Shown here: in pieces, positions 1 to 64,000 of the stretch
Layout of the letters: each line of letters starts with the position of its first letter
How positions within the stretch are numbered: position 1 is the stretch's first letter
From: Stenotrophomonas sp. ESTM1D_MKCIP4_1
GTDB taxonomy: Bacteria > Pseudomonadota > Gammaproteobacteria > Xanthomonadales > Xanthomonadaceae
Assembly: GCF_003086895.1 (NCBI RefSeq)
Contig: NZ_CP026004.1
Span: 560,084-624,083 of the forward strand
DNA length: 64,000 nt
Direction of reading: 5' to 3'
The notes under the pieces: generated by a model
Told to the model about the DNA's origin: nothing
What the model saw: the letters and a program-made list of their open reading frames with translations, nothing else
The model's database searches: none
Translations under genes and position numbers: made by a program

Positions 1-399
1 GAACGGCCGGTGGAGCCGGACCAGCAGGTGCAGTCGATTTCCTCCGAGGACACGTTCGCCGAAGACCTGCTGCTGGAGGATCTGGGAGAAGCCATCGTGC
101 AGCTGGCCGAGAAAACCTGGAATGCCACACGGAAGACCGAACGCATCGGCCACACCGTGGTGTTGAAACTGAAGACCGCGCAGTTCCGCATCCTCACCCG
201 CAGCTACACCCCCGACCGACCGCCCGAATCCCTGCAGGAACTGCGTGACATCGCCCTGTCCCTGCGCGCGCGCGTCGATCTTCCGGCGGACACCCGCTAC
301 CGGCTGGTCGGCGTCGGCCTGGGGGGATTCCGCGAGAAAGAACCGGTGGTGCAGGGCGAGTTGTTCGGGAACGAACCGAACGATTCCACCTCTATCTGA
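1..399 (+). CDS. dinB: DNA polymerase IV, C-terminal part (partial)
   Basis: The frame is open from the first base of the window, so only the last 132 codons are present. The residues match the C-terminal little-finger domain of Y-family translesion polymerase DinB: the SISSEDTFAEDL segment, then TRKTERIGHTVVLKLKTA and FRILTRSYT, which contact DNA in this family. The catalytic palm and finger domains lie upstream, outside the window. The protein ends with a GELFGNE-type tail resembling a beta-clamp-binding end, which is expected for Pol IV (inference). It converges on the metallo-hydrolase gene downstream, with a 39-bp palindrome in between. Confidence 0.85.
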   Translation, partial: ERPVEPDQQVQSISSEDTFAEDLLLEDLGEAIVQLAEKTWNATRKTERIGHTVVLKLKTAQFRILTRSYTPDRPPESLQELRDIALSLRARVDLPADTRYRLVGVGLGGFREKEPVVQGELFGNEPNDSTSI

Positions 400-410
400 T
401 CGATCCCGAT

Positions 411-449
411 GGGGTCAGAGCCCGTTGCGTCGCAACGGGATCCGACCCC
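411..449. repeat. 39-bp palindrome, copy 1 (GGGGTC...GACCCC)
   Basis: The inner arms CCCGTTGCG/CGCAACGGG (421-439) and outer arms GGGGTC/GACCCC form an interrupted palindrome in the convergent gap after dinB. A second copy of the same length, in opposite orientation and nearly identical, is at 27587-27625. It may act as a bidirectional terminator or be a REP-type element. Confidence 0.7.
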
Positions 450-541
450 GTGCCATCCCGCCAACCCACGGACACCCAGCTGTTGCTGTTGCCGTTGCAT
501 TGAGCGGGTGCAGGGCGCAGCCCTGCTGGAGAACCCCTACC

Positions 542-1453
542 TTACGGCCACTGCATCTCGCCTTTGGCCACCTTCGCACTCAGCTCCAGCGATTCCACGC
601 CGGCCAGCTTGGGATAACGCGCCTGCATCGCCTTCACCAGCGCCGCACTGTCCTTCGCCTTCGCCGTTTCCACGTCGAACGCACGGATGTAGTCCGCCGT
701 GAAACGCAGTGCGCTCGCATCCAGCGCCGCGCCCGGTGCGTAGTGCCCCGGCACCACCACCTTTGGCTTCAGCGCCTGCAGCCGCTGCAACGTCTGCAGC
801 CAATCGGCATGCGACTGCGGCGTCTGCGTGTCGGCCATCCACACGTGCTCACCCGCCACCACCGGGATGCCGCCGACGATCGCACGCAGCGACGGCACCC
901 ACAGCACGGTCCTGTCCGGCGTCGGCCCATCCAGCCCGACCAGCGGCAGGCGCTGGCCTTCCAGCTGCAGCGCATCTCCATCCAGTACCTGCGGCACGAC
1001 GATGCGCGCGGGCACGTCCTCACCCATCTTCGGGCCCCAGTACGCCAGCTTGCCGGCCTGGGTCTGCTGGATGTGGGCGACGGTCTGCGCGGTGGCGAGG
1101 ATGCGCGCCTGCGGGAACGCATCCTGCAGCGTGGCCAGGCCGAAGTAGTAGTCCGGATCGCCGTGGCTGATGTAGATCGTGGTCAGCTGCTTGCCGCTGG
1201 CGCGGATCTTGTCGACCAATGCACGCGCATCGCTGGCCGCGAACTGCGCATCGACCAGGATCGCCTCATGGCGGCCTTCGATCAGCACCGAAGAGACAGA
1301 GAACATGGCCTGCGGACCTGGATGGAAGGTCTGCAGGCGCAGCTGTGATTTCGCCACAGGCGCGGCGACCGACGCCGCCGGCGCGGCCAGCAACGGTGCA
1401 CTGGCGAAACCCGCGGCCAGGGTGAGGGGAAGAAGCAGGGCAGCAGTACGCAT
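542..1453 (-). CDS. Exported metallo-beta-lactamase-fold hydrolase
   Basis: This is a 303-residue protein. The start is taken at the ATG before MRTAALLLPLTLAAGFASA, a clear Sec signal peptide; the upstream in-frame extension runs into repeat DNA. The MBL fold is suggested by AILVDAQF, the loop around SHGDPDYYFG (residue ~100) and the late GH of VVVPGHY. The canonical HxHxDH metal motif reads H-G-D-P-D-Y here, so two of the usual histidines are replaced, and metal content and activity are uncertain. Homologues are usually annotated only as MBL-fold metallo-hydrolases. The substrate cannot be told from the sequence. The gene stands alone, convergent with dinB. Confidence 0.75.
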   Translation of the reverse strand: MRTAALLLPLTLAAGFASAPLLAAPAASVAAPVAKSQLRLQTFHPGPQAMFSVSSVLIEGRHEAILVDAQFAASDARALVDKIRASGKQLTTIYISHGDPDYYFGLATLQDAFPQARILATAQTVAHIQQTQAGKLAYWGPKMGEDVPARIVVPQVLDGDALQLEGQRLPLVGLDGPTPDRTVLWVPSLRAIVGGIPVVAGEHVWMADTQTPQSHADWLQTLQRLQALKPKVVVPGHYAPGAALDASALRFTADYIRAFDVETAKAKDSAALVKAMQARYPKLAGVESLELSAKVAKGEMQWP

Positions 1454-1788
1454 CAACGAATCCTCGTAGCGTCGAGCTTGCTCGACGGGGTTTCTTGGGC
1501 AGTCGAGCAAGCTTGTATGTTCCTCCCGGCTCCTACGAGGTATGTAGGAGCCAGGGTGGAGGGACCGTCAAGCAAGCATCTGCGGAATCGAGCCGACAGA
1601 CGAGTCGAGCGATCCCCATCCCGCACACGAACGTCGATAAAGGATCGTACGGCAGAAAGCTGGCCAGGATTGCGTGGGGTGTATTCAAGAGCGGCAAGGA
1701 TTTCGATCCAGCCCTGTTGAAGGTGGGCCAAGCCCGCTTCCAGCAGGCTTGACTGCGAACATAGGATCTCGACTCTACGCAGGCGTGC
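1454..1788. other. Gene-free stretch with GTAG repeats
   Basis: A GTAG-ended palindrome (GTCGAGC-TTGCTCGAC) lies at 1466-1486 and a related half-element (GTCGAGCAAGC) at 1502-1513. The second half holds a short coding-like remnant, listed separately. I see no complete gene here. Confidence 0.6.
1633..1752 (+). pseudogene. Possible transposase C-terminal remnant (IS110-like)
   Basis: About 39 codons in one frame read VDKGSYGRKLARIAWGVF followed by KSGKDFDPALL and stop at TGA (1750-1752). A basic helix with an AW pair followed by a G-x-x-[FY]-x-P ending is reminiscent of IS110/IS1111-type transposase tails. There is no plausible start codon or upstream domain, and the flanks are repeat DNA, so a decayed fragment is more likely than a gene. 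The family assignment is from memory of the pattern only. Confidence 0.25.
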
Positions 1789-2427
1789 TCAATACGCCGC
1801 AGTGATGATCTGCTTCGGGTACTTCGCCGCTTCCAGCTCGGCCACGAACGCCGCACCGTAATCGGCGTAGCTGATGCGGCTGTGGCCGCTGGCATCGGCC
1901 AGGAAGGTCTTCGCCTGCACACGGTACTGGCCGCGCTCTTCGCCCGGGCCGATTTCGGCCGCCGGCGAGAAGAACGTCCAGTCCAGGTCATCCACCGCCT
2001 GCAGGCGCTTCAGCGCTTCGCGGGCGGCCAGTGCGTAAGGCTTGTAGGCGGCGGGGAAGTCGGGGGTGTCGACCAGCTGTACGCCCGGCGCGATCTCCAG
2101 GCTGCCTGCGCCGCCTACCACCACCACGCGCGGCACCTTGGCCTGGCGGGCGGCCGCGACCAGCTGGTCGGCCACCGTGGCGATCTGTCCGATGTCATCC
2201 CCCGGGCGCGGGCCATAGGCGCTGGCCAGTACATCATGGCCGGCGATCACTGCGGCCAGGGCATCGGTATCGTCCAGCGCGGCGATGGCCAGCTGGGCAC
2301 CGGCCAGTTCGGCCGGCAGTTCCTTTTCACTGCGCACCACGGCGGTGACCTGGTGGCCGTGGGCGAGGGCGTGGCGGGCGATCTGGCGACCGATGTTACC
2401 GGTGGCGCCGACGAGGGCAATCTTCAT
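1789..2427 (-). CDS. NAD(P)H-binding oxidoreductase (NmrA/YwnB-like atypical SDR)
   Basis: A 212-residue protein beginning MKIALVGATGNIGRQIARHA, with the G-x-x-G-x-x-G dinucleotide-binding motif of an atypical short-chain dehydrogenase. Later segments VPRVVVVGGAGSL and WTFFSPAAEIGPGE are typical of the NAD(P)-binding family that includes YwnB/YhfK-like proteins. There is no signal peptide, so it is cytosolic. It is transcribed divergently from the LysR gene at 2536, the classic layout of a LysR regulator and its target, so it is probably controlled by that regulator (inference). The substrate is unknown. Confidence 0.8.
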   Translation of the reverse strand: MKIALVGATGNIGRQIARHALAHGHQVTAVVRSEKELPAELAGAQLAIAALDDTDALAAVIAGHDVLASAYGPRPGDDIGQIATVADQLVAAARQAKVPRVVVVGGAGSLEIAPGVQLVDTPDFPAAYKPYALAAREALKRLQAVDDLDWTFFSPAAEIGPGEERGQYRVQAKTFLADASGHSRISYADYGAAFVAELEAAKYPKQIITAAY

Positions 2428-2535
2428 GGCAGAACTCCTTGGGGCGGAATGGGGAGGGAACGAGGCCACTCTAGGCTGCTGAAGTTGATCGAAAAACAGC
2501 GTATAACGCGCTTGTTTGTTGCATGGATCGAGCAG

Positions 2536-3465
2536 ATGGACCGATTGACCGCCATGACCGTGTTCGTCGAAGTGGCCGAGCGCGGCAGCCTGACCGCCGC
2601 TGCCGAGGTGCTGGACATGTCCCGCGCGATGGTCAGCCGCTACCTGGCCGAGGTGGAAGGCTGGCTGGGCGCGCGCCTGCTGCACCGGACCACGCGGCGG
2701 ATCAGCCTGACCGGTGCCGGTGAAGCCGCGCTCGTGCGCTTCCGGCAGATGCTGGCCATCGGCGAGGAGCTGCAGGGCGAACTGGCCAGCGACGATCCCG
2801 AGCCGCATGGCACCCTGCGCATCACCGCCAGCGTGTCCTTCGGGCAGAGTCACCTGGCGCGCGCGGTCGCCGCCTTCGTGCTGCGCCACCCGGCCGCGCG
2901 CATCGAACTGCTGCTGGTGGACCGCATGGTGAACCTGGTGGAGGAACGCGTGGACCTGGCCGTGCGCATCGCCCGCCAGATCGATCCCAGCCTGATCGCG
3001 CGGCGCCTGGCCAGCTGCCGTTCGGTGCTGTGTGCCACCCCGGCGTACCTGCAGGCGCATGGCACGCCCAGCGCGCCCGAACAGCTGCCCGCGCACAACT
3101 GCCTGACCCATCACTACGTCGGCAAAAGCCTGTGGCAGCTGCACCGCGACGGTCGTTCGCTGTCGGTGGCGGTGGGCGGCAACATCAGCGCCAACGAAGC
3201 ATCGCTGCTGCTGGAAGCGGTGCGTGCCGGTGCCGGCATCGCCATGCTGCCGACCTACCAGGTGGCACCGCTGCTGCGTTCGGGCGAACTGGTGCAGCTG
3301 CTGCCGGCGTACGAACTGGACGAGCTGGGCATTCATGCGGTGTACGCATCGCGTCGACAGCAGCCCGCTATCATGCGGCGGTTCCTGGATTTCCTGGCCG
3401 AGTGTTTCGCCAGCCCGGCCTTCCAGGATCTGGAGTGGCGCCCACCGGTCAAGGAGGACACATGA
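2536..3465 (+). CDS. LysR-family transcriptional regulator
   Basis: A 309-residue protein. The N-terminal winged helix-turn-helix is MDRLTAMTVFVEVAERGSL, then TAAAEVLDMSRAMVSRYLAEVE and RTTRRISLT, typical of the CrgA/DmlR-like subgroup. A periplasmic-binding-protein-like effector domain fills residues ~90-295. The start at 2536 matches the usual LysR N-terminus; upstream in-frame codons run through the intergenic region. The 108-bp gap to the divergent oxidoreductase gene should hold the operator. The 3' end overlaps the next gene by ATGA, so the methyltransferase is probably co-transcribed. The effector is unknown. Confidence 0.88.
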   Translation: MDRLTAMTVFVEVAERGSLTAAAEVLDMSRAMVSRYLAEVEGWLGARLLHRTTRRISLTGAGEAALVRFRQMLAIGEELQGELASDDPEPHGTLRITASVSFGQSHLARAVAAFVLRHPAARIELLLVDRMVNLVEERVDLAVRIARQIDPSLIARRLASCRSVLCATPAYLQAHGTPSAPEQLPAHNCLTHHYVGKSLWQLHRDGRSLSVAVGGNISANEASLLLEAVRAGAGIAMLPTYQVAPLLRSGELVQLLPAYELDELGIHAVYASRRQQPAIMRRFLDFLAECFASPAFQDLEWRPPVKEDT

Positions 3466-4253
3466 ACCATGGACAGGGATTGCTCGAACACAACCGCGCG
3501 GCGTGGGACCGCCAGGCCCGCCAGGCAAGTGACTGGTCGCGCCCGGTCGACGCGGAAACGATCGCCGCCGCCCGCCAGGGCCGCTGGCAGGTGCACCTGA
3601 CACCCCGCGCGTTGCCGCTGGACTGGCTGGGCGATGTGCGCGGCCGCCGCATCCTCTGCCTGGCCTCGGCCGGTGGCCAGCAGGCCCCGGTACTGGCCGC
3701 TGCCGGTGCGATCGTCACGGTGTTCGATCTGTCTGACGGGCAGCTGGCGCAGGACCGCCGTGTGGCCGAACGTGATGGGCTGTCCCTGCGCACCGTGCAG
3801 GGCGACATGCGCGACCTGCATGCCTTCGCCGATGGCAGCTTCGACGTCGTGTTCCATCCCATTTCCAACCTGTACGTGCCTGACGTGCGCCCGGTCTGGG
3901 CCGAATGCCAGCGCGTGCTGGCCCGCGATGGCCTGCTGCTGGCCAGCTTCTACAACCCGGTGGTGTTCGTGGGCGCGCGCGATCCGCAGCTGCAGGAACA
4001 GGGGATCATCCGCCCGCAGTACGCCATTCCGTATTCGGATCTGGACGACCTGCCGGCCGAAGAGCGCGAAGCGAAACTGGCCCGCGGCGAAGCGCTGACC
4101 TTCGGCCACAGCCTGGGTGATCTGATCGGTGGCCAGCTTGATGCCGGTTTCGTGGTCGAACGCTTCATGGAAGACTGGCAGCCGCGCCCGCGCTTCATGA
4201 TTGATCGCTACCTGCCCACGTTCCTGGCCACGCGCGCGCGCCGGATCGGTTGA
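3462..4253 (+). CDS. Class I SAM-dependent methyltransferase
   Basis: A 263-residue protein whose start is fixed by a good ribosome-binding site (AAGGAGGA) and the ATGA overlap with the LysR gene. Motif I is present as RRILCLASAGGQQAPVLAAAGA (interrupted here: glycine pair at residues ~68-69), with VTVFDLSDGQL as the acidic motif II and a DVVFHPISNLYVPD segment in place of motif IV. This pattern is common in the methyltransferase domain-11 group. The substrate is not evident; homologues are small-molecule methyltransferases. It is cytosolic, with gph immediately downstream. Confidence 0.8.
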   Translation: MNHGQGLLEHNRAAWDRQARQASDWSRPVDAETIAAARQGRWQVHLTPRALPLDWLGDVRGRRILCLASAGGQQAPVLAAAGAIVTVFDLSDGQLAQDRRVAERDGLSLRTVQGDMRDLHAFADGSFDVVFHPISNLYVPDVRPVWAECQRVLARDGLLLASFYNPVVFVGARDPQLQEQGIIRPQYAIPYSDLDDLPAEEREAKLARGEALTFGHSLGDLIGGQLDAGFVVERFMEDWQPRPRFMIDRYLPTFLATRARRIG

Positions 4254-4299
4254 GGCCGGGGCGTACAATGGACGACCCACGTCGTACAGGTGCCGTCTC

Positions 4300-4956
4300 T
4301 TGTCGTACCCCTATCCGTTGGTCGTGTTTGATCTGGACGGCACGCTGGTGGACAGCGCGTCCGATATTGCCGAAGCGTTGAACCGCACGCTGGAAGCCAT
4401 CGGCTTGGCGCGCGTGCCTGAAAGCACCGTGCTGGGCTGGATCGGTGATGGCGTGCGGCGGCTGGTCGAGCAGGCCGTGCACGCCGCGGGTCGCGACGTC
4501 GACCTGGCCGAGGTGATGCCCATCTTCATGGTGCATTACCGCGCGTGCCTGCTGCGCAGCCCGCGCCTGTTCGATGGCGTGCCTGAAGCGCTGGCACTGC
4601 TGCGCGCGCGCGGCGTGCCGCTGGCCATCTGCACCAACAAGCCTGCTGCGCTGGTGCCGCCGTTGCTGCAGCACCTGGGGGTCGACGAGGCGTTTTCGCT
4701 GGTGCTGGGCGGCGATTCGCTGCCACAGCGCAAGCCCAGTGGTGAACCGCTGCGGCATATCGCCGCGCACTTCGGGCTGGCGGTGGACGCCTGCCTCATG
4801 GTGGGCGATTCGCTCACCGATTACCGTGCTGCCGAGGACGCCGGCATGCCGATCGCCCTGGTGCGCTATGGCTACCCACGCGGGCTGGACCTGGACAACG
4901 CCCATGCCGTGGCAGTGATCGACGACCTGCGTGAACTGCCGGGGCTGCAGGGCTGA
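4300..4956 (+). CDS. gph: Phosphoglycolate phosphatase (HAD family)
   Basis: Encodes 218 residues. The best start is a TTG at 4300, giving [M]SYPYPLVVFDLDGTLVDS; no in-frame ATG lies close upstream, and the frame runs back into the methyltransferase gene. HAD motif I is DLDGTLVDS, motif II is CTNKPAALV, the motif III lysine is in QRKPSGEPL, and motif IV is MVGDSLTDYRAAEDAG. The length and VGDS/D arrangement match Gph, which hydrolyses 2-phosphoglycolate arising from DNA repair of 3'-phosphoglycolate ends. Other HAD phosphatases of this size share these motifs. Five GTAG palindromes follow. Confidence 0.85.
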   Translation: MSYPYPLVVFDLDGTLVDSASDIAEALNRTLEAIGLARVPESTVLGWIGDGVRRLVEQAVHAAGRDVDLAEVMPIFMVHYRACLLRSPRLFDGVPEALALLRARGVPLAICTNKPAALVPPLLQHLGVDEAFSLVLGGDSLPQRKPSGEPLRHIAAHFGLAVDACLMVGDSLTDYRAAEDAGMPIALVRYGYPRGLDLDNAHAVAVIDDLRELPGLQG

Positions 4957-4963
4957 CGCGAAG

Positions 4964-5140
4964 GGTAGTGCCGGCCGCTGGCCGGCAAGCCATTGCTGCT
5001 GATGCGCCCATGTAGAGCCGAGCCTGCGCTCGGCTGCTTTCGGCGCGAACCCGCAGTCGAGCAAGCTCGACTCTACGAATTGGATGGCCCAGCCGAGCAT
5101 GGGCTCGGCTGTACAGTAGATCGACGCCATGCGTCGATGC
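4964..5140. repeat. Cluster of five GTAG palindromes (SMAG type)
   Basis: Five short palindromes, each with GTAG (or CTAC/GTAC) at one end, lie between gph and btuB: near 4964-4986 (GCCGGC-type), 5012-5036 (GCCGAGC), 5053-5076 (GTCGAGC, inverted), 5090-5114 (GCCGAGC, inverted) and 5116-5139 (ATCGACGC). The arms differ between copies while the GTAG end is kept. They sit between convergent genes and could form transcript-end hairpins. Confidence 0.8.
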
Positions 5141-5148
5141 CGAGGACC

Positions 5149-6996
5149 TTACTTCGGCTGGTAACGCACGCTCAGCTGGTACTCGCGGCCGGGCTGGTTG
5201 AACCACGCCACGGTCTCATAGCGGCGGTCGAACACATTGGCCGCACGTGCCAGCAGTGACCACGACGGCGTGAGCGCGTATTCCGCGCGCAGGTCGAGGG
5301 TGCCGTAGCCACCCACTTTCACCGTGTTGCCGGCATCGTCGTAGCGCTTGCCCGCGCCCTGCACGGTCAGGCCGGCGCGGACGTCGCCGAAGCGGCGGTC
5401 CACGTCCAGGCGTGCGGTCTGCTGCGCGCGGCGCGGCAGCCAGTTGTCGAACTGGGTACTGCCGCGGGTACGGTTGCGCGGGTCGGTGTAGCTCAGCTGG
5501 CCGTTGATGTCGAAACCGGCCAGCACCGTGCCTGCGGTCAGTTCGGCGCCACGGATGCGTGCCTTCTCGACCTGCTGCATCATGAAGGTCGCCGCATCGT
5601 AGGTGATCAGATCATCGATGCGGGTTTCGTACACGTCCACGCCCCAATGCCACCCCTGCCCATGCTGCGACAGGCCGATGTTGGCACTCTTGGACTTCTC
5701 CGGGTCCAGCGTCGGCACGCCGCTCCACGGGTCGTACAAGTCGCTGAAGGTCGGCGCCTTGAACGCGGTACCGTAGCTGGCATTCACGCGCAGGCCGTGG
5801 CCCAGCTCCATCGCCCAGCCGACGCTGCCGGTGGCGTGGTTGCCGAACTGCTGGTTGTCATCATTGCGCGCGCTCACCTGCAGCTGGTGGCGGCCGAAGC
5901 GGCCCTGGTACTGCACGAACACGCCGGTGTTGCGGCGGCTGTCGACCAGGTAGCCGGCGCTGCTGCCATCCAGGTTGTCTTCGCTCCAGTCCACGCCGGT
6001 GCTCAGCAGCTGGCCCTGGGCCAGCCCGATGTCGGCCTGCAGCGAAGCGGTGTCGCGGTGGGTCTGCGCACTGCCGAACGCACCGAAATCACCGTAGTTG
6101 TCCGACTCGTTGTCGCTGCGGCCGACAGTGGCGGTGAATGCCAGGCGTTCGGACGGGGTGTAGCGCACCTTGCCGGACATCACCTGCTGCAGCGTTTCCG
6201 AATAGCTGTAGTAGCCGTCGTAGTGGTTCTCGCCTTCAGCGCGCAGAGCGCTGCCTTCCACGCTCCACTGCTCATTGAAGGTGTAGCCGCCGCGCAGGCT
6301 CTTGGACAGATTGCGGTAGCCATCGCGGTCGGGCTCATCGGCATAGCAGCCGGTGAACAGCGTGGCCGAGCCCCGGCAGGCATTGATGCCGTCGGTGTGC
6401 TGGTAGGCGATATCGGCACCGAACCAGCCGCGTTCGCCGCTGCCACCGATGCCGCCACTGGCTTCGCGCAGGCCGTTGCTGCCGCCGCCAAGCTGGAAGT
6501 GCGGAGCGAAATCACCTGCGTTGCGGCGGGTGAAGATCTGGATGACGCCACCGATGGCGTCGGCGCCATACAGGCTCGACTGCGGTCCGCGCACGATTTC
6601 CACGCGCTCGATCTGTGCCAGCGGCAGGTCCTGGTACATCGCCAGGCCAAGATCGGCGCTGTTGATGCGTACGCCATCGACCAGCACCACCGTGTGCGAG
6701 GAGTTGGTGCCGCGCAGGAACAACGAGCTCTGCTTGCCGAGGCCACCGGCATTGGTCAGGTTGATGCCGGCGCGGCCGGCCAGCAGTTCCTGCAGCGAGG
6801 TGGCCTGGCTGGCTTCGATCTGCGCACGGTCGATGACCTGTGCCGGGGCGATGCTGTCCTGCAGGGCGATGGGGGTGCGGGTGGCGGTGACCAGCACCTG
6901 CTCCAGCACAGCGGTGTCATCGCTCGCCTGGCCATGGGCCAGGGCGGGCAGGGCGGCCAGTACGGCCAGGGACAGCATTCGGGACTGCAGCTTCAT
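5149..6996 (-). CDS. btuB: TonB-dependent vitamin B12 outer-membrane receptor
   Basis: A 615-residue protein with a signal peptide (residues 1-22, ending ALAHG), a TonB-box-like segment EQVLVTATRTP, a plug domain (~45-155) with SSLFLRGTNSSHTVVLVDGV and VEIVRGPQSSLYGADAIGG, and a 22-strand barrel. The length and plug match BtuB. The strongest support is the cobalamin riboswitch in its leader (7118-7302), which would turn expression off when adenosylcobalamin is plentiful. The last residues are SVRYQPK rather than the usual terminal aromatic residue. A cobC-like phosphatase lies on the other side of the leader. Confidence 0.92.
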   Translation of the reverse strand: MKLQSRMLSLAVLAALPALAHGQASDDTAVLEQVLVTATRTPIALQDSIAPAQVIDRAQIEASQATSLQELLAGRAGINLTNAGGLGKQSSLFLRGTNSSHTVVLVDGVRINSADLGLAMYQDLPLAQIERVEIVRGPQSSLYGADAIGGVIQIFTRRNAGDFAPHFQLGGGSNGLREASGGIGGSGERGWFGADIAYQHTDGINACRGSATLFTGCYADEPDRDGYRNLSKSLRGGYTFNEQWSVEGSALRAEGENHYDGYYSYSETLQQVMSGKVRYTPSERLAFTATVGRSDNESDNYGDFGAFGSAQTHRDTASLQADIGLAQGQLLSTGVDWSEDNLDGSSAGYLVDSRRNTGVFVQYQGRFGRHQLQVSARNDDNQQFGNHATGSVGWAMELGHGLRVNASYGTAFKAPTFSDLYDPWSGVPTLDPEKSKSANIGLSQHGQGWHWGVDVYETRIDDLITYDAATFMMQQVEKARIRGAELTAGTVLAGFDINGQLSYTDPRNRTRGSTQFDNWLPRRAQQTARLDVDRRFGDVRAGLTVQGAGKRYDDAGNTVKVGGYGTLDLRAEYALTPSWSLLARAANVFDRRYETVAWFNQPGREYQLSVRYQPK

Positions 6997-7117
6997 CGGG
7001 AGGACTCCGGGTGCCGCGCACGCCCGCGCGGCGAAGGGGAGGAGCCACGGAGGCTGGCATGCGCCGAAGCCGCGGCGCCGCCGCGGTCATCCAGCGCCAC
7101 GCCCACCGCATCGCGAC

Positions 7118-7302
7118 CTGAGGCTTCCGGGCCGGTCTCCGGGCTTGCCGCCAGGTGGCGCGAGGCCACCGTCCAGGCGCCTTCCCATGCCGATGGCACA
7201 GTGGCGGTGTTGCCTGGAACAGACGTGCTTACCGTTGCGGGGGCAGCGCCGGCCTGGCGTGTTGCCACGCGTCACCGGCTTCCCGTTTCAACCTGCCGGC
7301 CA
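7118..7302 (-). promoter_or_regulatory. Cobalamin riboswitch in btuB leader
   Basis: Reading the minus strand from ~7300 down: GGGAAGCCGGTG (7272-7284), then the CCCCCGCAACGGTAA core (7230-7244), GCCACTGTGCC followed by GGGAAGGC (7179-7206), and the B12 box AGCCCGGAGACCGGC (7132-7147). These are the conserved blocks of the AdoCbl riboswitch in the right order. About 120 nt separate the B12 box from the btuB ATG and hold the expression platform. No clear run of T follows, so control of translation start is more likely than termination (inference). Confidence 0.92.
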
Positions 7303-7354
7303 TCGCCGCAGGTCACCTGGAAGTGCGCGCAGTCTACGGCATCGCGGCCGGCCC

Positions 7355-7377
7355 GTAGAGTCGAGCGTGCTCGACTG
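7355..7377. repeat. GTAG palindrome (SMAG type)
   Basis: GTAGAGTCGAGCGTGCTCGACT, a single element between the btuB leader and the cobC-like gene. Confidence 0.7.
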
Positions 7378-7477
7378 CCTTTGCTCTGCCTTTAGAATAT
7401 CGTCTCGATCCCGTGGTGCCGTTGCCGATGTCCCGCTGTTTTCTGCTGTTTCCGCGTTGCCTGTACAGGACGCACGC

Positions 7478-8056
7478 ATGATCCTCGACCTGGTCCGCCA
7501 TGCCGGCAACGGCCGCGATGAGTTCCTCGATGGCCGCAGCGATCCACCGCAGCTGGCCCGCCTGCCGCAGGAACTGGTCGATGCCTACGCCCAGCAGGAC
7601 TGGCAGCGGGTGATCAGCTCGCCGCGGCTGCGTTCGCTGCATACGGCGATGGCCCTGGCCACGCCGCGCGGGCTGGACGTGGACGCGGACGAAGAGTGGG
7701 AAGAACTGGATTTCGGCGATTGGGACGGACAGTCGCTGTTCGACCTGCCGGAGGATGCGCTGGCGGCGTTCCATGGAGATCCGCATGCCTTCCCGCCGCC
7801 CAATGGCGAAAGCTGGGGCCATTTCGAGCGCCGCATCGCGCGCGCGCTGGATCGGCTGCTGGATGACGAGGATCCGCTGCCCACCGTGGTGGTCAGCCAC
7901 GGCGGCCCGCTGCGCATGGTGCTGTCGCAGGTCTGCGGGCTGCCGCTGTCGCTGTGCTGGGCGCTGCGCATCGACCACGGCACGCGCCTGCGGGTGTCAC
8001 TGGAACGCGGGGAAGTGGGCCTGGTGGGCGAGCTGCTGGAACTGCAGCAGCCGTGA
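7478..8056 (+). CDS. cobC: Histidine phosphatase, probable alpha-ribazole phosphatase
   Basis: A 192-residue member of the phosphoglycerate-mutase-like superfamily. The catalytic RH is in MILDLVRHAGNG, the partner Arg in ISSPRLRSLHTA, the acid in WEELDFGDWDGQ, and the second His in VVVSHGGPLRM. The family includes CobC, which removes the 5'-phosphate of alpha-ribazole-5'-P (or of adenosylcobalamin-5'-P) late in cobalamin assembly. The assignment to CobC rests on size and on its place back-to-back with the riboswitch-controlled btuB; no other cob genes are in view. The ATG at 7478 is the first that preserves the conserved N-terminal strand. An AT-rich TAGAAT at 7393-7398 could be a -10 element. 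Confidence 0.65.
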   Translation: MILDLVRHAGNGRDEFLDGRSDPPQLARLPQELVDAYAQQDWQRVISSPRLRSLHTAMALATPRGLDVDADEEWEELDFGDWDGQSLFDLPEDALAAFHGDPHAFPPPNGESWGHFERRIARALDRLLDDEDPLPTVVVSHGGPLRMVLSQVCGLPLSLCWALRIDHGTRLRVSLERGEVGLVGELLELQQP

Positions 8057-8063
8057 ACCTGCG

Positions 8064-8137
8064 GTAGTGCCGGTCGCTGGCCGGCATTCTCCGTGACGCC
8101 GCAATGATCGTGCGGTTGCCGGCCAGCGGCCGGCACA
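8064..8137. repeat. Pair of GTAG palindromes (SMAG type)
   Basis: GTAGTGCCGGTCGCTGGCCGGCA at 8064-8086 and an inverted partner TGCCGGCCAGCGGCCGGCA at 8117-8135. They sit between the convergent cobC-like and TfoX-domain genes and could fold together into one long hairpin. Confidence 0.7.
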
Positions 8138-8145
8138 CCAGTCCC

Positions 8146-8496
8146 TCAGTCCTCGGCGAGGCCGTCCTCGCCATCGTCGTCGGTGTCGAAGCGCTGCTCA
8201 TGCACCGGGCCCGATGCCGGCCCGGCCGCCTTCAGCGGGTGCGCGGCGATGCGCGCCTCGTAATCCTGTACCAGAGCCTCGCGCTGGGCTTCGCCCAGTT
8301 CCTGCCAATGGCAGTCCAGCAGGGCGCCTTCCAGCGAGTAGAGCAGGTTCAGGCTGGGCTTGAAGCCGGCACGCTTGACCTTCACGAAGGCCCCGACCGC
8401 ACCGAGCGCGGCCAGGTCCTCGCGGCTGCGCAGACCGACCTGACGCAGCCAGGCCGCGCTCTTCGGACCGATGTTGCGCAGCTTGGGTGCGCTCAT
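8146..8496 (-). CDS. TfoX C-terminal domain protein
   Basis: A 116-residue protein consisting of one TfoX/Sxy C-terminal domain: LRNIGPKSAAWLRQVGLRS, then GAVGAFVKVKRAGFKPSLNLLYSLEGAL, followed by an acidic tail. Stand-alone C-terminal domains of this type are helix-hairpin-helix-like and are not shown to act in competence. The N-terminal TfoX domain is absent. Its ATG overlaps the stop codon of the upstream fRMsr gene (ATGA at 8493-8496), so the two are translationally coupled. Cytosolic, function unproven. Confidence 0.8.
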   Translation of the reverse strand: MSAPKLRNIGPKSAAWLRQVGLRSREDLAALGAVGAFVKVKRAGFKPSLNLLYSLEGALLDCHWQELGEAQREALVQDYEARIAAHPLKAAGPASGPVHEQRFDTDDDGEDGLAED

Positions 8497-8975
8497 CCCA
8501 ACGCCTCGACGAACACGCGGGCGATGGCTTCCAGTCCCGCCTGGTCTTCGGCATCGAAGCGGCCGACCTGCGGGCTGTCGATATCGAACACGCCGATCAG
8601 TTCATCACCGCGCAGCAGTGGCACCACCAGCTCCGACCGAGAGGCCGAATCGCAGGCGATGTGGCCGGGGAAGGCATCGACGTCTTCCACGCGCTGGGTG
8701 ATGCGCTGGCTGGCGGCGGCACCGCATACACCCTTGTCCAGGGAGATGCGCACGCAGGCCGGCAGCCCCTGGAACGGGCCAACCACCAGCTCCTTGCCGT
8801 CATACAGGTAGAAACCCACCCAGTTCAGGTCGGGCAGGGCGTGGTAGACCAGTGCGGAGAGGTTGGCCGCGTTGGCGATGCGGTCGGACTCGCCGTAGAC
8901 CAGGCCTCGGGCCTGTTCCAGCAGCTGGGCGTATTGTTCCGGCTTGCTGCCGGTAAGCGAGGCATTGGCGAACAT
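8493..8975 (-). CDS. msrC: Free methionine-(R)-sulfoxide reductase (GAF domain)
   Basis: A 160-residue single-GAF-domain protein. It carries the three cysteines characteristic of fRMsr, in LPACVRI, KGVCGAAA and HIACDSASRSELV, and the conserved core LNWVGFYLYDGKELVVGPFQG. The enzyme reduces free L-methionine-(R)-S-oxide in the cytosol using thioredoxin. It complements the exported MsrA/MsrB system at 11.6-14.7 kb, which handles protein-bound methionine. It heads a two-gene unit with the TfoX-domain gene. Confidence 0.88.
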   Translation of the reverse strand: MFANASLTGSKPEQYAQLLEQARGLVYGESDRIANAANLSALVYHALPDLNWVGFYLYDGKELVVGPFQGLPACVRISLDKGVCGAAASQRITQRVEDVDAFPGHIACDSASRSELVVPLLRGDELIGVFDIDSPQVGRFDAEDQAGLEAIARVFVEALG

Positions 8976-9042
8976 GCCTGCAGTCTAGCAAGCGTACGGG
9001 ACCAGTGATAATGCACGCTCTGTTGCATGCTTGGAGCTGTCG

Positions 9043-9720
9043 ATGTCCCTGCCTACCTCGTTGCCACCTGCGCTGTTCGTCACCGGCACCGATACCGAAA
9101 TCGGCAAGACTGCCAGCAGCGCCGCGCTGCTGCATGCACTGCGCCGGCGCGGCCTGCGTGCGGTGGGCATGAAGCCGGTGGCCAGTGGCAGCCAGGATCT
9201 GGGCCACGGCCTTCGCAACGAGGATGCCTTGGCGCTGCAGGCCGCCAGCTGGCCCGTACCGGACTATGCCGACCTGAATCCCTATGCGTTGCGGCAGCCG
9301 CTGGCGCCGGAACTGGCCGCGGCCGAAGACGGCGTGGAGGTGCAGCTGGCGCCGATCGTGGCCGCGTTCGAGCGCCTGCGCGCGCAGGCCGATGTGGTGG
9401 TGGTGGAGGGCGTCGGCGGTTGGCTGGCACCGGTATCGGCCACGCTGGACCAGCTGGACCTGGTGCGCGCGCTGCGCCTGCCGGTGCTGCTGGTGGTGGG
9501 CATGCGGCTGGGCTGCGTGAACCACGCACGGTTGACCGCGCAATCGCTGCAGGCCAGCGGGGTGGACTGCCTGGGCTGGATCGGCAACCACATCGACCCG
9601 ACCATGCAGCGCCAGGATGCCAACTTCGCCACGCTGCAGCAGCGCCTGCCGATGCCTTGCTGGGGCAGGCTGCCGCACCTGCCAGGTGCAGATGCACAGG
9701 TGTTGAGCAGCCACCTGTGA
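9043..9720 (+). CDS. bioD: Dethiobiotin synthetase
   Basis: A 225-residue protein. The ATP-binding P-loop variant is FVTGTDTEIGKTASSAAL, the KPVASG segment follows at residue ~42, and VVVEGVGGWLAPVS carries the glycine-rich active-site loop. BioD closes the ureido ring of 7,8-diaminopelargonic acid with CO2 and ATP, the penultimate step of biotin synthesis. The ATG at 9043 is preferred because GGAG lies 7 bases upstream; an in-frame TTG at 9031 is the alternative. It is not next to other bio genes here. Confidence 0.92.
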   Translation: MSLPTSLPPALFVTGTDTEIGKTASSAALLHALRRRGLRAVGMKPVASGSQDLGHGLRNEDALALQAASWPVPDYADLNPYALRQPLAPELAAAEDGVEVQLAPIVAAFERLRAQADVVVVEGVGGWLAPVSATLDQLDLVRALRLPVLLVVGMRLGCVNHARLTAQSLQASGVDCLGWIGNHIDPTMQRQDANFATLQQRLPMPCWGRLPHLPGADAQVLSSHL

Positions 9721-9731
9721 GCGAGCGGCGG

Positions 9732-9892
9732 TTTTCGGGCGGTGAATGAAGAGCAGTCGACCAACGGTCGACTCTACCCCGCGGGATGCGCTGGCGGAGC
9801 GGCGGTAGAGTCGACTGTCAGTCGACTATCGCGCGCAGCGCGGGATTTTCGGGTGGTGAATGAAGAGCAGTCGACCAACGGTCGACTCTACC
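9732..9892. repeat. Direct repeats of 47 bp containing GTAG palindromes
   Basis: The 47-bp blocks 9732-9778 and 9846-9892 differ at one position near the start (GGGCGG versus GGGTGG). Each ends with a GTCGACC-AACGGTCGAC palindrome and CTAC. A third palindrome, GTAGAGTCGACTGTCAGTCGACT, sits between them in opposite orientation (9805-9827). The second block runs into the MocR gene and supplies its stop codon. Confidence 0.85.
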
Positions 9893-11330
9893 GTGCGGCC
9901 AACTCCCGCGCCATCGCACCCAGCCGCTCCACCGCGCTGATGAAACGTGCATCCAGCGCCTGGCAGCACGACAACCGCAGGCAATGCCGGTAGCGCGCGC
10001 CGCGCGAATACACCTGGCCCGGCATGAACACGATGTCCTCCTGCAACGCGCGCTCGAACAGCTCGCGGGTGTCGACACCGGGCAGTTCCAGCCACAGCAG
10101 AAAGCCACCCTGCGGCTCGGTGGCGCGGGTGCCGGCGGGGAAGTGTTCGGCCACCAGCTGCCGCAGGCGACCCACCTGTTCGCGGTACAGGCGCCGCATG
10201 CGATGCAGATGGTGCTCATAGCTGCCGGCTTCCAGATAGGCGGCCACTGCATCACCCAGCAGCTGCGGCTCGCCACCGGTTGACTGGAATTTCAGCAGCG
10301 CGATGCGTTCGGCGAAACGCCCACCATCGAGCCAGCCGATGCGGTAATCCGGTGCCAGCGTCTTGGAGAAGCCCCCGACCACCATCACCCAGCCATCGCG
10401 GTCAAACGCCTTCAGCAGCGGTGCCGGAGGCTCACTGAACTGCAGCTCGGCATACACCGCATCCTCGATCAGCGGCAGCTGGCGCGCATTGACCAGCTCG
10501 GCCAGGCGCTGCTTGGCGGCGACGGGCATGGTGCAGCCCAGCGGATTGTGCACGGTGGGCATCACCACCAGTGCGGCCAGCGGGGTGTGCTCCAGCAGCG
10601 CGCCCAGCGCATCTACGTCCAGCCCGTGCTGCGGGTGGGTGGGCAGTTCGATCGCCTGCAGGCCAAGGTTGGCCAGCAAGGGGTACAGGTTGAAGTAGGA
10701 GGGCGCTTCGATACCCACGGCCGCTCCGGGCTCGGTGACCGCGCGCAGGGCCAGCTGCAGCGCTTCCATCGCGCCGTGGGTCAGCAGCAGGCGCTCGGCA
10801 TGGGTGTGCAGGCCCATCCGCGGGCCACGCCGTACGATCTGCGCCAGCAGGCGTGGCGAGCCGTTCGGGCGCGCGTAGGTTTCCACGGTCTGCTGGCCAT
10901 GGCGCAGCACCTGCGCGGTGTGCCGGGCCAGCTGCGCGCCGGGATAGAACTGCCGCCCGCGTGGACCGGCGAAGGCCAGATCGACCACCCCGGACCGCCG
11001 CTGCGCCTCAAGCACGCGAGCCATCAGTGCCTGCTGCAGGGGGGCGGTGGGTGCCGAGGGCGCGTCGCGCAGTGAACGCTGCGGTACCGACAACCGGGGG
11101 GCTACCTCGAAGCCGGCCTTCGGCCGCGGCACGACCAGTCCTGCATCTTCCAGCTGCCGGTAGGCCGCGATGACGGTGTTCAGGCTGAGCTGACGCTGGG
11201 CGGCCATCTGCCGCAGCGAGGGCAGCCGGCTGCCGACCGGCAGGCGACCGCCCTGGATGGCCTCGGCCAGTTCATCGGACAGGCGCTGGTAGCGCGGCGG
11301 AACCGGGGTGGCGGAGGGATCTGTATCCAT
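9888..11330 (-). CDS. MocR-type regulator (GntR DNA-binding domain fused to aminotransferase domain)
   Basis: A 480-residue protein. An N-terminal GntR winged helix (residues ~10-80: LPVGSRLPSLRQMAAQRQLS, NTVIAAYRQLEDAGLV) is followed by a fold-type I aminotransferase-like domain. The PLP lysine is in GGFSKTLAPDYRIGW, and the conserved NPLG is in MPTVHNPLGCTMP. MocR proteins usually sense PLP or PLP-amino acid adducts and control a nearby or divergent gene. No divergent coding gene lies within 240 bp, so the target is unclear. The start is set at the ATG of MDTDPS; MQGSS at +15 bases is an alternative. The TAG stop is read from the end of a GTAG repeat. Confidence 0.88.
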   Translation of the reverse strand: MDTDPSATPVPPRYQRLSDELAEAIQGGRLPVGSRLPSLRQMAAQRQLSLNTVIAAYRQLEDAGLVVPRPKAGFEVAPRLSVPQRSLRDAPSAPTAPLQQALMARVLEAQRRSGVVDLAFAGPRGRQFYPGAQLARHTAQVLRHGQQTVETYARPNGSPRLLAQIVRRGPRMGLHTHAERLLLTHGAMEALQLALRAVTEPGAAVGIEAPSYFNLYPLLANLGLQAIELPTHPQHGLDVDALGALLEHTPLAALVVMPTVHNPLGCTMPVAAKQRLAELVNARQLPLIEDAVYAELQFSEPPAPLLKAFDRDGWVMVVGGFSKTLAPDYRIGWLDGGRFAERIALLKFQSTGGEPQLLGDAVAAYLEAGSYEHHLHRMRRLYREQVGRLRQLVAEHFPAGTRATEPQGGFLLWLELPGVDTRELFERALQEDIVFMPGQVYSRGARYRHCLRLSCCQALDARFISAVERLGAMARELAAR

Positions 11331-11428
11331 TGAACTGCCCTGCATCTGCAGCTGTACCCATGATGCTGCCGAGCCTAGCATGGTGCTGCCGGTAGGGCCT
11401 GATCGGGGCCCCGCCGATACATTCCAGA

Positions 11429-11460
11429 ACGCACGGCCGCAGGGCCGTGCGTCTTTTTTT
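11429..11460 (+). terminator. Rho-independent terminator on the plus strand with no upstream gene
   Basis: Stem ACGCACGGCC (11429-11438), loop GCAG, stem GGCCGTGCGT (11443-11452), then C and seven T. It has the polarity of a plus-strand terminator, but both neighbouring genes are on the minus strand. It may end a small RNA starting in 11331-11428. Confidence 0.8.
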
Positions 11461-11503
11461 GCATGGACGTCAACGAATCCGCGCCAACGATGTCTGGCGT
11501 TTC

Positions 11504-11562
11504 GTAGAGTCGAGCTTGCTCGACTGCATTGCCGGGATAGCCGAGCGTAGGCTCGGCTCTAC
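11504..11562. repeat. Two GTAG palindromes (SMAG type), tail to tail
   Basis: GTAGAGTCGAGCTTGCTCGACT at 11504-11525 and AGCCGAGCGTAGGCTCGGCTCTAC at 11539-11562, in opposite orientation, just downstream of msrA. Confidence 0.75.
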
Positions 11563-11571
11563 AAGAGTACG

Positions 11572-12309
11572 TCAGCGCATCGGCACCAGCGAGGCTTCGC
11601 GCCGGTAGAGCGCGGGGAACTGCTTGCCGAAGGCGGCCAGTTTCGGTGCGTCGTAGTAGCGGATGTAGGCCGCCTGCGGGTAGTTGGCCATGTAGTTCTG
11701 GTGGTAGCTCTCAGCCGGGTAGAAGCGCTGCCCGCTGGCCACCTGGGTGACGATCGGGCTGCGGTAGCTGCCGGCCCTACCCAGCTGGCTGATGTAGGCG
11801 CGGCTGGCGGCCAGTTGCCGGGCGTCATCGCTGAAGATCGCCGAGCGGTACTGGCTGCCGTGATCGGGGCCCTGGTAGTTCAGCTGGGTGGGGTCGTGCA
11901 CCACCGAGAAGAACACCTGCATCAACTGGCCATAGCTGACCTGGCGCGGATCGTAATCGACCTTGACCGCTTCAGCGTGGCCGGTACGGCCACTGCTGAC
12001 GCGCTCGTAGCGTGCATCGGCAGCACTGCCACCGGCGTAGCCGGCCACCGCATTGCTCACGCCTTTCACGTGCTGGAACACGCCTTGCACGCCCCAGAAG
12101 CAGCCCCCGGCGAACACCACGCTGGCATGGGTGGCGCCATCGTTGAATGCCGCGTCGCCGGTGGGTGCCGGCAATGCCTGCACCTGTGCGCTGGCGACAG
12201 CCGGCGCGGCCATCGCGCCGCGGTCCACCAGCAGCACGCCGGCCACCAACGCCGTAGCGACCAGCCCGGCAACACCCACCGCAATGCCTTGTTCAAAGGA
12301 GAATTTCAT
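11572..12309 (-). CDS. msrA: Exported peptide methionine-(S)-sulfoxide reductase
   Basis: A 245-residue protein with an N-terminal membrane anchor or signal (residues ~8-30, GIAVGVAGLVATALVAGV) and an MsrA domain. The catalytic GCFWG motif is at Cys70. The body shows AGYAGG, GHAEAV, YDP and SYHQNYM, as in standard MsrA. It repairs (S)-methionine sulfoxide in envelope proteins. It is the last gene of a unit with msrB and dipZ (gap to dipZ 15 bp), so the DipZ thioredoxin domain is the likely reductant (inference from the Neisseria PilB fusion of the same three activities). Confidence 0.9.
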   Translation of the reverse strand: MKFSFEQGIAVGVAGLVATALVAGVLLVDRGAMAAPAVASAQVQALPAPTGDAAFNDGATHASVVFAGGCFWGVQGVFQHVKGVSNAVAGYAGGSAADARYERVSSGRTGHAEAVKVDYDPRQVSYGQLMQVFFSVVHDPTQLNYQGPDHGSQYRSAIFSDDARQLAASRAYISQLGRAGSYRSPIVTQVASGQRFYPAESYHQNYMANYPQAAYIRYYDAPKLAAFGKQFPALYRREASLVPMR

Positions 12310-12324
12310 CGTTTCCTCCTGCTC

Positions 12325-14097
12325 TCAACCAAAGGTGAAGGCATAGGCCTGCACGCCCGCGTCGAGGAACTCGATCTCGAAGCGGTGCGGGCCGACCGCG
12401 CCACGCTGGCGTATCAACTGGTACAGACGGTTTTCGTTCACCACGCCGCGGCCTTCTGCATCGACATCACTGCCCGCATCGGTGGCCGGCAGCGGCTTGC
12501 CATCCAGCCACACGCGGAAGCGCACCGGCTTGCCCTCCCGGGTGGGCGCCAGCACCAGATGCAGGTCGCGGGCATGGAACTGGAACGCGATGCGACCCCC
12601 GGCCTGCTGCAGCTGCGCGGCTTCATCGGTGATGGTCCAGTGCCCGGACAGACCCCACTGGTTCAAGGCCAGGCTGGGCGGCAGGGCGTAGTCAAAGGAG
12701 GCATCGGTACGCTGGCCGCCCGCTGAGGCGAAGTGCTCGGCACGCGCGTGGCCCAGGTAGGTTTCCGGCGAGCGCAGATTGCCCATGTCAGCCTGCGTGG
12801 CCACGCCCTGCAGGTCGGCTGCCGCCGGGTCGGCCGGGGGCGGCAGAGCGGTCTGGCCGGCTTCTGTCAGCAGGCGGCGGATCACCTGTTCGGAATGCGC
12901 ATAGTTTCCTTCACCGAACTGGTGGGCGCGGATGTTGCCCTGTGCATCGACGAAATACTGCGCTGGCCAGTACTGGTTGTTGAATGCACGCCAGATCGAA
13001 TACTGGTTGTCCAGCGCCACCGGGTAGGCGACCTTCAGTTGCTGCACGGCCTTCATCACGTTGCGCGGGTCGCGCTCGAAGGCGAATTCCGGTGTGTGCA
13101 CACCGATCACCACCAGGCCATGGTCGCGGTAGCGGTGTTCCCACTCGTGCACGAAGGGCATCGCACGCAGGCAGTTGATGCAGGAGTACGTCCAGAAATC
13201 GATCAGCACGACCTTGCCGCGCAGCTGCTCGGCTTTCAGCGGCGGGCTGTTGAGCCAGCCGGTGGCGCCGTCCAGCGTCGGCAGGGTGCCTTCCACCGGC
13301 AGCGGCGTATCGGCGGCCGTGTTCGCACCGGCCATCATCATCATCGGCGGTGCAGCGGGCTGGGCACCGGGCATGGCGTCGAGCAGGCCCTGTTCGATAC
13401 GTGCGGTGCTCACCGAGGACAGGCGGGTCAGCAGGCCGGTATCCCAGCCCATGCCGATCGCCACCACCGCCAGCAGTGCGGCCACACCCAGCACCTTGCG
13501 CAGCACGTCACCCAGGCCCAGGCGCGCCTTCAGGGCGTTGAACACGCGCCCCCCGATCCACACCGCCAGTGCGAGGGCAGTGGCCGCGCCCAGCGCATAG
13601 GCCAGCAGCAGCGCACTGGTGCCGACGCTGGCACCGTGCAGCGCGGCACCGGTCAGCACCAGGCCCAGGATCGGCCCAGCACACGGCGCCCACAGCAGAC
13701 CCGTGGCAATGCCGATCAGCAGCGAGGTCCACGCCCCGCCGCGGCCAGCGTCATCGGCGGCATCGGCGCGCGCACTCAGCCGCGCACCTGCGCGCTGGAA
13801 CGGCGCCAGCAGGTGGTCGGCCAGGCGCGGCAACAGCAATGCCAGGGCGAACACCGCCATCAGCACTAGGGCCACCCAGCGGCCGATCTGGTTGGCCTGG
13901 GCCACCCACTGGCTGCCGACGGCGGCCAGGCTGGCGACGACGGCGAAGGTCAACGCCATGCCCAGCAGCAGTGGCAGGGTACTGCGCAGGAACGGGCGGT
14001 TGGCCCGTGCGAACACGAAGGGCAGCACCGGCAGGATGCACGGGCTGAGCAGGGTCAGAACGCCGCCCAGGTAGGCCAGCAGCAGCAGCAGCATCAT
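12325..14097 (-). CDS. dipZ: DipZ-type membrane thiol reductase (CcdA-thioredoxin fusion)
   Basis: A 590-residue protein. An N-terminal CcdA/DsbD-beta membrane domain of six or so helices carries its cysteine pair in LLSPCILPVLPF and LLWAPCAGPILG. Then follow a linker rich in Met, a TlpA-like thioredoxin domain (~290-410) with the CxxC in WTYSCINCLRAMPF, and a C-terminal beta domain (~430-590) like the carbohydrate-binding-type module seen in DipZ. It moves electrons from cytosolic thioredoxin to the periplasm. It overlaps msrB by one base (TGATG), and msrA follows at 15 bp. This supports a dedicated envelope methionine-sulfoxide reduction unit. Confidence 0.88.
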   Translation of the reverse strand: MMLLLLLAYLGGVLTLLSPCILPVLPFVFARANRPFLRSTLPLLLGMALTFAVVASLAAVGSQWVAQANQIGRWVALVLMAVFALALLLPRLADHLLAPFQRAGARLSARADAADDAGRGGAWTSLLIGIATGLLWAPCAGPILGLVLTGAALHGASVGTSALLLAYALGAATALALAVWIGGRVFNALKARLGLGDVLRKVLGVAALLAVVAIGMGWDTGLLTRLSSVSTARIEQGLLDAMPGAQPAAPPMMMMAGANTAADTPLPVEGTLPTLDGATGWLNSPPLKAEQLRGKVVLIDFWTYSCINCLRAMPFVHEWEHRYRDHGLVVIGVHTPEFAFERDPRNVMKAVQQLKVAYPVALDNQYSIWRAFNNQYWPAQYFVDAQGNIRAHQFGEGNYAHSEQVIRRLLTEAGQTALPPPADPAAADLQGVATQADMGNLRSPETYLGHARAEHFASAGGQRTDASFDYALPPSLALNQWGLSGHWTITDEAAQLQQAGGRIAFQFHARDLHLVLAPTREGKPVRFRVWLDGKPLPATDAGSDVDAEGRGVVNENRLYQLIRQRGAVGPHRFEIEFLDAGVQAYAFTFG

Positions 14098-14672
14098 CAG
14101 GCTCCAGAAACAGGGGAAGAACCCAGCGGCACGCGCCAGCCACCGTTGCTGTCCTGCTGCGCCGCGCCGGGCTGGAACAGCAGCGCGACACCGTTCATGC
14201 AGTAACGCAGGCCGGTCGGGCGTGGGCCATCGTTGAAGACATGGCCGAGGTGGCCACCACAGCGGCTGCAGTGCGCCTCCACCCGCAACATGCCGAAGGT
14301 GGTGTCACGGTCTTCGCCGACGGCGCCATGCAGCGGCGCCCAGAAACTGGGCCAGCCGGTGCCGCTCTCGAACTTGGTGGATGAGGAAAACAGCGGCTGC
14401 TGGCAGCCGGCACAGGCGAACGTGCCCTGTCGATGTTCCTTGTCCAGCGGGCTGCTGCCGGCGCGTTCGGTGGCCTGCTGGCGCAGCACCGCGTACTGCG
14501 CTGGGGTCAGCAGCCGGCGCCACTCGGCGTCGCTGTGCATCAGCGGAAATTGACGCGCCGGGCGCGCCTCGGCGGCGGCCGTGGCGGCACGGCTGCACGC
14601 GCCCAGGCCGAGCACGCCAGCGGCGGTGGCAAGACCGCCCAGGCCCAGCAGGTGGCGGCGGGTAAGGGACAT
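14097..14672 (-). CDS. msrB: Tat-exported peptide methionine-(R)-sulfoxide reductase lipoprotein
   Basis: A 191-residue protein starting at the ATG of MSLTRRHLLGLGG, a twin-arginine signal. The signal ends in a lipobox-like LGAC at Cys26, so it is probably a Tat-exported lipoprotein. The MsrB domain has zinc cysteines C87/C90 (CAGC) and C135/C138 (CSRCGGH), and the catalytic Cys158 in RYCMNGVAL. It reduces (R)-methionine sulfoxide in proteins. Folding and zinc loading in the cytosol before export would explain Tat use (inference). First gene of msrB-dipZ-msrA, divergent from a two-component system only ~150 bp away. Confidence 0.9.
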   Translation of the reverse strand: MSLTRRHLLGLGGLATAAGVLGLGACSRAATAAAEARPARQFPLMHSDAEWRRLLTPAQYAVLRQQATERAGSSPLDKEHRQGTFACAGCQQPLFSSSTKFESGTGWPSFWAPLHGAVGEDRDTTFGMLRVEAHCSRCGGHLGHVFNDGPRPTGLRYCMNGVALLFQPGAAQQDSNGGWRVPLGSSPVSGA

Positions 14673-14816
14673 GGCGTACTCCGGGAAGGGGCGACGGGGC
14701 CATGCTGCGCCTGCCCGGGTCAACGAATCCTCACGCAGGATTCAATTTTTCGTGAGGTATCGATGGCCAAGCCGCGCCACAATGCGTGCAGCCTCCCCAC
14801 TGGCCACGAGCTGCCG

Positions 14817-15536
14817 ATGTCCGCAAAACGCGTCCTGATCGTCGAAGACGATGCCCACATTGCCGACCTGCTGCGCATGCACCTGGGCGACGAGGGCTAC
14901 CTCGTCGCGCACGCCGCCACCGGCGATGCCGGCCTGCGCCTGCTGGAACAGGACGGCCCGTGGGATGCGCTGGTGCTGGACGTGATGCTGCCCGGCGTGG
15001 ATGGGCTGCAGATCTGCCAGCGCGCCCGTGCCATGGCGCGCTACGTGCCGATCATCATCATCAGCGCACGCGGCAGTGAAACCCAGCGCATCGTCGGCCT
15101 GGAACTGGGCGCGGATGACTACCTGGCCAAGCCCTTCTCGATGCCCGAACTGGTCGCGCGCGTGCGTGCGCTGCTGCGCCGTGCCGAAGCGATGGCGCAG
15201 AACGCGCGCATCGATGCCGGTGCCGTGGAAGTCGGTGGGCTGCAGCTGGACCCGGTGGCGCGCACGGCGTCGGTCGATGGCAATGCCCTGGAACTCACCC
15301 CGCGTGAATTCGACCTGCTGCTGTTCTTCGCCCGCCACCGCGACCAGGTGTTCGCGCGGATGGAACTGCTGAACCAGGTCTGGGGCTATCAGCACGATGG
15401 CTACGAGCACACCGTCAACACCCACATCAACCGCCTGCGCAGCAAGATCGAAGTCGACCCGGCCAACCCGCGGCGGCTGCTGACGGTGTGGGGGCGCGGC
15501 TACAAGCTGGTCGATCCAGCCGGGGCGGCAGCATGA
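14817..15536 (+). CDS. OmpR-family response regulator
   Basis: A 239-residue protein: receiver domain (VLIVEDD acidic pocket, phospho-acceptor Asp55 in LVLDVMLPGVDG, Lys in YLAKPFS) and a C-terminal winged helix (ELTPREFDLLLFFARH, HTVNTHINRLRSKIE, TVWGRGYKL). The start at 14817 (MSAKRVLIVEDD) matches the family. An ATG at 14763 with a better ribosome-binding site (GTGAGGT) would add 18 residues. It is coupled to the kinase gene by ATGA and divergent from msrB, so the msr operon is its most obvious target (inference). Confidence 0.9.
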   Translation: MSAKRVLIVEDDAHIADLLRMHLGDEGYLVAHAATGDAGLRLLEQDGPWDALVLDVMLPGVDGLQICQRARAMARYVPIIIISARGSETQRIVGLELGADDYLAKPFSMPELVARVRALLRRAEAMAQNARIDAGAVEVGGLQLDPVARTASVDGNALELTPREFDLLLFFARHRDQVFARMELLNQVWGYQHDGYEHTVNTHINRLRSKIEVDPANPRRLLTVWGRGYKLVDPAGAAA

Positions 15537-17005
15537 TCACGCCCAACCTGTGGCAGAAGCTGGCGGCGGTGATCGCCGCGCTGATGCTGATGTGCTGCAT
15601 GGCGCTGCTGGCGCTGCAGATGCACGCCAACACCCGCCACGAACAGGAAGTGGTGCAGCGCCTGTCGCTGGGCCTGGCAGAACACATCGCCCAGCGCAGC
15701 GAGCTGATGGACACCAGCGGCATGCGCGATACCGCCGTGCGCGCGCTGTTCGGCCAGTTGATGGCGGTCAATCCCAGCGTGGAGGTCTATCTGCTGGACG
15801 ACCAGGGGCGCATCCTCGGCCACGATGCGCCCAGCGGGCACCTGCTGCGCGACCGCGTCGACCTGGGCCCGCTGCGCCGCTTGCTGGCGGGTGCGCCGCT
15901 GCCGATCCTGGGTGACGACCCGCGCAGCACCGCCGGGCGCAAGGTATTCAGCGTGGCGCCGCTGGTGGTGCAGGGCCACCCGGCCGGCTACGTCTACGTG
16001 GTGCTGGTGGGTGAACACCGGCAGATGCTGGCCGACGATCTGGCCGCCAGCAACCAGTGGAACACCACCCTGTGGTCGGTGCTGCTGGTGGGCAGCCTGG
16101 GCCTGTTGGCCGGGCTGGTGGCGTTCTACTGGGTCACCCGGCCGCTGCGCCGGCTGACCCGGCGCATCCAGGCCTTCGATATCGATGCACCCACGCCCTT
16201 GCCGGCGCCGGTGCCCCTGCGCAGCGGCGAGCGCGATGAACTGAAGATCCTCGAGCATGCCCATGCGCAGATGGCGCAGCGGCTGGGCGAGCAATGGCAG
16301 CAGCTGCGCCAGCAGGACCTGCAGCGCCGCGAACTGGTGGCCAACATCTCCCATGACCTGCGCACGCCGCTGTCATCGCTGCATGGCTACCTGGAAACGC
16401 TGGCATTGAAGGAAGCCACGCTGTCGCCGGACGAACGCCGCCGCTACCTGGGCATCGCCCTGGCGCAGAGTGCGAAGGTGGGCCGCCTGGCCCGCGCGCT
16501 GTTCGAGCTGGCACGGCTGGAACACGGCGAAGTGCGGCTGGAGTGGGAGGTGTTCGCGCTGCCGGAACTGCTGCAGGACGTACTGCAGAAGTTCGAGCTG
16601 GCGGCACAGGCGCGTGGCCAGCATCTGCAGGCCGATTTCCCGCCGGGGCTGCCGCTGGTACGCGCCGACCTTGGCCTGGTCGAGCGGGTGCTGACCAACC
16701 TGCTGGACAACGCACTGCGCCATGCGCCCGACGGCGGCCAGGTGCGGGTGCAGCTGCGCGCCCTCGAAGGCAGCGTGGAAGTGAGCGTGGCCGACGATGG
16801 CCCCGGCGTGGCCCCGGCACTGCGCGCGCAGCTGTTCCAGGCGCCGGCAGCGCTGGGTGCGCGGCGGGGTGAGAACGGTGGCCTGGGCCTGTTGATCGTG
16901 CAGCGCATCGTGCAGTTGCATGGGCGGCGCATTGAACTGCGGCCGAGCGAGACGGGGGCCTTGTTTGTGTTCGCCCTGCCGCGTGCGGACAACGCACCCA
17001 CCTGA
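15533..17005 (+). CDS. Sensor histidine kinase
   Basis: A 490-residue membrane kinase: TM1 at ~8-28, a periplasmic sensor region of ~150 residues, TM2 at ~185-207, HAMP to ~260, HisKA with His274 in ISHDLRTPLSSLHGY, and HATPase motifs NLLDNALRHA, VADDGPG and GLGLLIV. The sensor region has no cysteine, which argues against thiol sensing. The gene overlaps the regulator by ATGA. With msrB-dipZ-msrA divergent, an envelope oxidative or chlorine-stress input is a reasonable guess, but the signal is not shown by the sequence. Confidence 0.9.
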   Translation: MITPNLWQKLAAVIAALMLMCCMALLALQMHANTRHEQEVVQRLSLGLAEHIAQRSELMDTSGMRDTAVRALFGQLMAVNPSVEVYLLDDQGRILGHDAPSGHLLRDRVDLGPLRRLLAGAPLPILGDDPRSTAGRKVFSVAPLVVQGHPAGYVYVVLVGEHRQMLADDLAASNQWNTTLWSVLLVGSLGLLAGLVAFYWVTRPLRRLTRRIQAFDIDAPTPLPAPVPLRSGERDELKILEHAHAQMAQRLGEQWQQLRQQDLQRRELVANISHDLRTPLSSLHGYLETLALKEATLSPDERRRYLGIALAQSAKVGRLARALFELARLEHGEVRLEWEVFALPELLQDVLQKFELAAQARGQHLQADFPPGLPLVRADLGLVERVLTNLLDNALRHAPDGGQVRVQLRALEGSVEVSVADDGPGVAPALRAQLFQAPAALGARRGENGGLGLLIVQRIVQLHGRRIELRPSETGALFVFALPRADNAPT

Positions 17006-17018
17006 CCGAGCCGCAGTG

Positions 17019-17218
17019 GTAGATCCACGCCATGCGTGGATGCTGTTCGCGCAGATCGCAACCATCCAGTAGATCCACGCCATGCGTGGATGCACTTCAC
17101 GTAAATCGCAACCATCCAGTAGATCCACGCCATGCGTGGATGCTGTTCGCGCAGATCGCAACCATCCAGTAGATCCACGCCATGCGTGGATGCACTTCAC
17201 GTAAATCGCAGGCAAAAA
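17019..17218. repeat. Four GTAG palindromes in perfect 50-bp tandem
   Basis: GTAG starts at 17019, 17069, 17119 and 17169. Each copy has GTAGATCCACGCCATGCGTGGATG. The spacers alternate: copies 1 and 3 carry CTGTTCGCGCAGATCGCA, copies 2 and 4 carry CACTTCACGTAAATCGCA. The array is therefore a duplicated 100-bp dimer. It lies downstream of the kinase gene. Confidence 0.92.
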
Positions 17219-17250
17219 AAGACCCGGCAGAGGGAGGGATCTGCCGGGTC
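17214..17250 (-). terminator. Terminator of the phasin gene
   Basis: On the minus strand the stem GACCCGGCAGA...TCTGCCGGGTC (17221-17250) is followed by seven T (17214-17220). A second hairpin, TTGCATGGG...CCCATGCAA (17254-17280), lies between it and the gene. Confidence 0.88.
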
Positions 17251-17297
17251 CGGATTGCATGGGGGGAGGGACCCATGCAATGAGCGTGGGCGTGACG

Positions 17298-17651
17298 TCA
17301 GTGGCTGTTGCCGGTGGCGTCCGCCGTTGTGTGTGTCTGGCCCTGCACCAGCTCGGACCAGGCGCGACCCGCCTGCAGGCCGAGGTCGACGATGTCCTGC
17401 TGGGCCTGGCCCATCCGCTGCAGGTTGTCCTGCCACAGCTGTGCACCCTTGGGCAGCAACCCGGCCGGATCCTCGCTGCGGGCCAGTTCGCCCAGCCAGC
17501 CGCCGGTTGCGGTCAGGTTGCGTTCCAGCGCCTTCAACTGCACGCCGAACATGCTTTCGGCGTTTTCCAGTGCCAGCCGGTTCGCACGCGTTGCCGCCGC
17601 CGCCAGTTGGCGGGTGGCATCACTGAAACGATCGGCGAAGGCGGTGGCCAT
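17298..17651 (-). CDS. Phasin-family protein
   Basis: A 117-residue, mostly helical protein: ATAFADRFSDATRQLAAAAT, RANRLALENAESMFGVQLKALE, QLWQDNLQRMGQAQQDIVD. This is the Phasin_2 pattern of amphipathic helices that coat polyhydroxyalkanoate granules. The start is set at ATG 17651; an in-frame ATG 60 bases upstream (MLQCGM...) would add 20 residues unlike the family. There is no PHA synthase in the window. A strong terminator follows. Confidence 0.7.
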   Translation of the reverse strand: MATAFADRFSDATRQLAAAATRANRLALENAESMFGVQLKALERNLTATGGWLGELARSEDPAGLLPKGAQLWQDNLQRMGQAQQDIVDLGLQAGRAWSELVQGQTHTTADATGNSH

Positions 17652-17708
17652 GGCGGCATCGAAAGCGGTTGATGCAATGCAGCATACGCCGATCATGCCG
17701 CATTGCAA

Positions 17709-17743
17709 CAAAAATCATGAAGGCGCCCGAGGCGCCTTCATGA
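17709..17743 (-). terminator. Terminator of queD
   Basis: On the minus strand CATGAAGGCGCC...GGCGCCTTCATG (17716-17743) is followed by ATTTTT (17709-17715). It ends the queD transcript just before the phasin gene. Confidence 0.85.
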
Positions 17744-17766
17744 ATCCTTTCAGATCAATGGGTTGA

Positions 17767-18129
17767 TCAGGCGGTCGGGCCGCGGTAACGGCAGCCGGAG
17801 GTGCAGGTTTCGTGCACGGTGATCTCGCTCAGCGCGGGCAGTACCGGCTTCAGTTCGTTCCAGATCCACACCGCCAGATTCTCGCTGGTCGGATTCTCCA
17901 GGCCGGGGATGTCGTTGAGGTAGTGGTGGTCCAGGCGGTCGTAGATCGGCTGGAAGGCTGCTTTGACATCGCCGAAATCCATGATCCAACCGGTCTGCGC
18001 GCCCGGTTCGCCCTCCACCTTCAGTTCCACCCGGAACGAATGGCCGTGCAGGCGCGCGCACTTGTGGCCCGGCGGCACGTTGGGCAGGCGGTGGGCCGCC
18101 TCGAGCATGAAGACTTTGAAGATTTCCAT
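17767..18129 (-). CDS. queD: 6-carboxy-5,6,7,8-tetrahydropterin synthase
   Basis: A 120-residue member of the PTPS/QueD family. Zinc histidines are in [10 protein letters not shown] and [11 protein letters not shown], the catalytic Cys is in [10 protein letters not shown], and the Asp/His relay is in RLDHHYLND; a [11 protein letters not shown] segment follows. It makes 6-carboxytetrahydropterin in the 7-deazaguanine (queuosine) pathway. The start at 18129 matches the family N-terminus; the longer frame runs into the intergenic region. A monocistronic unit with its own terminator. Confidence 0.92.
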
Positions 18130-18200
18130 GGCGCGATTGTACGCCGGCCCTGCCGCCGCCACCGTCCCGGATGTTCGGTTTCCGCAACTCAATTCTTTCC

Positions 18201-18251
18201 ATCCGGATGAAGAGATGTTAGCTTCTCTTATATCCGTATGAAGAGATGTTA
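18201..18251 (+). promoter_or_regulatory. 20-bp direct repeats upstream of the TonB receptor
   Basis: ATCCGGATGAAGAGATGTTA (18201-18220) and ATCCGTATGAAGAGATGTTA (18232-18251) match at 19 of 20 positions and start 31 bp apart, about three helical turns. AAGAGA/TCTCTT (18210-18229) also forms an inverted repeat. They look like paired operator sites, but I cannot name the regulator. Confidence 0.55.
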
Positions 18252-18320
18252 TTGGTCGCGCCAGACCTGGCATGGATTACTGCGGAACTTCCGTCGTCCA
18301 CTACCACCCCCCACATCGTC

Positions 18321-20960
18321 ATGCCCCAGCACACCCTGCTCGTGGCGGCCCTGGCCGTCGCTCTGGCCGCGCCTTTGTCCGCCGCCGCCGAAACCACCAC
18401 CGATGCCAGCGGTGAAGCCAGCACGCTGGCCGCCGTGCGCGTTACCGGTTCCAACATCAAGCGCACTGATACCGAAGCCTCCAACCCGGTGCAGGTGATC
18501 GGCCGCCAGCAGCTGGAGCAGACCGGCAAGGCCACCGTCGCCGACCTGCTGCGCTCGATCTCGGCCAACACCGGCAACGCCAACAACGAAACCACCAACA
18601 ATGGCTGGGCGTCCGGCTCGGCCGGTATCGGCCTGCGCGGTCTCTCGCAGAAGAACACGCTGGTGCTGCTCAACGGCCGCCGCCTGGCCAACTACGGCTT
18701 CCCGGCCGGCGGGCTGTCGGACACCTTCGTCGACCTCAATGCGCTGCCGCTGGTCGCCGTCGAGCGTATCGAAGTGCTCAAGGATGGCGCCTCGGCCGTG
18801 TACGGTTCCGACGCGGTGGCCGGCGTGGTCAACATCATCACCCGGCAGAACTTCCAGGGCGCCGAGATCGGCGGCAGCTTCGGTGGTGCCGACCAGGGCG
18901 GCCTGCACGAACAGAACCTGAAGTTCGTCGGTGGCCTGGGTGACCTGGATACCGATGGCTACAACATCCTCTTCAGCCTGCAGGGCTACAACCGCGAGCG
19001 CCTGGACCAGGACGAGCGCAACCTGACCAAGAGCGGCATCTACAGCGACCAGCCCGGCGGCCGCTGGAACGGCTGGTCGGCCAAGGGCGCGCGCTACCTC
19101 GTCAACGGCGTATCGGTGCCGATGCTCGACGCCGACGGCAACTGCCCCACCGGCACCACCCGCGTGGCCAGCGCCCCCATCGACGGTCTGGCCGGCGATA
19201 CCTGCGGCTACAACCAGGCGCCGTACACCACACTGATTCCCTCGACCAAGCGCTACCAGGCCTATGCCAACGGCACGTTCCGCCTGGGTGAGAACGTCGA
19301 AGCATTCGGCGAAGTGCTGTACAGCCAGATCAAGAGCGCCGCCTGGTTCGGCAGCAGCCCGTTCTTCACCCTGGAAAGCGGCCGCTTCGCGCTGAACGCC
19401 GAAACCGGGCTGGCCGAACCGGTGTCGTCCAACCTGCCGTCCAGCAGCCCGTACAACCCCTACGGCCGTGCAGTGCCGATCGAGTACACCTTCTTCGACC
19501 TCGGCGGCACCATCAAGACCAACCGCTCCACCGCTTACCGCGGCGTGGTCGGTCTGCGCGGCAGCACCGCCGCCTGGGATTGGGAAGTGGCCGCGTTCGG
19601 CGCACGCAGCAGCGAGCGCGAAACCGTCTCCGGTGGCTTCGCCAACCGCTGGGCGCTGGCCGATGCACTGGCCAGCGGCAGCTACAACCTGCTCGACCCC
19701 TCGGCCACCCCGCAGTCGGTGATCGATGCGATCAACATCTCCACCCTGCGCCCGGCCGAATCGGTGCTGCAGGGGGTGGATGCGAAGATTTCCGGCACCC
19801 TGGGCCATAGCTGGGCCGGCGACATCGGCTTCGCCGCCGGTGCCGAATGGCGCCGCGAGAAGCTCGATTCCAACAATCCCTGGCAGATCGACGCGGGCCT
19901 GCAGGTGCGCCCGGCCATCGCCGAAGTGCACGGCGAGCGCAAGGTCAGCGCCGCTTATGCAGAAGTGAACGTGCCGCTCGCTTCGCGCCTGGAACTGTCG
20001 GCGGCCGCGCGTGCCGACCATTACGACGACTTCGGCGATGCGTTCTCGCCCAAGCTCGGCCTGCGCTGGCAGCCGCTGGATTTCCTGCTGGTGCGGGCCT
20101 CGGCGTCGAAGGGCTTCCGCGCGCCGTCGCTCTCGGAAAATTCCAACAGCACCAGCATCGCCTACGGCAGCGTGGTCGATCCGCGTGATCCGGACGTGCC
20201 GGGTTCGCGGCAGAACCCGACCTTCTTCACCGTCGGCAACAGCGACCTCAAGCCCGAGCGCACCAGGAGCGTGAACTTCGGCGTGGTGCTTTCGCCCTGG
20301 GCCAACACCAACCTGAGCGTGGACTACTACCGCATCCAGCTGGACAACCTGGTCGGTACCAACAACACCCAGACCCTGGTCAACGACAACGTCGCCGGCG
20401 CTGTGCAGCGCGATGAACGCGGCAAGCTGCTGGCGGTGTTCAACCGCTACCAGAACCTCAGCGAGCTGAAGACCTCGGGCATTGATGTCGAGCTGCGCCA
20501 GCGCATCCCGACTGCCGCGCTTGGCGACTTCACCCTCTCCTCGGCCTACACCCACGTACGTGACTACCGTCGTCCCACCGTGGTCGGCGGCCCGCTGGTG
20601 GACTACGCCGGCAGCAACCTTGGCGCCACCCTGCCGAAGAACAAGGCGACCACGACGCTGGACTGGACCTTCCGCGACTTCACCGCCGCCGTCACCTGGT
20701 ACTACACCAGTGGCTACGACCAGAAGGCCAGTACCGCCGCTGCGGCCGTGCAGGACCGCGTCGATGCGTACAACCAGTTCGACCTCTATCTGGCCTACGC
20801 GGGCATCGACAAGCTGACCGTGTACGCCAAGGTGCAGAACCTGGCCGACAAGACGCCGCCGTACGACGCCTCGTTCCCGGGCATCCGCGCGCCGTACGAC
20901 TTCAGCCAGTACGACCTGCGCGGGCGCTACTTCACGCTGGGCTTCGATTACCGCTTCTGA
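18321..20960 (+). CDS. TonB-dependent receptor
   Basis: An 879-residue outer-membrane receptor: signal peptide (MPQHTLLVAALAVALAAPLSAAAE), a TonB-box-like AAVRVTGSNIKR, a plug (~60-180) with IGLRGLSQKNTLVLLNGRRLANYG and VERIEVLKDGASAVYGSDAVAG, then a large barrel ending in LGFDYRF with the expected terminal aromatic residue. The VTGSxIKR opening and LVLLNGRR belong to the Xanthomonad receptor group often tied to peptide or carbohydrate uptake. The start at 18321 is chosen over an ATG at 18246, which falls inside the direct repeats. A secreted peptidase gene follows 70 bp downstream, suggesting peptide scavenging (inference). Confidence 0.9.
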   Translation: MPQHTLLVAALAVALAAPLSAAAETTTDASGEASTLAAVRVTGSNIKRTDTEASNPVQVIGRQQLEQTGKATVADLLRSISANTGNANNETTNNGWASGSAGIGLRGLSQKNTLVLLNGRRLANYGFPAGGLSDTFVDLNALPLVAVERIEVLKDGASAVYGSDAVAGVVNIITRQNFQGAEIGGSFGGADQGGLHEQNLKFVGGLGDLDTDGYNILFSLQGYNRERLDQDERNLTKSGIYSDQPGGRWNGWSAKGARYLVNGVSVPMLDADGNCPTGTTRVASAPIDGLAGDTCGYNQAPYTTLIPSTKRYQAYANGTFRLGENVEAFGEVLYSQIKSAAWFGSSPFFTLESGRFALNAETGLAEPVSSNLPSSSPYNPYGRAVPIEYTFFDLGGTIKTNRSTAYRGVVGLRGSTAAWDWEVAAFGARSSERETVSGGFANRWALADALASGSYNLLDPSATPQSVIDAINISTLRPAESVLQGVDAKISGTLGHSWAGDIGFAAGAEWRREKLDSNNPWQIDAGLQVRPAIAEVHGERKVSAAYAEVNVPLASRLELSAAARADHYDDFGDAFSPKLGLRWQPLDFLLVRASASKGFRAPSLSENSNSTSIAYGSVVDPRDPDVPGSRQNPTFFTVGNSDLKPERTRSVNFGVVLSPWANTNLSVDYYRIQLDNLVGTNNTQTLVNDNVAGAVQRDERGKLLAVFNRYQNLSELKTSGIDVELRQRIPTAALGDFTLSSAYTHVRDYRRPTVVGGPLVDYAGSNLGATLPKNKATTTLDWTFRDFTAAVTWYYTSGYDQKASTAAAAVQDRVDAYNQFDLYLAYAGIDKLTVYAKVQNLADKTPPYDASFPGIRAPYDFSQYDLRGRYFTLGFDYRF

Positions 20961-21030
20961 TCCACCCGCCGCGGCCAGCCACCGGTGTGGCTGGCCGCGT
21001 TGCCGCTGTCCTGTTTCCCGGGGAGTTACC

Positions 21031-23625
21031 GTGTCCTTCCACCGCCGTGCCGTTCTTCCGCTGCTGCTTGCCGCCGCCACCGTCCTCGCTTCGCCGCTGG
21101 CCGCGCAGGCCCAGAGTGCGTACTTCTTCCCGCAGGCCACCGACGCTGCCGCGTTCGATGCCGCCATTCCCACCCCCGAGCAGTTCCTCGGCTACCCGAT
21201 CGGCAGCCGCTACACCCGCCATGACCAGCTGGTGGCCTACTTCCAGGAACTGGCGAAGCACTCGGACAAGATCCGCGTGCAGGAGATCGGCCGCAGTTAC
21301 GAAGGCCGGCCGCTGCTGATCGCCACCGTCACCGCTGCCGACAACCAGGCGCGCATCGACCGGATCCGCCAGCAGCACGCGACCCTGGTCGATCCGGCAC
21401 AGCCGCGCAGCGCGGCCGGGGACAGCCCGGTGGTGGTCTGGCTGGGTTACAGCGTGCATGGCAACGAAACCTCCAGCGGCGAAGCGGCGATGCTGACCGC
21501 CTACTACCTGGTGGCCAACCGCAGTGCCGAAACCCAGCAGTGGCTGCAGCAGTCGGTGGTGCTGTTCGACCCCGCGCAGAACCCTGACGGCCGCGACCGC
21601 GCCGCCAACTGGCACAACGCGTGGGCTTCGGACCCGGCCTCGTCCGACCCGGCGGACAAGGAACACGTCGAACCGTTCCCGCAGGGCCGCACCAACCACT
21701 ACTTCACCGATCTCAACCGCGATTGGCTGGCCCTGACCCAGCAGGATTCGCGGCCCAAGGTGGCCGTGTTCCACCAGTGGTACCCCAATGTGCAGATCGA
21801 TTTCCATGAGATGGGCAAGGACAGCACGTACTACTTCGAGCCTTCGCCGAAGAGCATGCACAGCCCGCTGATTCCGGCCGCGTCGTACGAGTTCAACAAG
21901 ACCCTGGCCGAGTACCACGCACAGTCGCTGGATGCGCTGAGCTCGCTGTACTACACCGGCGAAAACTACGACAACTTCTCGCCGGTCTACGGCTCGACCT
22001 ATCCGGACTTCCATGGTGCGGTCGGCGTGACCGTGGAACAGGCCAGCTCGCGCGGCCGCGTACAGGAATCGGTGAACGGCCTGCTGACCTTCCCGTTCAC
22101 CATCCGCAACCAGGTCGCCACCGGCCTGGGCACGGTGCGTGGTGCGGTGACCGAGCGCAGCGGCCTGTTCGATCTGCAGAAGACCTTCTTCCAGAGTGCA
22201 TTGAAGCAGGCTGCGCAGCAGCCGGTGAAGAGCTTCGTGTTCGGCGATGCGCATGACCCCGCACTGACCCGGCGCCTGCTGGAACTGCTGCTGCTGCATC
22301 GCATCGAGGTACACGCACTGGATCGCACCGTGACGATCGACGGCCAGCGCTTCGACGCGGGCAGCGCCTACGTGGTGCCGGTGCAGCAGGCCCAGTTCCG
22401 CCTGGTCCACTCGATCTTTGCCGAGACTCCGCCGATCAAGGGCGACGTGTTCTACGGCAGCACCAGCTATGCGATCGCACCGGCCTACGGTGTCGCCTTT
22501 GCCGGCAGCCGCAGCCGCATCGACAGCGGTGCCCGCGTGGCGGAGCTGCCGACCGTGCAGGGCGCCGTGAATGGCGGCCAGGCCGGCTTTGCCTATGCCA
22601 TCGACTGGCGTGACTACAACGCCGGCCGCGCGCTGGCCGCGCTGCAGGCCAAGGGGCTGAGTGCCCGCGCGGCGTTCAAGCCGTTCGGCAGCGCCACCGC
22701 GCAGGGCCAGGTGGACTTCGCCGCAGGCAGCCTGGTGATTCCGGTGGCCGGCCAGCCACTGCAGGGTGCGGCGCTGCTCGAAGCAGTGACCGCCGCTGCA
22801 CGCGAGGCCGGCGTGCAGGTGCATGCCCTGTCCAGCGGCCGCAGCAGCGAAGGTATCGACCTGGGCAGTGATGGCGTCAAGGCGCTGCGCAGGCCTGCCG
22901 TGGCCCTGGTGATGGGCGAGGGCGTGTCCGCCACCGAGATTGGTTCGGCGTGGTTCCTGCTGGACCAGCAGCTGCACCTGCCGGCCAGCAAGCTGGACCC
23001 GCAGCAGCTGGGCAAGGTGTCGCTGGACCGCTACACCACCATCGTCCTGTCCGGCGGCACCTACACCGGCATCGACGCCGCCGCAGTGGCGGCGCTGAAG
23101 CGCTGGGTGCAGGCCGGTGGTTCGCTGGTGACCTACGGCAGTGCCTCGAAGTGGGCGGTGGAGCAGAAGCTGGCCGATGGTGAGTCGCTGGGCAAGGACG
23201 AAGACGTGCCCGGAACCGACCGTCGTGCGTTCGGTGACCAGCGTGACATCGCTGCGATCGAACGGGTCAGCGGCAACATCCTCAGCGCGGATGTCGATAC
23301 CACGCACCCACTGGCGTTCGGCGTGCCGCGCCGGCAGCTGGCGATCAACAAGGAAAACACGGTGACGCTGCAGCCGAGTGCGAACCCGTTCTCGACGGTG
23401 GTGCGCATCGACGGGACGCCGCGGGTGAACGGTTACCTGTCCGAGCGCAACCGTGCGCGGGTGGCGGGGAGTGCGTGGCTGCTGGTGTCGGCGCAGGGGC
23501 AGGGCAACGTGGTGTTGTTTGCCGATGATCCGGCGCATCGAAAGTACTGGCACGGTACTGATCGCCTGCTGATCAATGCGATTTTCTTCGGGAATCTGGT
23601 GAATCCGGCCAAGGCGCGGGGTTGA
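21031..23625 (+). CDS. Exported M14-family zinc carboxypeptidase
   Basis: An 864-residue protein with a GTG start after GGGGAG and a signal peptide ending AAQAQS. The M14 domain spans ~50-350: zinc ligands are in YSVHGNETSSGEAA (HxxE) and a later His of IDFHEMGKDS, with GRSYEGRPL before them and FDPAQNPDGRDR as in this family. The long C-terminal half (~400-860) includes a Rossmann-like glutamine-amidotransferase-type domain (AVALVMGEG, VLSGGTYTGID). It probably degrades peptides in the periplasm or outside the cell, feeding the TonB receptor encoded just before it. Confidence 0.88.
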   Translation: MSFHRRAVLPLLLAAATVLASPLAAQAQSAYFFPQATDAAAFDAAIPTPEQFLGYPIGSRYTRHDQLVAYFQELAKHSDKIRVQEIGRSYEGRPLLIATVTAADNQARIDRIRQQHATLVDPAQPRSAAGDSPVVVWLGYSVHGNETSSGEAAMLTAYYLVANRSAETQQWLQQSVVLFDPAQNPDGRDRAANWHNAWASDPASSDPADKEHVEPFPQGRTNHYFTDLNRDWLALTQQDSRPKVAVFHQWYPNVQIDFHEMGKDSTYYFEPSPKSMHSPLIPAASYEFNKTLAEYHAQSLDALSSLYYTGENYDNFSPVYGSTYPDFHGAVGVTVEQASSRGRVQESVNGLLTFPFTIRNQVATGLGTVRGAVTERSGLFDLQKTFFQSALKQAAQQPVKSFVFGDAHDPALTRRLLELLLLHRIEVHALDRTVTIDGQRFDAGSAYVVPVQQAQFRLVHSIFAETPPIKGDVFYGSTSYAIAPAYGVAFAGSRSRIDSGARVAELPTVQGAVNGGQAGFAYAIDWRDYNAGRALAALQAKGLSARAAFKPFGSATAQGQVDFAAGSLVIPVAGQPLQGAALLEAVTAAAREAGVQVHALSSGRSSEGIDLGSDGVKALRRPAVALVMGEGVSATEIGSAWFLLDQQLHLPASKLDPQQLGKVSLDRYTTIVLSGGTYTGIDAAAVAALKRWVQAGGSLVTYGSASKWAVEQKLADGESLGKDEDVPGTDRRAFGDQRDIAAIERVSGNILSADVDTTHPLAFGVPRRQLAINKENTVTLQPSANPFSTVVRIDGTPRVNGYLSERNRARVAGSAWLLVSAQGQGNVVLFADDPAHRKYWHGTDRLLINAIFFGNLVNPAKARG

Positions 23626-23654
23626 GGCGTTTGGCGCCTTGACTGATGCGTGTG

Positions 23655-23760
23655 GGGGCGGCCGGGCGGGCTGCGCAGGACACGCCGTAAACCCATCCTT
23701 GGGGGCTCGATGGCGCCATCCATGGCGCCAACGGTCCTGCGCAGCCCGCCCGTCCGCCCC
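23655..23760 (+). repeat. Conserved-loop hairpin element, copy 1
   Basis: 27-bp arms 23655-23681 and 23734-23760 pair at 26 of 27 positions and enclose a 52-nt loop that starts ACGCCGTAAACCCATCC, continues GGGGGCTCGATGGCGCC and contains an inner hairpin GGCGCCATCCATGGCGCC. The loop is shared with copies 2 and 3; the arms are not. The 519-bp gap 23626-24144 has no gene. Confidence 0.88.
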
Positions 23761-23809
23761 TCGACGGTTTCCTGCGGGCGCGGACGCATCAAACCCAAGG
23801 CGGGGGCAA

Positions 23810-23865
23810 GGGCAAAAGCAAAAGCAGAAGCAGAAGCAGCGGCTTCGGCTTCTGCTCTTGAATTT
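23810..23865 (+). repeat. GCARAA low-complexity tract with inverted end
   Basis: Repeats of GCAAAA then GCAGAA (about 23812-23840) end in GCGGCTTCGGCTTCTGCTC, which folds back on them. It sits between two hairpin elements. I see no coding sense in it. Confidence 0.6.
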
Positions 23866-23928
23866 GAATTTGATCCTTCTTCCTCCGGCTACCCCGCGGG
23901 AGAAGGAAGGCGTTGGAAATGTCTGAAG

Positions 23929-24034
23929 CGTTGGGGAGCGGGGGCGGCGCAAAACCGTGAGGCGCATGGATGCGCCGACCGAGCCCCCATGGATGGGTTT
24001 ACGGCGTGTTTTGCGCCGCCCCCGCTCCCCAACG
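23929..24034 (-). repeat. Conserved-loop hairpin element, copy 2 (inverted)
   Basis: Perfect 27-bp arms 23929-23955 and 24008-24034 (CGTTGGGGAGCGG... and its complement) enclose a 52-nt loop. Its reverse complement starts ACGCCGTAAACCCATCC, continues ATGGGGGCTCGG, and has an inner hairpin GGCGCATCCATGCGCC. Arm length and loop length equal copy 1, but the arm sequences are unrelated. Confidence 0.9.
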
Positions 24035-24083
24035 CCCACGCAAAACCAACCGCAGGCTCTCAATCACCCCAGGTACCCAGCAC

Positions 24084-24113
24084 AAAAAAAAGGACGGCGC
24101 CTCAGTGCCGTCC
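24084..24113 (-). terminator. Terminator of the first Ax21-like gene
   Basis: On the minus strand GGACGGC...GCCGTCC (24092-24113) is followed by eight T (24084-24091). Confidence 0.88.
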
Positions 24114-24144
24114 CTCGATAGCCCCCGCGCAGCGGAAACAATGG

Positions 24145-24768
24145 TCAGAAGCTGGCGCGCACGCCCGCCCTGTACTCGGATACATCCTTGTCGAACTGGC
24201 CTTCCAGCACGACGCCCCAGGTATCAGTGATGTTCACCTGGCCGCCCACCACGCCATACCAGCGTGCGTCCTGGCCATCGCCGCCGTTGGCGTAGCCGCC
24301 CTTCAGCCAGCCTTCGAGACTGTCGGTGAATCTGCCACGCACACCCACCATGCCCAGCACCTGGTTGAAGCGGGACGTCTGGCGGGATCGCTCGTCGCCG
24401 AGGCGGTAGTCCGACGTCGCCGAACGGTGGTTCCAGGCGAACTCGCTGGTGAAGTCCACGCGGTCGCCGATCGGTGCGTGATATCCCAGGCCCAGATAGG
24501 GAACGTCGAGGGTGGTCTTCACCCGCGCGGCGCCTGCGCGTTCGCTTCCGCTGACGCGCGAAGCGCCGACGATCACGTGGAACTGCGGTGCAACCGCAAA
24601 CGATCCGCGCACATAGCCGCCGTCTGCGGTGATGTCACCGGCGCTGCCGGCGTCCAGTTGCAGCCGGTTCCAGCCACCTTCCACGTAGGTATAACTGAGT
24701 TCGTCGCTGGCCAATGCCAGCAGTGGCGTTGCACACAACAGGCCGACGGCCAGAAGCATCTTGCGCAT
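24145..24768 (-). CDS. Ax21-like outer-membrane protein, copy A
   Basis: A 207-residue protein with a signal peptide (MRKMLLAVGLLCATPLLALAS). The mature part opens LSYTYVEGGWNRLQ and ends VRASF with a terminal Phe, as expected for a small beta-barrel. Alternating strands (GGYVRGSFAVAPQFHVIVG, GWLKGGYANGG) resemble the Ax21 family of Xanthomonas and Stenotrophomonas outer-membrane proteins. The start is set at ATG 24768 with AAGGA 7 bases before it. It shares its layout and many residues with the next gene. Earlier reports of Ax21 as a signalling molecule are disputed, so no signalling role is assigned. Confidence 0.7.
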   Translation of the reverse strand: MRKMLLAVGLLCATPLLALASDELSYTYVEGGWNRLQLDAGSAGDITADGGYVRGSFAVAPQFHVIVGASRVSGSERAGAARVKTTLDVPYLGLGYHAPIGDRVDFTSEFAWNHRSATSDYRLGDERSRQTSRFNQVLGMVGVRGRFTDSLEGWLKGGYANGGDGQDARWYGVVGGQVNITDTWGVVLEGQFDKDVSEYRAGVRASF

Positions 24769-24860
24769 GTTCAAGTCCTTGTGGGGCGCGAGGGCGCCAG
24801 GCAGTGCCGGCCCGTACCGCAGTATGGGCCGAGCAGGTGCCTGGAAAACGCAGGTTGGAA

Positions 24861-25487
24861 TCAGAAGCTCGCGCGGACGCCGACGCGGTACTCGGCAAAG
24901 TCGTCGTAGAACTGGCCTTCGGCAACCACGCCCCAGGTGCGGTTGAAGCTGACCTGGCCGCCGACAGTGCCTGTCCAGGTGCCGTCGAAGTGGTTGTTGC
25001 CGTCCATGTAGCCCGCCTTCAACCACGCCTCGGTCCTTGCCGAAGGCTTGCCACGAACGCCGAAGTTGCCCACGGCCGTGTTGACGGAGGTCCGGCTGCG
25101 GTAGGTCTCGCCGTCGAACTGGACTTCGCTCTTGCCTGTGCGGCGGTTCCAGGCGATGTCTGCAGTGAAGTCCAGGCGCTCGCTCAACGGCATGTGGTAG
25201 CCGATGCCCAGATGGGGCTGCTCGAGCGTGGTCTTGACGCTGGAATACGCGTAGTGGCTGGTGTCGCTGACGCGCGACCAGCCACCGAACACATTGACCT
25301 GTTCGGCGATGGCGAAGGAACCACGGATGTAGCCGCCATCGGCCTTGGGATCGTCGAGGGCATTGGAGCTGATCTGCAGCTGGTTCCAGCCGCCTTCCAC
25401 GTAGGTGTAGCTCATGCCGTCAGCGGCAATGGCCGTCAGAGGAGCGCCGAGCAGCAGCGTGGAGGCCAGGAAAAACTTGCGCATCAT
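24861..25487 (-). CDS. Ax21-like outer-membrane protein, copy B
   Basis: A 208-residue paralogue of the gene downstream. It has a signal peptide (MRKFFLASTLLLGAPLTAIAA), opens MSYTYVEGGWNQLQI and ends VGVRASF. Shared blocks include ADGGYIRGSFA, GYHMPLSERLDFT and a TWGVVAEGQF strand. AAGGA lies 5 or 8 bases before the two adjacent ATG codons (25487, 25484); either may be used. The two copies are 92 bp apart and probably arose by tandem duplication. No terminator separates them, so they may be co-transcribed. Confidence 0.7.
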   Translation of the reverse strand: MMRKFFLASTLLLGAPLTAIAADGMSYTYVEGGWNQLQISSNALDDPKADGGYIRGSFAIAEQVNVFGGWSRVSDTSHYAYSSVKTTLEQPHLGIGYHMPLSERLDFTADIAWNRRTGKSEVQFDGETYRSRTSVNTAVGNFGVRGKPSARTEAWLKAGYMDGNNHFDGTWTGTVGGQVSFNRTWGVVAEGQFYDDFAEYRVGVRASF

Positions 25488-25660
25488 GCGTGTCCTTATC
25501 GAGTGGCTATCCAGACCGGGACATGCAGGGACGTGACCCGGCTGCGACGTCATGTCGCTGGCCGAGTCTACCCAGATTTCACGCGCCGTAGACATCGTGC
25601 GGGGCCGCGGGCGAAACGGGTATCGATCCATTCAGGAAACGCGATACGTGCCGAGGACAC

Positions 25661-25695
25661 AAAAAAAGAGACGCCGCATTCGCGGCGTCCCTCTC
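25661..25695 (-). terminator. Terminator of rhlE
   Basis: On the minus strand ACGCCGC-GAAT-GCGGCGT (25671-25688), extended by weaker outer pairs, is followed by seven T (25661-25667). Confidence 0.88.
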
Positions 25696-25716
25696 TGCAT
25701 TACCTGATGCGGCAGA

Positions 25717-27138
25717 TCAGCCGGCGCGACCGCCGCCGTTGCCGCCCTGGCCACGGCCACGGCCGCCGCCATTGCCACCACTGCCACGGCGCTGGCCCTG
25801 GCCTGCGCCCGCACCGGCACGCTGCTGGCCGTTGCCACCACCTTCGCGACGGCCACCGCCGGTCTTCTTCGGGCCCGCATGTGCATGGCGCGGCGCATCG
25901 CCGTGCGGGCGACGCGCGTGGCTCTTGCGCGGTGCGCGCTCGCCGGTATCGTGCTCGGCCTTGCCCGGTGCACTGTTGCCCCAACGGATCGGCGTCTGCA
26001 GCTCGAAGCCGGGCACATCGCGGATGTCCATGTCACGGCCCAGCAGGCGGGTGATCGCGCGCAGCAGCTTCACTTCATCCTGCGCCACCAGCGAGATCGC
26101 CTGGCCGGTCGAACCGTTGCGGCCGGTACGGCCGATACGGTGCACGTAGTCCTCGGCCACCATCGGCAGGTCGAAGTTGATCACCTTCGGCAGCTCGTTG
26201 ATGTCGATGCCGCGCGCCGCGATATCGGTGGCCACCAGCACGGTCACGCGCCCGGCCTTGAAGTCGCCCAGTGCGCGCAGGCGCTGGCCCTGGCTCTTGT
26301 TGCCGTGGATCGCCGCGGTCTTGATGCCGGACTTTTCCAGGAACGTGGCCAGCTTGTCGCTGCCGTGCTTGGTGCGTGCGAAGACCAGGGTCTGCTCGCG
26401 GCTGTCCTGGGCCAGCAGGTGCAGCAGCAGGTCACGCTTGCGGCTGCCATCGACCGGGTGCACCTTGTGGGTGATGGTCTCGGCCACGGTGTTCTTCGGC
26501 GTCACCTGGATCTGTTCCGGGTTGCGCATGAACTCCAGCGCGAGCTGGCGGATGTTGTCCTCGAAGGTGGCCGAGAACAGCAGGGTCTGGCGGTTCTGCT
26601 TCGGCAGCTTGGCGAGGATGCGCTTGATCGACGGCAGGAAGCCCATGTCGAGCATGCGGTCAGCTTCGTCCAGGATCAGCACTTCGATGCCGGACAGGTC
26701 GACGCTGCGGCGCTCCAGGTGATCGATCAGGCGGCCCGGGCAGGCCACCAGCAGGTCCACGCCACGGCGCAGGATGTCCAACTGGTTGCCCATGCCGACG
26801 CCGCCGTAGATGCAGGCGCTGGGGATGCGCAGGTACTTGCTGTAGCCGCGCAGGCTGTCATGCACCTGGGTGGCCAGTTCGCGGGTCGGGGCCAGGATCA
26901 GCGCGCGCGGCTTGCGCGGGCCGGCACGCACTTCCTGCGAGGCGGTGCCCAGGTGCTGCAGCAGCGGCAGGCCGAAGGCCGCGGTCTTGCCGGTACCGGT
27001 CTGTGCACCGGCCAGCAGGTCGCGACCGGCCAGTGCCAGCGGGATCGCCTGCTGCTGGATCGGGGTCGGGTTTTCGTAGCCCTGCTCGGCAAGCGCACGC
27101 AGCAGGAAGGGCGCCAGGCCCAGGGATTCAAAAGACAT
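25717..27138 (-). CDS. rhlE: DEAD-box RNA helicase RhlE
   Basis: A 473-residue protein with all DEAD-box motifs in order: Q motif GYENPTPIQQQAIP, Walker A AQTGTGKT, PTRELA, VACPGRLIDH, DEAD (in LILDEADRMLDMGF), SATF, VFARTKHG, VLVATDIAARGID and HRIGRTGR. The tail from ~380 is basic, then glycine/arginine-rich (NGGGRGRGQGGNGGG), typical of an RNA-binding extension. RhlE-type helicases act in ribosome assembly, RNA decay and cold growth. A ~230-nt untranslated leader precedes the ATG (see the promoter entry), suggesting post-transcriptional control. Confidence 0.92.
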   Translation of the reverse strand: MSFESLGLAPFLLRALAEQGYENPTPIQQQAIPLALAGRDLLAGAQTGTGKTAAFGLPLLQHLGTASQEVRAGPRKPRALILAPTRELATQVHDSLRGYSKYLRIPSACIYGGVGMGNQLDILRRGVDLLVACPGRLIDHLERRSVDLSGIEVLILDEADRMLDMGFLPSIKRILAKLPKQNRQTLLFSATFEDNIRQLALEFMRNPEQIQVTPKNTVAETITHKVHPVDGSRKRDLLLHLLAQDSREQTLVFARTKHGSDKLATFLEKSGIKTAAIHGNKSQGQRLRALGDFKAGRVTVLVATDIAARGIDINELPKVINFDLPMVAEDYVHRIGRTGRNGSTGQAISLVAQDEVKLLRAITRLLGRDMDIRDVPGFELQTPIRWGNSAPGKAEHDTGERAPRKSHARRPHGDAPRHAHAGPKKTGGGRREGGGNGQQRAGAGAGQGQRRGSGGNGGGRGRGQGGNGGGRAG

Positions 27139-27373
27139 TGAGATTGCTCCAAGTACAAGAAACGCCTGTCCGAACGGACAGACGGGGGCAGATCAAACTG
27201 ATCGGCTGACTCGGAGCGTTCCCGTGAACCGCGCTGCGAGAATTGGGTGCAGCCGGCACGGAGCGCAGGCTGGAATGCGTGACGAACGGCGTCGGAGTGG
27301 GGGCGGGCGAGGAGGGCGGACCCAGATCGCCGGCGATCCCGGAGGGAAACGGACGGCCGCTGCAGACCCCGCA

Positions 27374-27403
27374 ATTCTAAACGATCTTCAAGACTCCACG
27401 CAA
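27374..27403 (-). promoter_or_regulatory. Predicted sigma-70 promoter of rhlE
   Basis: On the minus strand TTGCGT (27398-27403), 18-bp spacer, TAGAAT (27374-27379). Transcription would start near 27366, giving a leader of about 228 nt to the rhlE ATG. Based on motif match only. Confidence 0.5.
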
Positions 27404-27500
27404 AAACCCCTGTTCAGGTAGGGGGCCCTGCACCTGCGGTAGTGCCGGCCGCTGGCCGGCAACCCGAACGGCAACGTCAAAAGCTGGCTTCCCGAGGGTT

Positions 27501-27557
27501 GGCGGGGTGGGTCCGGTGGAGGGGGACGCCGTCAACCCATCCATGGAGTGCCCCGCC
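27501..27557 (+). repeat. Conserved-loop hairpin element, deleted remnant
   Basis: A left arm GGCGGGGTGG... (27501-27525) is followed by the start of the conserved loop, ACGCCGTCAACCCATCCATGG (27526-27546), then directly by CCCCGCC (27551-27557), complementary only to the outermost arm. The middle of the element is missing. Confidence 0.7.
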
Positions 27558-27586
27558 TTCTACAGTTGTGCGCGATCTATTGGAAC

Positions 27587-27625
27587 GGGGTCGGATCCCG
27601 TTGCTTCGCAACGGGTTCTGACCCC
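27587..27625. repeat. 39-bp palindrome, copy 2
   Basis: GGGGTCGGATCCCGTTGCT... ending TCTGACCCC. It is the inverted-orientation relative of 411-449 with the same length and inner arms CCCGTTGC/GCAACGGG. Confidence 0.75.
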
Positions 27626-27699
27626 AGATCTACTTCAATATCTGACAGATGTGCCGACCAACGGTCGGCACCTACCAACAGCGGAGTGAACCTGTCGAA

Positions 27700-27880
27700 G
27701 GCGGGGCACTGCGGGTTGGCGGGGTGTGAGCCGCATGGGCCCGAGGCATGCCTCGGGCGGGTTGGGCAGGACGCCCAACCCCGGTCTTGCCGTGTGCGCA
27801 GGACAGCGCACACGAGCAAGCGGCGACCAAGCCCCCATGGACGGGTTAACGGCGTCCCCGCAAACCCACAATGCCCCGCC
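27700..27880 (-). repeat. Conserved-loop hairpin element, copy 3 (enlarged loop)
   Basis: Arms 27700-27724 and 27856-27880 match at 22 of 25 positions. Two of the three differences become G-U pairs in minus-strand RNA. Read on the minus strand the loop begins ACGCCGTTAACCCGTCC and ATGGGGGCTTGGT, then has three further hairpins: GTGTGCGC/GCGCACAC, GGTTGGGC/GCCCAACC and CCGAGGC/GCCTCGG. Confidence 0.82.
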
Positions 27881-28067
27881 ATCCCACGGAATGCCGCTCT
27901 GGCTGTTGCTGTTGCCGGCCAGCGGCCGGCACTACCGCAGGTGCAGGGCTGCAAGCCCTGCCGCCCCCCACTACGGTAGGGTGGCCCGATGCCGCGCTGC
28001 AGCTTGGCTGTACCGCGCATTTGATTACACTTGAAACTTGTTTGCCCACGACTCCGGACACCCACCC

Positions 28068-29057
28068 ATGAAGCTTGGTTCTTTGAAGGAAGGCGGCCGC
28101 GACGGCACCCTCATCGTCGTCTCGCGTGACCTGCGCCACGGCGTGCGCGCCACCGGCATTGCTTCCACCCTGCAGCAGGCCCTGGAGGACTGGAACCACA
28201 TTGCCCCGCGCCTGAACGCCCTCTACGAATCGCTGAACGCCGGCGATGCCGATGGCGTATTCGACCTCGATCCGCAGGCGCTGGCCGCGCCGATGCCGCG
28301 CGCTTATGAATTCGTCGACGGCAGCGCCTACCTGCCGCATGTCGAGCGCGTGCGCCGCGCCCGCGGCGCCGAGGTGCCGGAAAGCTTCTACACCGATCCG
28401 CTGATGTACCAGGCCACGAGTGCCGGATTCTACGGCCCGCGCGACGCCGTCAAGGTGGTCAGCGAGGCGTACGGCATCGATCTGGAAGCCGAGATCGTGG
28501 TCATCACCGACGACGTGCCGATGGCCGTCACCCCGGAACAGGCCGCTGGCCATATCCAGCTGGTGGGCCTGGTGAATGACGTCTCGCTGCGCAACCTGAT
28601 CCCCGGCGAACTGGCCAAGGGCTTCGGCTTCCTGCAGTCCAAGCCGCGTTCGGCACTGTCGCCGGTATTCGTCACCCCCGACGAACTGGGCGTCGCCTGG
28701 CAGGACAGCAAGGTGCACCTGCCGCTGCTGACCCACATCAATGGCCAGTGGTTCGGCGCACCGGAAGCCGGCGTGGACATGCAGTTCAACTTCGCCCAGC
28801 TGGTCGCGCATGCGGCAAAAACCCGGCCGCTGGGTGCCGGCACCATCGTTGGTTCGGGCACCATCGCCAACGAAGACACCAGCAAGGGCGCGTCCTGCTT
28901 TGCCGAACAGCGCACCGTGGAAACGCTGCGCGACGGCAAGCCCAGCACGCCGTTCATGTCCTTCGGCGATGTGGTCCGCATCGAGATGCTCGACGCGGCC
29001 GGCAACAGCATCTTCGGCGCGATCGAACAGCGCATCGAACACGCGGCCACGCCCTGA
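28068..29057 (+). CDS. Fumarylacetoacetate hydrolase family protein (probable fumarylacetoacetase)
   Basis: A 329-residue protein. The C-terminal FAH catalytic domain has the metal-binding acids in AYGIDLEAEIVVITDDVP, the GFGFLQSKPRSALSPVF segment and the FGDVVRIEMLD end. The N-terminal ~80 residues differ from the eukaryotic enzyme but fit the proteobacterial FahA group. It cleaves fumarylacetoacetate to fumarate and acetoacetate, the last step of tyrosine/homogentisate degradation. The next gene encodes maleylacetoacetate isomerase, the preceding step, which strengthens the call. The gap between them is 14 bp. Confidence 0.85.
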   Translation: MKLGSLKEGGRDGTLIVVSRDLRHGVRATGIASTLQQALEDWNHIAPRLNALYESLNAGDADGVFDLDPQALAAPMPRAYEFVDGSAYLPHVERVRRARGAEVPESFYTDPLMYQATSAGFYGPRDAVKVVSEAYGIDLEAEIVVITDDVPMAVTPEQAAGHIQLVGLVNDVSLRNLIPGELAKGFGFLQSKPRSALSPVFVTPDELGVAWQDSKVHLPLLTHINGQWFGAPEAGVDMQFNFAQLVAHAAKTRPLGAGTIVGSGTIANEDTSKGASCFAEQRTVETLRDGKPSTPFMSFGDVVRIEMLDAAGNSIFGAIEQRIEHAATP

Positions 29058-29071
29058 GCATGGAGGCGGTG

Positions 29072-29740
29072 ATGGAGATTCCGGTTGACGACGGCATCGT
29101 GCTGTACACCTACTGGCGATCCAGCGCCGCCTACCGCGTGCGCATCGGCCTGGAACTGAAGGGGCTGGCCTGGGAGGGCCGGCCGGTGCACCTGGTGCGC
29201 GATGGGGGCGAGCAGCATGCCAGCGCCTACGCCGCGCTCAACCCGCAGCAGCTGGTGCCGGCACTGCTGCACGAGGGCCATACGCTCACCCAGTCGATGG
29301 CGGTCCTGGAATATCTCGACGAGCGCTTCCCGCAGGTACCGCTGCTGCCGGCCGACGCGGTCGGCCGTGCGCGGGTGCGGGCGCTGGCCCAGCTGGTGGC
29401 CTGCGACATCCACCCGATCAACAACCTGCGGGTGATGCAGTACCTCGAACGAAGCCTGCAGGTTCCGGCCGACGCGCGCACGGAGTGGACCCTGCACTGG
29501 ATGGCCGAAGGCTTGGCCGCGATGGAGTCGATGCTCGCGGGCAGTGCGGATACCGGCATGTTCTGCCACGGTGACCGCGCCGGCCTGGCCGACATCTGCC
29601 TGCTGCCGCAGTTGTACAACGCCCATCGCTTCGGCCTGGATCTGGCGCCGTACCCGACCCTGCGCCGCATCGAAGCCGCCTGCCAGGCGCTGGAGGCCTT
29701 CGACCGCGCCCGCCCGGAAAACCAGCCCGACGCCGCCTGA
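29072..29740 (+). CDS. maiA: Maleylacetoacetate isomerase (zeta-class GST)
   Basis: A 222-residue zeta-class glutathione transferase. The N-terminal active-site segment YTYWRSSAAYRVRIGLELKG matches the SSxxxRVRI motif. NPQQLVPALLHEGHTLTQSMAVLEYLDE binds glutathione, and DIHPINNLRVMQYL is typical of MaiA. It isomerises maleylacetoacetate to fumarylacetoacetate for the enzyme encoded just upstream. The ATG at 29072 is preferred because GGAGG lies 5-6 bases before it; an ATG at 29060 would add four residues. It ends at a perfect 62-bp palindrome. Confidence 0.9.
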   Translation: MEIPVDDGIVLYTYWRSSAAYRVRIGLELKGLAWEGRPVHLVRDGGEQHASAYAALNPQQLVPALLHEGHTLTQSMAVLEYLDERFPQVPLLPADAVGRARVRALAQLVACDIHPINNLRVMQYLERSLQVPADARTEWTLHWMAEGLAAMESMLAGSADTGMFCHGDRAGLADICLLPQLYNAHRFGLDLAPYPTLRRIEAACQALEAFDRARPENQPDAA

Positions 29741-29745
29741 CCCAA

Positions 29746-29807
29746 AAAGGGGACGGAGGGGATCAGGTCGTTTGTGCACAAACGACCTGATCCCCTCCGT
29801 CCCCTTT
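29746..29807. repeat. Perfect 62-bp palindrome between convergent genes
   Basis: Arms of 31 bp meet at GTG|CAC (29776/29777) without mismatch. The left end is AAAGGGGACGG, the right end CCGTCCCCTTT. It can fold into a terminator-like hairpin for transcripts of both strands. Its right half encodes the last codons and stop of the UdgX gene. Confidence 0.95.
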
Positions 29808-31247
29808 CTCGTGCAGCTGGGCCAGGTCGTCGCGGAACAGCCGATAGGCATCCTCGCGCCGCGCATCGTCCGCCTGCCGCAGCACCCATGCCGGGTGCAC
29901 GGTGGCGTAGCCGCGGGTGCCGTCTTCCAGCGTGTGCCAGCGACCGCGGTCGCGCGACAGCTGGAAGCCCGCACCAAACACCGATGCGGCGGCAGTCGCG
30001 CCCAGGCAGATGATGATCTGCGGCCGCACGCGCGCGATCTCACCCAGCAGCCACGGTTGGCAGGCCTGCACATGGCGGCTTTCCGGCCGCTTGTGCAGGC
30101 GCACCTTGCCGCGTCGTTCGTGGTGGAAGTGTTTGACCGCATTGGTCAGGTACAGCGTGGCGCGGTCGATGCCCAGCTCGGCCAGCGCCCGGTCCAGCAG
30201 CTGGCCGGCCGGTCCGGCGAAGGGGCGGCCGCACAGATCCTCGGTATCGCCGGGCTGCTCGCCAACCACCATCACCCGTGCGTCGGCCGGCCCTTGGCCG
30301 AACACCACCTGGGTGGCCGGTTCCCACAGCGGGCACTGCCGGCAGCCGGCGGCCTGGGCGCGCAACGCGTCGAGGCTGCCCGGCACCCGCTCGGTCTGGC
30401 CTGCGGCAGGGCGTGGCGGAATCTTCCGCTGCGGCGCCTGCGCGGGCCGGTCGTGCATGTCCTGCACGCGGTCGCCGGCGTCGCGCACCAGCCCCGGCAG
30501 CAGTTGTGCTTCGGGCAGGTGGCGCCAGTACCGTGCCGGCATTTCCTGCAGCATCATCCGGGTGTTCAACCGCGCCGGGTTGAAGATGCTGGCGTAGTAG
30601 GTCTGCCACAGCGATTCGCGTGCATCCTCGGCCGGGGCGTCCTCGCGGCGCCCGCCCGGCCCGAAGGCCAATGCCTGTCCGTCCCAGTGCACGCTGCGGC
30701 CAGGGGTGAGGATGGCCCAGCGCATGCCGGCGAAGCGGCGCGCGAAGAACGGCGCGACCCGCTCGACGATGTGATGGTCGGGCTCGAACCACGCGATGAA
30801 GGCATCGGTCTGGCCGGGCACCTCGCGGAAGCGTACGAAGGCCTTCATCTTGTGCGTGTCGCGGCGCACCGCCTGGGCCAGCGCCATCGCCCGCAGCACA
30901 TCGGCATCGGCCGGATTGGAAAGCAGGCCGCGCTCGCCATGGGTGATGCGCCACAGCAGCCGGTACAGCAGGGCCAGGCGCTGTGGCTCGCGATGGCACA
31001 GGCACGTCGCGGCCAACTCCAGGAAATCGCGTGGCACCGCGGGCACGCTGGCAGCCGCTGGCAGGCGCGCCTGCTGCACGCCCGGTGCGTCCAGCAGCGA
31101 GGCCGCGGTGCCTTCCAGCCAATCCAGCTGCGCCGGGGCCACGTCGCGCAGCAGCGCCTCGCGCGCAGCGTCGCGCCAGGCCTCCAGCGACCACGGCGGG
31201 TCTACCCGCAGCGACCAGCGCTGTGCGTCAGGCGGCGGGCGGCGCAT
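29763..31247 (-). CDS. DUF4130 / UdgX-type uracil-DNA glycosylase fusion protein
   Basis: A 494-residue protein with two parts. Residues ~1-265 are the DUF4130 (TIGR03915-like) domain, with LALLYRLLWRITHGERGLL and KMKAFVRFREV. Residues ~285-480 are a family-4-like uracil-DNA glycosylase: cluster cysteines CRQC, then the Cys of HVQAC and IICLG; water-activating region VVGEQPGDTEDLCGRPF; AVKHFHHERRGKVRLHKRP; and HPAWVLR. A His in the loop between strands (KVRLH) corresponds to the KRRIH loop of UdgX, which crosslinks to uracil DNA. The start overlaps the radical-SAM gene by 20 bp. The last 14 residues are encoded by the 62-bp palindrome. Confidence 0.85.
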   Translation of the reverse strand: MRRPPPDAQRWSLRVDPPWSLEAWRDAAREALLRDVAPAQLDWLEGTAASLLDAPGVQQARLPAAASVPAVPRDFLELAATCLCHREPQRLALLYRLLWRITHGERGLLSNPADADVLRAMALAQAVRRDTHKMKAFVRFREVPGQTDAFIAWFEPDHHIVERVAPFFARRFAGMRWAILTPGRSVHWDGQALAFGPGGRREDAPAEDARESLWQTYYASIFNPARLNTRMMLQEMPARYWRHLPEAQLLPGLVRDAGDRVQDMHDRPAQAPQRKIPPRPAAGQTERVPGSLDALRAQAAGCRQCPLWEPATQVVFGQGPADARVMVVGEQPGDTEDLCGRPFAGPAGQLLDRALAELGIDRATLYLTNAVKHFHHERRGKVRLHKRPESRHVQACQPWLLGEIARVRPQIIICLGATAAASVFGAGFQLSRDRGRWHTLEDGTRGYATVHPAWVLRQADDARREDAYRLFRDDLAQLHEKGDGGDQVVCAQTT

Positions 31248-32511
31248 CGAACAGCGAGCCCTGGCGCGGCGGCGGGGCCAGCTGCGCGCGCAGCGCGGCC
31301 GGGTCGTCCAGCGCCTTGCGCGGGTGATGGTCGGCCAGCATCACGAACGGCAGCAGCTTGCTCATCGGCGCCTTCAGCCGGGCCACGTCGGCCACCCGCA
31401 GGCGGCCGTGGCGACGCGCCATCAGCACCCGCTTCACATTACGTACGCCCAGCCCCGGCACGCGCAGCAGCAGCTCTTTCGGCGCGCGGTTCAGATCCAC
31501 CGGGAAGCGCTCGGGGTGGCGGATCGCCCAGGCCATCTTCGGGTCGATGTCCAGGTCCAGCATGCCGTCCCGGGTGGTATCGGTGATCTCCTCCACGCCA
31601 TACCCGTAGAAGCGCAGCAGCCAGTCGGCCTGGTAAAGGCGATGCTCGCGCTGCAGCGGCGGCGGCTGCAGCGGCAGCTGGCGGCTGGCATCGGGAATGG
31701 GGCTGAAGGCGGAGTAGTAGACCCGGCGCATGCGGTAGTTGCCGTACAGCGCATCGGCACTGGCCAGGATCTGCTGGTCGTTGGCACCGTCGGCGCCGAC
31801 GATCATCTGCGTGCTCTGCCCGGCCGGGGCAAAGCGGGGAGGGCGCGGGCGTGCACTGCGGGTTGGCGTTGGCGCGATCACGGCCGGCGCCTTGCGCGCC
31901 TCCTTGGCTTCTTCGATGCGCCAGCGCAGCTCACCCATCGCGCCACGGATCGAATGCACGGTCTTTTCAGGCGCCAGCGCGTTCAGGCCGGCTTCGGTCG
32001 GCAGTTCCACGTTGATGGAGAGGCGGTCGGCGTAGCGCCCGGCACTGGCCAGCAGTTCGGGCGAGGCCTCGGGAATGGTCTTGAGGTGGATGTAGCCGGC
32101 ATAGCGGTGTTCTTCGCGCAGCTGCCGCGCCACTTCCACCATCTGTTCCATCGTGTAGTCGGCATTGCGGATGATGCCGCTGGAAAGGAACAGACCTTCG
32201 ATGTAGTTGCGCTTGTAGAAGTCCAGGGTCAGTGCAACCACTTCGTCCACGCTGAAGCGCGCCCGCGGCACGTTGCTGGACACGCGGTTCACGCAGTACG
32301 CACAGTCGTAGATGCAGAAGTTGGTCAGCAGGATCTTCAGCAGCGAAACGCAGCGGCCATCCGGCGTGTAGCTGTGGCAGATGCCCATGCCTTCGGTGCT
32401 GCCGATGCCGCCACTGTTGCGGGAATCGCGTTTGCCCGCGCCGCTGGAAGCGCACGAGGCGTCGTACTTGGCGGCGTCGGCCAGGATGGCCAGCTTGCGG
32501 ATGGTTTCCAT
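31228..32511 (-). CDS. Putative DNA modification/repair radical SAM protein
   Basis: A 427-residue protein. The radical-SAM cluster motif CxxxCxxC is in NFCIYDCAYCVNR, preceded by another Cys-containing stretch (GMGICHSYTPDGRCVSLL). The C-terminus has a helix-hairpin-helix (LLLRVPGLGVRNVKRVLMAR), suggesting DNA binding. This matches the family named putative DNA modification/repair radical SAM protein (TIGR03916), whose usual partner is the DUF4130 protein encoded here by the overlapping next gene. The reaction is unknown. A 17-bp inverted repeat lies 23 bp upstream of the ATG. Confidence 0.88.
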   Translation of the reverse strand: METIRKLAILADAAKYDASCASSGAGKRDSRNSGGIGSTEGMGICHSYTPDGRCVSLLKILLTNFCIYDCAYCVNRVSSNVPRARFSVDEVVALTLDFYKRNYIEGLFLSSGIIRNADYTMEQMVEVARQLREEHRYAGYIHLKTIPEASPELLASAGRYADRLSINVELPTEAGLNALAPEKTVHSIRGAMGELRWRIEEAKEARKAPAVIAPTPTRSARPRPPRFAPAGQSTQMIVGADGANDQQILASADALYGNYRMRRVYYSAFSPIPDASRQLPLQPPPLQREHRLYQADWLLRFYGYGVEEITDTTRDGMLDLDIDPKMAWAIRHPERFPVDLNRAPKELLLRVPGLGVRNVKRVLMARRHGRLRVADVARLKAPMSKLLPFVMLADHHPRKALDDPAALRAQLAPPPRQGSLFDAPPAA

Positions 32512-32533
32512 TGAGGAAACCTACGGACAGGGG

Positions 32534-32550
32534 GTCTCATTGGATGAGAC
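32534..32550. promoter_or_regulatory. 17-bp inverted repeat before the radical-SAM gene
   Basis: GTCTCAT-TGG-ATGAGAC with further GGG/CCC outside it. It lies between the radical-SAM start (32511) and pilU and could be an operator or leader hairpin. It does not match the LexA box I know for this group. Confidence 0.4.
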
Positions 32551-32574
32551 AGCCCCTTAACCCTTCAGGATTCC

Positions 32575-32596
32575 GCCGGGCATGGCCCGGCGCTAC
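32575..32596. repeat. GTAG palindrome (SMAG type)
   Basis: GCCGGGCATGGCCCGGCGCTAC, a single inverted element between pilU and the radical-SAM gene. Confidence 0.65.
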
Positions 32597-32621
32597 CGGG
32601 TGGCTTCGTCCCCTTTCTGGC

Positions 32622-33752
32622 TCAGAAGCCGTGGGTGATGCTGGTCTGGGTGGGCGAGGAGAAATCCGCGTACGGATCATGCTCGCCGCTGCTGCCTTCG
32701 GACAGGCGGAACTTCAACGCCAGTCCGTCACGCGAGTCGGCCGCGCGCAGCGCTTCTTCCTGCTCGATCACCCCGGCCTTGGCCAGGCGGAACAAGCACT
32801 GGTCGAAGCTTTCCATGCCTTCTTCCAGGGAAGCCTCCATCGCCGCCTTGATCTCGTGAACCTGGCCGCGGCGCAGCAGGTCGCGGATCATCGGCGTATT
32901 GATCAGCACCTCGGTGGCCGGCAGGCGTCGGCCCTCCTTGTTCTTCACCAGGCGCTGGCTGATGACGGCACGCAGGTTCAGCGCGAGGTTCATCAGCACG
33001 TTCTTGTGCGCGCTTTCCGGGAAGAAGTTGAGGATGCGCTCGATGGTCTGGTCGGCGTTGTTGGAGTGCAGGGTGGCCAGGCACAGGTGGCCGGTCTCGG
33101 CGAAGGCAATGGCCGCCTCCATCGTCTCGGCATCCAGGATCTCGCCGATCAGGATCACGTCCGGCGCCTCACGCATCGCGTTCTTCAGCGCGTTGTGGAA
33201 GGCATGGGTGTCCAGGCCGACCTCACGCTGGTTGACGATGGACATCTTGTGCTTGTGCAGGTACTCGATCGGGTCCTCGATGGTGAGGATGTGCCCGGTG
33301 GTCGTACTGTTGCGGTGGTCGATCATCGATGCCAGCGAGGTGGACTTGCCCGAGCCGGTGGACCCCACCACCAGCACCAGCCCACGCGGGGTCATGATGA
33401 CGTCCTTCAGTACCTGCGGCAGGTTGAGCTCTTCGATGCTCGGAATCCGGCTGCGGATGGCACGGATGACCATGCCGACCTCGCCCCGCTGCTTGAAAAC
33501 ATTGACGCGGAAGCGCCCGGCATCGGCCAGGGCGATGGCCATGTTGAGCTCCAGTTCGCGCTCGAACTGGGGCACCTGGCCCTCGTCCATCAGCGAATAG
33601 GCGATTTTCTTGACCATACCCGGCGGCAGGCCGGTATTGCCCAGCGGGTACAGCTTGCCTTCGATCTTGATGTAGACCGGCGCGCCGGTGGTCAAGAACA
33701 TGTCCGAAGCGTTCTTTTCGGTCATCAGCTTCAGGAAGTAGCCGATATCCAT
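32622..33752 (-). CDS. pilU: Type IV pilus retraction ATPase PilU
   Basis: A 376-residue PilT/PilU-family ATPase: Walker A in VVGSTGSGKSTSLASM, the Asp box in ILTIEDPIEYLH, Walker B in APDVILIGEILDAETMEAA, and the His box in TGHLCLATLHSNNA. GEILDAETMEAAIAFAETGH fits PilU better than PilT, as does the extended C-terminal tail. It assists PilT in pulling back type IV pili (twitching). The start is set at MDIGYFLKLM; the frame reads on upstream over the divergent gene. No pilT lies next to it in this window. Confidence 0.88.
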   Translation of the reverse strand: MDIGYFLKLMTEKNASDMFLTTGAPVYIKIEGKLYPLGNTGLPPGMVKKIAYSLMDEGQVPQFERELELNMAIALADAGRFRVNVFKQRGEVGMVIRAIRSRIPSIEELNLPQVLKDVIMTPRGLVLVVGSTGSGKSTSLASMIDHRNSTTTGHILTIEDPIEYLHKHKMSIVNQREVGLDTHAFHNALKNAMREAPDVILIGEILDAETMEAAIAFAETGHLCLATLHSNNADQTIERILNFFPESAHKNVLMNLALNLRAVISQRLVKNKEGRRLPATEVLINTPMIRDLLRRGQVHEIKAAMEASLEEGMESFDQCLFRLAKAGVIEQEEALRAADSRDGLALKFRLSEGSSGEHDPYADFSSPTQTSITHGF

Positions 33753-33849
33753 TGCGAATTTTCCCCAACGAAACTGCCGGCGCCCGTTGCAAGCACGGTG
33801 TCGGCTTGACGACAATGGCCGTGAACCGACAACCGGTACGGCCTCCCCA

Positions 33850-34239
33850 ATGAAACGACTTAGCTTCGCACGAATGCGCCACAGCCTGTATGTGATGGCG
33901 TTTGCATTCGCACTCTCTGCCCCCGCCTGGGCGCAGGACGGTGCGATGGAACTGGCCCAGGCCCGCCAGGCAGTGGACAAGGCCACCCAGGCCGATGCCG
34001 ACCAGTACGCCCCCGATCTGATCGGTCTGGCCCGCCAGGGCCTGGAGCAGGCCCAGCGCGCCGCCGGCGACCGCCGCGAGCGCAAGAACGCCCCGGCGCT
34101 GGCCCTGCGCGCCGCTGCCGATGCGGACCTGGCCCGTGCCCGCAGCGAGGAGGCCACGGCCACGGCCCAGCTGCAGCTGCGCCGCAACGAGGTCAACCAG
34201 CTTCAGCGCCAGCTGTCGACCGGGGAGGACCGTCGATGA
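33850..34239 (+). CDS. Exported DUF4398-domain protein
   Basis: A 129-residue protein: signal peptide (RMRHSLYVMAFAFALSAPAWAQ) then an all-helical, heptad-rich region (MELAQARQAVDKATQADAD, LARQGLEQAQRAAGDR, ARARSEEATATAQLQLRRNEV). This matches the DUF4398 family, usually encoded beside an OmpA-like protein. It is probably a periplasmic coiled-coil partner. Its stop overlaps the start of the OmpA-like gene (ATGA 34236-34239), so the two are produced together. Function unknown. Confidence 0.8.
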   Translation: MKRLSFARMRHSLYVMAFAFALSAPAWAQDGAMELAQARQAVDKATQADADQYAPDLIGLARQGLEQAQRAAGDRRERKNAPALALRAAADADLARARSEEATATAQLQLRRNEVNQLQRQLSTGEDRR

Positions 34240-35120
34240 AGTCGATCCCTGCCTTGGCCCTGGCCACCGCGCTGGCCCTGCCGGCATTGGCCAGCGCCGC
34301 CGACAACCCGATGGTCGGCCAGCTGACCCAGCGCCTGATGAACATCCAGGCCAATCCGGATACCGCCGAGCTGGCCGCGTTCGAGCGCATGCAGGCCCAG
34401 CAGGCCATCGCCACGCTGGACAAGGCCAAGCGCCGCGACCAGGAGCTGGCAACCTATCTGGCCGAGCGCCGGGTCGAGATTGCCGAAACCAGCGTGCGTG
34501 CCGCCCTGGCCGCCCGCGAGGTCGACCGCCTGGAGCGCACCCGCAGCGACCTGCTGATCGAAGCCAGCCGCCGCGATGCCGCCCGTGCCCGCCAGGAGGC
34601 CGAACAGCTGCGCATGCAGGCGCAGATGCAGGCTGAAGAGGCCGAGCGCCTGCGCCAGGCCGCGGAAGCGGAGACCCTGGCCCGGCAGGACGCAGAGAAC
34701 GCCCTGACCAGCGTGGCCGGCAAGCAGCAGCAGCGCCTCAGCTCGGCCCAGCAGAACGCCGCCAAGCTGGCGCGTGAGGAAGCCGAGCTGGTGTCCGGGC
34801 AGAAGCTGCCGGGCTCGAAGTTCGATGCCCGCGGCGAGGTCTTCACCCTGGGCGGCGATGCCTTCGCCGTTGGCGCGGCCAGCCTGTCCGGCGGCGCGAA
34901 GAACCAGGCCAAGGCGCTGGCCGAGTACCTGAACATCGGCAAGAAGGGCCGGGTCCGCATCGAGGCGTATGACAGCGCGAACGGCGTCGGCCAGAAGCGT
35001 GCCGAAGCCCTGCGGGATGCCCTGGTCTCAGCCGGCGTCGCCAGCAGCCGGATCCAGGTCAGCGGCAAGAAGGCCGCGTCCACCAAGGCCCGCTCGGCCG
35101 AGGTCATCGTCGCCCCGTAA
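34236..35120 (+). CDS. Exported coiled-coil protein with degenerate OmpA-like C-terminus
   Basis: A 294-residue protein with a signal peptide (ALALATALALPALASAAD), a long coiled coil (~45-185, rich in ARQEAEQLRMQ-type heptads) and a C-terminal OmpA-like domain (~195-294). The domain keeps the core strands (LAEYLNIGKKGRVRIEAYDS, KRAEALRDALVSAGV) but lacks the usual GHTD and NRRV residues that hold peptidoglycan, so binding to the wall is doubtful. A second DUF4398-like N-terminus is suggested. It is coupled to the upstream DUF4398 gene, and a strong terminator follows. Confidence 0.78.
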   Translation: MKSIPALALATALALPALASAADNPMVGQLTQRLMNIQANPDTAELAAFERMQAQQAIATLDKAKRRDQELATYLAERRVEIAETSVRAALAAREVDRLERTRSDLLIEASRRDAARARQEAEQLRMQAQMQAEEAERLRQAAEAETLARQDAENALTSVAGKQQQRLSSAQQNAAKLAREEAELVSGQKLPGSKFDARGEVFTLGGDAFAVGAASLSGGAKNQAKALAEYLNIGKKGRVRIEAYDSANGVGQKRAEALRDALVSAGVASSRIQVSGKKAASTKARSAEVIVAP

Positions 35121-35164
35121 TTGTTTGAATTTGTTTGTTTTTCGTTGCACTGAGCATTCAGCCT

Positions 35165-35195
35165 GAACCCCGCCCCGGCGGGGTTCGGTCTTTTT
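35165..35195 (+). terminator. Terminator of the DUF4398/OmpA-like pair
   Basis: GAACCCCGCCCCGGCGGGGTTC (35165-35186) followed by GGTCTTTTT. Confidence 0.9.
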
Positions 35196-35287
35196 GTCGC
35201 GGGGGTCTTGTACCCGGCCCGGAGCAGGCGTAGGGTCAATCGTCCGGGACGCAATGCCGCGGACCGGACGATGGGAGGGCCGGGCCG

Positions 35288-35452
35288 ATGAAAGCAGGGC
35301 GCGAACCGCAGCAGATCGACGTGCGCAGGCCAGTGCCGCAGGTCGTTGTGGGCACCCATGTGGCCATTGACCGGCACTCCTCCATGAACAACGCCCCGTG
35401 CCTTGCGGCCGGGGCGTTCGTGTATCTGTCGAAGGAGGTCCATCATGTTTGA
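35288..35452 (+). CDS. Possible 54-residue small protein
   Basis: An ATG at 35288, with GGGAGG 8 bases before it, opens a frame MKAGREPQQIDVRRPVPQ... ending KEVHHV and a TGA at 35450, just inside the next gene. About 78% of third codon positions are G or C, which is coding-like for this genome but not decisive. A 5'-region hairpin (ACGCCCCG...CGGGGCGT, ~35393-35420) lies within it. It could be an upstream ORF coupled to the YdcH-like gene. I recognise no domain. Confidence 0.25.
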   Translation: MKAGREPQQIDVRRPVPQVVVGTHVAIDRHSSMNNAPCLAAGAFVYLSKEVHHV

Positions 35453-35681
35453 AGATCAGCCCCAGAGCGAGATCGACGCCCGTCGCGCGCGTGATCCGGA
35501 GTTCCGGGCACTCCATGACCAGCACCGCAAGTTGAACAAGAAGTGCATGGACGCGGAGTTGGGTGTACTCCCGATCGATGATGTCACCCTGGGTCGCATG
35601 AAGCGCGAGAAGCTGCTGGCCAAGCAACGCCTCATGCGGATGTACGAAACACCGCTCGCCACGACGTCCCCCACGCACTGA
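35445..35681 (+). CDS. YdcH/DUF465-family small protein
   Basis: A 78-residue helical protein: DPEFRALHDQHRKLNKKCMDAE, then VTLGRMKREKLLAKQRLMRM. The paired helices with LHxxHxxLxxxI and LKxxKLxxKD-like segments match the DUF465 (YdcH/SlyX-like) family of small cytosolic proteins. It has an excellent ribosome-binding site (GAAGGAGGT). Function unknown. Confidence 0.8.
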   Translation: MFEDQPQSEIDARRARDPEFRALHDQHRKLNKKCMDAELGVLPIDDVTLGRMKREKLLAKQRLMRMYETPLATTSPTH

Positions 35682-36092
35682 CGCTCCGGTCGCGCCGGGA
35701 ACGGCGCAACCCGGCCACTGATGGCCCCGCGGTCCGGCCGGCAACGGCCACCGCGCCAAGGCACCACAGGCGGTGGTGCCTTGGCTTGCAGGCACGGCCT
35801 GCAACTTTCCTGCAACCTTGTCCACCGATGCGGGCGGTACTGGTCTCCTCGTCGATCCAGGGCCGTCCGCATCCCCTGGGACGCCAGCCGAGCGTGGGCT
35901 CGGCTCTGCAAAGGCCAGCCGGGCGCTGATTGCCCGGGTGGGTGCCGACGGTGCTCTGGTAGGTGCCGACCGTGCCCGGGTGGGTGCCAACCGTTGGTCG
36001 GCACACCTCGCCTCACCGCTCCTGACTTTCGTCGTCATCCGTCGGATAATCCACTGTCCGGCCCTCTGCGGCGCGAAGCGAAAGTCCCCCGA
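35682..36092. other. Gene-free stretch with hairpins and GTAG-like repeats
   Basis: Holds a hairpin CAAGGCACCAC...GTGGTGCCTTG (~35757-35784), a GCCGAGCGTGGGCTCGGC palindrome (~35887-35905), three variant copies of a GGTGGGTGCCGACC-type repeat (35936-36006) and the promoter before cystathionine beta-synthase. No gene seen. Confidence 0.65.
36022..36050 (+). promoter_or_regulatory. Predicted promoter of the cystathionine beta-synthase gene
   Basis: CTGACT (36022-36027), 17-bp spacer, GATAAT (36045-36050); the ATG follows at 36093. Motif match only. Confidence 0.45.
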
Positions 36093-37463
<1,371 letters not shown>

Positions 37464-37585
37464 GTTGCAGATCGCTGCCGTTCCCGCTGAATTCCGGTTT
37501 ATTTGCGTCAAAGCTCGTTAAGGCTGCGCTGATAGACTCCCGATCCTTTGACGGCGCCGTACGTCGGCGCCATTCAGGAAACGAC

Positions 37586-38770
37586 ATGTCCAACCCCACT
37601 TCGCCCGACCGTGCGCTGGCCCTGGCCACGCTGGCCATCCATGGCGGCCAGTCGCCCGACCCGAGCACCGGCGCGGTGATGCCGCCGATCTACGCTACCT
37701 CGACCTATGCCCAGTCCAGCCCGGGCGAGCACCAGGGGTTTGAGTACTCACGCACGCACAATCCGACCCGCTTCGCCTACGAGCGCTGCGTGGCCTCGCT
37801 GGAAGGCGGCACCCGCGGTTTCGCCTTCGCCTCGGGCATGGCGGCGACCTCTACCGTGATTGAACTGCTGGATGCCGGCAGCCACGTGGTGGCGATGGAC
37901 GACATCTACGGCGGCAGCTTCCGCCTGTTCGAGCGCGTGCGCCGCCGCACCGCCGGGCTGGATTTCAGCTTCGTCGACCTGACCGATCTGGCTGCGTTTG
38001 AGGCCGTCATCACGCCGAAGACGAAGATGGTGTGGATCGAGACCCCGACCAACCCGATGCTGAAGATCGTGGACATCGCCGCGGTCTCTGCCATCGCCAA
38101 GCGCCATGGCCTGATCGTGGTGGTGGACAACACCTTCGCCTCGCCGATGCTGCAGCGCCCGCTGGCGCTGGGCGCCGATCTGGTGCTGCATTCGGCCACC
38201 AAGTACCTCAATGGTCACTCGGACATGGTGGGCGGCATGGTCGTGGCCGGCGACAACGTCGAACTGGCCGAGCAGATGGCGTTCCTGCAGAACTCGGTGG
38301 GGGGCGTGCAGGGGCCCTTTGACAGCTTCCTCGCCCTGCGCGGCCTGAAGACCCTGCCGCTGCGCATGAAGGCGCACTGCACCAATGCGCTGGCCCTGGC
38401 GCAGTGGCTGGACAAGCACCCGGCGGTGGAGAAGGTGATCTACCCGGGCCTGCCCTCGCACCCGCAGCATGAACTGGCGGGCAGGCAGATGGCCGGCTAC
38501 GGCGGCATCGTCTCGATCGTGCTGAAGGGCGGTTTCGAGGCGGCCAAGCGCTTCTGCGAGAAGACCGAACTGTTCACCCTGGCCGAGTCGCTGGGCGGCG
38601 TGGAAAGCCTGGTCAACCACCCGGCGGTGATGACCCATGCCTCGATCCCGGTGGCGCGCCGCGAGCAGCTGGGCATCAGCGATGCACTGGTGCGCCTGAG
38701 CGTGGGCGTGGAAGACCTGGGCGATCTGCAGGTGGACCTGGAAAGGGCGCTGGGCGGGGCCGCTGAATGA
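37586..38770 (+). CDS. metB: Cystathionine gamma-synthase/gamma-lyase (metB-like)
   Basis: A 394-residue Cys/Met-metabolism PLP enzyme. The PLP Lys is in LHSATKYLNGHSDMVGG; other family blocks are FEYSRTHNPTR, FASGMAA, ETPTNPMLKIVD and SLGGVESL. Sequence alone does not separate gamma-synthase from gamma-lyase; the upstream cystathionine beta-synthase favours a lyase role. It marks the left border of the LPS locus, as metB does in Xanthomonas. Its stop overlaps wzm by ATGA, so the LPS export genes may share its transcript. Confidence 0.88.
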   Translation: MSNPTSPDRALALATLAIHGGQSPDPSTGAVMPPIYATSTYAQSSPGEHQGFEYSRTHNPTRFAYERCVASLEGGTRGFAFASGMAATSTVIELLDAGSHVVAMDDIYGGSFRLFERVRRRTAGLDFSFVDLTDLAAFEAVITPKTKMVWIETPTNPMLKIVDIAAVSAIAKRHGLIVVVDNTFASPMLQRPLALGADLVLHSATKYLNGHSDMVGGMVVAGDNVELAEQMAFLQNSVGGVQGPFDSFLALRGLKTLPLRMKAHCTNALALAQWLDKHPAVEKVIYPGLPSHPQHELAGRQMAGYGGIVSIVLKGGFEAAKRFCEKTELFTLAESLGGVESLVNHPAVMTHASIPVARREQLGISDALVRLSVGVEDLGDLQVDLERALGGAAE

Positions 38771-39621
38771 GCGGACCGATCGTTCGCATCACGCCTGCCG
38801 GCCGCAGTGCACGCGACAGTCTGCTGACCGGGCCGTTCTCGGCCCTGGGCCTGCACCGCTCGCTGACCCGCGAGATGACCCAGCGTGATATCCGTGGCCG
38901 CTATCGTGGTGCCAGCTTCGGCCTGCTGTGGTCGCTGATCAGCCCCTTCATGATGCTGTGCGTCTACACGCTGGCCTTCGGGTACATCCTGAAGAGCCGC
39001 TGGCCAGGCGCATCCGGCAACATGGCCGAATTCGCCATGATCCTGTTTGCCGGCCTGATCGTGCACGGCTTCTTCGCCGAGGTGCTGACCCGCAGCCCGA
39101 ACCTCATCGTCGGCAACAGCAACCTGGTCAAGCGGATCATCTTCCCGCTGCACCTGTTGCCCTGGACGGCGGTCCTTTCGGCGTTGTTCCACCTCGTCGC
39201 GAACGCGATCGTGTATCTGGTCATCAGCACCGTGCTGCTGCGTGATCCCCATTGGACGATCGTCCTGCTGCCGGTGGTGGTGCTGCCGCTGGCGATGCTG
39301 GCTGTTGGCGTGAGCTGGTTCCTGTCTGCGCTGGGCGTCTACCTGCGCGACGTGGGCCAGGTCATGGGCGTGGTCTCCACGGCAATGCTGTTCCTGTCCT
39401 CGGCCATCATCCCGGTGTCCACCCTTCCGGAAAAGTTCCAGTTCGTGTTCAAGCTGAATCCGCTCACCTTCATCATCGACCAGGTGCGCGAAGTGGCCTT
39501 CTGGGGCCGGTTGCCCGACTGGAGTGGCCTGGGCCTGTACGCGTTGATGTCGCTGGCCGTGATGTACTTGGGTTTTGCGTTCTTTGAAAAGACCCGCCGA
39601 GGATTTGCCGATGTCCTTTGA
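38767..39621 (+). CDS. wzm: O-antigen ABC transporter permease
   Basis: A 284-residue ABC-2 type permease with about six membrane segments (SFGLLWSLISPFMMLCVYTLAFGYI..., FAMILFAGLIVHGFF, VVLPLAMLAVGVSWFL, LFLSSAIIPVSTLP, GLYALMSLAVMYLGF). The LTREMTQRDIRGRYRGASFG amphipathic entry is typical of polysaccharide-export permeases. With Wzt it moves finished O-antigen chains on undecaprenyl diphosphate across the inner membrane. It overlaps metB (ATGA) and wzt (11 bp). Confidence 0.9.
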   Translation: MSGPIVRITPAGRSARDSLLTGPFSALGLHRSLTREMTQRDIRGRYRGASFGLLWSLISPFMMLCVYTLAFGYILKSRWPGASGNMAEFAMILFAGLIVHGFFAEVLTRSPNLIVGNSNLVKRIIFPLHLLPWTAVLSALFHLVANAIVYLVISTVLLRDPHWTIVLLPVVVLPLAMLAVGVSWFLSALGVYLRDVGQVMGVVSTAMLFLSSAIIPVSTLPEKFQFVFKLNPLTFIIDQVREVAFWGRLPDWSGLGLYALMSLAVMYLGFAFFEKTRRGFADVL

Positions 39622-40951
39622 GATGAACGATGACGCGGTCATCCAGGTCAGCGGTATCGGCAAGTGCTACCAGGTCTATGACAAGCCGGTCCATCGGCTG
39701 ATGCAGGGCCTGGTGGGCAGCGGCAAGCGCTACTACCGGGAATTCTGGGCGCTGAGGGACATCGGTTTCGAGGTCAAGCGTGGCGAAACCCTCGGCATCG
39801 TCGGACGCAACGGGTCGGGTAAGTCGACGCTGCTGCAGCTGATCGCGGGCACCCTGACGCCTACCAATGGTGAGATCGCGGTGCGTGGCCGCGTGGCCGC
39901 GCTGCTGGAACTGGGCAGCGGCTTCAATCCCGAATTCACCGGGCGCGAGAACGTCTACCTGAATGCCTCGATCCTTGGCCTGAGCAAGGAACAGATCGAC
40001 CAGCGGTTTGACCAGATCGCCGAATTCGCCGCCATCGGCGAGTTCATCGAGCAGCCCATCCGCAACTACTCCAGCGGCATGGTGATGCGCCTGGCGTTCT
40101 CGGTGATCGCACACGTCGATGCCGATATCCTGATCATCGACGAAGCATTGTCGGTAGGCGATGCGTTCTTCACCCAGAAGTGCATGCGCTTCCTGCGTGA
40201 CTTCAAGCAGCGCGGCACGTTGCTGTTCGTCAGCCATGACGGTGGCTCGGTCACAGCATTGTGCGACCGGGCGATCTGGCTCGACCAGGGCAACCTGCGC
40301 CAGGCCGGCGAGCCCAAGGAAGTGATGGATGCCTATCTGGAAGCGTTCATCGCCGACCGCGAAGGACGTACCGGCAGTGCGCGAGCCGAGTCGGCGCCGC
40401 CGGCGCTGGTGGCCAGCCGCGTGCGTGACAAGCGCCTGGATCTGATTGATCGCAGCCAGCTCCGCAACGACATCACGGTGGTCGAGTTCGCACCGGTGGA
40501 TGGTTTCGGCGAGGGCAAGGCGAAGATCGAGGATGTCTGCCTGTGCGATCTCGAGGGCCGGCAGCTGCCGACGATCGTCGGCGGTGAAACGGTCCGCCTG
40601 GAAATCATCGCGCATGCCAGCGAAGACCTGCCGCATGCCATCGTCGGTTTCTATTTCAAGGACCGGCTCGGGCAGCTGCTGTTCGGTGACAACACCGAGA
40701 CTGCGCGCGTCGGCGGCGATCTTGCCGTGCGTGCCGGCGAGCGTTTCCGCGCGACCTTCGTGTTCCAGATGCCGCGCCTGCAGCAGGGCGATTACTTCAT
40801 TACTGCCGGCGTGGCGTCCGGCTCCCAGCATGAGCACGTGATCCAGCACTGGATCCACGAAGCCCTTGCATTGCGTTCCCTTGGCCAGGGGTTGCCGGTC
40901 GGCATCATCGGCATCCCGATGCATCAGATTGAATTGGAGAGAGTGTCGTGA
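39611..40951 (+). CDS. wzt: O-antigen ABC transporter ATPase with C-terminal carbohydrate-binding domain
   Basis: A 446-residue protein. The ABC domain (~10-250) has Walker A GRNGSGKST, signature YSSGMVMRLAFS, Walker B DILIIDEALSVGD and the switch His in FVSHDG. A C-terminal beta-sandwich (~290-445: RLEIIAHASEDLPHAIVGFYF, QQGDYFITAGVA) is of the Wzt_C type that recognises the capped non-reducing end of the O-chain. This implies chain length is set by a terminal modification, and the next gene encodes a methyltransferase that could provide it. The start is at MSFEMND. Confidence 0.92.
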   Translation: MSFEMNDDAVIQVSGIGKCYQVYDKPVHRLMQGLVGSGKRYYREFWALRDIGFEVKRGETLGIVGRNGSGKSTLLQLIAGTLTPTNGEIAVRGRVAALLELGSGFNPEFTGRENVYLNASILGLSKEQIDQRFDQIAEFAAIGEFIEQPIRNYSSGMVMRLAFSVIAHVDADILIIDEALSVGDAFFTQKCMRFLRDFKQRGTLLFVSHDGGSVTALCDRAIWLDQGNLRQAGEPKEVMDAYLEAFIADREGRTGSARAESAPPALVASRVRDKRLDLIDRSQLRNDITVVEFAPVDGFGEGKAKIEDVCLCDLEGRQLPTIVGGETVRLEIIAHASEDLPHAIVGFYFKDRLGQLLFGDNTETARVGGDLAVRAGERFRATFVFQMPRLQQGDYFITAGVASGSQHEHVIQHWIHEALALRSLGQGLPVGIIGIPMHQIELERVS

Positions 40952-42360
40952 CATCCGAGTTCCGCCTGCAGGATCACCCGGTGATCTTCCTGAAGCCGCA
41001 TATCACCCACCCCTATGCTTGGGTGGGACACATTCCCTTCATGTATGTCCTGGCGGACCTGCTGCGCCCGCGCAGCTTCGTGGAGCTGGGTACCGATTCG
41101 GGCAACTCGTTCCTGGCGTTCTGCCAGGCCGTCAAGGCACTGGGCCTGCAGGCGCAGACGCACTGCTACGCGGTCGATTGCTGGAAGGGGGATGAGCACG
41201 CGCGCTTCTACGGCGACCATGTCTACCGGACGCTGTCGGCGTACCAGAAGCCTCGCTATGGTGACTTCTCCACGCTGGTGAAGGCGTACTTCGACGACGC
41301 GCTGGAGCAGTTTGAAGACGGCAGCATCGATCTGCTGCACATCGACGGCCTGCATACGTATGAAGCGGTCAAGCATGACTTCGAGACCTGGCTGCCCAAG
41401 CTCAGCACTTCGGCGGTCGTGATCTTCCACGACAGCGCGGTGCATGACCGCAACTTCGGCGTGCACACCTTCATGGATGAGCTGCGGGCCACCTACGAGG
41501 TGTTCGAGTTCAACCACAGCAATGGCCTGGGTGTGGTGCCGGTCGGTGCCGACGTGCCCGAAGCGTTCAAGGCGTTCATGCGCGAAGCGCTGTCGCGCCC
41601 TGAAGCGACGCGGGCGATTTTCGAGGCCGCCGCGTCCGCGCTGCTGGACCCTGAAACCGGCATGCCTTCCAGCGGTGCCGATGCGGTGGAGCATTCGATC
41701 GAGTGCCTGATGTATTACCGCAACGATGGCGAAATCTTTGAAGAGACGCGTTCGCTGTCGATCATCCACGCCGGTGGTACCGACGCTACGTTCGAGTTCG
41801 AGTTCCCCGCGGGCCAGCGCCCGCACCATGTGCGCGTGGACCCGGCCAGCCTGCCGGGTACCTATCGCCTGGTGAAGGTGGGCCTGCGCGCGGGCGGCGC
41901 CACCATGAATCTGTTCGCCGAACCGGGTGCGCCGCGTTTCGTCGTCAACGGCGATGTACTGCCCAGTGCGATCCAGGAAGGCATCCGCTTCGTCAGCCTG
42001 CACAACGATCCGTACGTGGAAGTGGATCTGCGCGGCGTGTGGGAACAGCTGGGCAACGATGACCAGGCGGCCACCGTGGTGCTGGGCGTTGCCTATGAGG
42101 ACGTGGTGACCTCCCCGGCGCTGCAGGCCGTGGCCGTGCGTGCCGCCCAGGCGATCCAGCAGTTGAAGGACACCCTGCAGCGCAAGCGCGACGAGAAGCC
42201 GTTGGCCAAGCTGTCCAGCACGGTGCGTGCCCAGCATGCCGCGCTGGAACAGCAGCTGGCAGCACTGCTGCAGGCGCAGGCCGGTCTCGAACAGCGCCTT
42301 GCGGCTCTGGCCGGTGACTTGCCGTCTGGCAGTGCAAACCGTGACACTGCGCACACATAA
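40948..42360 (+). CDS. Methyltransferase with C-terminal coiled coil (possible O-chain terminator)
   Basis: A 470-residue protein with a GTG start overlapping the wzt stop (GTGA). Residues ~20-210 are a class I methyltransferase (Methyltransf_24-like): SAM motif FVELGTDSGNSFLAF, YAVDCWKGD, LLHIDGLHTYEAVKHDFE, VIFHDSAV. Residues ~240-385 form a beta-rich region of unknown type, and ~390-460 a coiled coil (LKDTLQRKRDEKPLAKL, ALEQQLAALLQAQAGLEQRL). MT plus C-terminal coiled coil, next to a Wzt with a binding domain, resembles the WbdD design that caps and measures E. coli O8/O9 chains. Its kinase domain is not evident here, so this is an inference. Confidence 0.7.
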   Translation: MTSEFRLQDHPVIFLKPHITHPYAWVGHIPFMYVLADLLRPRSFVELGTDSGNSFLAFCQAVKALGLQAQTHCYAVDCWKGDEHARFYGDHVYRTLSAYQKPRYGDFSTLVKAYFDDALEQFEDGSIDLLHIDGLHTYEAVKHDFETWLPKLSTSAVVIFHDSAVHDRNFGVHTFMDELRATYEVFEFNHSNGLGVVPVGADVPEAFKAFMREALSRPEATRAIFEAAASALLDPETGMPSSGADAVEHSIECLMYYRNDGEIFEETRSLSIIHAGGTDATFEFEFPAGQRPHHVRVDPASLPGTYRLVKVGLRAGGATMNLFAEPGAPRFVVNGDVLPSAIQEGIRFVSLHNDPYVEVDLRGVWEQLGNDDQAATVVLGVAYEDVVTSPALQAVAVRAAQAIQQLKDTLQRKRDEKPLAKLSSTVRAQHAALEQQLAALLQAQAGLEQRLAALAGDLPSGSANRDTAHT

Positions 42361-42472
42361 TCCAATGTAACGATGACAGACCATCGTCATTGAGAGCAAT
42401 TAGCCGCAAGCGTGGGGGGCAGGCGTCGCCCACCTTGCGGCCACTGGCGCGGCGATACCGACAGGGAATGAC

Positions 42473-44734
42473 ATGATTGAACTGCAGTTGCAACCGATCC
42501 GTGGCGTAACGCTGGGCGCGGTCGATTCAAACGGAATGGTTGAGCTGAGTGCTTTCGGCGATGATCCGCAGTGCCGTCTGGTGCCGGCCAAGGGCGAGCA
42601 GATCGGCGCTGGCTGGTACGAACTCAGTTTCGTGCTGGAAGAAACGGGGACGCGCATGGTGGACCCGCTGCTGTACCTCAACTGCGGCGCGGGCATGACC
42701 GAAGAGGGGCGCGTGCCGGTGCATGTCACGCCTCACGCCGACGGTCTGGCGCGCACGCTGGTGCCGATTGGCGGGCCGTTGATCGAGCTTCGTTTCGACC
42801 CCTCCATCGGCCCGTGTGAGGTCCGCATCGGTCGCTTTGCCCTGCGCCGCGTCGGCCAGGCCCATGTGGCCCGTGCGATGTTCAGCGAAGTATTGCAGCA
42901 CCAACGCGGCCGCCGCGCCAAGCTGCAGTTTTCCCTGGACAGCCTGCGCGCGCTGCTCACGGGCGGGCGCTCGGGCCTGGGCAGTTTCCTGCGTGGGCGC
43001 TACAGCGCCATGGCCCTGCACAACGCCTTCGACTATGACGCCTGGGTTGCGCTGTACGGGGCCCTGACTGCGCCGGAACGCGGCGAAATCGAGGCCTGGG
43101 AAAAGCCGCCGCTGTTCTCGATCGTGGTGCCCACCTACAACACGCCCGAGAAGTGGCTGCGCCGCTGCGTGCAGACGGTCATCAACCAGAGCTACCCGCA
43201 CTGGGAACTGTGCGTGGCCGACGATGCGTCGCCGAAGCCGCACGTGGTGGCCGTGCTGAAGGAACTTGCTGCCGCTGATCCGCGCATCAAGTTCGTGGTG
43301 CGTGAGCAGAATGGCCATATCTCCGCCTCATCCAATGATGCGCTGAAGCTGGCGACCGGCGATTACATCGTCCTGCTCGACCACGACGACGAGCTGCATC
43401 CGCACGCGCTGTATGAAATGGCCAAGGCCTTCCGGGCCAATCCGTCGTGGCAGATGGCGTTCAGCGATGAAGACAAGATCGACGAAAAGGGACGCCGCTT
43501 CGATCCGTACTTCAAGGCAGACTGGAACTACGATCTCTTCCTGTCCCACAACTGCATCAGCCACCTTGGCGTGTACTCCCGCGCGTTGGTGGAAAAAGTG
43601 GGCGGGTTCCGCCTTGGCTACGAAGGCAGCCAGGATTGGGATCTGGCATTGCGCTGCATCGAGACGCTGGATGACAGCCAGATCGGCCATGTGCCGCACG
43701 TGCTTTACCACTGGCGTGCCATCCCCGGTTCCACGGCATTGGGTCCCGGCGAAAAGAGCTACGCCCATTACGCGGCAATGAAGAGCATCCAGTCGCACCT
43801 GGACCGTATCGGTCGGGATGCTGAAGTCCTGGATATCCCGAACTTCTCCGGCAACTACCGCGTCCGCAATCGCCTGCCGACGCCGGCGCCGCGTGTTTCG
43901 CTGATCATCCCGACGCGTGACCGCGCCGACCTGCTGCGCATGGCGGTGACCTCCATCCTGGAAAAGACCGACTACCCGGATTACGAGATCATCATCGTCA
44001 ACAACCAGTCGGTGGAACCCGAGGCACTGGAACTGCTGCAGGCGCTGCAGCAGGATCCGCGGGTGAGCGTGATCGACTATGACGCGCCGTTCAACTATTC
44101 GGCGATCAACAACCTGGGCGTTTCCAAGGCCACCGGCACGATCGTCGGCCTGCTGAACAACGACATCGAGGTCATCTCCAGCGACTGGCTTACCGAGATG
44201 GCCAGCCAGGCGGCCCGCCCGGAAGTGGGCGCGGTGGGGGCCATGCTGTACTTCCCCAACGACAGCATCCAGCATGCCGGCGTGATCCTGGGCTTCAACG
44301 GGGTGGGCGTGCACGCCTACGCCGATCGTCCCCGTGGCTGGGTCGGGATGATGCTTCGCGCCCGCCTGCTGCAGAACTTCTCGGCGGTGACCGCAGCGTG
44401 CCTGTTGGTGCGCAGGTCCGTGTATGAACAGGTGGGAGGGCTGGATACCGCCCTGCAGGTGGCCTACAACGATCTGGACTTCTGCCTGCGCGTGCGTGAA
44501 GCCGGTTACCGCAACCTGTGGACGCCGTATGCCGAGCTCTACCACCATGAATCGGCCAGCCGCGGCAGCGACATGGAAGGCGCGAAGCGCGAGCGCTTCG
44601 ATCGCGAAGTCGCCCTGGTGATGTCGCGCTGGTCGTCGGTGATCGAAGCCGACCCCGCGTACAACTTCAACCTGGCGGCCACCGGGAACACGTTCGATCT
44701 GGCATTCCCACCCCGTCACAGGCGGATTGGCTGA
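42473..44734 (+). CDS. Two-domain GT2 glycosyltransferase
   Basis: A 753-residue protein. Residues ~1-205 are an accessory region of no recognised family. A first GT-A domain (~210-450) starts FSIVVPTYNTPEKWLRR, with the Asp-rich LLDHDDELHPHAL and the acceptor-site YEGSQDWDLALR. A second (~470-720) starts VSLIIPTRDRADLLRMAV, with LLNNDIEVISSDWL and a late YNDLDFCLRVREAGYRN. Such two-domain enzymes build repeating units of O-antigens; with rmlBACD nearby, rhamnosyl transfer is plausible but unproven. It is the last gene of the plus-strand LPS unit; a hairpin follows. Confidence 0.85.
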   Translation: MIELQLQPIRGVTLGAVDSNGMVELSAFGDDPQCRLVPAKGEQIGAGWYELSFVLEETGTRMVDPLLYLNCGAGMTEEGRVPVHVTPHADGLARTLVPIGGPLIELRFDPSIGPCEVRIGRFALRRVGQAHVARAMFSEVLQHQRGRRAKLQFSLDSLRALLTGGRSGLGSFLRGRYSAMALHNAFDYDAWVALYGALTAPERGEIEAWEKPPLFSIVVPTYNTPEKWLRRCVQTVINQSYPHWELCVADDASPKPHVVAVLKELAAADPRIKFVVREQNGHISASSNDALKLATGDYIVLLDHDDELHPHALYEMAKAFRANPSWQMAFSDEDKIDEKGRRFDPYFKADWNYDLFLSHNCISHLGVYSRALVEKVGGFRLGYEGSQDWDLALRCIETLDDSQIGHVPHVLYHWRAIPGSTALGPGEKSYAHYAAMKSIQSHLDRIGRDAEVLDIPNFSGNYRVRNRLPTPAPRVSLIIPTRDRADLLRMAVTSILEKTDYPDYEIIIVNNQSVEPEALELLQALQQDPRVSVIDYDAPFNYSAINNLGVSKATGTIVGLLNNDIEVISSDWLTEMASQAARPEVGAVGAMLYFPNDSIQHAGVILGFNGVGVHAYADRPRGWVGMMLRARLLQNFSAVTAACLLVRRSVYEQVGGLDTALQVAYNDLDFCLRVREAGYRNLWTPYAELYHHESASRGSDMEGAKRERFDREVALVMSRWSSVIEADPAYNFNLAATGNTFDLAFPPRHRRIG

Positions 44735-45088
44735 GGTTGGGCTGGATCCACTGCAACGTTGCAGGCTCAGTCTTGTCTGAATGAAGAAGGGCGCCCGAAA
44801 GGGCGCCCTTGCTTCGTTCTCATGGGCGTTCCATGCAGCGAATCTGAAAAGCAGACCAGGCCAAGGCAGCATGGCGGTCTCTGCCCTGGTCTGATTCCGA
44901 GCGGCCTCACTCCGGAGAAAGCTCAGCATTGCCGTCGATTGTGGCGATCAAGATGGACGAAGCCCGCGTCGATCCCATGATGCGTGACGAACCGCTACAC
45001 GGCAAAGCCTGACGGCGATGTGCGATAGCCCATGCACCCTCAGTGGGCCGGCGCAGGCTCCTTGCCTAGTGCGATAGCCCATGCACCC
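44735..45088. other. Gene-free stretch between convergent LPS units
   Basis: Contains a GC-rich hairpin AAGGGCGCCC-GAAA-GGGCGCCCTT (44787-44810), a second hairpin CAGACCAGG...CCTGGTCTG (44852-44893) and the first copy of a 49-bp duplication. No gene seen. Confidence 0.7.
44787..44820 (+). terminator. Probable terminator after the GT2 gene
   Basis: Ten-base-pair stem AAGGGCGCCC/GGGCGCCCTT with a GAAA tetraloop, followed by the weakly T-rich GCTTCGTTCT. Confidence 0.6.
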
Positions 45089-45117
45089 TCAGTGGGCCGG
45101 CGCAGGCTCCTTGCCTA
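45020..45117. repeat. Exact 49-bp tandem duplication
   Basis: The unit GTGCGATAGCCCATGCACCC...TTGCCTA starts at 45020 and again at 45069. The second copy includes the last nine codons and stop of the GT-C-like gene; the first lies just beyond that stop. Confidence 0.92.
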
Positions 45118-46471
45118 CGGCGGGCACCACCTCGACGAACAGCGCCCCACGCAACGCCGGGTCATCCAGCAGGGCCTTCAGCCGCTCTGCGTTGGGATAC
45201 GGAATGTGCTGGTACTCCACCTGCAGCGCAGACGGATCGTTGCTGGTCAGGTAACGCAGGACGTTGCGCTGCTGGATCTGCGCGAATTCCGCACGTTCCC
45301 GGACCATGGCCATGTCCGCGGGAATGCGGTGCAGCATGCCGGCAGTGAAGGTGACAGCGAACAGGCCGGCAACCAGCACGGCGCCGACGCGTACGGCCGG
45401 CGGTCGCGCCATCGTCCGCACCAGCTGCACGGCGAACCAGGCGTTGCCGAACAGTCCGGGGATGAACAGTTCGGTGTACCGCGAGGTGGGCGTTTCCATG
45501 CCGTGCCCGCGGCCATAGGCGATGGCCGCACCCTGCAGGGCCGACCAGATGCACAGGCCGGCCATGACCAGTTCGCTGCGGGTTGCCTGCCGGCGCAGCA
45601 GCATGCGCGAGATCATCAGCACCGACGGAAGCCACAGGGCCACCACGGCCAAGTGGAGGCTGGACACCGGCCAGCCCAGCACGTGGCTGAGGGCATCGAC
45701 GAGTTCAAGCGCGCCCTGCGCCTGCAGCGTGCGGTGCTCGGGAATGACCGGGATGGCCACGTAGGCAGCGACGGCGATGCCGGCAAGCACGACCACGCCC
45801 CCCAGCGCAGGCCAGCGGCGACCCGGCAGGCAGATGCAGGCCAGCACGTAGGTGGCGCCCACGGCGACAGGGGTGAGCATGCCCGAGGCCATCGTCAATG
45901 CGGCGAAGATGCTCAGCCCCACCGCGCCGGCAATGGCGATGATGTTCTCGTGCTGGCGGGCGGCCAGACTGACCGCCAGCAGGCTGGAAAGGATCAGGAA
46001 ATAGAACTGGCTCTGGAAGCCGACCAGGATGTTCTCCCATGCAAACGGCAGCACCGCTGCAGCAAGCGCTACCAGCACCAGCAGCCCGTCGAAGCGGGAC
46101 CGGCGCTCATCGCGCAGGGCATGCCACACCAGCAGGGCCGGAATGAAGCAGTACACCAGCGCACTGACCCGCGCCTCGTAGAGATTGTTCCACTGGCCGG
46201 TGACCAGGTAGCTGCCCAGGGTGACCAGGCGGGTCGGCAGGATGCGGTGTTCGTTATGCGTGCGGATCAGGTCGGCCCACTGCAGCGTGCCGTCGATCCA
46301 GGGCTTGAGCAGGAAGGCCGCTTCGCCGTCCCACTGGTCCCAGTAGGGGATGGGAGCCGCATAGAACTGGATGTACAGCAGCCTGGCCACCAGGGCCAGC
46401 AGGGCGACGCCGACAGCGAGGGTGGCGGCCGACGGACCGGTGCGTCGTTCCACGTTCAAGGAAGTGGTCAT
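45089..46471 (-). CDS. Multi-spanning membrane protein, GT-C-like (candidate arabinofuranosyl transferase)
   Basis: A 460-residue protein with about 10 membrane helices. After TM1 a periplasmic loop carries PYWDQWDGE and then RTHNEHRILPTRLVTL, followed by FAWENILVGFQSQFYFLILS. This acidic first loop after TM1 is the position of the catalytic Asp/Glu of GT-C enzymes that use polyprenyl-phosphate sugars. A clear paralogue lies at 60816-62246. The start MTTSLNVERR overlaps the gtrA-like stop (ATGA). Its place with GtrA and the DprE1/DprE2 genes suggests it uses polyprenyl-P-arabinose (inference). Confidence 0.7.
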   Translation of the reverse strand: MTTSLNVERRTGPSAATLAVGVALLALVARLLYIQFYAAPIPYWDQWDGEAAFLLKPWIDGTLQWADLIRTHNEHRILPTRLVTLGSYLVTGQWNNLYEARVSALVYCFIPALLVWHALRDERRSRFDGLLVLVALAAAVLPFAWENILVGFQSQFYFLILSSLLAVSLAARQHENIIAIAGAVGLSIFAALTMASGMLTPVAVGATYVLACICLPGRRWPALGGVVVLAGIAVAAYVAIPVIPEHRTLQAQGALELVDALSHVLGWPVSSLHLAVVALWLPSVLMISRMLLRRQATRSELVMAGLCIWSALQGAAIAYGRGHGMETPTSRYTELFIPGLFGNAWFAVQLVRTMARPPAVRVGAVLVAGLFAVTFTAGMLHRIPADMAMVRERAEFAQIQQRNVLRYLTSNDPSALQVEYQHIPYPNAERLKALLDDPALRGALFVEVVPAVGKEPAPAH

Positions 46472-46869
46472 GGATGCTTCTCGCGGAAGGTGAGCGCTTT
46501 GTGCCCCACATAGCTGGTGAAGACCGGCACGGCCACGCCGACGGCGTGCGCCAGCGTTTCCGGGTGGAAGGTCATGCCGACGGCAGGGAACACCCAGCGG
46601 GCCAGCACCAGGCTGACCGCCAGCGTCTGCAGCACGGCCAGCAGATTGATGGCAACGAACCACGCCGCCTGGTGGTGCAACGGGTTGTTGGAGGCTTCAA
46701 ACACGAAGCGGCGGTTCAGCAGGAAGGCCGTCGCCATGCCGATGCAGTACGCCACGACGATGGCCGCTGCATAAGGCATCAGCTGGCTGAGCAGGATGCG
46801 CGATCCGAAGTTCGCCGCGGCGGCAATGCCGCCAGCGACGAGAAACCGCAGGAACTGCGGACTGATCAT
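46468..46869 (-). CDS. GtrA-family membrane protein (polyprenyl-phosphate-sugar flippase candidate)
   Basis: A 133-residue protein with four membrane helices: FLRFLVAGGIAAAANFGSRILL, AIVVAYCIGMATAFLLNRRFVF, a third around AVLQTLAVSLVLARWV and a fourth ending FTSYVGHKALTF. The N-x-x-x-R and FLLNRRFVF blocks are typical of GtrA. GtrA proteins are thought to help move or present polyprenyl-P-sugars; the mycobacterial GtrA-like Rv3789 sits beside dprE1/dprE2. Both ends overlap neighbours by ATGA, giving a tight three-gene unit. Confidence 0.88.
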   Translation of the reverse strand: MISPQFLRFLVAGGIAAAANFGSRILLSQLMPYAAAIVVAYCIGMATAFLLNRRFVFEASNNPLHHQAAWFVAINLLAVLQTLAVSLVLARWVFPAVGMTFHPETLAHAVGVAVPVFTSYVGHKALTFREKHP

Positions 46870-48161
46870 GCCTTCAGCACTTCTTCGACCAGGCGATCGG
46901 CCGCCTGCAGGCTTTCCGAAATCGAGCGGTCTTCCGGGTAGTAATAGGCGGTGTCGGCCATGAAGAAGCCGCTCACGGGCGTGCGCATCGCCGGCAGCAT
47001 GTCCTGGAAGCCCGGCGGGCAGATGGTCTGTGCGAACTCGTAGCGGTGGCAGTGGGTGGCAAGCACCCAGTCGCGCTTGAACTGCGGGTTCAGGCGGGGC
47101 AGGTAACCCAGCACCTCTTCGATCAGCTCGGCGTTGGATGCCTTCCACTTGGCATGGGTCTTGGGCATGTAGAACGGCGCGTACAGGACCTTCTGGTCCG
47201 GGTGCTCGCCCGGGTTGAGGTTGCTGTATTCGATGACGCCCGGAATGGCGATGCCCGGATCGCTGATGTTCATCCAGAAGTTCTCGCTCACCGCATGCTT
47301 GAGCTTGAGGATCACGCAGGCCACGGGAATGTTTTCCACGGCGCGGATCTGCGCGCGGAACGCTTCCGGCAGGCCGGGAACCATGGCCGGCACGTACTGG
47401 ATGGGCGCGGTGGAGACCACGCCGTCGTAGGCGGTGACGGTGTCGCCGGTACGGATGCCGGTGACCCGGCCCCCTTCGCTGACCACCTCGTCGATGCCCT
47501 GGGAGAGGAAGATGCGACCACCCCGGTCGAGGATGTCCTTCTCCATGCGGTCAAGCAGCGTCATCGAGCCGCCTTCGAGGTAGCCCAGGCTCTCGTTCAT
47601 CAGGTTGCGGCGCGACAGTGCGATGCGCTTGATGCGCGTGCCGATCCAGCTGGCGGACAGGTTGTCCTTGTACTCGAAGAACTTCAGGCGGAAGGCGTCC
47701 TTCCACATCACGTTGTAGGCCTTCTCGCCGATCCAGCGACGGATCCAGGTGCCGGCTTCCTCCTTGTCCAGCGCCGTCCAATCCTTGATGCCCTTGGTGT
47801 ACATCACGTGCAGGGCGTAGCGGAACTTGCTGATCGGCCCCAGGTGCGGGAAGCCGAGCAGGGCGAACGGCGTGCCCCACTTGAACAGGCGGCCATTGTA
47901 GAAGTAGCCCATTCTGGTATCGGTCCACTTCAGCGTGTGGCTCAGGCCGTAGCGTTCCAGCAGGGCGAACAACGGGTCATCGGTCTTGCAGATGAAGTGG
48001 TAGTAGCGTTCGATGGACAGGCCGTCGAAATCAAAGGCGGCCGACATGCCGCCGATGCGGTCGTCACGCTCGTAGATATCGACCTGGTGCCCGGCGTCGA
48101 GCAGGCGGACGGCGGCCATCAGGCCCATGGGACCAGCGCCGACGATGGCATACTTGTTCAT
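46866..48161 (-). CDS. FAD/NAD(P)-dependent oxidoreductase (amine-oxidase/UDP-galactopyranose-mutase-like)
   Basis: A 431-residue protein. The N-terminal dinucleotide motif is YAIVGAGPMGLMAAVRLLDAG, followed by IYERDDRIGGMSAAFDFDG, as in NAD(P)-binding_8 flavoproteins; the C-terminal FAD segment is FFMADTAYYYPEDRSISES. The start MNKYAIVGAG has AAGGAG before it. Proteins of this type are often encoded with GtrA and GT-C genes in sugar loci and may oxidise or isomerise a sugar or lipid-linked sugar. A specific reaction cannot be assigned; a pyranose-furanose mutase role is only one option. Confidence 0.75.
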   Translation of the reverse strand: MNKYAIVGAGPMGLMAAVRLLDAGHQVDIYERDDRIGGMSAAFDFDGLSIERYYHFICKTDDPLFALLERYGLSHTLKWTDTRMGYFYNGRLFKWGTPFALLGFPHLGPISKFRYALHVMYTKGIKDWTALDKEEAGTWIRRWIGEKAYNVMWKDAFRLKFFEYKDNLSASWIGTRIKRIALSRRNLMNESLGYLEGGSMTLLDRMEKDILDRGGRIFLSQGIDEVVSEGGRVTGIRTGDTVTAYDGVVSTAPIQYVPAMVPGLPEAFRAQIRAVENIPVACVILKLKHAVSENFWMNISDPGIAIPGVIEYSNLNPGEHPDQKVLYAPFYMPKTHAKWKASNAELIEEVLGYLPRLNPQFKRDWVLATHCHRYEFAQTICPPGFQDMLPAMRTPVSGFFMADTAYYYPEDRSISESLQAADRLVEEVLKA

Positions 48162-48486
48162 GTAACTCCTTGAATTCATTTCAGTATCAACGAGTGCTGC
48201 AAAAGGCGGGTACAGGCGAAAACATTTCAGCACGCGCATACGGATCGCTGTCGGCAGGCACTATGACGCAAGTCCGGGGGGGAATCACGCTCGCATACCG
48301 GCAACAGGGTTCCCGTGTCGCGGAAGGGCTGTCGCCGGGATCGACACGGGTACCTGAAGATGCAGGTCGACTTCGCCGCGATGGGATGGACGGTACACGT
48401 GGCTGGTCCGAGCGCAGGAAGGGTAACTCACGCCGCCTGGGGCACGACGTGCTGCACCGCTACGGTCACAGATGCCCATACCCGAT
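48162..48486. other. Gene-free stretch inside the minus-strand LPS unit
   Basis: The base composition is less GC-rich than its surroundings near 48162-48260. It holds the ribosome-binding site of the oxidoreductase gene and probably a promoter, but I find no convincing -35/-10 pair and no gene. It splits the minus-strand cluster into two blocks. Confidence 0.5.
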
Positions 48487-49746
48487 CTATTCTTTGACGA
48501 CGATGGTCTGGTCCCAGCCCGGAGGATTCAGCGGAATGGTGTGGGTGCCGGGCTGATCAAGTTTGCGGAACACATCGGGACGGCCATAGTCGCTGAACGC
48601 GGGTCTGATCAATTTGTCATGGTTCAGCGCGGCCAGGAACAGCACGAACATCGCAACGAACGATACGGCTTCGCGCCGGCTGCCCAACATGTCTTTCAGC
48701 ACCACGTAGACCACGCACCAGAACACCACCTTGATCGCCAGCATGTAACGATCAGCGCTGAAATTGGCGAGCATCTCCTGGAATGTGACCTTGTGGGCGC
48801 CAGCGAGAACCTCAAGCACGGTGAACGCATAAAGCGCAGCGAAGCCCAAGCGCATGCCTACGCTCGCTTTGGCAAAAAAGAGGATATAGATTCCCGCGCC
48901 GATGAAGATGAAGGGCCACAGGATGGGGCGCACTGGATTAAAGCCGAAGATATGAAGCGGAACGGCCTGTCCCAGAGTGCCAACCAGAAGCCTGTCCAGA
49001 GGGGCACCGTCGCCATGGCTGGAGCTGGCTGTGAGCACAAACCCGAGCTGGATCATTGCCGCAACGACCACGATCGCCCAGGAAATGAGATCACGACTGC
49101 CAAGGTATTGCCTGTATTCTGTCCGCCAATTCTCATTGCCGACAAAACGCGATACAAGCGCCCCGCCAACCAGTGCTGCCATGATTATCGTGCAGAGGAT
49201 GGAGAATGGGCCCGTCAACGCAATGACCGCGATACAGATCCGGGCGCACATGCGCACGGCTGCGGATTGATTGGGTGATCCCAGGAAGCAGAATGACACC
49301 AGTGCGAACTGAAGGAACCATTGCGCGTTGGTGATGGTCCCGAATATTTCTCCGTTCGTGGGCGTCAGCAGCATGGCGCCAAGAAACACCACGGGAGGGA
49401 CGAGCGAGGACAGGTGCTTCGCGCAGATGGTTATGGACATTCCCGCGAGTACGATCGCGCAGGTGTTGTAGATGGTCGGGGTGTGCGCGGCACTGAAGAA
49501 TGAGGACACCCATGCCACCAGGCGTGGCACCGCATGCAGATAATCTGCGTAGGGGGTCAGCAGTAGGAATCCTCCCTGCTCCATCTGCTGCTTGAGGAAC
49601 ACAGCGCCATCCTCTGCCCACAATTGTGGGTAAGAAAGGCCGTGATTCGACTTCAGTGCAATGATGGCCATGCCAAGCAACAGCAAGGCGACACCACGCC
49701 TGTCGATTCTTGCGAAAGACATCCGGAGAGTCTGAGCGGAGTCCAT
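48487..49746 (-). CDS. Multi-spanning membrane protein, GT-C-like, low GC
   Basis: A 419-residue protein with about 10-11 membrane helices. The first periplasmic loop is LSYPQLWAEDGAVFLKQQ, followed by YADYLHAVPRLVAWVSS and GTITNAQWFLQFALVSFCFL, an arrangement like other GT-C-like proteins of O-antigen and exopolysaccharide loci. Sampled 60-base lines here are about 53-58% GC, against up to 75% in the neighbouring dprE2-like gene, so it was probably acquired separately. The ATG lies 7 bp after the epimerase stop. Substrate unknown; the locus suggests transfer of a lipid-linked sugar. Confidence 0.7.
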   Translation of the reverse strand: MDSAQTLRMSFARIDRRGVALLLLGMAIIALKSNHGLSYPQLWAEDGAVFLKQQMEQGGFLLLTPYADYLHAVPRLVAWVSSFFSAAHTPTIYNTCAIVLAGMSITICAKHLSSLVPPVVFLGAMLLTPTNGEIFGTITNAQWFLQFALVSFCFLGSPNQSAAVRMCARICIAVIALTGPFSILCTIIMAALVGGALVSRFVGNENWRTEYRQYLGSRDLISWAIVVVAAMIQLGFVLTASSSHGDGAPLDRLLVGTLGQAVPLHIFGFNPVRPILWPFIFIGAGIYILFFAKASVGMRLGFAALYAFTVLEVLAGAHKVTFQEMLANFSADRYMLAIKVVFWCVVYVVLKDMLGSRREAVSFVAMFVLFLAALNHDKLIRPAFSDYGRPDVFRKLDQPGTHTIPLNPPGWDQTIVVKE

Positions 49747-49753
49747 TGTCTTA

Positions 49754-50698
49754 TCAGCGCTCCAGCACGATCTTCGCGTAGCGCGGGTCGGTGTAGCTTT
49801 CGCGGATGGCCTCTTCAAACGGCGTCTGCTTCACGCCGAACACGGCCTCGGTGTCGATGCCCTTGAAATCATCGCCGGCACTGAGCGCCTTCAGCTGGTC
49901 GGCGGTGAAGGGCGGCTTGCTGCTGAACAGGCTGTAGACCTTCAGCAGGAAGGCGAAGAATCCGATCGGGATATGCACGATGACGGTGTGCAGCTTCTTC
50001 ACCCGCTTGATGGTGCGGATGATGTCCACGTAGTCCACGCGGGTGTCGCCGACGATGTCGAAGACCTCGCCATCGGGTTCGGTCTCGATGCACCTGGCGA
50101 TGCAGCGGCAGAAGTCGCGTTCGTACAGCGGCTGGCGCATGAACCGGCCGTCACCGGGAATCGGGAACACGGGGGTGCGTGCCATGAAGCGCGACAGCCA
50201 GCCCAGGTGCTTGGGGTCGAACCAGCCGAACATCAGCGTCGGCCGCAGCACGCAGTGGCGCTGGCCGCTGGCAACCACCATTTCTTCCTGCTCGCGCTTG
50301 GTGTTGGTGTAGTCATCCTTGGCCACCGAGTTCACTACCGACGAGCTGATGTGCACCATGTAGGGCACGGCGGCGTCCTGGGTCGCCTTCAGCACGTGGC
50401 CGGTGGCGGTGATGTTGTTGCGCACGAACAGGTCGGTGGTCTTGCCGGTGATCTGCGCATGCAGCTGCACCACGCAGGCCGCGCCGCTGAACTCGCCGGC
50501 CCAGCCGCCCGGTTCGGCCAGGTCGGCCAGCACCACCCGCACGTCCGGGTGCAGTTTCTGCAGGATGTCCAGGTTGTGCGCGTGCTTGTCGATGGCCACC
50601 AGCTGGGTGTAGCCCTGCTGCTTGAGCTCGACGATCAGGTTCTGCCCGACCAGCCCGGCGGCCCCGGTGATGACGATCTTGGCGTGCTTGTCGGTCAT
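49754..50698 (-). CDS. NAD-dependent sugar epimerase/dehydratase (extended SDR)
   Basis: A 314-residue protein with the NAD-binding motif VITGAAGLVGQNLI, a Ser/Tyr/Lys triad suggested by ISSSVVNS and DYTNTKREQ, and a C-terminal substrate part (RQPLYERDFCRCIARCIE, EVFDIVGDTRVDYVDII). It belongs to the extended SDR group that acts on nucleotide sugars. In this operon it follows the DprE2-like gene by 1 bp. It could supply or alter a lipid- or nucleotide-linked sugar; the substrate cannot be read from the sequence. Confidence 0.82.
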   Translation of the reverse strand: MTDKHAKIVITGAAGLVGQNLIVELKQQGYTQLVAIDKHAHNLDILQKLHPDVRVVLADLAEPGGWAGEFSGAACVVQLHAQITGKTTDLFVRNNITATGHVLKATQDAAVPYMVHISSSVVNSVAKDDYTNTKREQEEMVVASGQRHCVLRPTLMFGWFDPKHLGWLSRFMARTPVFPIPGDGRFMRQPLYERDFCRCIARCIETEPDGEVFDIVGDTRVDYVDIIRTIKRVKKLHTVIVHIPIGFFAFLLKVYSLFSSKPPFTADQLKALSAGDDFKGIDTEAVFGVKQTPFEEAIRESYTDPRYAKIVLER

Positions 50699-50699
50699 G

Positions 50700-51431
50700 T
50701 CAGAGCTTGATCCTGCGGAAGACGAATTCGGGAATGTTCTTGATGATCATCATGATCGCCCACCAGAAGCCGGGCAGGTAGGCAACGGCCTTGCGCTTGC
50801 CGATGGCCTTGAGGATGCCTGCCGCCACCTTGTCCGGCGTTGCCCACAGCGCGCCCTTCTTGAAGGCGGCCGTCATCGGCGTATCGACAAAGCCCGGCTT
50901 GATGACCAGCACGTTGATGCCGGCCGGGCGCAGGCGCTGGCCCAGGCCGCTCAGGTAGGCGGTCACGGCGGCCTTGGCGCTGCCGTAGAGGTAGTTGCTG
51001 GCACGGCCACGGTCACCGGCCACCGAGGAGATCACCGCCACGCTGGCGCCGGACTGCAGGCGCTGGGCGAGGGCCGCTGCCAGGGCGATGGTGGAGGTGC
51101 CATTGGTGGCGAACTCGCGCAGCGACAGCTCGACCGAGGCATCACAGGCGGCCTGGTCAGGCAGGGTGCCGTGGGCGATGAGCACCGTGTCCACGCTGCC
51201 CAGTGCCGACCAGGCGTCGTCCAGCAGCGCACCGTGTGCGGACAGGTCGTTCACGTCCAGCACACCGGTATGCACGTGCTGCGCGCCGCGCACGCGCAGG
51301 TCGGCGGCAATGGCGTCCAGCCTGCCGGCACTGCGGCCCACCAGGTAGAGCGCGGCGGCGCGCCCGGCGTACAGGCGCGCGACGGATTCGGCGATGGCCG
51401 AGGTGGCGCCGATGATCAGGATCTTCTGCAT
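50700..51431 (-). CDS. SDR oxidoreductase, DprE2-like (decaprenylphosphoryl-2-keto-ribose reductase)
   Basis: A 243-residue classic SDR: MQKILIIGATSAIAESVARLYA (cofactor site), ISSVAGDRGRASNYLYGSAKAAV (Ser-Tyr-Lys), and KPGFVDTPMT. The GATSAIA opening and the C-terminal membrane-associated helix (PGFWWAIMMIIKNIP) are features of DprE2. With DprE1 it would complete epimerisation of polyprenyl-P-ribose to polyprenyl-P-arabinose, reducing the 2-keto intermediate with NADH. The dprE1-like gene is 2 bp upstream. The assignment rests on family pattern plus gene order. Confidence 0.85.
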   Translation of the reverse strand: MQKILIIGATSAIAESVARLYAGRAAALYLVGRSAGRLDAIAADLRVRGAQHVHTGVLDVNDLSAHGALLDDAWSALGSVDTVLIAHGTLPDQAACDASVELSLREFATNGTSTIALAAALAQRLQSGASVAVISSVAGDRGRASNYLYGSAKAAVTAYLSGLGQRLRPAGINVLVIKPGFVDTPMTAAFKKGALWATPDKVAAGILKAIGKRKAVAYLPGFWWAIMMIIKNIPEFVFRRIKL

Positions 51432-51433
51432 GC

Positions 51434-52747
51434 TTACTCCATCACCCGGCGCCAGAAGCCGGATGAGAATCGTGGGTCGATGAAGCGGGAGAATGCTTCC
51501 CAGGCCGGGTAGGCCTGGCGGAACAGCACACCGGACATGCGTGCGTCCTTGGCGGCATAGACGGCACCGCCGGCCTCGCTGACGATGCGGTCCAGGCGAT
51601 CGAGCATCTTCAGCAGTTCCGGCCCGTCATTGGGGAAGTCCAGGGCCAGCGTGGTCCCCGGACGCGGGAATGACAGCATGCCCGGCGAAGGCCGGTCGCC
51701 AAATTCCTTCAGCACCGCCAGGAACGAGCCGCGTCCGCTGCGCGCGATCTCCGCCAGCAGGGCGGCGGTGGCATCGCGTGCGACAGCGGGCGGCAGCACG
51801 CACTGGTGCTGCAGGAAGCCGCGTGGGCCATACATGCGATTCCAGTGGTTGATGCCGTCCAGCGGGTAGAAGTAGCTCTGGTAGTGCGACAGGTGGCGGG
51901 CACGGCGTGCCGGCTGGCGCCAGTAGTACAGCGTGTTGAACGGGCGCAGGGTAAGCGGATTGACCAGCGACACCGGCGGCACGACGGGCATGCTGCGCCG
52001 GGGGGCGGCGCTGGGCGTGGCCGCCTGCGCGTCGCCCGGCGCGTGGTCGCCACGCAGGAAATGGCCGCGGCCGAGTTTCGACCCGCTGGCCAGGCAGTCG
52101 ATCCAGGCGACGGTGTACTCGAAGTCGCTGGCAGATGCACGCGACAGCTCGAAGAAGGCATCCAGGTTGTCAAAGCGGATCGATTCGGTTTCGATCCATG
52201 GACCCGGCACGCGCCGCAGCTGCAGCTCGGCCCAGGTAATGAAACCGGTCAGGCCCAGGCCGCCCACCGTGGCAGCGAACAGGCCGCTGTCATCGGCCGG
52301 GGTGAGCTGCTGGCGCGAACCATCGCTGCGCAGCAGTTCCAGGCAGCGCACATGGTGGCCGAAGGTGCCGGCGCGATGGTGGTTCTTGCCATGCACATCG
52401 TTGCCGATGGCGCCGCCCACGGTTGCATAGCGGGTGCCGGGGGTGACCGGCAGGAACCAGCCACGGGGCAGGGCGATGTCGAGGATGTCGGCCAGGGTGG
52501 CACCGGCCTCGCAGCGCACGATGCCGGTGGCCGGATCGAAGCTGATGAAGCGGTCCAGGGCGCGGCTGGTCAGTAGCGAAGCGCCCGGGTTGAGGCAGCT
52601 GTCGCCATAGCTGCGGCCATTGCCGTGCGGGAGCACCGTGCCGCCGTCGGGTGGCAACGGCAGCCCCGTTGCGCGGTCGAGCACCGGAACGAGGTGCTGC
52701 TGCACACGCGGGTAGCGTCCCCAGGACTGGCCGGACGCTGCACTCAT
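51434..52747 (-). CDS. FAD-binding oxidoreductase, DprE1-like (decaprenylphosphoryl-ribose 2-oxidase)
   Basis: A 437-residue VAO-type flavoprotein: FAD segment VLPHGNGRSYGDSCLNPG, TLADILDIALPRGWFLPVTPG, VGGAIGNDVHGKNHHRAGTFG and LLRSDGSRQ. The conserved VGGAIGNDVHGKNHH block is a hallmark of DprE1. It oxidises C2 of polyprenyl-P-ribose as the first half of the epimerisation. The start MSAASGQSWG overlaps the UbiA stop (ATGA). No signal peptide; in mycobacteria the enzyme works at the outer face of the membrane, which is not evident here. Confidence 0.88.
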   Translation of the reverse strand: MSAASGQSWGRYPRVQQHLVPVLDRATGLPLPPDGGTVLPHGNGRSYGDSCLNPGASLLTSRALDRFISFDPATGIVRCEAGATLADILDIALPRGWFLPVTPGTRYATVGGAIGNDVHGKNHHRAGTFGHHVRCLELLRSDGSRQQLTPADDSGLFAATVGGLGLTGFITWAELQLRRVPGPWIETESIRFDNLDAFFELSRASASDFEYTVAWIDCLASGSKLGRGHFLRGDHAPGDAQAATPSAAPRRSMPVVPPVSLVNPLTLRPFNTLYYWRQPARRARHLSHYQSYFYPLDGINHWNRMYGPRGFLQHQCVLPPAVARDATAALLAEIARSGRGSFLAVLKEFGDRPSPGMLSFPRPGTTLALDFPNDGPELLKMLDRLDRIVSEAGGAVYAAKDARMSGVLFRQAYPAWEAFSRFIDPRFSSGFWRRVME

Positions 52748-54162
52748 ATGGCGATCAGCACGATCAATACGCACAGCGCGATGACGATCTGGCTGCCGCG
52801 GTCCATGGCCGCGAACACGATCGGATCGTCATGCATGTCGCCGCGGTGGGAGACGATCCACATGCGGCTGATCCAGTACAGCAGGATCGGGCACAGCAGC
52901 CACAGCAGCTTCGGGTTGCGGTAGAGCTCCAGGCTTTCCGGGCTGTTGATGTACAGCGCGAACACCAGCACGCCGATGTAGCCGGCGGCGGCGCCCAGCG
53001 ACTGCACGAGCGGCAGGTCGGCCACGGAGTAGCCACGGCCGATCGCCGTTCCCTTGCCACTGGCCAGGGCGGAGGCAAGTTCGGTGTAGCGCTTGAGCAT
53101 GGCCAGGCTGAGGAACACGAACATCGAGAACGCCAGCAGCCAGAACGACAGCTCGGAATTGATCGCCACCGCACCGCCGATGATGCGCACGGTGTACAGC
53201 GCGGCCAGCAGCACGACGTCGATCATCACGATGCGCTTGAGCTTGAGCGAATAGCTCAGGGTCATCACGTAGTAGCACAGCAGCACGCCGGCGAAGGCAG
53301 GGCTGCATGCCAGGGCCAGGGCGAAACCGGCCAGGGTGATCAGCGGCGCCACCAGCAGGCCATGCAGCAGCGGCAGCGTGCCGGCCGCGAACGGTCGCTT
53401 GCGCTTGCGCGGATGCATGCGGTCCGGGGTCAGGTCGAGCAGGTCGTTGAGCAGGTAGACGCCCGACGCACACAGGCCGAACGCGAGGAACGCCGTGCCG
53501 GCATCGATGATCGAACCGATATCGAAGAACCGATGCGCGGTCAGCAGCGGTACCAGCACCAGCAGGTTCTTCAGCCACTGGTAGACGCGCAGCGCCTTGA
53601 TCCAGGTGATCAGGCCGCCGTTCTGCGAGGGCAGGTGGGCCAGCACCTCGGTCTGCCGGGCGGCGGCGTTGGCCAGCCCGGTGCCATTGTTGACCACGAT
53701 CGCGCCACCGGCATGGGCCCACACCTTCAGGTCGACCTGGCCATTGCCCATGTAATCGAAGCCGCGTTCGCCAAAGCGCGCGGCCAGGGCCTGGCCCTTG
53801 TTGCTGCCGGACAGGTTGGTCTGGCCATCGCTGGCCATCACTTCCTCGAACAGGCCCAGATGGTCGGCGATGGGTTGCACCAGCAGGCGGTCGGAGGCAG
53901 TACACAGCACGCGCGGGCGCTGCGTGGTGGTGCGCAGGATTTCCAGCACGCGCTCGTCGTAGGGCAGGGTCTCGGCGGGCAACTGCACGCGCGACGCCAG
54001 CTGGCGCTTCACGTAGGCCTTGCCCCGCAGCAGCCAGAACGGCACCAGGAAAATGTACAGCGGGTGGTGGGCCAGCAGGGCCAGCAGGGACTCGTAAAGG
54101 ATGTCCGAGCGCAGCAGGGTGCCGTCAAGATCGACGCAGAGCGGGCGGTGGGAGGCCGTCAC
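52744..54162 (-). CDS. HAD phosphatase-UbiA prenyltransferase fusion (probable polyprenyl-P phosphoribosyl transferase)
   Basis: A 472-residue protein. Residues ~1-180 are a HAD phosphatase-like domain (CVDLDGTLLRSD with Asp11/Asp13, TASDRLL, GNGQVDLKVW). Residues ~185-470 are a UbiA domain with about eight helices, an Asp-rich motif NDLLDLTPDRMHPRKRKRP and YSLKLKRIVMIDV. UbiA members of the DPPR-synthase type add 5-phosphoribose to polyprenyl phosphate; the HAD part could then remove the 5-phosphate. The two activities are separate proteins in mycobacteria. A 113-bp, less GC-rich gap upstream may hold a promoter. Confidence 0.85.
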   Translation of the reverse strand: MTASHRPLCVDLDGTLLRSDILYESLLALLAHHPLYIFLVPFWLLRGKAYVKRQLASRVQLPAETLPYDERVLEILRTTTQRPRVLCTASDRLLVQPIADHLGLFEEVMASDGQTNLSGSNKGQALAARFGERGFDYMGNGQVDLKVWAHAGGAIVVNNGTGLANAAARQTEVLAHLPSQNGGLITWIKALRVYQWLKNLLVLVPLLTAHRFFDIGSIIDAGTAFLAFGLCASGVYLLNDLLDLTPDRMHPRKRKRPFAAGTLPLLHGLLVAPLITLAGFALALACSPAFAGVLLCYYVMTLSYSLKLKRIVMIDVVLLAALYTVRIIGGAVAINSELSFWLLAFSMFVFLSLAMLKRYTELASALASGKGTAIGRGYSVADLPLVQSLGAAAGYIGVLVFALYINSPESLELYRNPKLLWLLCPILLYWISRMWIVSHRGDMHDDPIVFAAMDRGSQIVIALCVLIVLIAI

Positions 54163-54275
54163 AGCGGGAATGCTCCGGGGTGTGCTGCATCGAAATGTTG
54201 CATTGCTGAACCTTATGTTTCGTCAGTTGACCGACTGGATGATAAATGAAGGTGGTGACCGGGTCAGTACGGGCC

Positions 54276-55259
54276 TCAGCGCCTGGCTGCAGCCCTCAGC
54301 GCGCGGGATTCCAGCGCGGCCATGGCCAGCATGCCCACCAGGACGGCCAGCCACAGACTGGCCAGGCGGATGCCGATGGCAATGGCCAGTGCAGCGTCCG
54401 CCTTGATGCCGCAGGCCACCAGCATCAGCACGATGGCCGCTTCGGTGGTGCCGACGCCGCCGGGTACGAAGGACAGTGCGCCGATCAGCATCGCCATCGG
54501 GTAGATTCCCAGCAGCAACGGGGCCGGCACGCTGATGCCCGAGCTGTGGCACAGCCAGGCGAAGGCTGCTGCTGTCAGCGACCATGCCGCGCTGCCCCAG
54601 CCCATGCTGCCCAGCAGCAGTCGGGTGCGCAGCAGGGGCGCCAGCGCGGTGCCACCATCAATCAGGAAGTCCGCCGTGCGCCGCACGCGGGTGCCCGGCA
54701 GGCGTGCGCTCAGCCCGCGCGCCCACCGCGCCAGCGGCGGCCAGCAGGCAAGGGCAAGCAGTGCCAGCAGCACTACGAGAATGATCAGCACAAGCATGCC
54801 GAACGCCGGAAACAGCGTGGCTGCCCCGATCGACAGCAGCGTGATGATGAGCAGGTCGATGGCCCGCTCGAAGATGAAGGCGGTCAGCGTGGCCTGGGCG
54901 GGAATGCCCTGCCAGCTGAAGTAGCGGATGCGCAGCAGCTCACCGGCCTTGCCTGGTGATGCCGTGAACGCGAAGCCGGCGAGGTAGGCCACCAGTCCCT
55001 GCCACCAGGCATGGACGGGATGGCCCTGTGCCGCGAGCACGCGGCGCCAGCGCTGGTAGCGGCAGACATAACTGAGCAGCACCAGGGCGGCGCAGGCAGA
55101 CAGGGGCACTGCAAGTTCGGCCAACTGCGACAGGATGTTCCGGTCGCGATCGAAGTACGCCAGTGCGGCCAGATAGACCACGGCAATGGCGGTGACCCAG
55201 AGGCCCGCACGCCCTCCGCGTGCCGGCTGCACCGGCAGCGGAGGGCGGAGGTGGGTCAT
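54276..55259 (-). CDS. Lysylphosphatidylglycerol-synthase-TM-type membrane protein
   Basis: A 327-residue protein with about eight membrane helices of the LPG_synthase_TM/UPF0104 family: [34 protein letters not shown] (family signature), [14 protein letters not shown] and [20 protein letters not shown]. Members include the flippase part of MprF and many lipid-transport-like proteins of polysaccharide loci. Moving a lipid-linked intermediate is a reasonable guess. Its ATG overlaps the etfA stop (TAATG). Confidence 0.85.
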
Positions 55260-56197
55260 TACAGTGCCTTTTCCAGCTCCGGCAGGACCGCAAACAGATC
55301 GCCGACCAGGCCGATGTCGGCGATCTCGAAGATCGGCGAATCCGCATCCTTGTTGATGGCAACGATCGTGCCGGCGTCCTTGATGCCGGTCAGGTGCTGG
55401 ATGGCACCGCTGATGCCGACGGCCACGTACAGTTCCGGCGCGATGATCTTGCCGGTCTGGCCGACCTGCAGGTCGCTGGGCACATAGCCGGCGTCAACCG
55501 CGGCGCGCGAGGCACCGACGGCGGCACCGAGCTTGTCGGCCAGCTGGAAGATGACCTTGAAGTTCTCTTCCGAGCCGACGCCACGGCCACCGGAGACCAC
55601 GCGCTTGGCGCTCTGCAGGTCCGGGCGGTCGCTTGCACCGGCGGCCAGGCCGACGAAGCGGGTGTGCGCAGGCAGGGCGGCATCGACGCTGGCCGCTTCA
55701 ACGGTGGCGCTGCCACCCTGGGCGGCTTCCGGCCACGATGCGGCACGCACGGTGGCGACCACGACCTGGTCGGCCGGTGCTTCCACGGTGATGATGGCGT
55801 TGCCGGCATAGATCGGGCGCTTGAAGGTGTGGCTGCCTTCCACAGCCATCAGGTCCGATACCTGGTTCACGCCCAGCAGGGCGGCCACGCACGGCATCAG
55901 GTCCTTGCCGAACGTGGTGGACGGGCCGAACACGTGGCTGTAGCCCTTGGCCAGCTGCGCGATCTGCGGGGCCAGCACCTGGGCGATGGCCTGCGCGTTG
56001 GCGGCGTTGGCCACGGTCAGGACCTTGGCGACGCCGGCGATCTTCGCGGCTTCAGCCGCCACGGCGGCCGGGTCGGCGGCCAGCACCAGCACGTCGATGC
56101 TGGCACCGTTGATGGCGGCAGCGGCGCTGACGGTCTTGGCGGTGGCGGCGTTGAGCTTGCCGTCGTGGTGCTCGGCGATGACGAGAATCTTGCTCAT
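55259..56197 (-). CDS. etfA: Electron transfer flavoprotein alpha subunit
   Basis: A 312-residue protein. The C-terminal FAD domain has [37 protein letters not shown], and the family signature around [21 protein letters not shown]. With EtfB it carries electrons from acyl-CoA and other dehydrogenases to the quinone pool. It directly overlaps etfB's stop. The etf genes form the right border of the variable LPS region, as in Xanthomonas. Confidence 0.95.
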
Positions 56198-56943
56198 TAC
56201 AGCAGCCCCTTCTGCTTGAGTGCGGCAACCAGTTCGGCCGCGTCTTTGACCATCACACCCTTGCTGCGCTTGGACGGCGCGGCGTACTGGGTGGTCTTGA
56301 AGGTATCGGCGGCTTCAACGCCGAGGTCGGCCAGCTGCAGGGTTTCCAGCGGCTTGGCCTTGGCCTTCATGATGTCCGGCAGCTTGATGAAGCGCGGCTC
56401 GTTCAGGCGCAGGTCGGTGGTGACCACCGCCGGCAGGTCCACTTCCAGCGTTTCCAGGCCGGCGTCGACTTCGCGGGTCACCGTGGCCTTGCCGTCGGCA
56501 ATGTCCAGCTTGCTGGCGAAGGTCGCCTGCGGGCGGCCCCAGAGCGTGGCCAGCATCTGGCCGGTCTGGTTGGCGTCATCATCGATGGCCTGCTTGCCCA
56601 GGATCACCAGGTCCGGCTGTTCCTTCTCGACCAGCTTGAGCAGGGTGCGTGCGGCGGTGAGCGGCTGGATGGCCTGGTCGGTGACGACGTGAATGGCTCG
56701 GTTTGCGCCCATCGCCAGGCCGTTGCGCAGGTGCGCCTGGGCATCGGCGGGAGCGATGGTGGCCACCACGACTTCGGTCGCGATGCCCTTGTCGCGCAGG
56801 CGCAGGGCTTCTTCCAGCGCGATTTCATCGAAGGGGTTGGGGGACAGCTTGACGCCATCGGTGACCACGCCGGAACCGTCCGGCTTGACCTGAATGCGGA
56901 CGTTGTAGTCCACCACGCGCTTGTACGCGACGAGGATTTTCAT
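56197..56943 (-). CDS. etfB: Electron transfer flavoprotein beta subunit
   Basis: A 248-residue protein: [51 protein letters not shown] and the C-terminal [15 protein letters not shown], all as in EtfB. It binds AMP and partners EtfA, encoded next with a one-base overlap of stop and start. It is transcribed divergently from rmlB; the ~285-bp gap contains a GTAG palindrome but no promoter I could define. Confidence 0.95.
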
Positions 56944-56959
56944 CTGGTACTCGATCCTT

Positions 56960-56982
56960 GTAGTGCCGGCCCCTGGCCGGTT
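56960..56982. repeat. GTAG palindrome (SMAG type)
   Basis: GTAGTGCCGGCCCCTGGCCGGTTCA, in the etfB leader. The arms are slightly imperfect. Confidence 0.65.
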
Positions 56983-57228
56983 CACAGTAACGGGAAACGT
57001 CCGGTCCTCGCACAGCAACCGGTTCGGGGGTGGGATCCCGATTCTAGCTGGCTTGAGGTGACCATGCGAATGCGTATGGTTTTGCTGCGGTGCCGCAAAA
57101 AGGTGGCTTCCGGCGTCATTGTTCACGTCCTGCACGCAGTCGTGAAGAAGACCGCGATGTATGCTGTGCCGCTGTGCCGGGGCCCGTGGGGCGCCGCTGG
57201 AAGAACTCAAATAACAGGAGAACAGGTA

Positions 57229-58284
57229 GTGCCCACATGGCTTGTCACCGGCGGCGCCGGATTCATTGGCGGTAACTTCGTTCTCGAAGCGGTCGCCCGC
57301 GGCATCAAGGTCGTCAATCTCGACGCACTGACCTACGCCGGCAACCTGAAGACCCTGTCCAGCCTGGACGGCAACCTGGACCACGTGTTCGTGCAGGGCG
57401 ACATCGGCGACAGTGCGCTGGTCGCCCGCCTGCTGGCCGAGCACCGCCCCGACGCGGTGCTGAACTTCGCCGCCGAAAGCCACGTGGACCGGTCCATCGA
57501 TGGGCCGGGTGCCTTCATCCAGACCAACGTGGTCGGCACCCTGGGCCTGCTGGAAGCGGTGCGTGACTACTGGAAGGCGCTGCCGGCCGAGCAGGGCGCG
57601 GCCTTCCGCTTCCTGCACGTGTCCACCGACGAGGTGTACGGCACGCTGGGCGAGACCGGCAAGTTCAGCGAGACCACCCCGTACGCGCCCAACTCGCCGT
57701 ACTCGGCGTCCAAGGCCGCTTCGGACCACCTGGTGCGTGCGTTCCACCACACCTACGGGTTGCCGGTGCTGACCACCAACTGTTCCAACAACTATGGCCC
57801 CTACCACTTCCCCGAGAAGCTGATCCCGCTGGTGATCGCCAAGGCCCTGGCCGGCGAGCCGCTGCCGGTGTACGGCGATGGCAAGCAGGTGCGCGACTGG
57901 CTGTTCGTGACCGACCACTGCGAAGCGATCCGTACCGTGCTGGCCAAGGGCCAGGTCGGCGAGACCTACAACGTCGGCGGCAACTCGGAAAAGCAGAACA
58001 TCGAGGTGGTGCAGGCGATCTGCGCGCTGCTCGATGCGCGCCGCCCGCGTGAGGATGGCCAGCCGCGCAGCAGCCAGATCACCTACGTGGCCGATCGTCC
58101 CGGCCATGACCGCCGCTACGCGATCGATGCCTCGAAGCTTAAGAACGACCTGGGCTGGGAACCGGCCTACACCTTCGAGCAGGGCATTGCCTTCACCGTC
58201 GATTGGTACCTGGACAACCAGGAATGGGTGAACGGCGTGCTCGACGGCAGCTACCGCCTGCAGCGCATCGGCACCAGCGCCTGA
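57229..58284 (+). CDS. rmlB: dTDP-glucose 4,6-dehydratase
   Basis: A 351-residue extended SDR with GTG as start (CAGGAG 8 bases upstream), giving [M][18 protein letters not shown]. Catalytic residues are in HVSTDEVYG and [28 protein letters not shown] and [12 protein letters not shown] are family blocks. It converts dTDP-glucose to the 4-keto-6-deoxy sugar, the second step to dTDP-L-rhamnose. First of rmlBACD, with 14 bp to rmlA. Rhamnose would feed the O-antigen built by the neighbouring transferases. Confidence 0.96.
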
Positions 58285-58298
58285 AACCAGGAGACGAC

Positions 58299-59186
58299 AT
58301 GACGCAGCGTAAAGGCATCATCCTTGCCGGCGGCTCCGGCACCCGGCTGTACCCCATCACCAAGGGCGTCAGCAAGCAGCTGCTGCCGGTGTACGACAAG
58401 CCGATGATCTACTACCCGCTCAGCGTGCTGATGCTGGCGGGCATCCGTGAAGTGCTGATCATCAACACGCCGCACGAACAGGCCCTGTTCCAGCAGTTGC
58501 TGGGCGATGGTTCGCAGTGGGGCATGGACATCCAGTACGCCGTGCAGCCGAGCCCGGACGGGCTGGCGCAGGCTTACCTGATCGGCCGCGATTTCGTAGC
58601 CGGCAAGCCCAGCTGCCTGGTGCTGGGTGACAACATCTTCCATGGCCATGGCCTGCGCGAGGTGCTCAAGCGCGCCGATGAGCGGGTGAACGGTTCCACC
58701 GTGTTCGGCTACTGGGTGAACGACCCGGAGCGCTATGGCGTGGCCGAGTTCGATAAGGGTGGCAAGGTGATCGACCTGGTGGAGAAGCCGGAGAACCCGC
58801 GCTCCAACTACGCCGTGACCGGCCTGTACTTCTACGATGGCAACGCCAGCGATCATGCCGCCGAGCTGAAGCCGTCGCCGCGCGGCGAGCTGGAGATCAC
58901 CGATCTCAACAAGCGCTACCTGGCCGACGGCAACCTGCATCTGGAAGCGCTGGGCCGCGGTTATGCCTGGCTCGATACCGGCACCCACCAGTCGCTGCTG
59001 GAAGCCTCCAACTTCATCGAGACCATCCAGACGCGGCAGGGCCTGCAGGTGTGCTGCCCTGAGGAAATCGCCTTCGGCCAGGGCTGGATCAACGCCGAGC
59101 AGCTGGAGGCACTGGCTGCCCCGCTGATCAAGAATGGCTACGGCCAGTACCTGCACAAACTTGCCCTGCGTGGAGTCGTTCCGTGA
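58299..59186 (+). CDS. rmlA: Glucose-1-phosphate thymidylyltransferase
   Basis: A 295-residue nucleotidyltransferase: [20 protein letters not shown] (with the LAGGxGTRL loop), [29 protein letters not shown], and the sugar-site [19 protein letters not shown]. It forms dTDP-glucose. It is preceded by CAGGAGA. The stop overlaps rmlC's GTG start (GTGA). Confidence 0.96.
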
Positions 59187-59740
59187 AAGTGATTGAAACC
59201 AAGTTGCCCGGCTGCGTAGTGATCGAGCCGGCTGTGTTCGGCGATGCGCGTGGCTACTTCTTCGAGACCTGGAACGCCGAACGCTTCGCCGCGCTGGGCC
59301 TGCCGGACCGGTTCGTGCAGAGCAACGTGTCCACCTCGGCGCAGGGCGTGCTGCGCGGCCTGCATTACCAGTGGCCGCGCCCGCAGGGAAAGCTGGTCAG
59401 CGTGCTGGAAGGCGAGGTCTATGACGTGGCCGTCGACATCCGTCGCGGCTCGCCGACCTTCGGCCAGTGGGATGCGGTGGTGCTGAGCGCGGAAAACAAG
59501 AAGCAGTTCTGGATTCCGGAAGGCTTCGCCCATGGTTTTGCCGTGCTCTCCGAACGCGCGGTGTTCAGCTACCTGTGCACCGAGGTCTATCTGAAGGACT
59601 TCGATGCCGGCGTGCGCTGGAATGACGCAGACATCGCCGTCGACTGGCCGGTGAGTGCGCCCACCCTGTCGGCCAAGGACGAGAACGCGCCCTTCCTGAA
59701 AGACATCGCCGAAGACCGCCTGCCGGTCTACACCCCATGA
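59183..59740 (+). CDS. rmlC: dTDP-4-dehydrorhamnose 3,5-epimerase
   Basis: A 185-residue cupin starting at a [30 protein letters not shown] (catalytic His) and [16 protein letters not shown] are the RmlC signature blocks. It epimerises C3 and C5 of the 4-keto sugar. It overlaps rmlA and rmlD by four bases each, showing tight coupling. Confidence 0.95.
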
Positions 59741-60627
59741 CCGTGCTGGTATTTGGCGGCAACGGGCAGGTCGGCCAGGAGCTGCTGCGCGCGCTGGCCC
59801 CGCTGGGGCCGGTGGTGGCGACCACCCGCAGTGGCCAGCTGCCCGACGGCAGTGCGTGCGAGGTGGCCGACTTCGGCCAGCCCGACAGCCTGCCAGCGTT
59901 GCTGGACCGGCTGCAGCCGTCGGTGGTGGTGAATGCTGCGGCATATACCGCCGTGGACCGTGCCGAGCAGGACGTGGAGGCCGCGTTCGCGGCCAACGCG
60001 CAGGCGCCGGGCGTGATCGCGCGCTGGTGCGCGGCCCAGGGCGTGCCGTTCGTGCATTACTCCACCGACTATGTGTTCGATGGCCAGGGCAGCGCGCCCT
60101 ACCGCGAAGACGAAGCGACCGCGCCGCTGGGCGTGTACGGCACCAGCAAGCGCGATGGCGAAGAGGCGGTGCGTGCTGCCGGCGGCCGTCACCTGATCTT
60201 CCGCACGGCCTGGGTGTATGCCTCGCACGGCGCCAACTTCCTGCGCACCATGCTGCGGGTAGGCGCCGAGCGCGACCAGCTGCGGGTGGTGGCTGACCAG
60301 ATCGGCACGCCGACGCCGGCTGCGCTGATCGCCGATGTCACTGCGCAGGCATTGCAACATCCGGGCACGTTGTCGGGCACCTGGCACCTGACCGCCAGTG
60401 GCCAGACCAGCTGGCATGGGTTTGCCGAAGCGATCTTCGCCGAGGCGCTGGCCCGCGGCGTGCTGGTCAAGGTGCCGACGGTGGAAGCCATTGCCAGTTC
60501 CGAGTATCCCACCCCGGCCAAGCGTCCGGCGTGGTCGGTGCTGGACAACCGCAGGCTGCAGCAGGATTTCGGCATCACCCTGCCGGCGTGGCAGGACGGC
60601 CTGAAGCGGGTCATCGCTGAAATCTGA
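59737..60627 (+). CDS. rmlD: dTDP-4-dehydrorhamnose reductase
   Basis: A 296-residue SDR: VLVFGGNGQVGQELLRAL, NAAAYTAVDRAE, YSTDYVFDGQG, YGTSKRDGE and a VADQIGTPTPA segment. It reduces the 4-keto group to finish dTDP-L-rhamnose. The last gene of rmlBACD; a hairpin follows at 60653. Confidence 0.95.
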   Translation: MTVLVFGGNGQVGQELLRALAPLGPVVATTRSGQLPDGSACEVADFGQPDSLPALLDRLQPSVVVNAAAYTAVDRAEQDVEAAFAANAQAPGVIARWCAAQGVPFVHYSTDYVFDGQGSAPYREDEATAPLGVYGTSKRDGEEAVRAAGGRHLIFRTAWVYASHGANFLRTMLRVGAERDQLRVVADQIGTPTPAALIADVTAQALQHPGTLSGTWHLTASGQTSWHGFAEAIFAEALARGVLVKVPTVEAIASSEYPTPAKRPAWSVLDNRRLQQDFGITLPAWQDGLKRVIAEI

Positions 60628-60652
60628 TGGATGCCCGTGCATTGGGGTGGAC

Positions 60653-60678
60653 AGAAGCCCGGCCTCGGCCGGGCTTCT
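60653..60678 (+). terminator. Hairpin after rmlD
   Basis: AGAAGCCCGGCC/GGCCGGGCTTCT, a 12-bp stem, followed by GCGTTCTGCGG. The T tract is poor, so termination may be incomplete. Confidence 0.55.
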
Positions 60679-60815
60679 GCGTTCTGCGGCCGTGGCATGC
60701 CATCGCGATGAGCGCCGCGCGGGGGCGGTATCGGTGATTGTGGACTACCCTGTGCGGCAGGATCATTCCGCGCAACGTGTCCCCATCGTTGCGCCGCACC
60801 TTCAAGGACGCACCG

Positions 60816-62246
60816 ATGCATCTGTCCCGTTCCACGCTGCGCGTTTCGCGTGGTGTTTCTCCGTTCGCGCTCGCCGTGAGTGTATCCGCGCTGGCCCTGG
60901 TGGCCAGGCTGTTGTACGTGCAGTGCTTTGCCACGCCCATGCCCTATATGGACCAGTGGGATGGAGAATGGGCGGGCGCGCTCAAGCCCTGGCTGGAAGG
61001 CGCGCTGCACTGGCAGATGCTGATCGCTCCGCATAACGAACACCGCATCCTGCCCACGCGCCTGGTCACGCTGCTGTCGTATATGGCCACCGGCGAGTGG
61101 AACAACGTCCATGAAGCGCGGATCGCCGCTGTCGTTTTCTGCTTCATTCCCGGACTGCTGACCTGGCACGCGCTGCGCGACGCAGAGGCGTCGGCGCGCC
61201 GCTGGATGCCGCTGCTGGCGGTCCTGCTGTCGGTGCTGCCGTTCGCATGGGAAAACGTCCTGGTCGGCTTCCAGTCGCAGTTCTATTTCCTGATCCTGTC
61301 CAGCCTCGTGGCCATCGCGCTGGTGGCCCGGCATCACCAGAGCATCGCCGCCCTGGCCGCTGCGGTGGCGCTGAGCATGTTTGCCTGCGCCACCATGGCC
61401 TCGGGCCTGCTGACCGCCGTGGCCACGGGCGCGACCTGCGTCATGGCCTGCCTCTGCCTGCCGGGGCGTCGAGGTCCCGCGCTGTGCGCGACCGCGTTGC
61501 TGGCGGTCATTGCCATCGCGGCCTGCGCGTGGGTCCCGGTCATCGACGCCCATGCGGTCCTGCGTGCGCAGAGCGTCGGCGAATTCGTCCACGCCGCTGG
61601 CCGGGTGCTGTCATGGCCGATGCGCTCGGCACCCTTCGCGCTGATCATCTGGCTGCCGGCAGGGGTGATGATCGTCCGCATGCTGGTGCACCGCAGGGCG
61701 TCGCCCGCCGATCTGGTGATGGCCGGGCTGTGCCTGTGGTCCGCGCTGCAGGCGCTGGCCATTGCCTACGGCCGTGGGCATGAGATGCGTGCGCCCATGT
61801 CCCGCTATACGGAACTGTTCGTCCCCGGGTTGTTTGCCAGTGCGTGGTTCGCCCTCCGGTTGTGGAGCGACGCCGGCCAGGGCGCGCGATGGTGTACGGC
61901 TACACGCACGGTCGTGGTCCTGTTCGCGCTGGTGGTGGCCTGGCCGCTGCTGGGCCGGGCCGGCAAGGACGCGGTCAAGCTCCAGCAGTTCTCTGCCGCA
62001 GCACGGCTGCAGCAGGACAACGTGCAGCGCCATCTGGCCGGTGATGACCTGCTGGCGCCGCTTCAGGCCGATGGATTCGAGCTGCCCTATCCGGACGCGG
62101 AAAGCCTGAAGCAACGCCTGGCTGATCCGCTGCTGCTCCGGGTCCTGCCCGGCCAGCGGGCTGAACCGGCGCCGCCGGGCGGCGCCGGTCTTCCGCCGGC
62201 GGCTTACAGCGCGCCGGCGGCGGGGGCGGTTCAACTGCGCCCGTAG
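60816..62246 (+). CDS. Multi-spanning membrane protein, GT-C-like, paralogue of 45089-46471
   Basis: A 476-residue protein with about 10 membrane helices. It shares with the 45-kb gene the loop motif PYMDQWDGE, the HNEHRILPTRLVTL block and the FAWENVLVGFQSQFYFLILS stretch, plus YGRGHEMRAP in place of YGRGHGMETP near the C-terminus. Start MHLSRSTLRV after AAGGACG. It lies between rmlD and xanB, outside the metB-etfA interval. Probably a transferase using a lipid-linked sugar. Its 3' end overlaps that of the convergent xanB gene by 16 bp. Confidence 0.7.
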   Translation: MHLSRSTLRVSRGVSPFALAVSVSALALVARLLYVQCFATPMPYMDQWDGEWAGALKPWLEGALHWQMLIAPHNEHRILPTRLVTLLSYMATGEWNNVHEARIAAVVFCFIPGLLTWHALRDAEASARRWMPLLAVLLSVLPFAWENVLVGFQSQFYFLILSSLVAIALVARHHQSIAALAAAVALSMFACATMASGLLTAVATGATCVMACLCLPGRRGPALCATALLAVIAIAACAWVPVIDAHAVLRAQSVGEFVHAAGRVLSWPMRSAPFALIIWLPAGVMIVRMLVHRRASPADLVMAGLCLWSALQALAIAYGRGHEMRAPMSRYTELFVPGLFASAWFALRLWSDAGQGARWCTATRTVVVLFALVVAWPLLGRAGKDAVKLQQFSAAARLQQDNVQRHLAGDDLLAPLQADGFELPYPDAESLKQRLADPLLLRVLPGQRAEPAPPGGAGLPPAAYSAPAAGAVQLRP

Positions 62247-63634
62247 GTGTCCTCGAAGCGGACGATGTCATCCTCACCCAGGTAGCTGCCGGACTGCACT
62301 TCGATCAGTTCCAGCGGCAGCTTGCCCGGATTGCGCAGGCGATGGGTCACGCCCAGCGGGATGTAGGTGCTCTGGTTTTCGCTCAGCAGGATCACCTCGT
62401 CGCCGCGGGTCACCTCGGCGGTGCCGCTGACCACGATCCAGTGTTCGGCGCGATGGTGGTGCATCTGCAGGCTGAGCGTGCCGCCGGGCTTGACCGTGAT
62501 GCGCTTGACCTGGAAGCGTTCGCCGTTGTCGATTGAATCGTAGGCACCCCACGGGCGATACACCTTGCGGTGCCAGGTCGCTTCGCTGCGGCCCTCGGCC
62601 TTCAACTGCGCCACCACGGTCTTGACCTCCTGCATGCGATCAGCCTTGCCGACCAGCACCGCATCGTCGGTCTCCACCACGATCACGTCGTCCAGCCCCA
62701 CCATCGCCACCAAGCGCTGGCCGTAGGCGTAGGTGTTGCGGCAGTCGATGGCGATCACATCGCCCTGGTGCGCATTGCCGTCGCCATCCTGCTGCGAGAC
62801 ATCACGCAGCGCAGTCCACGAACCGACATCGTTCCAGCCCGCGTCGAGCGGGATGACAACCGCATCGGCGGTCTTTTCCATCACCGCGTAGTCGATGGAA
62901 TCGGACGGCACCGCCGTGAACGCCTCCTTGTCCAGGCGGGTGAAGTCGGCATCACGGCGCGACTGCTGCCAGGCCGTACGGCTGCCCGCCAGCATCGCCG
63001 GCTGGAAGCGTTCCAGTTCCTGCAGGTAACGCGAGGCCTTGAACAGGAACATGCCGCTGTTCCAGTAGTACTGGCCGCTGGCGACGTAGCCGGTGGCGGT
63101 GTCCAGGTCGGGCTTCTCGACGAAGCGTTCGACGGCGCGCAGGCCCAGGCCATCGGCCGCCTTGATGTAGCCATAGCCGGTTTCCGGCCCCGTGGGCACG
63201 ATGCCGAAGGTCACCAGCTTGCCGGTTTCGGCTGCACTGGCGGCCGCCTGCACGACGCTGCGGAAGGCGGCTTCGTCGGTGATCACGTGGTCCGAGGGCA
63301 ACACCAGCAGCAGTGCATCGGCACCGTCGCGCGTGGCTTCCAGGGCAGCGACCGCAATCGCCGGCGCGGTGTTGCGGCCGACCGGTTCGAGGATGATCGC
63401 TGCCGGTTCGGCACCGACCTGCTGCAGCTGTTCGGCGGCAACGAAGCGATGCTCCTCGTTGGCGATGACCAGCGGGCCGCGGCTGGCGATGGGAGCCACC
63501 CGCTGCCAGGTGGCCTGCAGCATGGTCAGCTGGCCGGCCAGCGGCAGGAACTGCTTCGGGTAGGCCTCGCGCGAAAGCGGCCAGAGCCGCGTGCCGGAGC
63601 CGCCGGACAGAATGACAGGTTGGATGCTGCTCAT
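62231..63634 (-). CDS. xanB: Mannose-1-phosphate guanylyltransferase / mannose-6-phosphate isomerase
   Basis: A 467-residue bifunctional enzyme. The nucleotidyltransferase part begins PVILSGGSGTRLWPLSRE, followed by YPKQFLPL, LVLPSDHVI and FVEKPDLDTATGYV. The C-terminal cupin (~350-467) has VYRPWGAYDSIDNGERF, LQMHHHRAEHWIVV and IPLGVTHRLRNPG, the type II phosphomannose isomerase. It supplies mannose-1-P and GDP-mannose for LPS (and exopolysaccharide in relatives). It follows xanA by 11 bp, as in the xanAB operon of Xanthomonadaceae. Confidence 0.93.
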   Translation of the reverse strand: MSSIQPVILSGGSGTRLWPLSREAYPKQFLPLAGQLTMLQATWQRVAPIASRGPLVIANEEHRFVAAEQLQQVGAEPAAIILEPVGRNTAPAIAVAALEATRDGADALLLVLPSDHVITDEAAFRSVVQAAASAAETGKLVTFGIVPTGPETGYGYIKAADGLGLRAVERFVEKPDLDTATGYVASGQYYWNSGMFLFKASRYLQELERFQPAMLAGSRTAWQQSRRDADFTRLDKEAFTAVPSDSIDYAVMEKTADAVVIPLDAGWNDVGSWTALRDVSQQDGDGNAHQGDVIAIDCRNTYAYGQRLVAMVGLDDVIVVETDDAVLVGKADRMQEVKTVVAQLKAEGRSEATWHRKVYRPWGAYDSIDNGERFQVKRITVKPGGTLSLQMHHHRAEHWIVVSGTAEVTRGDEVILLSENQSTYIPLGVTHRLRNPGKLPLELIEVQSGSYLGEDDIVRFEDTYGRS

Positions 63635-63645
63635 GGAGGCCTCGG

Positions 63646-64000
63646 TTACTGCTGGATGAGCCGCGAAAGCTCATCGGTGCGCGCCTGCAGCAGCGCTGCA
63701 TCGCCGCGCGCTTCGACGTTCAGGCGCAGCAGCGGTTCGGTGTTGGAACTGCGCAGGTTGAAGCGCCAGTCGCCGAAGTCGGCACTGACGCCATCGGTAT
63801 GGTCCAGCGCCGGCGACTGCGCGGCGAAGTGTTCCATCACGCGGGCAACGGCGCCCTTGGCATCGGACACCTTGAAATTGATCTCGCCGCTGCAGGGGAA
63901 CGCAGCCATGCGATCTTCGACCCAGTCGGCCAGCGAACGGCCACTTTCCGAAACCAGCTGCGCGATCAGCAGCCACGGGATCATGCCCGAATCGGCGTAG
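63646..64000 (-). CDS. xanA: Phosphomannomutase/phosphoglucomutase, C-terminal part (partial)
   Basis: The frame runs to the window edge; about 118 C-terminal residues are visible. YADSGMIPWLLIAQLV, DWRFNLRSSNTEPLLRLNVEAR (phosphate-binding RSSNTEP loop) and the SRLIQQ end are those of AlgC/XanA-type mutases. It interconverts the 1- and 6-phosphates of mannose and glucose, feeding both XanB and RmlA. The catalytic Ser and metal site lie outside the window. Confidence 0.93.
   Translation of the reverse strand, partial: YADSGMIPWLLIAQLVSESGRSLADWVEDRMAAFPCSGEINFKVSDAKGAVARVMEHFAAQSPALDHTDGVSADFGDWRFNLRSSNTEPLLRLNVEARGDAALLQARTDELSRLIQQ

Follow-up and report, generated by a model that had tools for sequence, protein, structure and literature searches.

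A 64-kb window of the Stenotrophomonas sp. ESTM1D_MKCIP4_1 genome (the whole stretch of DNA analysed here) carries hairpins whose loops resemble one another and whose arms vary from copy to copy, which raises the question of what such an element is and on which strand, and as which nucleic acid, it works. The original prediction described two copies with arms of about 27 bp around 52-nt loops. Both are present (Table 1), copy A with 27-bp arms of 96% complementarity and copy B with 28-bp arms of 100% complementarity, and an enlarged third copy (C) and a remnant (D) also lie where they were placed. Copies A and B fold with z-scores of -8.1 to -10.6 on either strand, none of 200 dinucleotide shuffles in each case being as good.

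Table 1. Hairpin copies and associated features in the 64-kb window
Feature	Position	Strand	Description
Copy A	23655..23760	- (structured strand)	arms 23655-23681 and 23734-23760; loop 23682-23733
Copy A apices			minus-strand reading: P2 CATGGATG 23717-23724; P3 CAAGGATG 23694-23701
Copy B	23928..24035	+ (structured strand)	arms 23928-23955 and 24008-24035; loop 23956-24007
Copy B apices			P2 CATGGATG 23965-23972; P3 CATGGATG 23988-23995
Pair A/B	23655..24035	.	two copies, GGA strands directed outward, away from one another
Middle of pair A/B	23761..23927	.	no gene calls; AAAAGC/GAAGC-type hexamer runs
Copy C	27700..27880	+	arms 27700-27724 and 27856-27880; loop 131 nt
Copy D, remnant	27501..27557	-	left arm and P3 retained, P2 gone

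On the strand opposite to the core as first read, the element, about 105 bp in size, folds into a three-way junction in which a variable stem of 25-28 bp carries two hairpins, P2 and P3. Both are capped by C-ANGGAN-G loops, the published Rsm motif CANGGANG; the starts of these loops are separated by 23 nt within the 52-nt loop, whose length is kept in 191 of 228 copies. Chance is excluded because the core motif, at no more than one mismatch, occurs 54 times in this genome and its reversed pattern not once. Covariation across the element is overwhelming: 97.4% of cells pair in the fold, compared with 37.5-45.5% when the alignment is slid. Changes on both sides were seen at 32 of the 43 pairs, the short P2 and P3 stems covary too, and P3 together with the loops forms the best-conserved section over the class. 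In copy C, P2 is interrupted by about 79 additional nucleotides that form further hairpins, and its ANGGAN loop is therefore gone; the P3 apex CATGGACG (27836-27843) is retained. The end of copy D can pair with the outermost part of the left arm of copy C (27547-27565 with 27692-27710).

The arms had been said to share nothing, which goes too far. When the left arms of copies A and B are aligned starting at the loop, 16 of 27 positions are identical, whereas shuffling one arm gives 10.5 on average (16 or more in 112 of 10,000 shuffles), and arms across the family follow a common G-rich pattern and fall into subfamilies; we therefore rejected, as stated, the idea that they are unrelated target palindromes. 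In a search of orthologous sites that covered 63 of 77 loci, with weak matches at the site in L131 (whose assembly has runs of N and C) and in L125 uncounted, the arms at a single site differed between strains and were mostly self-complementary (for example site B, L112/L124 versus L102/L103). Template-switch correction of long palindromes would yield just such wholesale paired replacement of arms, and arm covariation alone is thus not proof of selection. This limits the original proposal that a folded RNA or cruciform is under selection, in favour of which stand the strength of the covariation and a set of strand-specific mispairs.

Among 66 arm clusters drawn from 228 copies, distinct mispairs read on the GGA strand comprised 76 G.T and 24 A.C, in a tally that required at least 15 of 22 inner pairs per copy and included many loci retrieved with a GGA-strand model; an earlier tally had omitted 7 of the 54 copies of this genome as non-standard. 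Mispairs are therefore biased to G.U on the GGA strand, and one strand is special. Tandem G.A/A.G mismatches, which pair solely on the GGA strand, occur in 33 of 139 distinct 52-nt loops; one such tandem sits within P2 of copy B, where copy A has Watson-Crick pairs instead. The G-U pairs first noted in minus-strand RNA of copy C exist there (two G.U-type mispairs and one other), but the family-wide bias lies on the other strand. Replication-strand orientation was rejected as the source of the asymmetry, as the GGA strand showed no replication-strand bias (48 of the 90 listed copies, on the assumption of an origin at 0 and a terminus at mid-genome). A purely mutational account, in which template switching copies one arm onto the other and covariation says nothing of selection, fits the paired arm differences at site B; however, it predicts equal numbers of G.T and A.C mispairs and explains neither why two loops are conserved nor why the short stems P2 and P3 covary. 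The mispair asymmetry already speaks against it as a complete account, and we regard it as very improbable.

The family had gone unrecognised at the outset, but known relatives exist: it is a divergent relative of Rfam TwoAYGGAY, and its core is common with YPAL/RU-2 and Ysr224. TwoAYGGAY (RF01731, clan CL00106) likewise has two A-N-GGA-Y hairpin loops on the same strand, and is described with tandem G.A within one stem and a weakly conserved outer stem in a 2014 motif study that predicted CsrA binding for it (PMC4333381). Copy B carries ATGGAT/ATGGAT and copy A ATGGAT/AAGGAT, the latter implying that the first Y of AYGGAY is loose. RF01731 gave no match over its curated cut-off within the 64-kb window. 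Genome-wide it gave eight sub-threshold matches, of which six overlap listed copies in the same orientation and one more falls on a motif-found copy; since even the best score was 34.4 against a cut-off of 43 bits, our copies are classed as a divergent relative rather than as annotated members. The cut-off was exceeded in 3 of the 12 genomes examined (G503, G065 and G715), including at G065:1733477-1733613:+, where the element model matches 1733480-1733599:+. Unlike the present family, TwoAYGGAY is not presented as a dispersed, paired, high-copy repeat in the descriptions we consulted.

Compared by eye, the published 168-nt RU-2 sequence of Yersinia has the P2-P3 core of our element, including the two GGA loops, and YPAL/RU-2, like the window family, is intergenic and present in many copies; the YPAL descriptions available to us carry no link to CsrA. 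Ysr224 (RF02770, Yersinia sRNA 224) corresponds to the opposite strand of the same element, but its annotation lies on the strand without GGA loops. Of the 15 above-cut-off RF02770 matches in G796, 12 lie at the places of the 12 element-model matches listed there, in the reverse orientation. In our genome RF02770 gave 56 matches at E <= 0.01 (best 40.8 against a cut-off of 70 bits), and it also gave below-cut-off matches in an E. coli control. Our literature search found no paper connecting YPAL/RU-2, TwoAYGGAY and Ysr224.

Several other known systems were considered. GTAG/CGTC REPs, including SMAG, are intergenic palindromes of the same genomes that also form dimers (PMC2613905, PMC3733652), but they are described as 20-40 bp long and tagged with GTAG or CGTC at the end, whereas the window element is about 105 bp and, by eye, lacks the tag at its arm ends; membership in that group was rejected. 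CsrB/RsmXYZ-type sRNAs and RsmU resemble the element in their GGA hairpins, for which sequestration of CsrA/RsmA is either established or proposed. CsrB/RsmXYZ RNAs are single-locus and hold several GGA sites each. RsmU is set apart by its description, which derives it from one 3'UTR and reports it solely in Xanthomonas (PMC7694677), and Alcanivorax CsrR1/CsrR2 are distinct RNAs by theirs (PMC9788540). Other Rfam matches, mostly to miRNAs, fell below their own cut-offs, and most resemble chance matches to long hairpins.

A published target of Rsm proteins is 5'CANGGANG3' (PMC6849547). In 66 genomes, each represented by its single best copy as picked with a model built on our own copies, a choice that favours these letters, the P3 loop reads C66 A65 N (T43 G16 A4 C3) G65 G66 A65 N (T46 C17 A2 G1) G66. 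The P2 loop reads C63 A60 N G64 G64 A59 N G61, some misplaced windows included (both loops of L068, and P2 of L079, L232, L244 and L247-L249); the P2 loops of L232 and L244 are 5 nt long. The conservation of UUNA beside P3, and of the GCG that follows P3, is about equal to that of GGA, so that GGA is not the sole fixed part and CsrA binding leaves these positions unexplained. Our genome encodes CsrA. In a manual side-by-side comparison of the two genome surveys, CsrA was found in 39 of the 43 genomes that carry the element, compared with 195 of the 231 that do not (p 0.35), similar frequencies from which co-occurrence gives no help; one element-bearing genome, G513 (98% complete), gave no match to CsrA. 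RsmU has been reported to remain bound by RsmA after removal of all four predicted GGA motifs (PMC7694677).

We favour, at a probability of roughly 55%, the reading that these repeats are a MITE/REP-like dispersed RNA element that would be transcribed and could bind an RsmA/CsrA dimer. The analysis establishes the identity of the family, its structure and strand asymmetry, the conservation of its loops and its dispersal, whereas transcription, RsmA binding and any influence on genes are inferred. The element would be an intergenic member of a TwoAYGGAY/YPAL superfamily widespread in Gammaproteobacteria, and its working form RNA, or possibly single-stranded DNA, of the GGA strand. The long stem, of nearly any sequence provided that it pairs, would set two short C-ANGGAN-G hairpins at a fixed spacing. 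Read-through from adjacent genes or an unseen promoter could transcribe a copy, and the two loops of the folded RNA may then occupy both faces of a dimer; in a genome with at least 90 copies, the family might act as a dispersed RsmA sponge and as local RsmA-responsive 3' or intercistronic elements. Two further observations sit awkwardly with RsmA binding: the Ysr224 transcript is annotated on the opposite strand, and copies C and D have no P2 loop.

The genome holds at least 90 non-overlapping copies among 121 matches. At all 40 sites chosen from the 90 listed copies the hairpins lie clear of genes called by codon bias, and the nearest hairpin often lies 60-95 nt beyond a stop codon; in pairs, the copy adjoining the upstream gene has its GGA strand antisense to that gene. 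In other genomes, with a gene caller trained on the 64-kb window alone, 46 of 50 distinct single-copy sites (56 hand-picked copies minus five without a called gene on one side and the duplicate locus L080/L203) lie behind at least one gene 3' end, with 18 tandem co-directional, 10 tandem opposite, 18 convergent and 4 divergent, a weak preference of tandem sites for sense orientation (18 versus 10, p 0.18). Such placement would suit a long hairpin at mRNA 3' ends with a role in protection or processing, as an exonuclease block or RNase III site, or in transcription termination, with the loops incidental; ERIC repeats alter upstream transcript stability in Yersinia, and YPAL might do so (PMC2229807). 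Yet a role that needs the stem alone does not account for loops and P3 being best conserved, and 5 of 29 multi-copy sites, as well as copies C and D, lie between divergent genes. By eye, a U-run is absent directly behind both arms, on which ground we rejected an intrinsic terminator, and we judge the 3'-end account as a whole improbable.

The main rival to the RNA reading is a selfish, MITE/REPIN-like mobile DNA hairpin, in which some enzyme that recognises the two loops and the adjacent bulge would process single-stranded DNA of the GGA strand, with RNA binding irrelevant. Dispersal is patchy: the element model matches at least 43 of 274 genomes of the class, and at least 39 of 149 genomes and 16 of 54 genera of the family, under strict filters that make copy counts lower bounds and may miss weakly matching genomes, with rough model E-values. 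Order is fixed, and reminiscent of REP/BIME: 61 of the 90 listed copies have another within 1 kb, all 29 opposite-strand neighbour pairs among them have GGA strands facing apart with none reversed, and G064 carries arrays of alternating orientation. At one orthologous site some strains carry the element and others lack it, YPAL is described as recently mobile in Yersinia with target-site duplications (PMC2229807), and single-stranded DNA also tolerates G.T wobbles. Set against this, neither a clean junction nor a target-site duplication was seen at the one locus compared between strains with and without the element, and the GGA strand lacks the replication-strand bias considered above. A phage or plasmid origin was rejected, with no match in plasmid and phage collections (BLAST, one copy from G118 as query) or in viral contigs (one core pattern). 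Furthermore, the freedom of both N positions in CANGGANG is predicted by the Rsm motif and not by a DNA hairpin, which we hold to be a serious but clearly less probable explanation. The original suggestion of a mobile hairpin or a structured RNA is supported in its breadth by covariation, strand-specific mispairs and dispersed, often paired, strain-variable copies. Spread and arm turnover probably reflect movement of the MITE/REP kind together with conversion among copies and, inside the palindrome, template switching.

If the RNA reading is true, a large class of seemingly idle palindromes would be linked to the global regulator RsmA/CsrA, and three separately named families (YPAL, TwoAYGGAY and Ysr224) would merge into one. 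It would also supply a concrete candidate for RsmA restraint in this part of the tree: two papers, PMC7694677 among them, state that a CsrB-type homologue is absent from Xanthomonas. Two fixed loops on a sequence-free stem would provide a clean test case for distinguishing selection on RNA structure from mutational palindrome correction. In its widest and more doubtful form, the proposal is that YPAL, TwoAYGGAY and Ysr224 are one Gammaproteobacteria-wide mobile repeat with a double RsmA/CsrA site, that dozens to a hundred decoys may buffer RsmA, and that this repeat could be a main RsmA antagonist in Stenotrophomonas and its relatives.

Copies A, B and C of the element and remnant D matched the window sequence as the original prediction had described them (see table), and folding of copies A and B gave z-scores of -8.1 to -10.6 on both strands. 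On the GGA strand, which carries C-ANGGAN-G apical loops in hairpins P2 and P3, the loop is a three-way junction of these two hairpins with the variable arms (P1). The proposed covariation of the stems also held: in an alignment of 31 sequences, 97.4% of cells were paired, with changes on both sides in 32 of 43 pairs, whereas sliding the partner by 1-3 columns left only 37.5-45.5% paired, and none of 500 column shuffles attained any of five pairing measures. Of 139 distinct 52-nt loops, 33 have tandem G.A/A.G pairs in P2; copy B is among them, and copy A has Watson-Crick pairs at those positions.

Copies of the element in the window and the sole window match at Rfam's own thresholds
Feature	Window position	Strand	Remark
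Copy A	23655-23760		
Copy B	23928-24035		
Copy C	27700-27880		Enlarged loop
Remnant D	27501-27557		
Cobalamin riboswitch	7113-7335	minus	Rfam, 91.9 bits

Allowing up to one mismatch, the conserved core of the loop occurs 54 times in the strain's own genome and the reversed core pattern 0 times. Standard arms flank 47 of the 54 copies. Within the first 25 positions of these arms, all but position 24 form Watson-Crick pairs in at least 42 of the 47; position 24 does so in 35. A covariance model built from 31 own copies gave 121 matches at E <= 1e-3, with 90 non-overlapping copies among the matches listed. Within 1 kb, 61 of the 90 listed copies (90 of the 121 matches) have a neighbour, making 31 such steps among the listed copies versus a mean of 1.8 for random placement. 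GGA strands are directed apart in 29 of the 31 steps and together in none, and the remaining two are part of one direct tandem. In genome G064, arrays of four to five copies (loci L175, L177 and L183) alternate in orientation with starts about 140-230 bp apart, resembling BIME arrays. Inverted SMAG-type (GTAG) repeats immediately flank the C/D pair (27425-27472 and 27902-27949), and the middles of other pairs also hold REP-like hairpins. Another repeat found inside element pairs, the hairpin GGGGTCRGATCCC...GACCCC, lies at window 27585-27626 and between the members of several of the 12 pairs listed.

At 40 own-genome sites drawn from the 90 listed copies, no hairpin overlapped a gene called by codon bias, and in one pair an ORF separates the two copies. 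The 29 multi-copy own-genome sites comprise 17 tandem, 7 convergent and 5 divergent settings. Among 50 distinct single sites in other genomes, 18 are tandem and co-directional, 10 tandem and opposite, 18 convergent and 4 divergent. Because convergent exceeds divergent (p 0.004), copies are located behind genes; the sense preference in tandem sites (18 versus 10) is not significant (p 0.18).

A scan for the neighbouring peptidase yielded 77 loci, 63 of which were searched for the element. Site A was occupied in 16 and site B in 15, and all occupied loci were titled Stenotrophomonas save L099, [Pseudomonas] hibiscicola. Each site has several arm versions in which both arms differ together over long blocks with pairing kept, the exception being the poorly paired arms of locus L155 at site A; core type also varies between strains at the same site. 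The element is absent from some strains, L104, L107 and L109 among them, and others retain remnants: an A arm joined to a B arm (L101), a single arm only (L169) or a core containing nested hairpins (L125). The extra-hairpin block of copy C is also nested in P2 at G000:C1:1829028 and in L125 near 9500, which makes the insert a repeat in its own right; L106:12129-12325 probably carries the same block, judging solely from its long match. At G000:C1:89402 and 90868, two half-cores face each other. Both break off within the loop of P3 and continue into TGAAGTGACCCCC, which looks like the entry of an insertion sequence into that loop.

At family level the model matched 39 of 149 genomes, at order level 53 of 200 and at class level 43 of 274 (38 of 221 genera); in a phylum sample, 18 of 299 genomes matched, all from the same class, the share of other classes in that sample being unstated. 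Scoring more candidates in twelve other family genomes gave 8 to 123 matches apiece. In the best copy from each of 66 genomes, chosen by the model and thus selected in favour of these letters, C-ANGGAN-G of P3 is almost invariant apart from its two unconstrained N positions; two bases past the P3 loop, UUNA is almost as fixed. On the 3' side of P3, C-N-GCG after UUNA is conserved nearly like the GGA loops. Conservation of UUNA and C-N-GCG is unexplained by RsmA binding. One copy (L119:16415-16534, 90 bits) lies in a record titled Bacillus subtilis SK7B5 that also contains a Stenotrophomonas-like peptidase (80% identity), and this assembly looks mislabelled.

Three named families share the core of the element. 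TwoAYGGAY (RF01731), discovered in 2010 (PMC2864571), reached 46 bits (cut-off 43) in genome G065 where the element model also matches; G503 has 11 matches above the cut-off and G715 has one. Six of eight sub-threshold own-genome matches coincide, on the same strand, with listed copies; of the others, one lies on a motif-found copy and one on no listed copy. The printed sequence of RU-2 (PMC2759123), of the same class as YPAL, includes the Stenotrophomonas core. Ysr224 (RF02770) corresponds to the opposite strand; it is reported as temperature-responsive in Y. pseudotuberculosis (PMC9029176) and as multicopy in Y. ruckeri (PMC12112432). Among titles and abstracts, with most subscription papers (the original YPAL report among them) outside reach, we found none uniting these families, none reporting the element in Stenotrophomonas and none testing TwoAYGGAY-CsrA binding. 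A naRNA4-like double REP hairpin (L251:1410-1485, in G065; 40 bits, below the 59.5 cut-off) immediately precedes an element copy.

A palindrome mutating without strand preference should show equal G.T and A.C mispairs. On the GGA strand, the inner 20 positions of 228 distinct copies gave 148 G.T, 26 A.C and 104 other mispairs; counting once per arm cluster and position gave 76, 24 and 89 (p 1.8e-7), and a single copy per cluster 42, 10 and 45. Own copies found by sequence rather than by the model, read on the opposite strand, showed the same direction (27 A.C, 3 G.T and 26 other), with 9 of the 27 A.C mispairs at a single position. Copy C, considered singly, shows the opposite bias, and P2 and P3 mispairs are too few to show a preference. 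The strongest rival explanation is a mobile DNA hairpin having the same strand preference, and it may hold simultaneously with the RNA reading.

The published Rsm motif is CANGGANG (PMC6849547), CsrA is a homodimer accepting one motif per half, and its binding to TwoAYGGAY was predicted in 2014 (both PMC4333381). CsrA is present in 39 of 43 genomes with the element versus 195 of 231 without, and in 35 of 36 versus 176 of 200 among genomes at least 90% complete (p 0.14); its presence is no discriminator. The loop motif, the set distance between the two loops, the privileged strand and the sequence-free stem fit an RNA with two sites for an RsmA/CsrA dimer. On this RNA reading, the element would be transcribed and its RNA would bind RsmA/CsrA, a global regulator, with some effect.
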